Assembly (NCBI GenBank): GCA_011372855.1
Contig: DSAE01000048.1
Coordinates: forward strand, 1-42,979
Direction of reading: 5' to 3'
DNA length: 42,979 bases
Source of the DNA: Desulfobacteraceae bacterium
Lineage (GTDB): Bacteria > Desulfobacterota > Desulfobulbia > Desulfobulbales > Desulfobulbaceae
A program made the translations under genes and the position numbers. Under the pieces are notes generated by a model. It saw only the letters and a list, made by a program, of their open reading frames with translations, did not search any database and had not been told where the DNA came from. Within the stretch, counting starts at the first letter, position 1. Every line of letters begins with the position of its first letter. Positions 1-42,979 of the stretch are shown here, one piece after another.

Positions 1-27
1 AACACAATCGAATAAGGGCTCTTTCTC

Positions 28-63
28 GGCATACTCTCCTCCTTTTGTTAAGAAGAGTATGCC
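28..63. repeat. Perfect 10-bp inverted repeat (GGCATACTCT / AGAGTATGCC, 16-nt spacer)
   Basis: Read directly: ggcatactct at 28-37 and its exact reverse complement agagtatgcc at 54-63. Confidence 0.7.
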
Positions 64-168
64 ACAATGACTTTCAAAAGGCAAAATAATACGTCATCGT
101 ATTTATGAAATTACTTACTTAGTCAATAGCGTCCCTGTGAAGCTTTGCGATGATGATCCGGCTTGATA

Positions 169-1230
169 TTATTTGGGCAGGGTAAAGTGAAATGACGTGC
201 CGGCGTTCTCCGAACTGTTGACCCAGATTCGCCCCCCATGGGCTTCGATGATTGTCTTGACGATGGCCAGGCCAAGGCCTGACCCGGTGGAATCCTGGCT
301 CACCCTGAAGAAGGCATCAAAAATGTGCGGCAGATGTTGTTCCGGAATACCGGTACCGTTGTCCTCTACATCTACCTGAATACTTTTTTTTCTGTCGGAC
401 AGTTCGATTCTGACCGTTCCGTTGGCATTGGTGTATTTGAGAGCGTTATCCAGAAGATTGTTCATGACCCTGCGCAGCATTTTGGGATCCGCATGGAGCA
501 TGACCGGCCCGGTTTCCGGCTGTGTCTGTTCAAAGTCGATGGAGATGTTTTTTTTATCGGCCTCGAACCGCAACGATTCAATGATTTCCTGTATTTCTTT
601 TTTCAGGTCAAAATATTCGATAATGGGTTTATATTCCTTGGCTTCTATTCTCGAGAAGTCAAGAAATTCCATGATCAGGTTTTCAACCCGGTGCAGGTTG
701 TCCTGCATCAGGATGAGATATTCCTGCTGCTTGAGGGTAAGCTTCCCGGTCTTGCCGGAAAGCAGGCGGGAAATGAGGCCGCCCGAGGTCAGAACAGGAT
801 TTTTCATGTCGTGGGCGAACATGGAAAGGATATTTTTCCGTTCCCTTTCCAGTTTTTTCATTGCGGTCACATCGCGAAAGAGTTCAACGCCGCCCAGAAA
901 CGTTCCCTGTTCATCAATCAGGGGAAAGCTTGTAACGGTAAGAACCGCACTGTCACCGTTTTTCCTGGTGATGGTGGATTCTGTTGCAACAGCTTCCTTG
1001 CGGTGGGGGATTGAAAAGTGCAGAAGGGGGCAGGCCTGAGTGTCCGATGTGCCGTGGAGAATCTCGTAATGGGATTTTCCTATGACTTCATTTCTGGAAT
1101 ATCCTGTTATTTTCTCGGCCGTGGTGTTGAAATCAACTATGATTCCTTCGACATCCACAATCGAGAACCCCACGGGAAGTTTATTTTTGATGAGTTCGTA
1201 AATTTGGGATGGATCAAGGCTTAGAGGCAT
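169..1230 (-). CDS. PAS domain sensor histidine kinase
   Basis: PAS-like N-terminus (GFSIVDVEGIIVDFNTTAEKITGYSRNEVIGKS), H-box FAHDMKNPV, N-box NNLLDNALKYT, G-boxes DNGTGIP and GSGLGLAIVK. Confidence 0.93.
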   Translation of the reverse strand: MPLSLDPSQIYELIKNKLPVGFSIVDVEGIIVDFNTTAEKITGYSRNEVIGKSHYEILHGTSDTQACPLLHFSIPHRKEAVATESTITRKNGDSAVLTVTSFPLIDEQGTFLGGVELFRDVTAMKKLERERKNILSMFAHDMKNPVLTSGGLISRLLSGKTGKLTLKQQEYLILMQDNLHRVENLIMEFLDFSRIEAKEYKPIIEYFDLKKEIQEIIESLRFEADKKNISIDFEQTQPETGPVMLHADPKMLRRVMNNLLDNALKYTNANGTVRIELSDRKKSIQVDVEDNGTGIPEQHLPHIFDAFFRVSQDSTGSGLGLAIVKTIIEAHGGRIWVNSSENAGTSFHFTLPK

Positions 1231-1338
1231 TATTCAACCTTCCGGGGTTTTTCGATGTCCGCAAAACAGCCCTGAATCACTCAAATGACACAGGCAATTT
1301 CGCAAGCCCTCAATTTCTGTACGTGTTTTCATAGTTCA

Positions 1339-1368
1339 ATTATAAGGATTCAGGCGCAGGAAAGTCAA
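1339..1368 (-). promoter_or_regulatory. Candidate sigma70 promoter for the histidine kinase at 169-1230
   Basis: Minus strand reads TTGACT - 18 nt - TATAAT, upstream of the kinase start at 1230. Confidence 0.55.
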
Positions 1369-1515
1369 TCGGGGCACATGTTGTTTTCTCCTATAATCCC
1401 GCAAGGGCACGGCAAAGGTTCCATGTGCGGGCGGTACACCGGCGCGGGAGGTGCCGGGAGAACAGCCGGGGTGGAACCTGCCTGCCGAATCGCGGGGTGC
1501 GCAGAATTTGCGCAT

Positions 1516-2931
1516 CTACCGGGATTCCCCGGAGAGGTCGGTGCCCCGGCGCAGAGTGATGAGGCTGATTTCACCGGGACAGTTAAAGCGGAGAGGGACC
1601 CCTGATGCCCCGACTCCGCGGCTTGTATACCCCACCATGCCGCGGTGCCGCCATCTGCCTGATGCGGTAAAACGAGGGGCGCGGCTGTTGGTAAAAATCG
1701 GGCCCCGGCCGGGCAGGCAGATCTGACCGCCGTGGGTGTGGCCGCAGAGGTAGAGCTGGACCTGAAAATCGGCCGCCTCCCTGTATGCTTCCGGTGAATG
1801 GGCCAGCAGTATTTTGAATTCATCGGCCGGGACGTTGCGGAGAGCCTGGCGCACGTCGTGCACTTTATAATAATGCGGATCATCGACCCCGGCAATCCAG
1901 ATCTGGGCACCGTTTTGGTGAATGTCCCAGGCTTCGTTAATGAGCATGATCAGGCCTGTTTCCTCAAAGTCCGGAGACATCTCTATACAGTCATGGTTGC
2001 CCAGAACGCCGAGAATACCGTGGCGGGATCCGACGTGGGGCAGAAGGCATCGAAGATTCCGAAGGCAGGGAGCCATGGGACCGTAGGTTTCCATGCGGAT
2101 ATCGCCGCCGATAAGGCACAGGTCGACATCGAGACTGCGAATATGGCTGACGATCCTGGCGGTCAGGCCCGGCTGGCCGTCCAGGTGAAGATCGGTGAGC
2201 AGCAGAATGCGAAAGCCGTCGAATTGCTCCGGCAGATCGGGGAAACGGAAAGTTTCCTCGACCACCTGAATATCCAGGGCGTTCCGGATGCCTTTTTTAC
2301 GGAGACCGGCCACTCGGAAAATCCAGTAATACAGTATCCGGTAGGAGAGAAAACTGGTCAGGTTGAACAACACCTGCCAGCGGGCGAGGGGAACATGGCA
2401 GGAGCGCCATGCACGGAAACGGACAGTTGACCGGACCAGCCGGGGGCAATTTTTCGGCGAGGGGCGATAGGTGATAAAGCTCCATATGGCTGCCCCCAGC
2501 AAAGCGAACGGAATGAAACAGACGAGAACGGCAAGCAGCTGCCAGAGGGCCAGATCCAGGTAGGCAGCGAAGAAACACGTGGGAAAAAACGCCTCGAAAA
2601 ACTGGTCGAGGACCACGACGTTGCTGCCGCTGCCCAAGCTGAAGCGGCGCTTGATAAAGCTTGAGAGGAGGTCGCCGGCCATGGCGAGAAGCGCCCCGAT
2701 GCCCGCCGCCCACCATGGAACATTGAGGAGCGGGAATACCGCCATACCGCCCAGGATGCTTGTCAGGATGCCCCTGACGGTTTTGTGCGGCCCGAATACC
2801 GGACGGCCGTCAAACCAGACCTTGCCCCCGTCCAGGGGCCGATCGAAACGGTCTTTCCAGATCAGACTGGCAAGCGGGGGAAGCAGGTTGACCCAGACGA
2901 CGAACGCCGTCAGTTGAAGAACAATATGCAC
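1516..2931 (-). CDS. Fusion protein: CarS-like (CDP-archaeol synthase family) membrane domain plus calcineurin-like metallophosphoesterase (YkuE/LpxG-like)
   Basis: N-terminal half has CarS-type motifs (RPLDGGKVWFDGRPVFGPHKTVRGI, GDLLSSFIKRR, LDQ). C-terminal half has metallophosphoesterase motifs (LLTDLHLD, GGDI, LGNHD, LAHSPE, GHTHGGQI). Single uninterrupted ORF. Confidence 0.8.
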   Translation of the reverse strand: MHIVLQLTAFVVWVNLLPPLASLIWKDRFDRPLDGGKVWFDGRPVFGPHKTVRGILTSILGGMAVFPLLNVPWWAAGIGALLAMAGDLLSSFIKRRFSLGSGSNVVVLDQFFEAFFPTCFFAAYLDLALWQLLAVLVCFIPFALLGAAIWSFITYRPSPKNCPRLVRSTVRFRAWRSCHVPLARWQVLFNLTSFLSYRILYYWIFRVAGLRKKGIRNALDIQVVEETFRFPDLPEQFDGFRILLLTDLHLDGQPGLTARIVSHIRSLDVDLCLIGGDIRMETYGPMAPCLRNLRCLLPHVGSRHGILGVLGNHDCIEMSPDFEETGLIMLINEAWDIHQNGAQIWIAGVDDPHYYKVHDVRQALRNVPADEFKILLAHSPEAYREAADFQVQLYLCGHTHGGQICLPGRGPIFTNSRAPRFTASGRWRHRGMVGYTSRGVGASGVPLRFNCPGEISLITLRRGTDLSGESR

Positions 2932-3145
2932 CGGTTCCTCACTTGATCAGGGTTGTACCAAGGTTATGATCTCCATCGAAACGGCTGCGGATAAAATTGC
3001 CCCCGGTCCTGGAACTACCGGGAAGACTACTGCATTCAGGCCGGTTGGAGGCAGCCTCACTGTCGATTCCTTGCAACCACTTGAGACGGGGAAATACATG
3101 GTGTCCGAAACCCGGGGGGCGGCCGGGAATGGATCAGGTGTTCCG

Positions 3146-6100
3146 TCAATGGATTGTTTTCCGGTCGTAGCCGCCGTAGCCTTTCTTCCGGTTATTGGTG
3201 ATTTCCGGTTCCTTCGTGCGAACGACAAGCGCCGGATAGCCAAGGGTGGTATCGACCTGGCGAAAAAATTCCGTGGAAGGCCTGATCTTCAGGTCTTTCA
3301 GTATCTCGACGTCGACCTCGCCCCGGCCGTCAAATTGCAGGGTCAGGCGCACCGGACAGGTGCCGTGGTGGTTGTACAGCATTTCCTTGAGCTGCTCCAG
3401 GTGGTGCCGGGACGTCTGCAGGGCCCGCACGTGGATAATCACTTCCCGGGTATACTTTTCCAGGGCGTCGGGCAGCAGTTCAATGGATTCGGCAATGATC
3501 TTGGCCCCGCGCTCGCCGTGCTGCACCCGGCCGAGGACGACAACCGGCTCCTCCGTGTCGAGCAGGTGGGAGCAAAGGGCAAAGACGCCGGGGAAGATGA
3601 TGATTTCGACGCTCGAGGTCATGTCTTCGAGCACGGCAAAGGCCATCCGTTCGCCGTTTTTTGACTTGAGTTCCCGATAATTCTGGATAAGGCCGCCCAG
3701 CCGGACAGCCTGTCCCTCGTTGCATTGGTCGAGCCGTTCAATGTCCGTGTCGGCCACGATCCGCAGATCCTTGATGATCCCTTCCAGCGGGTGCCCGGTC
3801 AGGAAGAAGCCGAGGGTTTCCTTTTCCAGGGAGAGTTTTTTCAATTTCGGCCATTCGGGGATATCGGGGAGTTCCACATCGCCTGGAGAAAAACCCTCCT
3901 CACCGGTGCCGAGGGCAAACAGGCTCATCTGGCCGCTCAGCCTGTCCCGCTGGGCCGCCTTTGCTTTCTCCAGCGCCTCGTCCAACGCCATCATGAGCTG
4001 GGACCGGCGGCAGTTCATGGAATCGAAGGCGCCGGCCTTGATCAGGCTCTCTATGACCTTGCGGTTGACGCGGCTGGCATCGATGCGGTTGCAGAAGTCG
4101 CTCAGGGACGTGTACTGGCCGTTGCTTTCCCGCTCCTCGATGATGGAAGCCAGGGTCGAGGCACCGACGTTTTTCACTGCGGCCAGGCCGAAGCGGATGC
4201 GGTCGTTGACGACCGTGAAATCCTGAAACGATTCGTTGATGTCCGGCGGCAGCACGGCGATGTTGTGCTGCCTGCATTCATTGATGTATTTGACGACCTT
4301 GTCGGTATTGTCTTTGTCGCAGGAAAGCAGGGCCGCCATGTACTGGGCGGGGTAGTGCGCCTTCAGGTAGGCGGTCTGGTAGGAGACCAGGGCGTAGGCG
4401 GCGCTGTGGGACTTGTTGAAGCCGTAGCCCGCGAATTTGGCCATGAGGTCGAAGATAGAGGTCGCCTTCTTCTCGGGGATGCCGTTGCGCAGCGCCCCGG
4501 CCATGAATTTTTCCCGCTCCTTTTCCATGACCTCGGGAATCTTCTTGCCCATGGCCCTGCGCAGGATGTCGGCGTCACCGAGGCTGTAGCCGGCCAGGAC
4601 ATTGGCTATTTTCATGACCTGCTCCTGGTAGACGATGACGCCGTACGTTTCCTCCAGGATCTCCTTGAGCTGCGGAAGCGGGTACTCGGGCGGCCGGCGT
4701 CCGTGCTTGGTTTCGACAAAGGTGTCCACCATGCCGCTGTCCAGCGGGCCGGGCCGATAGAGGGCCACCAGCGCGATGAGGTCGGTGAACAGCTCCGGCT
4801 GCATTTTCTTGAGCAGGTTGCGCATGCCGTCGCTTTCGAGCTGAAAGACGCCGAGACTGTCTGCCCGGCACAGCAGGTCGTAGGTCCTGGGGTCATCCAT
4901 GGGAATGGCGTCCAGCTGAATGTCCGCACCGATGTCCTGACGGATGAGCTTCAGGGCACGGTCGATGACGGTCAGTGTTTTGAGGCCGAGAAAATCGAAT
5001 TTGATCAATCCGGTTTTTTCGGTGTACTTCATGTCGTACTGGGTCAGCACCTCTCTGTTCTGCCCGATGCAGAGCGGCAGGTAGTCGATCATCGGCGTCG
5101 GGGAGATGACCACCCCGGCCGCGTGGATGGTCTTATGGCGGCTCAGGCCTTCCAGGGTCCGGGCGATTTTCAGCAGCTGCCCGATGTCATCCTCCTTCAT
5201 GGCTTCGCGCAGGCGCGGCTCCTTGTCAATGGCCATGTCGAGGGTGATTTTCAGCTCTTCCGGAACGAGCTTGGCGATGCGGTCGACCTTGGGCAGCGGT
5301 ATTTCGAGCACCCGCCCGACGTCGCGGATGGCGGCCCTGGCCTTCATCGAACCGTAGGCGACGATCTGGGCGACATATTCATCGCCGCCGTACTTCGTCC
5401 GGACATAGCTGATGACTTCATCCCGGCGGTCTTTGCAGAAATCGACGTCAAAGTCGGGCATGGACATGCGCTCGACATTGAGAAACCGTTCGAACAGCAG
5501 CCCGTAGGGGATGGGATCGATATCGGTGATCTGCATGCAGTAGGCGGCCAGGCTGCCGGCCCCCGAGCCGCGCCCGGGCCCGACCGGTATCTGCTGTTCC
5601 TTTGCCCAGTTGATGAAATCGGCGACAATCAGGAAGTAGCCGGCGAAACCCATTTTCTGGATAATGTCGATTTCCAGGGTCAGGCGGTCGCGGTAGACCT
5701 GCCGGTCGCCGGGGTTGAGGGCGCCGAGTTGCTGTTTATGCGCCAGTCTGCGGGCCAGTCCCTCCTCGCAGGTCTTGGCGAACAGTGATTCCAGCGTTTC
5801 CCCCGCGGGAATGGGGAAATTGGGAAAGTAGTGTCGGCCGAATTCCAGCTCCAGGTTGCAGCGGTCGGCAACCTCGAGGGTGTTGGCCAGGGCCTCGGGG
5901 CAGTAGTTGAACTGCCGCGCCATATCCGCCGGCGATTTGAAATAGAGTTCGTCCGTTGAAAAGCGGAACCGTCTGGTGTCCGAGATGGTTTTGCCGGTCT
6001 GGATGCAGAGGAGCACCTCGTGGGCAAAGGATTCATCCCGGTTCAGGTAATGGCAGTCGTTGGTGCCGACGACCTTGATGCCCAGTTCCTTGCCCAGTTC

Positions 6101-6682
6101 GAGAAGGCCCTGGTTGACAATTTTCTGCTCGGCAATGCCGTTTTCCTGGAGTTCGAGATAGAGCCGGTCGCCGAAAATCCCGCGAAGTTCCAGGGCTTTT
6201 TTCGCGGCTCCTTCCCGGTCGTTATGGGCCAGCCGCCAGGGGATTTCGCCATGCAGGCAGGCGGTCAGGACGATCAGTCCCTCCTGATGTTCGGCGAGCA
6301 GCTGATAGTCGATGCGGGGCCGGTAATAAAAGCCCTCGGTCTGGGCGGCCGAGGCCAGCTTCAGCAGGTTGCGGTAGCCGGTCGAGTTCATGGCCAGCAG
6401 AACAATATGGAAATTATGGCCGGCGTTCTGGTCCTTTTTGAACCTGCTTTTGGCCGCCACGTAAAATTCGCAGCCGATAATCGGCTTGATGCCGGCTTTT
6501 CTGGCCTTGTCATAAAATTCAAGGGCACCGAACATGGCTCCATGGTCGGTCAGCGCCACGGCGCCCATATTGAACTCCCGGCAGCGGGCAAGCAGGTCGT
6601 CTATGCGAATGGCGCCGTCAAGCATGGAATAGTGGGAATGCACATGAAGGTGCACCATCGGCGCGGCGGTCGGTTCAGTCAT
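3146..6682 (-). CDS. dnaE: DNA polymerase III subunit alpha
   Basis: PHP N-terminus (FVHLHVHSHYSMLDGAI-like), GPGRGSGAGSLAAYC, PDFDVDFCKDRRDEVI, GYGFNKSHSAAYALVSYQTAYLKAHYP. Start taken at MTEPTAAP within the ORF that begins at 6703. Confidence 0.97.
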   Translation of the reverse strand: MTEPTAAPMVHLHVHSHYSMLDGAIRIDDLLARCREFNMGAVALTDHGAMFGALEFYDKARKAGIKPIIGCEFYVAAKSRFKKDQNAGHNFHIVLLAMNSTGYRNLLKLASAAQTEGFYYRPRIDYQLLAEHQEGLIVLTACLHGEIPWRLAHNDREGAAKKALELRGIFGDRLYLELQENGIAEQKIVNQGLLELGKELGIKVVGTNDCHYLNRDESFAHEVLLCIQTGKTISDTRRFRFSTDELYFKSPADMARQFNYCPEALANTLEVADRCNLELEFGRHYFPNFPIPAGETLESLFAKTCEEGLARRLAHKQQLGALNPGDRQVYRDRLTLEIDIIQKMGFAGYFLIVADFINWAKEQQIPVGPGRGSGAGSLAAYCMQITDIDPIPYGLLFERFLNVERMSMPDFDVDFCKDRRDEVISYVRTKYGGDEYVAQIVAYGSMKARAAIRDVGRVLEIPLPKVDRIAKLVPEELKITLDMAIDKEPRLREAMKEDDIGQLLKIARTLEGLSRHKTIHAAGVVISPTPMIDYLPLCIGQNREVLTQYDMKYTEKTGLIKFDFLGLKTLTVIDRALKLIRQDIGADIQLDAIPMDDPRTYDLLCRADSLGVFQLESDGMRNLLKKMQPELFTDLIALVALYRPGPLDSGMVDTFVETKHGRRPPEYPLPQLKEILEETYGVIVYQEQVMKIANVLAGYSLGDADILRRAMGKKIPEVMEKEREKFMAGALRNGIPEKKATSIFDLMAKFAGYGFNKSHSAAYALVSYQTAYLKAHYPAQYMAALLSCDKDNTDKVVKYINECRQHNIAVLPPDINESFQDFTVVNDRIRFGLAAVKNVGASTLASIIEERESNGQYTSLSDFCNRIDASRVNRKVIESLIKAGAFDSMNCRRSQLMMALDEALEKAKAAQRDRLSGQMSLFALGTGEEGFSPGDVELPDIPEWPKLKKLSLEKETLGFFLTGHPLEGIIKDLRIVADTDIERLDQCNEGQAVRLGGLIQNYRELKSKNGERMAFAVLEDMTSSVEIIIFPGVFALCSHLLDTEEPVVVLGRVQHGERGAKIIAESIELLPDALEKYTREVIIHVRALQTSRHHLEQLKEMLYNHHGTCPVRLTLQFDGRGEVDVEILKDLKIRPSTEFFRQVDTTLGYPALVVRTKEPEITNNRKKGYGGYDRKTIH

Positions 6683-6718
6683 TGTTCTCGGTCTGTGTCG
6701 CAAGGGTTGCGGAAAGGT

Positions 6719-7675
6719 TCATTGCGCCAGCCCCCGGGTCCCTTCCAGCAGGGCCTCATCGAGGTTGGCGCCCTGCAGGTCGGCCCCCGTCAGATCAGCC
6801 TGGATCAGGTTGGCGCCCTTGAGATTGGCGTTTCTGAGATTGCAGTTGCGCAGGTCAGCGCCGGGCAGATTGGCATAGGACAGGTCGGCGCCGGAAAGAT
6901 TGGCGCCCTGCAGGTCGGCCCGTCTCAGGTTCGCCATGCTGAGGTCGGCGCCGGCAAGGTTGGCGCCCTGGAGCCTGGCCCCGACCAAGTCGGCCTTTTT
7001 GAGGTTTGTGCCGGCGAGATTGCAGCCGGGGCAGTCCCTGGCCATCCATTTGACGGTCGATTTCAGCTCGCCTTCGGAGGCGCCCGCCGGCTGCTTTTCC
7101 TCGGTGAGCACGGGTCCGTCCCCGGGGGAGAGGGTCGGAGCGCGGTCCTCTTCGGCGGGCCGGCTTGAGGCGGTCTGCGGCTCCACCGGTGAACGCCGGA
7201 TGCTTTTCCGCTCTTTTTTCGGCAGGGCGACGTATTGCTTCTTGTGGTCGCCGGGGAAGAAGTCGGCCTTGAAGTCGATGACCCCGGCCGAGTTGGCCAG
7301 ATAGTACCGCTGATCGTCGGCATACATCGCAAAGCAGCGCAGATCGCCGCGCCAGCCCCATTTGAGCCGCATACAGAGTTCTCCGGTATCGGCCACGTCC
7401 CACCTTCCGTTATCCCTGTTGCCGGCGATATCGTGCCCGAACAGGGTGCCGGAAGGGTCGTAGTAGTAATAGGTTTCTTCAGTGAAGGATCGGAGAAAGA
7501 GGGTGTTGGATTCGACAAGCTCGAGCACCTCGGTTGGTTCCATCAGCCTGGCATTCCTTTTCCGTTCGATCTGCTTGACGGTGAGCGGACCGCAGGACGT
7601 CAGGAGCAGAAGGGTCAAGAGAACCGCGCCGGCGCTGCAATAGATGGCCCGACGTTCAAATCTACGATGATTCAT
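6719..7675 (-). CDS. Pentapeptide-repeat lipoprotein
   Basis: Signal with lipobox (LLLLLTSC), then C-terminal A(D/N)LXX repeats (GANLAGADLSMANLRRADLQGANLSGADLSYANL...). Confidence 0.85.
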   Translation of the reverse strand: MNHRRFERRAIYCSAGAVLLTLLLLTSCGPLTVKQIERKRNARLMEPTEVLELVESNTLFLRSFTEETYYYYDPSGTLFGHDIAGNRDNGRWDVADTGELCMRLKWGWRGDLRCFAMYADDQRYYLANSAGVIDFKADFFPGDHKKQYVALPKKERKSIRRSPVEPQTASSRPAEEDRAPTLSPGDGPVLTEEKQPAGASEGELKSTVKWMARDCPGCNLAGTNLKKADLVGARLQGANLAGADLSMANLRRADLQGANLSGADLSYANLPGADLRNCNLRNANLKGANLIQADLTGADLQGANLDEALLEGTRGLAQ

Positions 7676-7801
7676 TTGTTAAATCAAGGGGTTGTCAGTG
7701 TCTGGGGATGTCTTGTTTTCGGCGCATTGTAGCACGAACAGAACAAGATTCATATATCCTTTTTCCCGGTCGGCCGGCGGACGGCTGTCCCGCGATCCTT
7801 C

Positions 7802-8623
7802 TTAATCCAGTCCCTCAAAAAGTTTCATTTCCCCGATATTGCGCAGGGAAAGCCAGAGGTCATTTTCACTGTGCGGTTCCAGGGTGATGAGCGGCGATAT
7901 CCGTTGACGGCGGAGAAAATCAAAAAATTCCTTGAAGTTGAATATTCCCAGGCCGATGGCGATATGCTCGTCCCGCCGGCCTCTGTTGTCATGGAGGTGG
8001 ACCTGACGGAGACGGGGAAGCAGCGCATCCGTCCAGGTCTGCCAGGAAGATCCGGCATAGGCCGTCAGATGACCGACGTCGAGACAGAAACCGGGTCCGT
8101 GAGACTGCAGCCGTTCGAACAGCAGTTGATGGACGCGGGGTTCGGTTTCATAGGTGTTTTCAAACATGACCGGCGTGTTGTTCCGCCGGGCGATTTCCAG
8201 GAGCCCGGTCCAGGTTTCCTCCGAAATACGCAGCCATTCCTCGAACTTGTACGAGTGTTTGTTGTCATCATAGCCGAGATGACAGACAATCGAGCGGGGC
8301 TGGAAAATTGCGCTCAACGCAAAGGCTCGGTGCAATTTTTCCCGTGTCACCGCCAGTATTTTCGGATCCAGGCCGCCCGGCGCCAGGTCAAAGAACGGGG
8401 CATGGAGCGTGCACTGGAGCCCCGCGGCCCGCAGCGAATCGGCAGTCGCCTGAAATTCATTCTCTCCGGTGGTCCACAGACAGTCGCCTTCCAGGCTGAT
8501 CTCCGGGCGGAACCTGTTGTTGATGAACAGGTCCAGCAACCCCTGGCGCAACAGTCCGAAAGGGGCGTTGATGAAGCATCGGTTGATGATGTGGGCATAT
8601 GTTTCAGCGGGGTTGTCGTTCAT
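7802..8623 (-). CDS. AP-endonuclease-2/xylose-isomerase-like TIM barrel protein; possibly a CbiR-type cobamide remodeling phosphodiesterase
   Basis: TIM-barrel family motifs: CTLHAPFFDL, ENTYE, GFCLDVGHLTAY, VHLHDNRGRRDEHIAIGLGIFNF. The CbiR assignment is by recollection of the family and is not certain. Confidence 0.7.
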   Translation of the reverse strand: MNDNPAETYAHIINRCFINAPFGLLRQGLLDLFINNRFRPEISLEGDCLWTTGENEFQATADSLRAAGLQCTLHAPFFDLAPGGLDPKILAVTREKLHRAFALSAIFQPRSIVCHLGYDDNKHSYKFEEWLRISEETWTGLLEIARRNNTPVMFENTYETEPRVHQLLFERLQSHGPGFCLDVGHLTAYAGSSWQTWTDALLPRLRQVHLHDNRGRRDEHIAIGLGIFNFKEFFDFLRRQRISPLITLEPHSENDLWLSLRNIGEMKLFEGLD

Positions 8624-8690
8624 GTGCTTCCCGGGGTCCGGAAGGATGCAGCCGGCCCGTCATGTCTTTGCCGGCGGCGAGTGCGGTCCG

Positions 8691-10010
8691 TCAATTCAGG
8701 CACTGCCAGATCATATCATCGGTTTCCAGGGCGAAAAAAGTTTTCATGACCTGGAATAGGTGCCAGCCGTCATCCCGCCCGGCGAGTTCCCTGATCGAAT
8801 GCATCGCCAGGGTGGCAATGCCGACGTCCACGGTCTGCACCCCTATCTCTCCCGCGGTTACCGGGCCCAGGGTCGAACCGCCGGCCAGGTCGCTGCGCAT
8901 GACAAACTCCTGCACAGGCACACCGGCCCTGCCGGACAGTATCCTGAAAAAGGAGGCGGACCTGCTTGTTGTGGCGTAGCGGTGGTTGGCACTGTATTTG
9001 ATAACCGGGCCGCCGTTCATCGCCGGGAGGTGCCCCTTGTCATGGCGGTCGGCGAAATTGGGATGCACGGCATGGGCATTGTCCGCCGAGATGAACAGCG
9101 ACCGGCTGACGCAGCGGTGCCTCCTTTCGTGGTCAGGGATCAGCCGCTCCAGTACGGACCGGAGAAAAGGGCCCCGGGCGCCGCCGGAGGACAGGCTACC
9201 GATCTCTTCATGGTCGTTGAGGACGACCAGACAGTTGCGGTCGCTTTCCGCTTCGATCAACCCACGGATCAGGGTGTAGCAGGAGAGCAGGTTGTCAAGC
9301 CGCGCCCCGGTTATGAACTCGTTGTCAAGGCCGAGACGCGAGGGGGGCTGCCAGTCGTACAGGAACAGTTCATGGCCGAGGATCTCCGGCCCGGTGATCC
9401 CTTCATGCTCGCGGATCAGCTGCTGCGCAAGAATACCCCTCCAGTCGGGGGGTTCCTCGCCGGTGGCCAGTCCCAGGACCGGCATCATGTCGGTCTGCCG
9501 GTTGACCGGTTTCCGGTCATTGGCCTCCTTGTCCAGGTGGATTGCCAGGCTGGGAATAACGGCCACCGGCCTGCCGAAATCGATGAGGGTGTTGTGGACC
9601 AGGCCGTCGGGAGCTCGCCAGGTAAGCATTCCGGCCATGGAGAGATCACGGTCGAACCAGGGCGTAAGCAGGGCGCCGCCGTAGGTCTCGACCCCAAGCT
9701 GGAGGAGAGAACTGTTGACCTGGACGGGGCTGGGTTTGATTTTCAGGGCCGGGCTGTCCGTGTGCGCGCCCGCCAGGCGCAGGATCGTGTCGTTGAGCCC
9801 CTCGCCGCTGAGCCGGAAGGCGATGAGGCTGGAATCATTGCTGCCGACAAAGTAGCCGCCGGGAGACAGGGGGCCCCAATTCTGCTGATAACGGAGTTCG
9901 CGAAAACCCCGGGCCCGAAGAAGATCTGAAATGTTTCTGGCGGCGTGAAAGGCGGTCGGTGAGGAACCGATGAAACCGAGAAGATTGTCGATGAATTCCG
10001 ATTGCTTCAT
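8691..10010 (-). CDS. M18 family aminopeptidase
   Basis: SPTAFHA, GAHTDSPALKIKP, NDHEEIGS, SADNAHAVHPNF, GGSTLGP. Start set at MKQSEFIDN, preceded on the minus strand by AGGAGACATC. Confidence 0.93.
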   Translation of the reverse strand: MKQSEFIDNLLGFIGSSPTAFHAARNISDLLRARGFRELRYQQNWGPLSPGGYFVGSNDSSLIAFRLSGEGLNDTILRLAGAHTDSPALKIKPSPVQVNSSLLQLGVETYGGALLTPWFDRDLSMAGMLTWRAPDGLVHNTLIDFGRPVAVIPSLAIHLDKEANDRKPVNRQTDMMPVLGLATGEEPPDWRGILAQQLIREHEGITGPEILGHELFLYDWQPPSRLGLDNEFITGARLDNLLSCYTLIRGLIEAESDRNCLVVLNDHEEIGSLSSGGARGPFLRSVLERLIPDHERRHRCVSRSLFISADNAHAVHPNFADRHDKGHLPAMNGGPVIKYSANHRYATTSRSASFFRILSGRAGVPVQEFVMRSDLAGGSTLGPVTAGEIGVQTVDVGIATLAMHSIRELAGRDDGWHLFQVMKTFFALETDDMIWQCLN

Positions 10011-10274
10011 GATGTCTCCTGCTGTCGATTTCCGGCCCGGGAGGCCGGGGTTATCCGCCCTAATCGGGATCGGCGGGCATTGACGGCCGCCCCTGCCGGC
10101 GGCAACCCCAAGCAGTCGGGGCAATCGGCCGTCTGGGGAAGGGACGGCTTGGTTTTGCGGGCCCGGAAATTTCGGGTCAAAGATTACTTTTTTCATTTGT
10201 CTTTGTAAAGAAGAGCCTGTTTATTGTAGCTGTTTTCAAGTCCGGGATTCTTTGCGCAGCCAACGAGACCAGCC

Positions 10275-11387
10275 ATGCCGACCAAGCAGCCATTGTTGCC
10301 GCGAATTCTCTTACTGGAACCCTATTACGGCGGTTCCCACCGTGCCTTTCTGCAGGGCGTCCGGAAACATCTGGCCGGTGAATTCACCGCCATCACCCTG
10401 CCGGCGCGGAAATGGAAGATGCGCATGCAGCTCGCCGCTCCCTGGATGGCGGAAAAAACAGCCGAGTTCCTGCGGGGCGGCCGCTCGTTTGATGTGATTC
10501 TGTGCTCTTCCCTGCTGGACGTGGCCACATTCAGAACCCTGCTGCACCGGGCCGGTTTCGATCCGCCGCTGGGTCTTTATTTTCATGAAAACCAGTTCGC
10601 CTATCCCAGCCGTGATGACGACCGGCTGTCCCACCAGTTTACCGCCCTGAACTTCACCTCGGCCCTGGCGGCGGACGGGATTGCCTTCAACAGCGAATAC
10701 AACCGCGACACTTTTCTCGGCGGGGTGGCGCGCTATCTGCGCAAGGCGGCGGACATGGACCTCACGCACCTGGTGGAGGCGCTGCGAAAAAAAACGACGA
10801 TCCTCTATCCCGGGCTGGACTATCGCCTGATAGACGGTATGGGTGAGCGGGCTGCGGCGAGGGTGCCGGTGATCGTCTGGAATCACAGGTGGGAGCACGA
10901 CAAGGACCCGGAAACATTTTTTCAGACCCTGTTTGAACTGGACAGGAAAGGGGTGGAATTCCACCTCATTGTCCTGGGCCAGAGTTTTGCCCTCTGTCCC
11001 GCTGTTTTTTCGGAGGCGCGCGAGAGGCTCGCAGACCGGATTCTCTATTTCGGCTATGCCAGGAAACGGCAGGAGTACGTCTACTGGCTGAGCCGGGGCA
11101 ATATCGCGGTTTCCACCGCCCGGCACGAATTCTTCGGCCTGGCCATGCTCGAGGCGGTGCGCGCCGGCTGCCGCCCCGTTGTCCCGGACGGTCTTGCCTA
11201 CAGGGAGCTGTTCCCGGAACAGTACAGATACCGGGAAGGCGGATTGCAGGAGGCACTGGCCAGGGCTTTTCGATCCCCCGCCCCATTGGACTCCTCCGCC
11301 ATAGGCCTCCTGACGGACAGGTATGCCTGGCCCCGCCTGGCGGATACGTATCATCAATGGTTTTCCCTGCTGACCGGCCGGGGGTGA
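10275..11387 (+). CDS. DUF3524 / tRNA-queuosine alpha-mannosyltransferase-like glycosyltransferase (GTDC1/QTMAN homologue)
   Basis: N-terminus ILLLEPYYGGSHRAFLQGV and YFHENQFAYP, followed by a GT4-like C-terminal half (VIVWNHRWEHDKDPETFFQTL, ARHEFFGLAMLEAVRAGCRPVVPDGLAYRELFP). Confidence 0.85.
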   Translation: MPTKQPLLPRILLLEPYYGGSHRAFLQGVRKHLAGEFTAITLPARKWKMRMQLAAPWMAEKTAEFLRGGRSFDVILCSSLLDVATFRTLLHRAGFDPPLGLYFHENQFAYPSRDDDRLSHQFTALNFTSALAADGIAFNSEYNRDTFLGGVARYLRKAADMDLTHLVEALRKKTTILYPGLDYRLIDGMGERAAARVPVIVWNHRWEHDKDPETFFQTLFELDRKGVEFHLIVLGQSFALCPAVFSEARERLADRILYFGYARKRQEYVYWLSRGNIAVSTARHEFFGLAMLEAVRAGCRPVVPDGLAYRELFPEQYRYREGGLQEALARAFRSPAPLDSSAIGLLTDRYAWPRLADTYHQWFSLLTGRG

Positions 11388-11577
11388 AATATTCGCGGTT
11401 CCGGGAAGATGGTGCTGTGTGATCCATCGCTTGCTTCATGGCCGTGATCCATGGTACATTTGCATAAGTTCCGGGGCGACCCGGAGAAGCGTTCGCTTCC
11501 CGCGGGAACGCAGGGGAGAGGAGGGCCATTTGCGCGGCTGCCGCGGCGGCCTGAAAAGAGATCGAGGGCGGCAGAGT

Positions 11578-12117
11578 ATGGCTGGAAATATACTGCTCAT
11601 CGGATTCATGGGGGTCGGCAAGGGAAGGGTTGCCCGGGCCCTTGCCCGGAAATCAGGTCTCTATGCGGTTGATACCGATGATTTGATCGAATCGATGACC
11701 AATCGCAAGATCAGGTCGATTTTTACCGAAGAGGGCGAATCGTTTTTCAGGCAGCTTGAGCAGCGGACCGCCGAATGGCTGCGCCGCGATGTGCGCAACA
11801 CCATCGTTGCCACCGGAGGCGGATTTTTCCACGCCATCCAACCGGGAGAGGGGGACGCGGTGGTGTTCCTGCACGCGCCCCTTGAAGTCATATTGCAGAC
11901 CTTTCACGATCATCCCCGCGGGCGGAAGAAAATAAAAAAACGGCCGCTGCTGGGGGACATGGACAAGGCCCGTGAACTGTATGCCAGGCGTCTCCCCCTG
12001 TACAGGCAGGCGGCGGATGTTGAGATCGGTGTCGAGGGTCTGGAGGAGGAGGCGATTGCCGAAAGGATCATGCTGAAGCTGGGACTTGCTCCAGGGGGAG
12101 AATCGTCGGGAGCGTAG
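11578..12117 (+). CDS. aroK: Shikimate kinase (Walker A variant)
   Basis: GFMGVGKGRVARALA, DTDDLIE, IFTEEGESFFRQLE, VATGGGFF, RPLL lid. Start ATG at 11578 chosen by alignment to the typical family N-terminus. Confidence 0.85.
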   Translation: MAGNILLIGFMGVGKGRVARALARKSGLYAVDTDDLIESMTNRKIRSIFTEEGESFFRQLEQRTAEWLRRDVRNTIVATGGGFFHAIQPGEGDAVVFLHAPLEVILQTFHDHPRGRKKIKKRPLLGDMDKARELYARRLPLYRQAADVEIGVEGLEEEAIAERIMLKLGLAPGGESSGA

Positions 12118-12270
12118 CCGGGGGCAATCCCCTGCCCGGGATGGATCAGGCCGACAAAGGGCCGAAGAATTCCTTCACAGGGGCTTGTCCTTGGAGAAGA
12201 TGCGTCGGAAGCGCAGCCGGACGGAGGGATCAACCTTCAAAAACGGGCGAAGAATTCCATCACAGGGACA
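12097..12270. repeat. Two imperfect direct repeats of about 80-90 nt spanning the aroK 3' end and the intergenic region
   Basis: Copy A 12097-12190 and copy B 12193-12270 share GGAGAA..., TCGG(G/A)AGCG(T/C)AGCCGG and GGGC(C)GAAGAATTCC(T/A)TCACAGGG. Confidence 0.65.
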
Positions 12271-12477
12271 ACCGGTCGAAATAGTACAATAATCAGCATA
12301 TCCCGACCGCCGTCGCCGTCGGTCCTCCTTGACAGAGATATGCGCTCCTGGTATCAAGAATGTAATTCATGTCCCGTCTCCGTCCGGCGATGCGCATATA
12401 TTCAGGTCGACGTCGGAAGCGGCGGGAGCATGGGTTGAGCGTGTCGGGGGGACAATCCTCATTTGCAAAGGTACTCT

Positions 12478-13071
12478 ATGAAAAAATTTGTCGTGGGCCT
12501 GGCCGCCGGATTGGCGCTGATCCTGCGCTGTCCGTCTCTTTTTGCCGAGGACGAGGTGCTGACGATCATCGAACAGGCCGTCAGTCAGTACAAGAACAAT
12601 GATCTCGCCGCGGCGACCAGCAATCTGGAATACGCCTCGCAGCTGATCAGGCAGAAGAAAAGCGAGGCAATGAAAAGTCTGCTGCCCGAACCGCTTGCCG
12701 GCTGGGAGGCTGAGCCGGCGACCGCCCAGGCCCTTGGAGCGGCGGTGTTCGGCGGGGGCATAACAGTGAGCCGGACCTATTCAAAAAAACCCGCCGTTAT
12801 CACCATTGACATCGTTTCCGACTCGCCGCTGCTCCAGTCGCTGGTGATGATGATCAACAATCCGATGATAGCCGGGGCCAGCGGGGGCAAGCTTGAAAAC
12901 GTCAACGGCCAGCGGGCCATAGTCCAGTACGACGAAGCCAACCGCAAGGGTGAAGTCAATATCGTGGTTGAGAACCGGTTCATGGTCACCCTCAAGGGAA
13001 AGAAGGTGGAGAGAAGCCAGCTCATTTCCTATGCCGCGGCGGTGGATTATGCTTCTCTCGCCGAGCACTGA
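12478..13071 (+). CDS. Exported hypothetical protein
   Basis: MKKFVVGLAAGLALILRCPSLFAED signal peptide and a continuous ORF. Confidence 0.75.
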   Translation: MKKFVVGLAAGLALILRCPSLFAEDEVLTIIEQAVSQYKNNDLAAATSNLEYASQLIRQKKSEAMKSLLPEPLAGWEAEPATAQALGAAVFGGGITVSRTYSKKPAVITIDIVSDSPLLQSLVMMINNPMIAGASGGKLENVNGQRAIVQYDEANRKGEVNIVVENRFMVTLKGKKVERSQLISYAAAVDYASLAEH

Positions 13072-13145
13072 TTGAACGGTTGACCGGCGGACGCAATGAT
13101 CATTTTCCCGGGGAGTGCCGAGGAGGTTTTTCCCGTGGAGCATGG

Positions 13146-13199
13146 AAACCCCTGTTGCAATGGTAAAGAATTGGCCTTCTTCCCGCAGCAGGGGTTTTT
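13146..13199 (+). terminator. Intrinsic terminator candidate downstream of 12478-13071
   Basis: AAACCCCTGTTGC ... GCAGCAGGGGTTT (12 of 13 bp complementary) followed by TTTTT. Confidence 0.55.
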
Positions 13200-13214
13200 C
13201 AATGGAGCAGCACT

Positions 13215-13410
13215 ATGAGCGGTGAAAGGAAGGAATCGGTCCAGCCCAACCGTCCGGTAACGGATGAGGCGGTGTTCAAGGTGACCAAGCAAGGTGACCA
13301 AGGAAATCGTGGTCAAGTTTATCGAGGTCGGACGGCTCACCCCGGCCAATTTCGAGGAGACCTATACCAGGATTTTCGAGACGGTCAGGAAGTCGGTGCG
13401 TTCGGAGTGA
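13215..13410 (+). pseudogene. Small conserved-looking ORF (about 60 aa) disrupted by a 13-bp tandem duplication
   Basis: MSGERKESVQPNRPVTDEAVFKVTK is in frame from 13215; a duplicated caaggtgaccaag (13277-13289, 13290-13302) shifts frame. After 13303 the other frame reads EIVVKFIEVGRLTPANFEETYTRIFETVRKSVRSE* ending at 13410. Confidence 0.7.
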
Positions 13411-14864
13411 AAGCGGCGGCGGTTCTCGATCCGGCATTGAATGGTGTTCCCGCGAATGTGCGCCGCGTTCACCTCATGGGGGTCTGCGGCACGGGAATGG
13501 CCGCTTTGGCCGGCATGCTCAAGGAACACGGCTTCATGGTGACCGGTTCGGATCAGAACGTCTATCCGCCGATGTCCGACTTTCTCAAGGCCGCCGGCAT
13601 AGAGGTCAGGGAGGGATACAGGGCGGAAAACCTCGAACCCGGGCCTGATCTTGTCATCGTCGGCAACGTCATTCGCGCGGTCAATCCCGAGGCGGTGCGG
13701 CTGGCCGAACTGAAGATCCCCTATGTGTCCATGCCCCAGGCCCTGGGCCACTTCTTTCTCAACGATCAGGTATCGCTGGTGGTCGCCGGCACCCACGGCA
13801 AGACCACCACTTCGTCCCTGCTTGCTTCCGTTCTCCATGCGGCCGGCGCTTCGCCCGGCTTCATGATCGGGGGGATCGTCGAGGCGTTCGGGCGCAATTT
13901 CAATCTGGGCCGGGGCCGTTACTTTGTTGTCGAGGGGGATGAATATGACACGGCTTTTTTTGACAAGGGCTCCAAGTTTCTCCATTACCGCCCCGATTAC
14001 GCCATTGTCACCTCCATCGAATTTGATCATGCAGATATTTTCCGCGACCTGGGAATGATCAAGGATGCCTTTGCCCGCTTCGTCCGGCTTGTCCCGGCAG
14101 AAGGGGCCATTTTCGCCTGCCTGGACGATCCGGTTGTCCGGGAGGTTTGCAGCCAGGCCGCCTGTCAGGTCGTCGGCTACGGGAACGGGCCGGATTGTGC
14201 CTGGCGGGTGGATACGTACACCTCCAAGGGGCTGGCGTCGGATTTTGAGGTGTACCGCCGGGGGGCACTCTACGGCCGCTTCCGCCTGCCCATGCCGGGC
14301 ATGCATAATGTTCTCAATGCCACCGCGGTCATCGCCCTGCTGGACCATCTCGGGTATCAACCGGAAACTGTCCGAACAGGCCTCGCTTCTTTTCAAGGGG
14401 TAAAGCGGCGGCAGCAGGTCCGGGGGGAGGTCAATTCCATCACCGTGGTGGACGATTTTGCCCATCACCCCACCGCCGTCCGGGAAACCACCGCGGCCCT
14501 GAAATCGGCGTGGCCGGAAAGGCGGCTGATAGTCGTGTTTGAACCGCGCACCAATTCGAGCCGGCGCTCGGTGTTTCAGCAGGAGTATGCCGGCGCCTTT
14601 CCCTGCGGGGAAATAATCGTTGTCCGGCAGCATGTTCCCCTGGACGATGTCCCCCGGGCACTGCAGTTTTCGGCCGCCAGGCTCGTTGACGATCTCAGGG
14701 CCGGGGGCAGGGAGGCGTTCTGTTTCGATCAGACTGAGGAAATTATCGATTTCATCGTCGATCACGCCGTGCCCGGAGATGTGATAGCCATTCTGTCCAA
14801 CGGCGGATTCGACAACATCCATGATCGGCTGCTGGCACGACTGGCCGGGAGTTCCCCCCAATAA
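13407..14864 (+). CDS. mpl: UDP-N-acetylmuramate:L-alanyl-gamma-D-glutamyl-meso-diaminopimelate ligase (murein peptide ligase)
   Basis: HLMGVCGTGMAALAGML, SDQNVYPPMSDFL, AGTHGKTTTSSLL, VEGDEYDTAFFDKGSKFLHYRP, VVDDFAHHPTAVRETTAAL, EPRTNSSRRSVFQ. Probable GTG start at 13407 overlaps the preceding stop (GTGA). Confidence 0.9.
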   Translation: MKAAAVLDPALNGVPANVRRVHLMGVCGTGMAALAGMLKEHGFMVTGSDQNVYPPMSDFLKAAGIEVREGYRAENLEPGPDLVIVGNVIRAVNPEAVRLAELKIPYVSMPQALGHFFLNDQVSLVVAGTHGKTTTSSLLASVLHAAGASPGFMIGGIVEAFGRNFNLGRGRYFVVEGDEYDTAFFDKGSKFLHYRPDYAIVTSIEFDHADIFRDLGMIKDAFARFVRLVPAEGAIFACLDDPVVREVCSQAACQVVGYGNGPDCAWRVDTYTSKGLASDFEVYRRGALYGRFRLPMPGMHNVLNATAVIALLDHLGYQPETVRTGLASFQGVKRRQQVRGEVNSITVVDDFAHHPTAVRETTAALKSAWPERRLIVVFEPRTNSSRRSVFQQEYAGAFPCGEIIVVRQHVPLDDVPRALQFSAARLVDDLRAGGREAFCFDQTEEIIDFIVDHAVPGDVIAILSNGGFDNIHDRLLARLAGSSPQ

Positions 14865-15044
14865 GGGTTTTGACGGCTGCGGATGGCGCCTTTGCGGGCT
14901 TTCGTGAGCCGGAGCGGAATCGGGCGGTCTTTGCGGCTCCCGGCGGATTCCGGGGGAAACATCTTCAATCCGCCGCTTCAGGTTCGGCCGGAGCCGACCC
15001 CGTACCGGGGCTGTTTCAAGTCGGCCCGTCAGCGAGGAGGTTGT

Positions 15045-15284
15045 ATGCAGAATTGGAGAAAAAATCAAAGCAGATCGGTCTGGTTCCTGGTCTGTTTCAT
15101 ACTGTGGCTGATTATCAACGTTCGGGTTGAAGCCGGGATAGGGACCTCGTTCGAGCGGGCCGTCGACGGGCTCGTCGGCGGCGCTGTTCTTCTTGCTGCC
15201 GTATTTCTGACCATCAGGTATTTCAGGTGCCTGGGAGACGCATGCCCGAAGGAAGGAGACTGCGGCGGGGAAAAGACCGGGTGA
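15045..15284 (+). CDS. Small membrane protein
   Basis: GAGGAGG RBS upstream of ATG at 15045; two predicted hydrophobic segments (VWFLVCFILWLIINV, GLVGGAVLLAAVFLTI). Confidence 0.65.
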   Translation: MQNWRKNQSRSVWFLVCFILWLIINVRVEAGIGTSFERAVDGLVGGAVLLAAVFLTIRYFRCLGDACPKEGDCGGEKTG

Positions 15285-15293
15285 TGGCGGACA

Positions 15294-15632
15294 TCAGATG
15301 ATTCCGGCCATTTCTTCTTTCAGTTCGGCGATCAGCGGGGAATAATCTTCCGCCTCTCCCGCGGCCTTGCAGGCCTGTTCAACGGCAAGCGCCTTGTCCG
15401 CCGGCGCGGTCAGGCCGAGGCTCAGCAGCGCCCCTTTCAGGGCATGGCCGGCCCGGCCGGTTTCCTCGCGGGAGCCTGTCGCCGCAGCATGTTCCAGCCT
15501 CGTCAGCAGTTCCCGCAATGACGCCAGGTAGCGCGGCAGCAAGGCATCTATCCTGTCGTCCGGCAAAAGGTAGGCGGTGCGCAGATGGTTCCTGATGACC
15601 TGTTCGCAGGCGATTCGTTGCTGTTCTGACAT
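15294..15632 (-). CDS. Hpt (histidine phosphotransfer) domain protein
   Basis: Hpt motif GHALKGALLSLGL in a helical 112-aa protein. Confidence 0.75.
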   Translation of the reverse strand: MSEQQRIACEQVIRNHLRTAYLLPDDRIDALLPRYLASLRELLTRLEHAAATGSREETGRAGHALKGALLSLGLTAPADKALAVEQACKAAGEAEDYSPLIAELKEEMAGII

Positions 15633-15819
15633 GTCCTCCGCCGGAGAATTGCCAATTCGGTTGGTTTTATGATATATATTCAGCCATGAAGGCGGGGCTC
15701 CCCACCGGAACGCCCGGCCGGGAAAAGGCGATCCCGGCCTGACCGGCGCTGGTGCCCGTTCTCCTGTCTTCTTTTTTCAATGGTATCAGAACGCAACATG
15801 TTGTGCACGGATAATTGCA

Positions 15820-16881
15820 ATGCATGCCCTTGAGCGGGATACCCTGAAAAACGTGCGACGGGAGGGCCTGCTCCGGGCCGCCGACAAATCGGTGCTGGTC
15901 GGGGTGTCCGGCGGGCCCGACTCGGTGGCGCTGCTGCACGTGCTGGCCGCCCTGCGTTCTCCCCTGGACATCACCCTTGCGGCGTTGTATGTGGATCACG
16001 GTCTGCGCCCCGAAGAATCAACGGCCGAGAAGGATTATGTCCGGGCCCTGGCGGAAAAACTGGAGACCGGGTTTGCCTCAATCCGGGTGGAGGTCAGGCG
16101 GCTGGCCGGGGAAAAGAAGCTTTCCCTGGAACATGCGGCCCGGGATCTCAGGTATGCGGCATTGCGCCAAACAGCAGCGGAATTTGACGCGGGCTGCATC
16201 GCCGTGGCGCATACCGCCGATGATCAGGCCGAGGAAGTCCTTCTTCGTCTTCTGCGAGGGTCGGGAAGGAAAGGTCTGTCTGGTATGCGCTCCCGCAGCA
16301 GGGATATCATCCGGCCGTTCCTCAGGTTCGGGAAGGCGCGGATACTCGATTACCTCCGGGAGCGGCAGATTCATTTTTTTGACGATTCGACCAATGTCGA
16401 TCTGCGCTACCTGCGGAACCGGGTCCGTCATCAACTCCTGCCCTATCTCGAAACGAACTTTGACCGCGGTATCCGCCGCGCCCTGTGCAAGACCGCCGAC
16501 AGCCTTGCCGAAGACGAAAATTTGCTTGAACGGATGACCAGTCAGGCGCTGGAGGTCGTCGTTGCCCGGGTGTTCCGGAACAGGGAAACATCGTCCTGGA
16601 GAATCGTGCTCAACAGGGCCGGACTGCTTAACCATCCGGTTGCCATCCAGCGGCGGATCATCGAAAAATTGTTGTGGGAAGTGGGCGGTACGGCTTCGTA
16701 TCACCATATCGTGAAAATAACCGAGGCCGCCGCGGGTGCCCGGTCCGGAAGCGAACTCCATCTCGCCGGGGGACTGCGGGTCGGCATCCGGAAGGATTTT
16801 CTGGAGTTTCTTTTTCCCCGGGGGAGCGGTCCGTGGCGGGGAAGGCTCTATCCGGACAGACGGAGCCGGACGGCGGACTGA
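15820..16881 (+). CDS. tilS: tRNA(Ile)-lysidine synthase
   Basis: VGVSGGPDSVALLHVL PP-loop, YVDHGLRPEES, AHTADDQAEEVLLRLLRGSGRKGLSGM, RNRVRHQLLPYL. Confidence 0.95.
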   Translation: MHALERDTLKNVRREGLLRAADKSVLVGVSGGPDSVALLHVLAALRSPLDITLAALYVDHGLRPEESTAEKDYVRALAEKLETGFASIRVEVRRLAGEKKLSLEHAARDLRYAALRQTAAEFDAGCIAVAHTADDQAEEVLLRLLRGSGRKGLSGMRSRSRDIIRPFLRFGKARILDYLRERQIHFFDDSTNVDLRYLRNRVRHQLLPYLETNFDRGIRRALCKTADSLAEDENLLERMTSQALEVVVARVFRNRETSSWRIVLNRAGLLNHPVAIQRRIIEKLLWEVGGTASYHHIVKITEAAAGARSGSELHLAGGLRVGIRKDFLEFLFPRGSGPWRGRLYPDRRSRTAD

Positions 16882-16917
16882 TTTCCGGACCGCCCCGGAA
16901 CAGAGGAGGATCAGCGG

Positions 16918-17280
16918 ATGAACAGAATGACTGCAATCGGCTTGGCCCTGGTGTTCGGCCTGGTCTGTTCCGCGGGACAGGCCATGGATTACGGCAACAT
17001 GACCAATGAAGAACTGGCGGAACTGCGCGGCGCCATTCTCAATGCTCCGGAAGCGGAACGCAGGGCCTTTGAGAATGAGTGGGAAAAACGGCTCCCGGAC
17101 ATGTCCGAGGAGGAGAAAGAGCGATTTGCGGACCGTGAGGGAGCCGATCCCGGCAAGGAGCGGCAGGGCAAGCAGCCCCACATCCAGGGACGCGGATATG
17201 ATGAACAGGGGATGGGTACGGTAATCCACGGCGGCGGCGGCCCGCTGCCGCCGGATGTCCTTCCCGGCGCGGGCAGATAA
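16918..17280 (+). CDS. Exported DUF1104-like protein
   Basis: Signal peptide plus DYGNMTNEELAELRGAILNAPEAERRAFENEWEKRLPDMSEEEKERF. Confidence 0.7.
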   Translation: MNRMTAIGLALVFGLVCSAGQAMDYGNMTNEELAELRGAILNAPEAERRAFENEWEKRLPDMSEEEKERFADREGADPGKERQGKQPHIQGRGYDEQGMGTVIHGGGGPLPPDVLPGAGR

Positions 17281-17520
17281 CCGGCTGATTGACTCCGGGT
17301 GCCGAGCGGGGAAGGGTTGCCGGATGTTTCCGCATCCCCCGTTCCTTGCAGGCGGTTGCGGCGCAGGCGGCAGTGACGGGCGAAAGGCGCCGAGAAAAAT
17401 TTTTCTGTATTTTTCTCCCGTCGTCCTTATAGTTTTCCGAACCTGGCAGGGAGACGCCGGAAAATGTTCTGCCGGGCCGCTGGAATCGCAACGGTGCGGT
17501 CATCCATGGGCTTGTGATCA

Positions 17521-17544
17521 GGGGGTTTGCCCCCCTTTTTTTTT
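17521..17544 (+). terminator. Canonical intrinsic terminator in the dsbB leader
   Basis: GGGGG-TTTG-CCCCCC followed by TTTTTTTTT, ending 29 nt before the dsbB ATG. Confidence 0.8.
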
Positions 17545-17573
17545 CCTTCTGGATAATAAGGAGTCTTTTTCTT

Positions 17574-18011
17574 ATGACAAACGGTTCGCAAACTGCCGGT
17601 TGGGGATGGGGGATCCTGTTTCTGTGCTGGCTCGCAGCCTCCGTATCAACCCTGGGAAGTTTATTCTTCAGCTGGGTGATGGAGTTCCCTCCCTGTGTCC
17701 TGTGCTGGTACCAGCGGATTTGCCTGTTTCCCCTGGTCGTCATCCTGGCCGCGGGGCTTTTCCCCCTCGACCGGGGCGTGATCAGATATTCGCTCCCCCT
17801 GGCCGTTCTCGGCTGGGTGACGGCCTTTTATCATAACCTGCTGTACGCGGGGATAGTTCCGGAGACTATCCAGCCGTGCGCCCGGGGTGTTTCCTGCAAG
17901 GAAGAATATATCGACCTTTTCGGGTTCATATCCATCCCGATGCTTTCCCTGTTTTCATTTTCAATCATCATAGCCCTGCTGCTTCTTTTTAAATGGAGGA
18001 TATCCCGATGA
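17574..18011 (+). CDS. dsbB: Disulfide bond formation protein B
   Basis: Four-helix membrane protein with CVLCWYQR and a periplasmic CARGVSC pair; RBS AAGGAG at 17558-17563. Confidence 0.9.
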   Translation: MTNGSQTAGWGWGILFLCWLAASVSTLGSLFFSWVMEFPPCVLCWYQRICLFPLVVILAAGLFPLDRGVIRYSLPLAVLGWVTAFYHNLLYAGIVPETIQPCARGVSCKEEYIDLFGFISIPMLSLFSFSIIIALLLLFKWRISR

Positions 18012-18661
18012 AATATGTTCTTTTCACCCTTGCCGCCCTTGCGTTGATTGCGGGCTTCATGTTCGCCGGTTCCTATTATAAGGAAAAACAGGCGGAAAAG
18101 TTCGGTTTCCTGGCCCAGGAGAACGTGTCGGTTTTTATCAGAGACCATTCTCCTACCCTGGGCAGCGACGAGGCGAAAGTGTATCTGATCGAGTTCATGG
18201 ACCCGGCCTGTGAAACGTGCGCGGCATTTTCGCCCTTTGTCAAGCATCTCATGAATACCCATCCCGGCCGGATCAAACTTGTCCTCCGCTACGCTCCTTT
18301 TCATGAAGGTGCCGACTATTTCGTCAAAATTCTCGAGGCGGCCGGCAGACAGGGAAAATACTGGGAAACCCTCGACGTCATGTACAGGTCGCAACCGCAC
18401 TGGGCCAGTCACCATAATCCCCAGCCTGAAAAAATATGGCAGTTCCTCCCCTATGCCGGCGTCGATCTCGATCAAATCAGAAAAGACATGAATGATCCTG
18501 AGTTTGTCCGCCTGATCGAGCAGGACCTTGCCGATGCCGCCGCCCTTGATGTCCGCAAGACACCCGGTTTCTTTGTCAACGGCAAACCGCTGCAGACATT
18601 CGGCTACGAGCAGCTGCAGGAACTGGTCCAGGCGGAAATCCGGGCGACTTATCCGGAATAA
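18008..18661 (+). CDS. DsbA-family thioredoxin-fold protein
   Basis: N-terminal membrane anchor, DPACETCAAFSPFVK (CxxC), cis-Pro TPGFFVNGKPL; ATGA overlap with dsbB. Confidence 0.9.
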   Translation: MKYVLFTLAALALIAGFMFAGSYYKEKQAEKFGFLAQENVSVFIRDHSPTLGSDEAKVYLIEFMDPACETCAAFSPFVKHLMNTHPGRIKLVLRYAPFHEGADYFVKILEAAGRQGKYWETLDVMYRSQPHWASHHNPQPEKIWQFLPYAGVDLDQIRKDMNDPEFVRLIEQDLADAAALDVRKTPGFFVNGKPLQTFGYEQLQELVQAEIRATYPE

Positions 18662-18713
18662 CCTCAGCCGTTTGGGCAGCGGGCAGTCAGGGATTTTCTG
18701 CCTGGTCTCCCGT

Positions 18714-18742
18714 TTGACTTTTGAATACCGGTCCCCTATACT
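18714..18742 (+). promoter_or_regulatory. Candidate sigma70 promoter for the selenocysteine peroxiredoxin
   Basis: TTGACT - 17 nt - TATACT, with a GC-rich leader of about 150 nt before the RBS AGGAG and ATG at 18901. Confidence 0.6.
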
Positions 18743-18900
18743 GATTGTATGGGTTCTGGCTGGGCGCGGGCGGGGTGACTGCCTGCGCGAGGGCAATCCC
18801 GGGTGAGCCGGCGCAGAGCATGGAATCGCCCCGGCCGCTCCTCCGGTGAATCGCTTCCGCCCGGGCAGCCGGTGTAAAAAATTCAAAAGGAGAAATGTCT

Positions 18901-19620
18901 ATGGCGAAAGAGGTCAAAGTCGGATGCGCAAGACCCACCGGAGGTCCTGTGGGAGAAAAAGTTCCGGAAAAGGCTCAGGGAGAGGAAAAGCAGCAAAAGG
19001 AGGTATCGACAATGATTCAGGTTGGCAGGAAGGCTCCGGACTTCACCGCACCGGGCTACCGGCAGGGTAAATTCATCAGTGTACAGCTGTCTGATTATCT
19101 TGGGAAATGGGTCCTCCTTTGTTTTTACCCCGGTGACTTCACTTTTGTCTGAGCAACGGAGATTTCGGCAGTTGCCGAAAAACATAAGGATTTCAAAAAA
19201 CTCGGGGTGGAAATTCTCTCCATGAGCATCGACAGCGTCTTTGTCCACAAAATGTGGGATGACCACGAGCTGTCCAAAATGGTGAAGGGAGGAGTTCCTT
19301 TTCCCATGCTGTCAGATGCCGGCGGCAGGGTCGGCAGGGTGTTCGGCGTCTATGACGAGGACGCCGGGGTCGAAACCCGCGGGAGATTCATCATCGATCC
19401 GGACGGGGTGATCCAGGGGTACGAAGTCCTGACCCCGCCGGTGGGAAGAAATGTGAATGAATCCATCCGGCAGGTCCAGGCCTTTCAGCTGATAAGGGAG
19501 ACAAAGGGAGCGGAAGCGACGCCCTCCGGCTGGCGGCCGGGCAAAATGACCCTGCAGCCGGGCCCGGACCTGGTCGGCAACGTCTGGAAGGTCTGGAAAA
19601 CCGACATGGCATTTGACTGA
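18901..19620 (+). CDS. prxU: Selenocysteine-containing peroxiredoxin (PrxU type); in-frame UGA at 19150-19152 read as Sec
   Basis: Two same-frame ORFs (18895-19152 and 19207-19620) join across TGA as ...[58 protein letters not shown]..., with Sec at the peroxidatic Cys position of FTFVCPTE. SECIS-like hairpin directly downstream. Confidence 0.93.
19163..19180 (+). promoter_or_regulatory. Bacterial SECIS-like hairpin
   Basis: TTTCGGC-AGTT-GCCGAAA: perfect 7-bp stem, 4-nt loop with G in second position, stem starting 10 nt after the UGA. Confidence 0.7.
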
Positions 19621-19690
19621 ACCCGGCCAGCCCGCCGGCCTCATCTCCTGCCGCGGGCAGTTGACCATATCCGGAGGCGCGTTTTATGCA

Positions 19691-19725
19691 GAAGCGGGGT
19701 CGAAGCGGCCCCGCTTCCCAGTTTT
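19691..19725. terminator. Hairpin between convergent prxU and selB, possible terminator
   Basis: GAAGCGGGG - 9 nt - CCCCGCTTC perfect 9-bp stem, followed by CCAGTTTT. Confidence 0.5.
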
Positions 19726-19836
19726 GAGGCAGTTTGAGCCTGATCCGGACGGACCGCCGCCCGTGGCGGCAAAACAATCCCGCCGCCGCCCTTCCTCCGC
19801 CGCAAAGCGGAATCGCAGGGGGAATCGCGGAACCCT

Positions 19837-21768
19837 TCAGCCTTTGCGCAGCACCCGCTTGTCGCCGATGCGGATGGTCAGCTTGATCTTGTCGAGATAT
19901 TCAAGCAGGGGAATGGAGTATTTGCGGGTGAGCCCGGTCAGATCCTTGAACCGGGGGGCGTCGATTTCGCCATGGTGCTGAATGTAGGACGAGACCTTTT
20001 TGCCCAGTTCCTCTATGCTGGACGTTTCAAAATAGAGGGATTTCGTCACCTTGATCAGTTTTTTCTCCTGCAGCAGCAGGTTCAGGACCTGCAGGATCTG
20101 TTTTTCGGGAAAATCGACCAGCGAGCCGATGACCTCCTGGAGGTTCGGCGGAGTGAGCCCGCTGTCCCGGTAGACCTTGAGGATCCGGTCCTTCATGTCC
20201 TGTTCGTCGACCTGCAGCGTCACCTTGAAGTCGGCCAAACGAAGATCCGCCTGGTCCTGGACGATGGTGTTTCGTTTTACCAGGCTGTTGATGACGTATT
20301 GGAAGAGCTTCGGGTCCACCGGCGGCCTGAGACTGAGACCCGAGCGCAGCTCTTCCCTGGCCAGGCCGCTTTTCAGGGGATTCTCCCGGTGATACTGTTT
20401 GAGGATATCGAGGATTTTCGCGGCGAGGTTGTCGACCACGGAGCCGGCCACCATCCACTGCCGCTCCGAATCGACCACCACAATTTCTCCGCTGGAAACC
20501 GGCAGTTGGAGAAGCTTTTTCAGGCGGTTGCCGAAAACGCCCAGCCGGGTTGAGAGCTGCTGCTGCGTCAATCCTTTCGGCCCCGCTTCTTCAAGGAACA
20601 GCTGGAGCCGTTCGATGTCCGTTCCCTCGGTATAGAGGGTGAAAATTTTTCGATTTTTCTCGCGGTCGACGGGGGTGGCCCGCTTACGTTTGGGCGGGGC
20701 GTTGTTGAGGATCGTTCCGCCGCCGATGGTCCGTATGGGTGAATAACTGCGGATAACGTAGCGGTCGCCCGGCCAGACGGCAGCCGGCTCCTGCAATATG
20801 AGCTGGACGGAAACCGTGTCGCCCGGCTGGACCTCCTCCGTATCCATGAAGACGATCCTGCCGGTTATTTCCCTGGTGCCGACGTGAACCCGTACCAGGG
20901 ACCTGTTTTTCAGCTTGGCCGGATTGGATTCCAGGTAATGAAAGCGGGCGTCAAGCAAGGTGGAATTGACCAGGCTGCCGGGCGCCGCGGCCATGTCGCC
21001 CCGATTGATCTGTTCTTTTTCCACACCTTGGAGATTAATGGCGGTCCGGTGGCCGGCCTCGACCAGCCCCACATCCTTGCCGTGCACCTGGATGCCCCGT
21101 ATTTTCGCCTTGACCAGGGAGGGATAAAATTCGATTTCCTCGCCGACGCCAATTCTGCCGTCCATGGAGGACCCCGTGATGACGGTGCCGAAGCCCTTCA
21201 TGGAAAAGACCCGGTCGACGGCCAGCCGGAACGGACCGAATTCTTCATGCACGGGAATGGCGCGGACCTTGTCGTCGATGAGCTGCACCACCCGGTCGAT
21301 GCCTTCACCGGTCACCGATGAGACAGCGACCATCGGCGCGCTTTCCAGGAACGTGTTCATGAAGTGCTCCCGGATGTCTTCTTCGACCATTTCCAGCCAT
21401 TCCTCGTTGACCATATCCTTTTTGGTCAGCACAATGATGCCCTCGTTAATGCCGAGCAGCTGGCAGATTTCGAAATGCTCCCGGGTCTGGGGCATGATGC
21501 CCTCGTCGGCGGCGATGACAAAGACGACCAGATCCATGCCGGCGGCGCCGGCGACCATGTTGCGGACGAACTTTTCGTGGCCGGGCACATCGACGATGCC
21601 GATGCGGCGGCCGCTGGGCAGGTCAAGGTAGGCGAAGCCCAGTTCAATGGTGATTCCCCGTTCTTTTTCCTCCTTGAGGCGATCGGTGTCGATGCCGGTC
21701 AGGGCGCGGATCAGGCTGGTTTTGCCGTGATCCACATGTCCCGCGGTGCCAAGTATGATTTCACGCAT
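19837..21768 (-). CDS. selB: Selenocysteine-specific translation elongation factor
   Basis: [83 protein letters not shown], plus C-terminal winged-helix region. Confidence 0.96.
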
Positions 21769-21816
21769 GGTTCAGTGCTCTCTGCCTGATATGAAAGGAG
21801 TGACGGAGCGGTACTC

Positions 21817-22458
21817 TTATGGAAAACCGTTGTGCAGAAAGGGATTTGCCCTGGCCTCATCACCAATGGTCGATCGGTTGCCTTCGTAGCCGTGCCCCGG
21901 CCAGACGATGGTGTCGTCGGGCAGGACAAGCAGCCGGGTGCGGATCGAGTTCAGCAGTTCCCCGGTCGATCCCCCGGGAAAGTCGGTCCGTCCGACTCCG
22001 CCGGTAAAGAGGGTGTCCCCGGTAAAGCAGTGCGGTTTGCTGTAGAGGCAGATGCCGCCGGGCGTATGGCCCGGGGTGTGGATCACCTGCAACTGCTCCC
22101 GGCCGAACTGAATGACGTCCCCGTGGTCAACCAGCCTGTCGGGCCGGGGCGACTCGGGCAGCCCGAGAATGGAAAAGTATTCCCGCACCTCAGGCTGCCA
22201 GAAGAAGGCCGCGTCCTCTCTGTGCATGATGATCTCGGCGCCGGTTTTCTCCTGCAGGGGGCCATTGCCGCAAACATGATCGGGATGGCCGTGGGTGGCG
22301 ACAAGATAACGGACGGAGGCGTTGAGTCGGGCGCACCGGTCCAGTATCCGCTCCTCTTCGCCGCCGGGATCGATTATCACCGCCTGTCTGGTTTCCTCGC
22401 AGGCGACGATATAACAGCACACCTGCATCATTCCCACGGTCAGTTGTTCTATTCGCAT
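21817..22458 (-). CDS. MBL-fold metallo-hydrolase (glyoxalase II-like)
   Basis: THGHPDHVCGNG, HTPGHTPGGICLY, FTGDTLFTGGVGRTDFPGG, WPGHGYEGNRSTIGDEARANPF. Confidence 0.92.
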   Translation of the reverse strand: MRIEQLTVGMMQVCCYIVACEETRQAVIIDPGGEEERILDRCARLNASVRYLVATHGHPDHVCGNGPLQEKTGAEIIMHREDAAFFWQPEVREYFSILGLPESPRPDRLVDHGDVIQFGREQLQVIHTPGHTPGGICLYSKPHCFTGDTLFTGGVGRTDFPGGSTGELLNSIRTRLLVLPDDTIVWPGHGYEGNRSTIGDEARANPFLHNGFP

Positions 22459-22528
22459 GCGATCATTTTCCCGGCTGTGTGCAAGGCACGTTTGAGGCGG
22501 ACGGACATGGTATTGAATCGGGTTGTGC

Positions 22529-23512
22529 TTAACAGTCGCATTTGTTGGGGTCGCAGCCGCCGGGTCCACAGGCGCAGTCTGACCCCAGGGGATTGATTGT
22601 TTTCAGATGGGCGGGGGTGGTGGCCGGCAAACGCAGGGCCACGGCCTCGATGATAGCGCTGAACGCGCTGGTCGCCGGAGTGGCGGCGCCGGACGAGAGA
22701 TAGGGCTCGCCCGTATCGCCCGCGGTGACGACCCGGGGGTCCATGGGCACGCGTCCCAGGAAGGGGAGATCAAACTCGCGGGCAACCTGTTCGCCGCCGC
22801 CGGAGCTGAAAATATTCACTGTTTTTTCGCAGTGCGGGCAGACGAAGCCGGACATGTTTTCCACCACTCCGAGGACCGGCATATTGAGCGTCCGGCAGAA
22901 ATTGATGGACTTCCTGACATCGGCCAGGGCAACGGATTGGGGCGTGGTGACAATCAGGGCATGGACGTTTTTTATGGTCTGCGCGACGGAGAGCGGTTCG
23001 TCTCCCGTGCCGGGCGGCGCGTCGACAATGAGATAATCGAGCTCGCCCCAGTCCATGTCGGCCACAAACTGCCGTATGGCCTGTATTTTCAGGGGGCCGC
23101 GCCAGATTATGGCTTCATCCCGGTTTTTCATCATATATTCAAGAGATACAACCTTGAGCTTATCGTTGTACATGAGGGTCGGAACAAGATCGCTTGGATT
23201 TTTCGGGGGTACCAGGGGATCGGTGAGGTTGAGCATTCTGATGACATCCGGTCCGTGCAGGTCGACATCCATCAGGCCCACCATGAATCCCCTGTCTGCA
23301 AGGCCCAGGGCCAGGTTGACCGCGACGGTGGATTTGCCGACCCCGCCCTTGCCGCTCATGACCAGGATTTTGTTTTTGATTTTGCCAAGGGATCTGGTGA
23401 TGGCGATCTCCTGTTGCGCGAGGGCGGCCTGCGCCCCGGTGTCGCTGCCTTTCTGCGAGGACCCGCAGGAAGATTTCTGTTCGGAACTGCATGATTTGCA
23501 TGATTCAGACAT
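22529..23512 (-). CDS. Mrp/NBP35 family Fe-S carrier ATPase
   Basis: VMSGKGGVGKSTVAVNLALGLA, DVDLHGPDVIRML, DAPPGTGDEPLSV, ENMSGFVCPHC; Cys-rich N- and C-termini. Confidence 0.93.
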   Translation of the reverse strand: MSESCKSCSSEQKSSCGSSQKGSDTGAQAALAQQEIAITRSLGKIKNKILVMSGKGGVGKSTVAVNLALGLADRGFMVGLMDVDLHGPDVIRMLNLTDPLVPPKNPSDLVPTLMYNDKLKVVSLEYMMKNRDEAIIWRGPLKIQAIRQFVADMDWGELDYLIVDAPPGTGDEPLSVAQTIKNVHALIVTTPQSVALADVRKSINFCRTLNMPVLGVVENMSGFVCPHCEKTVNIFSSGGGEQVAREFDLPFLGRVPMDPRVVTAGDTGEPYLSSGAATPATSAFSAIIEAVALRLPATTPAHLKTINPLGSDCACGPGGCDPNKCDC

Positions 23513-23677
23513 GGGAATTTCTCCGTATATGAGGCAAATGAATGTAAGGATGGCTGAGTATCAAAGCATACTCTAATTCCGGGAGGCTGAAAAGCAAAGA
23601 AAAAATGTCCCGGCCTGTGATCCTGGACCGATTCCCCGGAAAAAGCGGGCGATGCCGGGGAAAATCAGGCAAATATT

Positions 23678-23707
23678 TTGACAATTATTGGAAATCATGT
23701 CAATAAT
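23678..23707 (+). promoter_or_regulatory. Candidate promoter/operator upstream of the hybrid histidine kinase
   Basis: TTGACA - 18 nt - AATAAT; the -35 hexamer is also one arm of an inverted repeat TTGACA...TGTCAA (23678-23683 / 23698-23703). Confidence 0.5.
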
Positions 23708-23782
23708 TCAGACGGTCGTGTCTTTTCATGTTCTTCCGTGCCGGGTCAGGCTTAACCACTCAATATTTATCGCCAAGCGGGC

Positions 23783-26055
23783 ATGCTGCAACCGAAATCC
23801 CTTCCCTTTCTGGTCATTGTCGCCATTGCTGCGGTCGTCTTTCTACCCGTGTATATTCTCACCTACCTGTATCCTTCCATTGATAAACTGCTGATACAGG
23901 ATGCGGAAAATCATGCCCGGAACGTGGCCAGTCATTTTCCTTTCATCTGGATGCAGCCGGGGAACATCTTCGCTACCGGGATATTACCCCGGAACTGAAG
24001 CAGGAGATAGCCCTGACGGTCAGCAATTTTTCCCTGGAGAAGCTCAAGGTGTTTTCCGCAAACGGGGAGATACTTTTTTCAACGGATTCCGAGGAAATCG
24101 GTCAGGTCAACGATCAGGACTATTTCAGAAGTGTCGTCATGCGCGGCAAGAATTTCACCAAGATGGTCCGCAGGGATACCAGAACCCTGGAAGGCCGGAC
24201 GGTGACGCGGGACGTCATCGAAACGTATGTGCCGATTTTCGGCCGGGACCGGGTGGTCGGGGCCTTTGAAATATATTATGACATTACCGAACTCAGAGAA
24301 ATGTTCGGCAATATTATCCATCGCTCAACCTTCGTCATATACGGAGTTTCCATTCTGCTGACCACGTCCCTGCTGATCAGCCTGTTTATCCTGTCCAAGA
24401 ACATATCTGCACGCCTCCGGACCGAGAAGGTCCTTGCCGAACGGGAAGAGGAACTGGAGGACCTGATCGGGCAGCGGACGGCCCAGCTCTCCGCCGCCAA
24501 CCTGCAGATGGAGGAGGACAGCAGAAAAAGACGAGAAATTGAGCAGGACCTTCGCGTTGCCGAGGAAAGATATCGGGCACTGGTTGAAATGGCCTGGGAC
24601 GCGATTATTATCGCCGATGCCGACTCAGGCCTCATTACCGACGTCAACAGAAAAGCGACCGAACTTATCGGCCGCAGAGCGCCGGAAATCGTCGGCCGAC
24701 ACCTGCTGTCCCTGCATCCTGTTGATGAAGGGGGCCTGTACGCAGGACTGGTGAAAAACCATTATTCTTCTCCGCCCTCCGATACCCTGCTGTATGTCCA
24801 GCACAGCAGCGGGCGCAGAATTCCCGTTGAAATTTCCGCCGCCATCCTCGCCCACGGAGGCCGCAGGATACTCCTGGGCATTTTCCGCGATATGACCCGG
24901 AGGATGAAAATCGAGAAGGAACTGCAGAAAGCGGAGCAGCTCAGGACAGCCTCGCTCCTTGCCGGGGGAATAGCACATGATTTTAATAACCTGTTAACCG
25001 CAATACAGGCTAATGTTTCCATGGCTCATCAGGAAGCGGCCGGCAGCGGGACCATTGCGAAGCGGCTGGAGGGAATCGAAGAGGCGGTCAATCGGGCCAG
25101 GGGAATGACTCGACAGCTGCTGAGCTTCGCCAGGGGAGGGCGGCCGGTCACGAAGCCCGTCCGCCTTGACGCGATTATCAGGGACTCGGCGGCATTCGTT
25201 CTGCAAGGCTCCGGGGTCAAGTGTGACTGCGAGATCGCGCCGGATCTGTGGCCGGTCAATGGTGATGCGGATCAGCTCAGCCAGGTGGTCAACAACATTG
25301 TCATCAACGCGTCCCAGGCCCTGCAGGGAAGGGGCGTATGCCGGATCCGGGGAGAAAACGTCACAATCCGGGAAGACGACCGGCCGGGCTTGCCCCCGGG
25401 CAGATACATCCGGATAGACATCAGGGACGAGGGACCGGGGATACCTGAAGATAAGCTTGACAGGATTTTTGAACCATTTTATACCACCAAACCACAGGGC
25501 ACCGGACTGGGATTGAGTTCGGCCCATGCCATTGTCCAGCAGCACGGGGGGGGGCAAATCCGGGTCGAGACCAGAGCAGGGGAGGGAACGACCTTTTCCG
25601 TTTTTCTCCCCGCGGTTCCCGGCCCGTTTGGGGAAAGCGGAACCGCGAGTGGGGAGGTGGACCTGAAGGGCGCCGGCAGGGTACTGGTCATGGACGATGA
25701 GGCCATGATCCGGGACACGGCCGCCAACCAGCTGAATTTTTTCGGGTATGAAGTCGATACCGCCGCAGACGGCGAGACGGCGGTGCGGATGTACAAGGAA
25801 GCCCTTGCCGGGCCAAGGCCCTATGCAGCAGTGATCCTGGACCTGACGGTGTCGGGCGGCATGGGAGGGAAAGAAGCGGCCGGGATCCTGCGGGGGATCG
25901 ATCCGGACGTCCGGATCATCGTCACCAGCGGCTATCATGCCGATCCCGTCATGACCAGTCCCCGGGAGTACGGTTTTGACGGGGCGGTGGCCAAACCGTA
26001 CCGGATGGACGAACTGGAAAAGGCTGTCAAGGCGGTCCTGGCCGGGAGGGTATGA
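23783..26055 (+). pseudogene. Hybrid sensor histidine kinase (membrane sensor, PAS, HATPase, receiver) with an apparent frameshift near 23970
   Basis: N-terminal ORF 23783-23998 and ORF 24049-26055 are in different frames. One extra base near 23970 would give ...QPGNIF-RYRDITPELKQEIALTVSNFSLEKLKVFSANGEILFST.... Downstream: GGIAHDFNNLLTAIQAN, GTGLGLSSAHAIVQQHGG, receiver VLVMDDEAMIRD / VILDLTV. Confidence 0.8.
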
Positions 26056-26098
26056 CATTTTTCTCCCTCTGTCTGCAACAACCGGCGGAGAACACATC

Positions 26099-26782
26099 AT
26101 GAAAGAAACGAGTGGCCTCGATATGAAAACTGAATGCGACCGGTGCGGGACCTGTTGCGCCAAAGGCGGACCGGCCCTCCATGTCGAAGATATATCCCTG
26201 ATCAGAAGCGGCTTCCTCTCCATTGACGATCTGGTGACAATCCGGGTGGGAGAAATCGTTCTCCTGTCCGATACGGGAAAGCCGGAGACAACGGAAGTGG
26301 AACTGATCAAGATACAGGGACGGGGCGGAGACTGGTGCTGCCGCTTCCTGGATCCGGGCACGCGGACATGTACCGTTTATGAAAACCGGCCTCTGGCCTG
26401 CCGCCTTCTGGAATGCTGGAATCCCGATGCCGTTTTGGAGATAAGCGGGAAAAAACTTCTCGACCGTTTTGACATCATTGCCGGGGACGACCCACTGCTT
26501 TCGCTGCTCAGGCTCCATGATCAACAGCTTCCCCTGCCGGACATGGTTGAAGTCAGGGTACGGCTGAGTTCCGAAGAGCAGAGGGAAAGTGCGCTTGCCG
26601 AACTGCGGCAACAGGTTGAACGGGACCTGCTGTTCAGAGTGCTGGCGGTGGACAAGTTCGCCCTGCCGGTGGAAAGGGAGCTGTTTTATTTCGGCCGGCC
26701 GCTTTTTCACCTGCTTGCCCCCCTGGGCGTGGCCGTGACGGAATCGCCCGAAGGGATCACCCTGCACTGTGAGGAGCAGTAG
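26099..26782 (+). CDS. YkgJ-like zinc/iron-chelating cysteine-cluster protein
   Basis: CDRCGTCCAKGGPALH ... WCCRFLDPGTRTCTVYENRPLACRLLEC. Confidence 0.85.
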   Translation: MKETSGLDMKTECDRCGTCCAKGGPALHVEDISLIRSGFLSIDDLVTIRVGEIVLLSDTGKPETTEVELIKIQGRGGDWCCRFLDPGTRTCTVYENRPLACRLLECWNPDAVLEISGKKLLDRFDIIAGDDPLLSLLRLHDQQLPLPDMVEVRVRLSSEEQRESALAELRQQVERDLLFRVLAVDKFALPVERELFYFGRPLFHLLAPLGVAVTESPEGITLHCEEQ

Positions 26783-26948
26783 GTTCAGCCTGTTGCCGCA
26801 ACCTCCGTCCGGCCTGAAATCCTTTCCCTTGCCAATCCGGCGGGGGGGGGGTGCTCCGCGCTGGACAGCGTCAAGCGCCCGGCTGCCATATTTCTCCCCG
26901 GGCGGAGCCTGAAAATGTGCATTGCACCCCCGGCGCTGTGGTAATTCG

Positions 26949-26976
26949 TTGAATATTCCTTTCTTTTTATTATAAG
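26949..26976 (+). promoter_or_regulatory. Candidate sigma70 promoter for the hsp20-lon-ftsY transcription unit
   Basis: TTGAAT - 16 nt - TATAAG in an AT-rich gap upstream of 27086. Confidence 0.45.
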
Positions 26977-27085
26977 GTATATTTTGTCCGCCGGTGGCGG
27001 AATGATGGCCTGCGGTCATCAGCAGGAAATAAACGGCAGAGTCCGGCCCGGTCATGGATGGAATGACGGCCGGAAAGCATCCTGA

Positions 27086-27544
27086 ATGGAGGGCGTCGTG
27101 GATCCGTTAAGCCGAAAATTATTGAAGGAACTTGAGGAAATGCAGGAGCGGACCGGTCGTATGCTCAGGAACATGTCCATGTCACGGCTGGTGTCGCTGC
27201 AGTCCGGAGGCTGGCAGCCTCCGGCAGACATTTATGAGTCCGAGGCTGAATATTATGTCTACTTTGACCTTGCCGGGGTGGATCCCCAGTCCTTTTCGGT
27301 CATCGTTGACGGGCATCAGTTGCGGATCCATGGAAAAAGACAGCTGCCGCCGCACAGATCCATTGCCTGCATTCATCAGCTTGAAATCGAGCTGGGCCCG
27401 TTCGACCGAACCGTCACCCTGCCGGGAACCGTGGATATTGATGCTGTCACCTCGTCCTACACCAACGGCATTCTGACGGTCACCCTGCCGAAAAAGGTCA
27501 GCAGAGACAAAATCAATATCGAAATCTCCATGGGAGAAAAATAA
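27086..27544 (+). CDS. Hsp20/alpha-crystallin family small heat shock protein
   Basis: PPADIYESEAEYYVYFDLAGVDPQSFSVIVDGHQLRIHGKR ... GPFDRTVTLPGTVDIDAVTSSYTNGILTVTLPKK. Confidence 0.93.
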   Translation: MEGVVDPLSRKLLKELEEMQERTGRMLRNMSMSRLVSLQSGGWQPPADIYESEAEYYVYFDLAGVDPQSFSVIVDGHQLRIHGKRQLPPHRSIACIHQLEIELGPFDRTVTLPGTVDIDAVTSSYTNGILTVTLPKKVSRDKINIEISMGEK

Positions 27545-29916
27545 TGGAACAACAGCAGCAGAAGGAAAAACGGATCGATCCGCAAACCCTGCCGATTCCT
27601 GACGTTCTGCCTATCCTCCCCTTGCACGGATTCGTCTTTTTCCCCGGCATGGGGTTCCCCCTGCAGATCGCAAGCGTATCTTCCAAACAGCTCATCGATG
27701 ACGCATTGCTGGCCGACCGGATAATCGCCCTCGTCGCTCACCGGGACGAGAACGCATCAAAGGACAGGCCTGCGGTCGAGGGTGATCTGTACAAGATCGG
27801 CGTTGTGGGATACATCCATAAGCTGACCAAGGTGGAAGAGGAATATTACCAGGTCCTGGTCAGCGGGATCAGGAAGATCCAGATTGCCGAATTTGTTCAG
27901 ACCGAACCCTATCTCCGCGCCAGGGTCGAAGAGGTCCCCATGGAGATCATGGAAGACCAGAAGATCGACGCGCTGATCCTCAACATCCGCACCCAGTTCA
28001 ACAAGCTGGTCAAACTGACTCAGCTGCCCCCGGAAATGGCCGCCACCATCAATTCCCTGTCCAATCATTTTCATGCCGCCTACATGGTTGTTTCCCAGCT
28101 CAACCTGAAGGTGGACGAAGAACAGGAGATGCTTGAAATCAGGGACCTGGAGACCCTGCTCCACAAGACCGCCAGGGAACTGAACAAACGGGTGGAAACG
28201 GCCCAGATCAGTCAGAAGCTGCAGGAGTCCTTTAAAAAAGACATGGACGAAAAACAGCGGGAGTTTTTCCTGCGCCAGCAGTTGAACGCCATCAGGAAGG
28301 AACTGGGCGAGGGCGAAGACGACAAGGTGGAGGTCAACGAGCTGCGCAAGCGGGTGGAGGAAACCGGACTGAGTCCCGAAGCCCGGCGGGCGGTCGACAA
28401 GGAGCTGACCCGGCTTGACCGCATTCCGCCCTCGTCCCCGGAGTACACGGTCTCCCGGAACTATATCGACTGGATCCTTGACCTGCCGTGGACCCTGTCG
28501 AGCAAGGATACCCTGGATCTGGACAAGGCCCAGGAGGACCTGGACCGTGATCATTACGGCTTGAAAAAAATCAAGAAACGGATCGTTGAATTCCTCGCCG
28601 TCCGCAAGTTGAAGGACGACGTCCATGGACCCATCCTCTGTTTCGTCGGCCCGCCCGGTGTGGGAAAGACATCCCTCGGGCAGTCCATTGCCCGGACGAT
28701 GAACCGCAAATTCGTCCGGGTCGCACTGGGCGGCGTCCGGGACGAAGCGGAAATTAGGGGCCACAGGCGGACGTACATCGGCGCGCTGCCCGGCCGGGTC
28801 ATCCAGAGCCTGAAAAAAGCCGGCACCAATAACCCGGTTTTTCTGCTCGACGAGATCGACAAGCTGGGCAGCGATTTCCGCGGCGACCCTTCCTCGGCCC
28901 TTCTGGAAGTCCTGGACCCGGAGCAGAACGCCACCTTTACCGATCATTATATCGATATCGAATTCGACCTCTCCAGAGTCATGTTCATCGCCACCGCCAA
29001 TGTTCTCGATACCATCCCCGGACCCTTGCGCGACAGGATGGAGATCGTTGAACTGTCTGGTTACACGGAGCACGAAAAGGTGGCCATAGCCATGAATCAT
29101 CTCATCGCCAAGCAGCTGGAGGCGCATGCCCTGAGCAGCGATGACCTGGAAATAGGTGAAGAGGCCATCCGCCACCTGATCCGCTCCTATACCCGGGAGG
29201 CCGGGGTTCGGAACCTGGAAAGGGAAATAGCCGCCATATGCAGGGGGGTGGCCAGCAAGATCGCCCGCGGCCGCAATGAAAAAGTCGTCGTTACCGCCGA
29301 TAACCTGTATGAATTCCTCGGCCCGGTCCGATTTTTTTCCGAAGTCAAGGCCCGCACCTGGGGGCCTGGCCTGGCAACCGGATTGGCCTGGACCCCGGTT
29401 GGCGGGGAGATCCTCTTCATCGAGACCTCGATGATGAAAGGGAAGGGCGGCTTGACCCTGACCGGCAAGCTGGGGGACGTGATGAAGGAGTCGGCCACGG
29501 CCGCCCTGACTTATATCCGCTCCCATGCCAGTGATCTGAACATAGATGACAACCTGTTCGGCAATATCGACCTCCACGTCCATGTTCCCGAGGGGGCGAT
29601 ACCCAAGGACGGCCCGTCGGCCGGGGTGGCGATGGTCTGCTCCCTTGTATCCGTCATCACCGGGAAAACCATACGTCCTGACGTGGCCATGACCGGCGAG
29701 ATCACCCTTCGCGGCGACGTCCTGCCGGTCGGCGGCATAGGGGAAAAGGTCCTGGCGGCCCTGCGGGCCGATATCCGTGAAATCATCCTGCCGGTGCTGA
29801 ACGAGAAGGACGTCCTCGAAATTCAGGAAGATGTCCGGCAGGGAATCATCTTTCATTACGCGCATACCATCAGTGACGTCCTGCGGACGGCACTTGAGCA
29901 GAAGGCGACCGAGTGA
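27544..29916 (+). CDS. lon: Endopeptidase La (Lon protease)
   Basis: [32 protein letters not shown], catalytic DGPSAGVAM and [39 protein letters not shown] overlap with hsp20. Confidence 0.97.
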
Positions 29917-31139
29917 TGCTGGGCTGGTTCAAGAAACGGCGGAAAAAGGAGGAGCAGGAGCAGGGTCCTGTCCGGGAAGAGCAACGGGAAGGCAGCTCTG
30001 ACGGCGCCGCCCCTTCGCACGGGGATACAGGGCAGGTGGCGGAAGAGCCCGCCGTGTCAGCCCCGGCGCGCAGCGAAGGCGATGACATCCAATCCGGGGA
30101 AATCCCGGTCCCAACGGAACAAAGCAGGACAACACCGGAGCCCGCAAATTCGGTCAAAACTCCCGTTCGGGAACCGGAGCGCAAGAATGAGGGGACCTCC
30201 CTGTTCAGCCGCCTGCAGAAACGGTTGAGCAAGATAAGGAAGTCCCTGGTTTATCGCCTTGATTCGCTTTTTCTCGGCAAAAAGGAAATCGATCAGGACC
30301 TGTTTGATGAACTGGAGGAAATTCTCATCACCGCGGACCTGGGGGTGGCAACCACCCACGAGCTGCTGGACGACGTGAAAAAGGAGGTCAGGCGCCAGGA
30401 ACTGAAGGACCCGCGGGCCCTGAAGGCGGTCCTGAAAGAGCAGATACTCGCCTATCTTCTCGAGTCGGACAAGCCGGGAGAGCTGGTCATGCCCGAATCG
30501 GGGCCCTTCGTGATCATGGTGGTCGGCGTCAACGGCGTGGGCAAGACGACCAGCATCGGCAAAATCGCCGCCAAATTCGCCCGCTCGGGCAGCTCGGTTC
30601 TTCTTGTCGCCGCGGACACCTTCAGGGCCGCAGCCATTGACCAGCTGAAAATCTGGGCCGAACGCTGCGGCGCGGACATAGTCGCCCAGAAGCAGGGCGC
30701 CGATCCGTCCGCCGTTGTCTACGATGCCATCGAGTACGGCAGACACAGAAACGTCGATGTCATCATCGTCGATACCGCCGGCCGGCTTCATACCCAGGTC
30801 AACCTGATGGAGGAACTGAAAAAGATCAAGCGGGTGATCGGCAAGAAACTGGCGGGGGCCCCGCACGAGGTGATGCTGATCATCGATGCGACGACCGGCC
30901 AGAATGGTATTTCCCAGGCCAAACTTTTCAATGAGGCCGTCGAAATAACCGGTTTGACCCTGACGAAGCTCGACGGCACCGCCAAGGGAGGAATTATTGT
31001 CAATATCTGCCGGGAGCTTGGCATTCCTGTGCGTTTCATCGGTATCGGCGAAAAAATAGACGACCTCCGCGACTTCGATCCGCGAGAGTTCGTTGATGCC
31101 CTGTTTGCCGGTTCCCCGGCCGACAGTGCGCCCGACTGA
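29916..31139 (+). CDS. ftsY: Signal recognition particle receptor
   Basis: [73 protein letters not shown]; acidic N-terminus. TGATG overlap with lon. Confidence 0.97.
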
Positions 31140-31178
31140 TAGAAAGCCGCGGCCATTCCACCTTGTCCTGGTTCATCC

Positions 31179-32018
31179 ATGCAATACAGGTATCATAATC
31201 AACCCGGCTGCGGGGGCTGCCTGCTCGTCGTTGCCCTTATTCTCCTCGCCACCGGCGGCGCCCCGGCCCTGCTGAATTTTTTCGGTTTTATTCTGTTCGC
31301 CGGACTGTTCGGCTTTCTGCTCCTGCTGGCCGCTTTCTGGGGGTTCAGCTATTATGTGCAGAGCCGGATCAGCAGGTACGAGGCCTCCCAGACCGAAACC
31401 CACAACCGTTTCGTCTATCTGCTGGTCAATATCCTGGTCAGAATCGCCCAGGCCGACGGTCATTTCACCAAGGCCGAACTGCAGACCATCCTCAATTTTT
31501 TTCAGTACAACCTGCGCTACACCCAGGATCAGATGTACTGGGTCAAACAGCTTGTCAAGGAAGCGCGGGATGCCGAGGTCAGCATGGATGAGCTGCTGCT
31601 CGAGTTCAGGAACTCCTTTGCCTATGAGCCCCGTCTGATTCTGCTCGAGCTGATTTATCAGATCATCCATACCAAGCAGCCGCCGCCCGAAACCGAAATC
31701 CGTCAGGCCAGGACCATTGCCGCGTTTTTCCATATCACAGCCTATGATCAGCGGACCATCGAGGCCAAGTACATGTACCGGCAGCAGCGGGAGTTCGGAA
31801 CAGGCGCGGGGGCCGAGGACCAGTATTATGCCGTTTTAGGCCTTGAACCGGGTGCGGATTTTGCAGTGATTAAAAAAGCGTACCGAAAATTGAGCATGCA
31901 ATACCACCCGGACAAGGTCAGTCATCTCGGGGAGGAGTTCCAGAGGGTTGCCGAAGAAAAAATGAAGGAAATCAACATGGCCTATGATTACTTTAAAAAG
32001 AAATTTAACAACGTATAG
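31179..32018 (+). CDS. TerB/DnaJ-domain membrane protein (DjlA-like)
   Basis: N-terminal transmembrane segments, TerB-like region ([22 protein letters not shown]), C-terminal J domain with HPD ([31 protein letters not shown]). Confidence 0.88.
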
Positions 32019-32073
32019 CTTGTTGTTGTATTTCTGTGACTTATTGAAAGTATCAATTGAAAGGAAATAAGTT

Positions 32074-33255
32074 ATGACCGTTGCCGGAAAAATGAAGCAG
32101 TTCGCCGAACGATCCTCCTGGATCCGGAAAATGTTCGCGGAGGGCGCCAAAATGAAGGCGCAGTACGGAGCGGACAACGTCTTTGACTTCAGCCTCGGCA
32201 ATCCCGACGTGCCTCCGCCGCCGAGGTTTTTCGAGGTGTTGCGGGAACTGGCTGCCGATGACAAGCCCGGCGCCCACGGCTACATGCCCAACGGCGGCTT
32301 TCCCTATGTCCGGGAGGCCCTGGCCCGGCGGCTGTCCGCCGAGCAGGAGATCGACCTCGACCAGGGTGAAGTGCTCATGACCTGCGGTGCTGCCGGCGCC
32401 ATCAACCTGGTAATGAAAGCCCTGCTTGATCCGGGGGACGAGGTGATCATCCTTTCCCCGTTTTTTGTGGAATATGAATTTTATATCGACAACCATGGCG
32501 GCAAGAGCAGAATTGTTGCCACTGACAACGAGTTCAACCTCGATCTGCGGGGAATCGAAGGGGCCCTGAACGAAAAAACCAAGATTGTCCTGATCAACAG
32601 TCCCAACAATCCCACCGGGCAGATATATTCCCGGGAGTCGATCCAGCGGCTCGGACGTTTGCTGGAGCGTTTCTCCGAGAAGTTGTGTTCAACCATTTAC
32701 CTCGTCGCCGACGAGCCCTACCGCAAGATTGTCTATGACGGCTGCGAGGTGCCGTCGGTCATGGCGGCTTCAAGGAATTCGATCATTGTCTCTTCCTATT
32801 CCAAGGACCTGTCGCTGCCCGGCGAGCGGATCGGATACCTGGCCGTCCACCCTGAGATCAAACAGAAGCAGCAGCTGCTTGATGTGCTGACCCTGGCCAA
32901 CAGGATCCTCGGCTTTGTCAATGCGCCGGCGCTGATGCAGAGGGTGGTGGAGCAGCTGCAGGACGTGACCGTGGACACGGGGGTGTATGCCCGCAGGAGG
33001 GAGACATTCTGCGCCGTTCTCGACGCGGCCGGGTTTGCCTATACAAAGCCCAAGGGGGCCTTCTATATTTTTCCCAAGGTCCCCGGCGATGACGTGGAAT
33101 TCTGTACCATCCTGCAGCAGGAAAAAATTCTGGCCGTCCCCGGCCGGGGCTTCGGCGCCCCCGGTTTCATCCGCCTGGCCTTTTGTGTGGATGATTCGGT
33201 GATTGAGCGTTCGGCGGATGCCTTCAAAAGGGCGATGGCCAGGGCCAGGGGATGA
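32074..33255 (+). CDS. Pyridoxal-phosphate-dependent class I/II aminotransferase
   Basis: FSLGNPDVPPP, MTCGAAGAINLVMKALLDPGDEVIILSPFFVEY, INSPNNPTGQIY, DEPYRKIVYDG, SSYSKDLSLPGERIGYLAV. Confidence 0.93.
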   Translation: MTVAGKMKQFAERSSWIRKMFAEGAKMKAQYGADNVFDFSLGNPDVPPPPRFFEVLRELAADDKPGAHGYMPNGGFPYVREALARRLSAEQEIDLDQGEVLMTCGAAGAINLVMKALLDPGDEVIILSPFFVEYEFYIDNHGGKSRIVATDNEFNLDLRGIEGALNEKTKIVLINSPNNPTGQIYSRESIQRLGRLLERFSEKLCSTIYLVADEPYRKIVYDGCEVPSVMAASRNSIIVSSYSKDLSLPGERIGYLAVHPEIKQKQQLLDVLTLANRILGFVNAPALMQRVVEQLQDVTVDTGVYARRRETFCAVLDAAGFAYTKPKGAFYIFPKVPGDDVEFCTILQQEKILAVPGRGFGAPGFIRLAFCVDDSVIERSADAFKRAMARARG

Positions 33256-33317
33256 TGCGCAGGCGCGGGTCGTACCTCACGGCTTAGTTCCCTGCCTTTC
33301 CTGCCCCGATGCGGGGC

Positions 33318-33794
33318 TCAGGGCAGAGCGGCCGCCTCCATTTCCAGTTTTTCGGCCTTTTTGGCCAGGGCGTCAGCCCGGTGGACGAGTTGCCGCGCCT
33401 CGCTCTCCATGACCGCGGCCCAGCGGCGATATTTTCTTTTCACCTTCCGGATCGCGCTTCGTGAGCGGAGATGCTGCGCTTCCCGCAGGAGGCTGACCGC
33501 TTCATGCCTGGCGGCGGCCTCCTCGGCCCGGTAGCGGGCGGCTTGCCCTTCGAGGAGCCGCCGGCTTTTTTGCGCATCGGCCGCCCGGGCTGCCTCAGGC
33601 GGCCGGGCGTGGCGCTTCACCTGTTGCCGGGGAACGGGACGGATGTCCAGGATTTCGACCCCTTCGGAGGGCGGATAATCCGTGATGTTGAGGACCCCCT
33701 GCTCATCCTTCCAGGTGTAATTGTATACCCCGGCATGGCCTGCGCCATACACCAGGAGCGACAGGACGATCAGCCAGGCGAATATGCAGCGCAT
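33318..33794 (-). CDS. DUF4124 domain-containing exported protein
   Basis: Signal peptide then YNYTWKDEQGVLNITDYPPSEGVEILDI; coiled-coil C-terminus. Confidence 0.75.
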   Translation of the reverse strand: MRCIFAWLIVLSLLVYGAGHAGVYNYTWKDEQGVLNITDYPPSEGVEILDIRPVPRQQVKRHARPPEAARAADAQKSRRLLEGQAARYRAEEAAARHEAVSLLREAQHLRSRSAIRKVKRKYRRWAAVMESEARQLVHRADALAKKAEKLEMEAAALP

Positions 33795-33824
33795 GCTCTT
33801 GGCCTCCCTTGCCGGAATCCGGCT

Positions 33825-35189
33825 TTAGCTCTTATCGGCCCTTCTTATCACATCACAGAGGTCAAGGGCCAGGGAGCCGATTTCCTTGTTGTCTTCACCC
33901 TCGACCATGATCCGGATCACCGGCTCCGTCCCCGATGGGCGTACCAGTATCCTGCCCCGGCTGCCGAGTTTTCTTTCGGCCCTGGCCAGGGCCTGGGGAA
34001 AGCCCTGGATCTGATCCGGGGCAACCTGGGCGGACATGCGGACGTTTTCCAGTACCTGGGGGTAGGCCGTCATGATTTTGCTCAACTCGGACAGGGGCTT
34101 GTTTCTCTTGATCATCACGGCCAGGAGCTGCAGGGCCGCCAGAGTCCCGTCTCCGGTGGTGTTGTGGTCGAGGAAGATCAGGTGGCCGGACTGCTCGCCG
34201 CCGAAATTGTAGCCTTTGCTCCGCATGGCTTCAACGACGTACCGGTCGCCGACCCTGGTGCGGACCAGCTTGCCCCCCATTTTTCCCATTGCCTCTTCCA
34301 GGCCCATGTTGCTCATCACCGTGGTCACGAGCGTTTTTTTCCTGAGCTTGCGGCCGGCAAGCAGCTCCCTGGCGCAGATGGCCATGATGTGGTCGCCGTC
34401 CACGATCCGGCCCCGTTCATCACAGACAATGAGCCGGTCTCCGTCGCCGTCCAGGGCGAGCCCTATGTCGGCGCCGACTTCTTTGACCTTGGCGGCTATG
34501 ACCTCGGGGTGCAGGGCGCCGCAGCGGGAGTTGATATTCTTGCCGTCCGGGTCAACCCCGATGGCGGTGACCCTGGCGCCGAGTTCGGCAAAAACATGCG
34601 GGGCGACCTTGTATGTTGCCCCGTGGGCGCAGTCAAGCACGATGTGGAAATCATCCAGGGTGTATTTGCGCGGGAACGTATTCTTTAAGAAGACAATGTA
34701 GCGGCCCTTGGAGTCATCGATGCGCGCCGCTTTTCCCACTTCGTCGGCCACCGGCCGCAGCGCTTCCATTTTCTGGGAAAAGATCAGCTCCTCGATTTCC
34801 GCTTCCATCTCGTCCGGGAGCTTGAAGCCGTCGCCGGAGAATATCTTGATGCCGTTGTCCTGGAAGGGGTTATGGGAGGCGGAAATCACCACGCCCGCAT
34901 CGGCCCGCATGGAGGTGGTGATAAAAGCGATGCCGGGAGTCGGCAGCGGCCCCACCAGCAGGACATTGACACCCATGGAACAAATTCCGGCGGCCAGGGC
35001 GTTTTCGATCATATAGCCCGACAGGCGGGTGTCCTTGCCGATGACGATATGGTGGTCCCTGCTCTGGTTTTTCACCAGGAAGGCAATGGCCCGGCCGATC
35101 TGCATGGCAATTTCGGTGGTCATCGGATGAATATTGGCAATGCCCCGGACCCCGTCGGTCCCGAACAGTTTTCGTGATCCTGCATTCAT
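33825..35189 (-). CDS. glmM: Phosphoglucosamine mutase
   Basis: [79 protein letters not shown]. Start set at [13 protein letters not shown]. Confidence 0.97.
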
Positions 35190-35232
35190 GGCGCTTGACT
35201 CTGGGCAAATGATTGACGGATGCTGTGTCCTG

Positions 35233-36198
35233 TTACTTTTCCGAATCCTTCGGGCCGTCAGCAACGGTGACGACCACTTCCGGCGGCTCGACCTCGATAA
35301 TTTTCACCGGATCGTGGCCGGGCACGGTGACCCCGGTGACGTTGACCTTTACCGTTTGCGGCCACTCACCATTCTTTACCGGGGCTGAGGTGCGGAAGAG
35401 CATGGAAAGCTCCGGTGTTTCCTTGATCAGGTTGACCGGAATGGCGGCCTTGACCGTTACCGAACTCGGCTTGACGGTGACCGGCACCTGCGCGTCGCGG
35501 GCGTTGACAAGGATATTCTTGACCGTTCGCTCTTCCATCACTTCCCGTACCTCGAGCCGGGCCGAAACGACCGTCTCCCCCAAAAGCTCGAACAGGTCGG
35601 GCTCAAGATTGAGATGGATCTGCATGGTGGTTGTATGATTGAGGCCGTCCAGATTGATGACATAGGTGGAAATTTCATATCCTTTTTCCAACACGGTCTT
35701 GGGGCCGGATATGAGGAGGTGGTCCGGATCGAGTTGTATCTGCCGAAGCTCGTAGCCCTTGGCGGGCTTCCCCTCGGTGACCGCCTTGATGGAAAATTTT
35801 TTCTGGATGAGCTGGTCGAGCTGGAGGGTAATGTTGGTCGGCTGGAGCCTTTGCACGGTGACGCCCTTGGGAAAAGGAACCGATCGCTCATCATTTCGAA
35901 TCACAATGGTCCCCGGCAGGGCCGTTGAAAGATCCACCGGCCGGGTGATGTTCCGGTTGCGGATATCCTGGATCATGCTGCGGGGACCGCGGATCGAAAC
36001 TTCGATCTCACTTTTGTACTGATTGGAAATAATGAGGTTTTTGGGGAGATTGATGATCTCGATGGGGACCTGCATGTTGATGTCGACCTGGTCCTCGCCG
36101 ACGACAAAATACCAGAGCATGACCGCCAGGCAAAGCGAGACGACCTTCAGCATCCAGTTATCGGTCTTGTTTCTGAACAATCGTATTTTCTTCATCAT
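35233..36198 (-). CDS. cdaR: YbbR-domain protein, CdaA regulator
   Basis: N-terminal transmembrane helix ([24 protein letters not shown]) and YbbR-like repeats; overlaps the cdaA stop (ATGATGA). Confidence 0.88.
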
Positions 36199-37013
36199 GT
36201 GCGGTGAAACTTGCCCAGCCAGCTCCTCCACGAGTATCCCGGCATGATGTTGTTGACGAATATTTTATGCAGAGCGCTTGCCACAGACTCTTCGTCCCGG
36301 TACGTTTTAATGGTGCCGTTCTCGACCAGCGATATTTCCTGGGTCTCTTCGGAAACGACAAGGATGACCGCGTCGGTTTCCTCCGAGAGCCCCAGCGCGG
36401 CGCGGTGCCTGGTGCCGTATCGTTTGGCGATGTGGGCGTTCTGGGACAGGGGCAGGAGACAGCCGGCCGAGAGAATCCTGCCGTTGTAGACGACCACCGC
36501 GCCGTCATGAATGGGAGACGTGGGCAGAAAAATCGATATCAGCAGTTCCCTGGTCAGCTTGGCGTCGATGGAGTGACCGGATTCAATGTAATCGCGGAGC
36601 CCGGTTTCCCGTTCAATGACGATCAGCGCCCCGATCCGTTTTTTTGCCATATGGCTCGCCGCCTTGACTATTTCATTGAGGTCATGCAGGACGATATCCT
36701 GCTGTTTCTGAAAGGGTGTCTTGCCGACCTGGGTCAGGACCCGGCGAATGTCGCGCTGGAAGACAATGATGATGATGAGAAAGATGGAATTCAGGAAGGT
36801 GCGGAGGATCCAGTGCAGGGTGAGGAGGTCAAGCTGCCGGGCGATGAAATAGATGATGGTGATGACGATGATGCCGATGAGCATCTGCACCGCCCTGGTG
36901 CCCCGGATAAGCAGTATGATGCGATATATGATGATTGTGACAATCAATATATCGACTATATCCTGCCATCTGAGTGTGCTGATGAAGTTGACCATCGTCG
37001 CGGAAGCCGGCAA
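36195..37013 (-). CDS. cdaA: Diadenylate cyclase
   Basis: Three transmembrane segments, DisA_N motifs GALIVIERETGL, PIHDGAVVV, RYGTRHRAALGLSEETDAVILVVSEETQEISL. Confidence 0.95.
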   Translation of the reverse strand: MPASATMVNFISTLRWQDIVDILIVTIIIYRIILLIRGTRAVQMLIGIIVITIIYFIARQLDLLTLHWILRTFLNSIFLIIIIVFQRDIRRVLTQVGKTPFQKQQDIVLHDLNEIVKAASHMAKKRIGALIVIERETGLRDYIESGHSIDAKLTRELLISIFLPTSPIHDGAVVVYNGRILSAGCLLPLSQNAHIAKRYGTRHRAALGLSEETDAVILVVSEETQEISLVENGTIKTYRDEESVASALHKIFVNNIMPGYSWRSWLGKFHRT

Positions 37014-37043
37014 AAAAATTACTGTAGCTGATTTATTTCTTTA

Positions 37044-37061
37044 AATTTAGCATGTTAAATT
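37044..37061. promoter_or_regulatory. Operator-like palindrome in the cdaA / DUF748 divergent gap
   Basis: AATTTA-GCATGT-TAAATT, a 6-bp inverted repeat around a CATG core in an AT-rich intergenic region. Confidence 0.35.
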
Positions 37062-37202
37062 CCAATTGAACAGAAAAATAAAAATAATTACCAAAAAATG
37101 AGGGACTGGAAAATTTTCTCCCACATGGTTATATAAATACATTTTTCCCGCCGCTCCCTGAAGTGAAGGGAAATAAATCGAAATTTTTGGATACAACGGG
37201 CC

Positions 37203-40200
37203 ATGGCGATAGACAGGTTTGGAGAAATTCCCATCATGACCGATCCGGAAGAACCGGGCGGGGGAGGTGAGGAAAGTAGGGCAGGCAGGGAGACCGGGGA
37301 GCGGGAATCGTCGGATCACCAGGCTGGACGGCCGCTCCCGGACAGGGAAAAAGCGGACGACGATGCCGCTCCCCGGCACCCCCGCCGGGACGGCAGGAAA
37401 AAAAAACAGCGGCAGCCCACGCTGTTCAGGCCGTTCCGCTGGCTGCTCGTGCCCCTGATCGGCGTGTTGCTGTACGGCGTCGGCGGATATTTTCTGGTGC
37501 CGGCGCTGATAAAAGGGCCGATGGCCGGAATGTTGGCCGAGCGGCTGGAACGGCCGGTTGCGGTGAAGAGAATAGTCTTTGCCCCGTTTACCCTGGATCT
37601 CTATCTGGAGGAAGTGATCATCGGCGTGCTGCGGGGGAACACAGGCAGGAGCAGGGACTTTCTCTCCTGCGATGCGGTCCGGTGCAGCCTGGGACTTGAA
37701 CGAATCTTCCGGGGGAAGCTGCTCTGCGACAGGATCGCCCTGGAAGGGTTGAACCTGCAAGTCAGGCGGGATGCGGCCGGCTTCACCGACTTGAATGATG
37801 TCCTCAATATTTTCGGCCTCCAGATCAACAGGGAATCGGGAACCGTCTGGCCGGCCTGGCTTGAAGCCGGAGAGCTCGATGTTCGCGGCGGGACAATCGT
37901 TTTTCAGGATGACCTCATCAACAGGCAGTACCTGGTGGAGCAACTGGAACTGTACCTGCCGCCCGGCGGGGCGGACAGCTATGGAAGCGGCAGGCTGCCG
38001 AAAATCAGCGCCCTGGTCAACGGCAGCCCGGTGCAGGCCGAGGCTGTCAGGACGGAAAACGGGGAGGGAAAACCGGAAATAAGTCTTTCCCTTTGCAGCA
38101 GCGAGGTGGAGCTGGGCAGCTATCTTGATTATGTGGCTGTGCCGCGGCAGGAAGGCGATTTCAGGTTGAGCGGCGGACAGGCCGATATCGAGTTGAAAAT
38201 TGTGTTTCCCCGGGCGCCGGAAGGGGGAGAGAGATTTGTCGTCGGCGGCCGCGCAGCGGTGACGGGCCTGCAGTTTGTCGACCGGGAAGACAGACCGTTT
38301 TTCGCGGCGCCGCGGGTCGACTGCACATTTGCCTTCATCCCTTCGGCCGGCCGGTTCCTTTTGCATGATGTCGGCATTTCCGAGCCGCTCCTGGTAATCC
38401 ACGATGGGGCGGAGAAAACCGGGGACCACCAAATCGGCAGGGTGTTCGGGATCATCGATGCCGCCCTGCTGTCGTCGGACAGATTCCTGGTGACGCAACT
38501 GCATGCCGAGGACGGCACCATGCGTTTGGCTTCGACTCCGTCGGGGGGGGCGGCCACAACATTAAGCAAAGTCGAATTCACCCTGCAGGCTGCGCCGGAA
38601 GCGGAAAAGGTCCGGAAGGATTCCGGCCCGGCACAGTTCTCCTTCCGCGCCGTTGCCGGAGAGGAAGGAAGCGAAACCAGGCTGACCGCCGAGGGAGAGA
38701 TCCTGCCGGGGGGCGCGGGCAGAGGCAGTTTTTCCGCCGACCGTTTCGACTTCCAACGCCATGGGGATGTTCTGCCGTCAACAGGTTTGCGCCTTGACCG
38801 GGGGATCGGGGGCATCAGTTTTGCTTTTGACCTGACGTCAGGAGACGAGGCGGGAGGCGGAGAACAGCACACGTCCCTGCAGTTGGGGGAGGGCAGACTG
38901 GATGTTGAGCAATACTCGGTCAGTGCCGGCAGCAAGAATATCGCGGCCGGAGAACGGCTGCGCTGCGAGAATTTTCAGATCGATGAAGCAGCCCACCGTT
39001 TCGGCTGCGGTACCCTGAAACTGGTCAACAGTGAAATTTTTTCGCTGCCGGCCCTGTCGCCGGTACCCGATCCCCCGACCGGCGCTAAACGGGAGACGCA
39101 ATTGGTCGTCGACAATCTGCGCATCAGCGGCTCAAGGCTGCACGCTCCATTCCTGGCACCCATCTGCGGGGCGGAGAGCGACCTGGCCGTCGACAACTTC
39201 AATTTGCGGGCCGACCATCTCGGGGGCGGCGGGGACGGGAACAATATAGCCGCCTCGGCCGCCTTCGGCTCCCGGGGGGAAGTACAGGTTGCCGGAAGAT
39301 ATTCCCCGATCGAGCGAACCGGCAGCCTGGAGATCAACCTGCGGCATATCGACTTCCGCCTGTTCGATCCCTGTCTGTCCGCCGTTGTTGTTCCGCCGAT
39401 CAAACAGGGAACCCTGCATATTCAGGGCAACCTTGCCATGCCCGCAGGCGAATTTTCCGGCCAGGCATGGATGAACGACATGGAGGCCGGCGAACAGGGC
39501 GGTCCGCTGGTGCAATGGCAGTTGGCGACATCGGACAGGGTTGTGCTGCGGACCAGCCCCCGTCATCTCGACCTGGGAGAGATCATGGTCCGTAAGCCGG
39601 TTGTTGCCGCCGGATTGAGTGACGGGGGAGACGTCCTGACCAGATTTTTCCATCCCGGCAAACTTTCCTTTGCCGGTGTCTCCATCGACAAGGTCAGTGT
39701 CGAGGACGGCCGTTTCACCCTTCCCTGGCCGGTCCTGCTGCCCGGCTACCAACCTGAGCTGACCGGGATAAACGGCGCAATTGCTTCCCCGGGAGAGGAG
39801 GTCATGCCCTTTTCCTTCCGGGGCCGAATGAACGGAGTCGGGGCGTTCACCATTGACGGGGAAACGGAAACGGAAAAGGTGCGCAGCTATTCCCTGGAAG
39901 CGAAGGATGTCCGGCTGGCGTCCTTCGAGGATTTTTTCCGTCAGGAGCTTGGCCTGGCGGTCAACGAAGCCGATGCGGCCTGGACCCAGTCCATGAGCCG
40001 TTCCGGGGAAGAAACCGAGATCGCCGCGACCCTGCGCATTTCCGGGGTAAAGCCGGAGACGGACTCCCCCTTCCTGCGGGTTCTGGCCCTGTTTATTGAC
40101 GACCGGCGGCAGCTGGCGATGACGATGCGCGAAAATCCTCCCGCGGACGGGGAAGGAACGTTTCTCTTCCACCAGCTCCGGAACCGGCTGCGGCACCAGG

Positions 40201-40790
40201 CCGTCCGGGCCGATATAGCACCGCAGCTTGTGGTCCGGGAGCACCTGCCGGAACTGGACCTTCCCGATCATGTTGCCTTTGCACCCGGCTCGTCGCTCCC
40301 CGAGGAGCCTGGGGTGCTCGCCGGCTACGGAGAACTGCTGGCCCGCCGGCCTTTTCTGCGGCTGCGGCTGCAGCCCGTTGTCAGCGATGAGCTCGATGCG
40401 GAGGCCTTGCAGGATGTCTTGCAGCAGGAGGCGGATCTGCGGCGGGAAGAGGAGAACAGGAGGCGGGCCCTGGAAAGGATGAGACTGGAGGAAAGGGAAA
40501 TAGAGCGGCTGGCGGCGATAAGGGAGGGAAGAGCTTCGGTGGAGACCGAGGAGATCGATCCGGCGGAACTGGCCCGTGACCTGGATCCGCTTCCCTTTGT
40601 CCGGGTGGCGGTAAGCGGGGAGGCGCTGCGGGAGCTCGAAGGAAAACGGGCACTCGCCGTGCGGGATTATCTGGTGGACACCCTTTCGGTCCGAGCGGAC
40701 AGAATTGACGTCGCCGAACCGGCGGGAAAAGGGTCTCCGCGGGTGCAATTGATCCTGGAGCCTCATATCCCCTCCGGGAACACCAAATGA
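37203..40790 (+). CDS. Large DUF748/AsmA-like inner-membrane-anchored protein
   Basis: 1195 aa, single N-terminal transmembrane segment, long beta-rich body with DUF748-like stretches (LEGLNLQVRRDAAGFTDLNDVLNIF, VDNLRISGSRL, GSLEINLRHIDFRLFDPCL). Confidence 0.8.
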   Translation: MAIDRFGEIPIMTDPEEPGGGGEESRAGRETGERESSDHQAGRPLPDREKADDDAAPRHPRRDGRKKKQRQPTLFRPFRWLLVPLIGVLLYGVGGYFLVPALIKGPMAGMLAERLERPVAVKRIVFAPFTLDLYLEEVIIGVLRGNTGRSRDFLSCDAVRCSLGLERIFRGKLLCDRIALEGLNLQVRRDAAGFTDLNDVLNIFGLQINRESGTVWPAWLEAGELDVRGGTIVFQDDLINRQYLVEQLELYLPPGGADSYGSGRLPKISALVNGSPVQAEAVRTENGEGKPEISLSLCSSEVELGSYLDYVAVPRQEGDFRLSGGQADIELKIVFPRAPEGGERFVVGGRAAVTGLQFVDREDRPFFAAPRVDCTFAFIPSAGRFLLHDVGISEPLLVIHDGAEKTGDHQIGRVFGIIDAALLSSDRFLVTQLHAEDGTMRLASTPSGGAATTLSKVEFTLQAAPEAEKVRKDSGPAQFSFRAVAGEEGSETRLTAEGEILPGGAGRGSFSADRFDFQRHGDVLPSTGLRLDRGIGGISFAFDLTSGDEAGGGEQHTSLQLGEGRLDVEQYSVSAGSKNIAAGERLRCENFQIDEAAHRFGCGTLKLVNSEIFSLPALSPVPDPPTGAKRETQLVVDNLRISGSRLHAPFLAPICGAESDLAVDNFNLRADHLGGGGDGNNIAASAAFGSRGEVQVAGRYSPIERTGSLEINLRHIDFRLFDPCLSAVVVPPIKQGTLHIQGNLAMPAGEFSGQAWMNDMEAGEQGGPLVQWQLATSDRVVLRTSPRHLDLGEIMVRKPVVAAGLSDGGDVLTRFFHPGKLSFAGVSIDKVSVEDGRFTLPWPVLLPGYQPELTGINGAIASPGEEVMPFSFRGRMNGVGAFTIDGETETEKVRSYSLEAKDVRLASFEDFFRQELGLAVNEADAAWTQSMSRSGEETEIAATLRISGVKPETDSPFLRVLALFIDDRRQLAMTMRENPPADGEGTFLFHQLRNRLRHQAVRADIAPQLVVREHLPELDLPDHVAFAPGSSLPEEPGVLAGYGELLARRPFLRLRLQPVVSDELDAEALQDVLQQEADLRREEENRRRALERMRLEEREIERLAAIREGRASVETEEIDPAELARDLDPLPFVRVAVSGEALRELEGKRALAVRDYLVDTLSVRADRIDVAEPAGKGSPRVQLILEPHIPSGNTK

Positions 40791-40797
40791 ACGGTTC

Positions 40798-41400
40798 ATG
40801 ATGATAGCCGATCTGATCAGGGCAACAAGAACAGTCCGCAGGTACCGCGAGGACCTGGCAATAGGCGACGCGGTCCTGCGCGGCCTGGTCGATCTTGCCA
40901 GGCTGGGCGGATCCGCCGGCAACAGGCAGCCGCTGCGATACACGATCGTCACCGATCAACGTTTGCGGGAGCAGGTGTTTCCCTGCCTCGGCTGGGCCGG
41001 TTACCTGCGTGACTGGCCCGGGCCGGCGGAGGGGGAGCGTCCGGCGGCCTATATTGTCTGTCTGCTCGACCGCGACAGGAGCGGAGCAGCGGAAAAGCAT
41101 GCCCATATCGATCTCGGCATCGCAACCCAGAATCTGCTCCTGGGCGCCGCCGAACAAGGGATCTACGGTTGCAGGATCGCCTCCGTGGCCCCGGCAATCA
41201 AAAGAGTTCTGGGGGTGGATGAGCGCTATGGGTTTCTGCTTGTCGTGGCCCTCGGCTACCCGGCTGAACAGGTCGTGCTGGAAGAAGGGGGCGGAGACGA
41301 CCCCGTCCGCTACTGGCGGGACAAAAACGGCGTCCACCATGTGCCTAAAAGGCGGCTGGACGATGTTCTTCTTCTCCCCGGCAAAACGGCCGGCGAATAA
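40798..41400 (+). CDS. Nitroreductase family protein
   Basis: IRATRTVRRYRED, LARLGGSAGNRQPLRYTIV, DLGIATQNLLLGAAEQGIYGCRIASV, ALGYPAE. Confidence 0.9.
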   Translation: MMIADLIRATRTVRRYREDLAIGDAVLRGLVDLARLGGSAGNRQPLRYTIVTDQRLREQVFPCLGWAGYLRDWPGPAEGERPAAYIVCLLDRDRSGAAEKHAHIDLGIATQNLLLGAAEQGIYGCRIASVAPAIKRVLGVDERYGFLLVVALGYPAEQVVLEEGGGDDPVRYWRDKNGVHHVPKRRLDDVLLLPGKTAGE

Positions 41401-41408
41401 CCTGCGCC

Positions 41409-42251
41409 ATGTTGCGCCCCCCCTACACCAGATACGACCGCCTTGCCGTCTATTACCTTGACCGGCGCGACGTGCCGTCTGTCGATGATCCCGATTTTAT
41501 CGGCTGCTGGGTCGAAGACGATGCGGCTATTCTGTTTTTTCACCGTCCCAAGGATGACCTGGTCAACGACCTGTGCCGCACAACCGATGCCAGGCTAATC
41601 TACAGGGCCGACCTCGACTATCGGGACTGGGAGGCGGGCGTCACCATAGGATCCTTCGCCACCGGCTTCCTGCTTGTCCGGCCTGTGTGGGAGGCAGCGG
41701 GGCAGGCCGCCGGTCCCGGAGAAATCATTCTTGATCCCAGCGTTATTTTCGGCAGCGGCTTTCACGCCACAACCCGTCTGTGCCTGGAAACCCTGGAACG
41801 TGTTCTGACGGCAACGGACGAAACAATCGGCTCGGTCATCGATCTGGGCACCGGAACCGGCCTCCTGGCAATTGCCGCCGCCAAGCTCGGCGCCGCTCAC
41901 GTGACGGCGGTGGATGTCAATCCCCTGGCCTGCAAGGTCGCCAGGCGCAACGTCGAACTCAACTCCTGCGGCTCGCGGGTGGAAGTTGTCCAGCTTGATG
42001 TGGGCGGGGTGTTGCCTGACCTGCGGGGGTACGATCTGGTCGTGGCCAACCTCTACAAAGGACTGCTGCTCAGACTTTTTGCCGAGCCGCGATTCTGGCT
42101 GGCGAAAATGTACATGATCTCGGGATTTATCGCCGCCATGGAAGGGGAGCTCCTTGCCGGCCTGCCGGCGGACAGGCTGCAGGTGCAGCTGCGCGGCGCC
42201 AGGGAAATGTGGCGGCTGTGGCTGCTGCGCAACAGACGGCAGGAGATATAG
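41409..42251 (+). CDS. prmA: 50S ribosomal protein L11 methyltransferase (PrmA-like)
   Basis: DPSVIFGSGFHATTRLCLETLE, VIDLGTGTGLLAIAAAKLGAAHVTAVDVNPLACKVARRNVELN, DLVVANLYKGLLLRL. Confidence 0.8.
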   Translation: MLRPPYTRYDRLAVYYLDRRDVPSVDDPDFIGCWVEDDAAILFFHRPKDDLVNDLCRTTDARLIYRADLDYRDWEAGVTIGSFATGFLLVRPVWEAAGQAAGPGEIILDPSVIFGSGFHATTRLCLETLERVLTATDETIGSVIDLGTGTGLLAIAAAKLGAAHVTAVDVNPLACKVARRNVELNSCGSRVEVVQLDVGGVLPDLRGYDLVVANLYKGLLLRLFAEPRFWLAKMYMISGFIAAMEGELLAGLPADRLQVQLRGAREMWRLWLLRNRRQEI

Positions 42252-42254
42252 TCC

Positions 42255-42659
42255 ATGGAACTGTCCCGCCATACGCTGCTTGTCATTGAATGGCTCGGTC
42301 TGTTGTCCATGGCGACCTTTGTCGGCAGTCTGCTCGCCATTCCCTGGATCATCGCCCGGCTGCCCGCCAAATATTTCATTCAGCACCGGGAGAAAGTTGA
42401 GGAGCGCCACAAACGGCACCCGTTGATGGCGAAGATGATTTTTATCACGAGAAACACCATCGGTTTTGCCTTTCTCCTGGCCGGGTTCGCCATGCTGCTG
42501 TTGCCAGGACAGGGAGTAATAACCATCATTATCGGCCTTTCATTCATGGATTTCCCCAAAAAACATGAGGTGGTGGATTTCCTCGTTCGTCGGCCCCGGG
42601 TGAAGCGGTTCCTCAACTGGATACGCAGGAAAGAAAAGAAGCCCCCTTTTCAGTTTTAG
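42255..42659 (+). CDS. PGPGW-like small transmembrane protein
   Basis: FLLAGFAMLLLPGQGVITIIIGLSFMDFPKK, preceded by an N-terminal transmembrane segment. Confidence 0.65.
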   Translation: MELSRHTLLVIEWLGLLSMATFVGSLLAIPWIIARLPAKYFIQHREKVEERHKRHPLMAKMIFITRNTIGFAFLLAGFAMLLLPGQGVITIIIGLSFMDFPKKHEVVDFLVRRPRVKRFLNWIRRKEKKPPFQF

Positions 42660-42979
42660 CGAGCCCGGACAGCGCGACAAATTACCACATTCCCGATGAA
42701 GGCGGAGCATGGTAAAAACCACGTTCTGAATGGATATTCATTTTCTGTTCGCAACGAACCGGATATTCAATGATAATGTGATGTCAACCATGGATCAGAA
42801 CAGCAAGTCAAACTTTCTCGACAGGATTCGGCACCTCATTAATCCGCTCCACGTTTACTCATGACTAGCATAACGAAAAATCAAGCAGATAGGTGCGGGC
42901 AAAATTGGTGGAAATTTACTCCTGCAATCAATCGGCTTGAGGTTTATGGTAGTCTCCTCATTCGTCCCCGCCATCGGCG

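Follow-up and report, generated by a model that had tools for sequence, protein, structure and literature searches.

A CarS-Type CTP-Transferase Domain Fused to a Metallophosphoesterase in Desulfobulbales: A Candidate Bifunctional Enzyme of a Bacterial CDP-Lipid Pathway

Introduction

The CDP-archaeol synthase CarS of Aeropyrum pernix (ApCarS; PDB 5GUF, PF01864) is a membrane CTP transferase of five helices, the CTP site of which is formed by two cytoplasmic loops (PMC9385802). CdsA (PF01148) belongs to the same CTP-transferase superfamily and carries out the same chemistry. A CTP-activating enzyme can also be joined to another enzyme of a single CDP-alcohol route, as in the Thermococcales protein IPCT/DIPPS (NF041135), a known fusion in which, by its NCBIfam description, inositol-phosphate activation is joined to the CDP-alcohol phosphotransferase (CAPT) itself and not to a phosphoesterase. 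Among the calcineurin-like phosphoesterases, YaeI and LpxG, the UDP-2,3-diacylglucosamine pyrophosphatase of Chlamydia, possess the motifs DxH, GNHD, and GHxH, and LpxG is a membrane-associated enzyme that cleaves a nucleotide-lipid pyrophosphate (PMC4807358).

The protein described here combines both kinds of domain in one polypeptide. It shares with ApCarS the five-helix architecture and the loop residues D, D, G, KT, GD, SFxKRR, and LDQ; in contrast to ApCarS, it falls below the CDP-archaeol synthase cut-off, carries an attached phosphoesterase, and occurs in an order without geranylgeranylglyceryl phosphate (GGGP) synthase, and its lipid substrate is therefore likely to be a different one. 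CdsA is encoded by a separate gene (L091) of the same genome; the fusion itself falls within the CarS branch. Unlike LpxG and YaeI, the fusion carries a CTP transferase, scores far below the cut-offs of both models, and is found in a genome that contains LpxI. Both domains are of known kinds, and the novelty lies in their fusion; a literature search, mostly of papers accessible without subscription, returned no paper pairing a CDP-archaeol synthase with a metallophosphoesterase. Bacterial genes of the CarS type are annotated as "CDP-archaeol synthase" although no archaeol route is evident in their hosts, and the phosphoesterase beside them carries no functional assignment.

Gene Structure and Catalytic Domains

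The window, which is the whole stretch of DNA that was analysed (42,979 nucleotides; Desulfobacteraceae bacterium, a sulfate-reducer-type organism; GCA_011372855.1, contig DSAE01000048.1), contains an unbroken ORF of 471 codons on the minus strand, with a GTG start at 2931 and a stop at 1516. The ribosome-binding sequence GAGGAA lies immediately 5' of the GTG, and the open frame reaches just five codons 5' beyond it. The original prediction had placed one ORF at this position, which is present, and had given no strand; the plus-strand frame is broken by stops, and the gene is that of the minus strand.

1516..2931, minus strand: fusion gene, CarS-metallophosphoesterase (471 aa, GTG start; Pfam, 28 full-length homologues)
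2467..2931, minus strand: CarS-type membrane CTP-transferase domain (residues 1-155, five predicted helices; PF01864, PRK04032, 5GUF)
2770..2832, minus strand: first cytoplasmic loop DGGKVWFDGRPVFGPHKTVRG (residues 34-54; invariant D34, D41, G47, K50, T51, G54)
2593..2679, minus strand: second cytoplasmic loop GDLLSSFIKRR...LDQFFE (invariant G86, D87, S91, F92, K94, R95, R96, D109, Q110)

The five motifs that had been quoted for this protein (DGGKVWFDGRPVFGPHKTVRG, GDLLSSFIKRR, TDLHLD, GNHD, and GHTHGGQI) are each found in its 471 residues, and a domain search recovered both expected families: PF01864 scored 41.3 bits against a cut-off of 22, and PF00149 scored 43 bits against one of 21.5. In comparison with the 85%-identical copy in L002, dN/dS was 0.13 for the CarS half, 0.10 for the linker, and 0.10 for the phosphoesterase half; both halves are under purifying selection.

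The assignment of the N-terminus to the CarS type was borne out for the first ~155 residues by Pfam, NCBIfam, PDB sequence comparison, and fold. The PF01864 match is best over residues 81-149, ApCarS 5GUF is the sole PDB sequence match of the fusion protein, and the five N-terminal membrane helices of the AlphaFold model, in which confidence (pLDDT) is mostly >85 over residues 1-155, superpose on 5GUF with a TMt of 0.76 (152 columns, rmsd 2.4). When 33 bacterial CarS domains, fused as well as stand-alone, were aligned (A2), 18 columns were invariant (N15, P18, D34, D41, G47, K50, T51, G54, G86, D87, S91, F92, K94, R95, R96, D109, Q110, and P117). The main loop residues among them have counterparts in ApCarS: the first loop, DGGKVWFDGRPVFGPHKTVRG, aligns with the archaeal protein, and the second, which contains GDLLSSFIKRR (residues 86-96), aligns with its GDMAGSFVKRR...LDQ. 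Sequence and model together establish an intact CarS-type domain with putative CTP-transferase activity.

Membrane domains act as anchors in other proteins, and on this ground alone, with no tool result in its favour, the CarS half could be regarded as a dead anchor carrying a phosphoesterase with an unrelated role. This explanation is rejected as quite improbable, as the catalytic residues are retained: all 18 residues invariant in bacterial CarS domains, stand-alone ones included, are kept in the fusions, the dN/dS of this half is 0.13, and the phosphoesterase is also linked with separate CarS genes elsewhere.

The family name and the fold would fit the archaeal route proper, in which the CarS half would make CDP-archaeol for isoprenoid ether lipids, and an isoprenoid glycerol lipid had been named as the substrate of the archaeal enzyme in the original prediction. 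Against this stand the score with the CDP-archaeol synthase model PRK04032, 59 bits against an equivalog cut-off of 148, and the distribution of GGGP synthase (PF01884), which was found in none of the 146 genomes of the order, the window's own included, while seven control genomes gave matches. CDP-archaeol is therefore not an expected product, an archaeol substrate is unlikely, and a true archaeal route is scarcely credible. Separate genes of the window's genome encode a true PgsA (L082, 149 bits), PssA (133 bits), and a PIP-synthase-like protein, and housekeeping CDP-diacylglycerol (CDP-DAG) is ascribed to CdsA.

The C-terminal half contains the following features.

1537..2271, minus strand: calcineurin-like metallophosphoesterase domain (residues 221-465; PF00149, Mre11-type fold)
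2179..2196, minus strand: metal motif TDLHLD (D-x-H), residues 246-251 (D and H invariant in A5)
1990..2001, minus strand: metal motif GNHD, residues 311-314 (invariant in A5)
1720..1743, minus strand: metal motif GHTHGGQI, residues 397-404 (invariant in A5)

A5 is the phosphoesterase alignment of 24 sequences. The Pfam match covers residues 240-401, and the motifs DxH, GD, GNHD, H, and GHxH are all kept, which identifies an intact metallophosphoesterase domain of predicted activity. For this half, the fold search with the AlphaFold model returned Mre11-type nucleases, a match that was taken as one of superfamily fold and not of function; a profile search of the PDB with the phosphoesterase alignment gave no match.

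The half had been predicted to be of the YkuE/LpxG type. Its calcineurin-like character was upheld, and the nearest models are indeed those of YaeI (PRK11340, 79.3 bits, equivalog cut-off 188) and LpxG (NF033458, 60.9 bits, equivalog cut-off 350); an LpxG function was not upheld. Taken at face value, the weak LpxG match of 61 bits could mark this half as the lipid A enzyme of the organism, an LpxG-like UDP-2,3-diacylglucosamine hydrolase. Such a role was rejected as unnecessary: the genome encodes LpxI (176 bits), which leaves lipid A with no need of the fusion, the match lies far from the 350-bit cut-off, and a CTP-transferase half has no role in the hydrolysis of UDP-2,3-diacylglucosamine. 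The probability of a lipid A function is accordingly very small. Three other PF00149 proteins occur in the genome; of the two that were read, one resembles the nuclease SbcD and the other YfcE.

The two halves are joined by one further element.

2272..2466, minus strand: basic linker (residues 156-184) and interface helix (residues 186-207); low model confidence in the linker

The AlphaFold model of the whole fusion has a mean pLDDT of 87 and a pTM of 0.64, and residues 156-190 are mostly <50 in pLDDT; the relative placement of the two domains is therefore not set by the model. The helix at residues 186-207 is too polar, by hydropathy, for a sixth transmembrane segment in most homologues, and the same region is also present in stand-alone phosphoesterases. 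Of five stand-alone phosphoesterases that were compared, four lack a hydrophobic stretch at the N-terminus, which makes a location in the cytosol likely for the enzyme. The topology of ApCarS (PMC9385802) leads to the same side of the membrane, and the C-terminal domain of the fusion is thus predicted to be cytoplasmic, on the face that bears the CarS loops.

Distribution and Gene Neighbourhood

A Rosetta-stone search for the architecture, in a scan of one-genome-per-species contigs, found 28 other full-length fusions with 42-85% identity. Nearly all hosts are Desulfobulbales or their relatives, the remainder including two Desulfobacterium and two genomes labelled Thioalkalivibrio. A strong CarS match is present in 55 of the 146 genomes of the window's order, nearly always in a frame of fusion size; where strong matches of other size were inspected, they proved to be cut by a contig end or a frameshift, and weak matches in frames of about 264-303 aa were taken as CdsA. 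In the phosphoesterase tree the fusions cluster, joined only by a contig-truncated copy (L027) and a long-branch row (L066). The simplest reading of this tree would be a single fusion event with later spread, including to the Ectothiorhodospiraceae-labelled genomes and to G306.

The source genome is a draft of 304 contigs, and it could be asked whether two adjacent genes were joined by misassembly or frameshift. The probability of this is negligible, and misassembly was rejected, because full-length fusions occur in 28 further cases from independent assemblies and group together on the tree; a frameshift could not have yielded the fusion, since the separate genes are convergent elsewhere.

Three fusions, G306:C16:8638-10017 (L128), L025, and L026, lie in genomes labelled or placed as Gammaproteobacteria and group beside those of Desulfobulbales; lateral transfer is possible for them. 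Desulfogranum japonicum contains a stand-alone phosphoesterase of the same family (L042) besides its own fusion (L023).

The same two families occur as separate proteins, roughly 26-47% identical to the fusion halves, in gammaproteobacteria and on alphaproteobacterial plasmids, where, unlike the fusion, they are encoded by two convergent genes. CarS is the immediate neighbour in 29 of 51 stand-alone phosphoesterase loci, in every case tail-to-tail and read from the other strand; the remaining neighbours of the pair vary between lineages. The pair is also found on two alphaproteobacterial plasmids, from Methylobacterium nodulans and Bosea, annotated as "metallophosphoesterase" and "CDP-archaeol synthase".

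L031-L081 (29 loci), L140 5938-7437, and L141 6022-7430, opposite strands: convergent pair loci, the gene ends sometimes touching or overlapping

In the class to which Marinobacter zhanjiangensis belongs, CarS was detected in 38 of 229 genomes and the phosphoesterase in 33, and both proteins occur together in 29 against 5.5 expected (Fisher 1e-24, a test that, like the other Fisher tests on co-occurrence used here, ignores shared ancestry); 22 of these 29 co-occurrences are adjacent and convergent and one is fused. Shared ancestry alone is an unlikely cause, because the pair turns up in scattered alpha-, beta-, and gammaproteobacteria as well as in one MAG of the Acidobacteria. The functional link proposed from the fusion is thereby shown independently, by the neighbourhood and the co-occurrence of the separate proteins. 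Convergent genes are not co-transcribed, so a stable complex is not implied in gammaproteobacteria. Kept convergent pairs are an unusual arrangement.

A further partner is a CAPT whose motif, slightly variable, is DFLDGWxARRW...WQGGLLDAVADK; at 10 fusion loci it is encoded directly upstream and in the same direction. In the survey of the 146 genomes it adjoins the fusion on the same strand in 15, directly upstream in 10 and directly downstream in five (G026, G057, G074, G090, and G097), and in the rest of the genomes with this CAPT it lies elsewhere. As the gene lies on either side depending on lineage, the linkage would be functional and not merely positional. With a profile built from fusion-bearing loci, the CAPT subfamily was detected in 30 of the 146 genomes, 23 of which also have the fusion against 11.3 expected (Fisher 1.3e-6); it is absent from 32 of the 55 fusion genomes. 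In the window's genome an orthologue (L084, up to 59% identical) lies on contig C35, unlinked to the fusion.

The linked CAPT does not reach the equivalog cut-offs of PgsA (TIGR00560, 63 of 109 bits) or of cardiolipin synthase ClsA (NF053678, 58 of 240 bits). Its acceptor-side motif, RD...GKxATxxQ, has no counterpart of the second Lys in RE...GKxK[ST]xxQ, the motif of PgsA, and is nearer to that of a second gammaproteobacterial CAPT (A4), RD...(S/G)KxNTxxQ. Because this Lys is missing, the version of the pathway in which a PGP-like phosphorylated product would meet a PGP phosphatase is weakened. A4 is enriched in genomes with CarS (29 of 38 vs 85 of 191, p 3e-4); it is common and unlinked, and the enrichment carries little weight.

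Proposed Catalytic Route

Based on these comparisons, the fusion is proposed, with somewhat better than even confidence, to be a conserved bifunctional inner-membrane enzyme that performs sequential steps of a CDP-lipid pathway. The loops of the CarS half, at the cytoplasmic face, would transfer CMP from CTP to a lipid phosphate to form a CDP-lipid and pyrophosphate. A dedicated CAPT, here L084 on contig C35, may then spend the CDP-lipid to attach a headgroup. The phosphoesterase half could hydrolyse a phosphoester of an intermediate of the route, either the product or a lipid precursor, and the linker and interface helix may hold it on the face of the CarS loops, so that successive steps would be tethered. 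The lipid in question is probably built on acyl- or alkyl-glycerol, not on archaeol.

Making and cleaving a CDP- or NDP-lipid bond had been suggested in the original prediction. In such a scheme the phosphoesterase half would hydrolyse the CDP-lipid, or a related nucleotide-lipid, made by the CarS half and return lipid phosphate and CMP, which could set the pool size or edit wrong CDP-lipids. The best models of the phosphoesterase, YaeI and LpxG, fit this scheme, as do the prediction of both sites on one membrane face and the co-occurrence of the two proteins even without a linked CAPT; the CarS-phosphoesterase linkage is compatible with it as well. However, the scores are far below the equivalog cut-offs of both models, and a CAPT linked to the fusion implies consumption of the CDP-lipid, which suggests headgroup transfer instead of make-and-cleave. 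Opposing activities are therefore considered a minority possibility, perhaps one worth a quarter of the weight, and sequential steps the likelier reading.

Taken further, and more tentatively than the bifunctional assignment itself, the fusion, the CAPT, and the convergent pair may represent a phospholipid route of bacteria that has gone unrecognised and runs alongside CdsA/PgsA/PssA. In it, a second class of lipid (e.g., bulky, branched, or ether-linked) would be activated by a CarS-type enzyme, and the phosphoesterase tethered to that enzyme would complete a later or earlier step. Seen together, fusion, gene pair, and CAPT neighbour merge two unexplained annotations into a single pathway hypothesis that can be tested. 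If it is true, there would be a second CDP-lipid branch in the membranes of Proteobacteria and Desulfobulbales, and many genes could be re-annotated by one rule.

Other Neighbouring Genes

Other genes beside the fusion are lineage-specific and suggest no pathway. A radical SAM protein of 430 aa is encoded directly upstream of the fusion, and in its direction, in L013 (1330-2622), where 6 bp separate the two genes, and in L015-L020, L022, and L024, which form a Desulfurivibrio-like branch without an adjacent CAPT; no assigned family was found for this protein. In L004 (2414-5283) the genes ahead of the CAPT-fusion pair encode an S49 peptidase and a membrane protein that resembles Gate-domain (nucleoside-recognition) proteins, an arrangement shared within one group by L005, L006, L008, L009, L011, and L012. 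In the window the neighbours are dnaE and a PAS kinase, likewise lineage-specific and without a pathway clue. Farther along the minus strand of the window, 6719-7675 encodes a lipoprotein-like protein that has a pentapeptide repeat at its C-terminus (an Alr5209/HetL-like match under the cut-off), and the product of 7802-8623 has a sub-threshold match (72 of 105 bits) to the cobamide remodelling phosphodiesterase CbiR.
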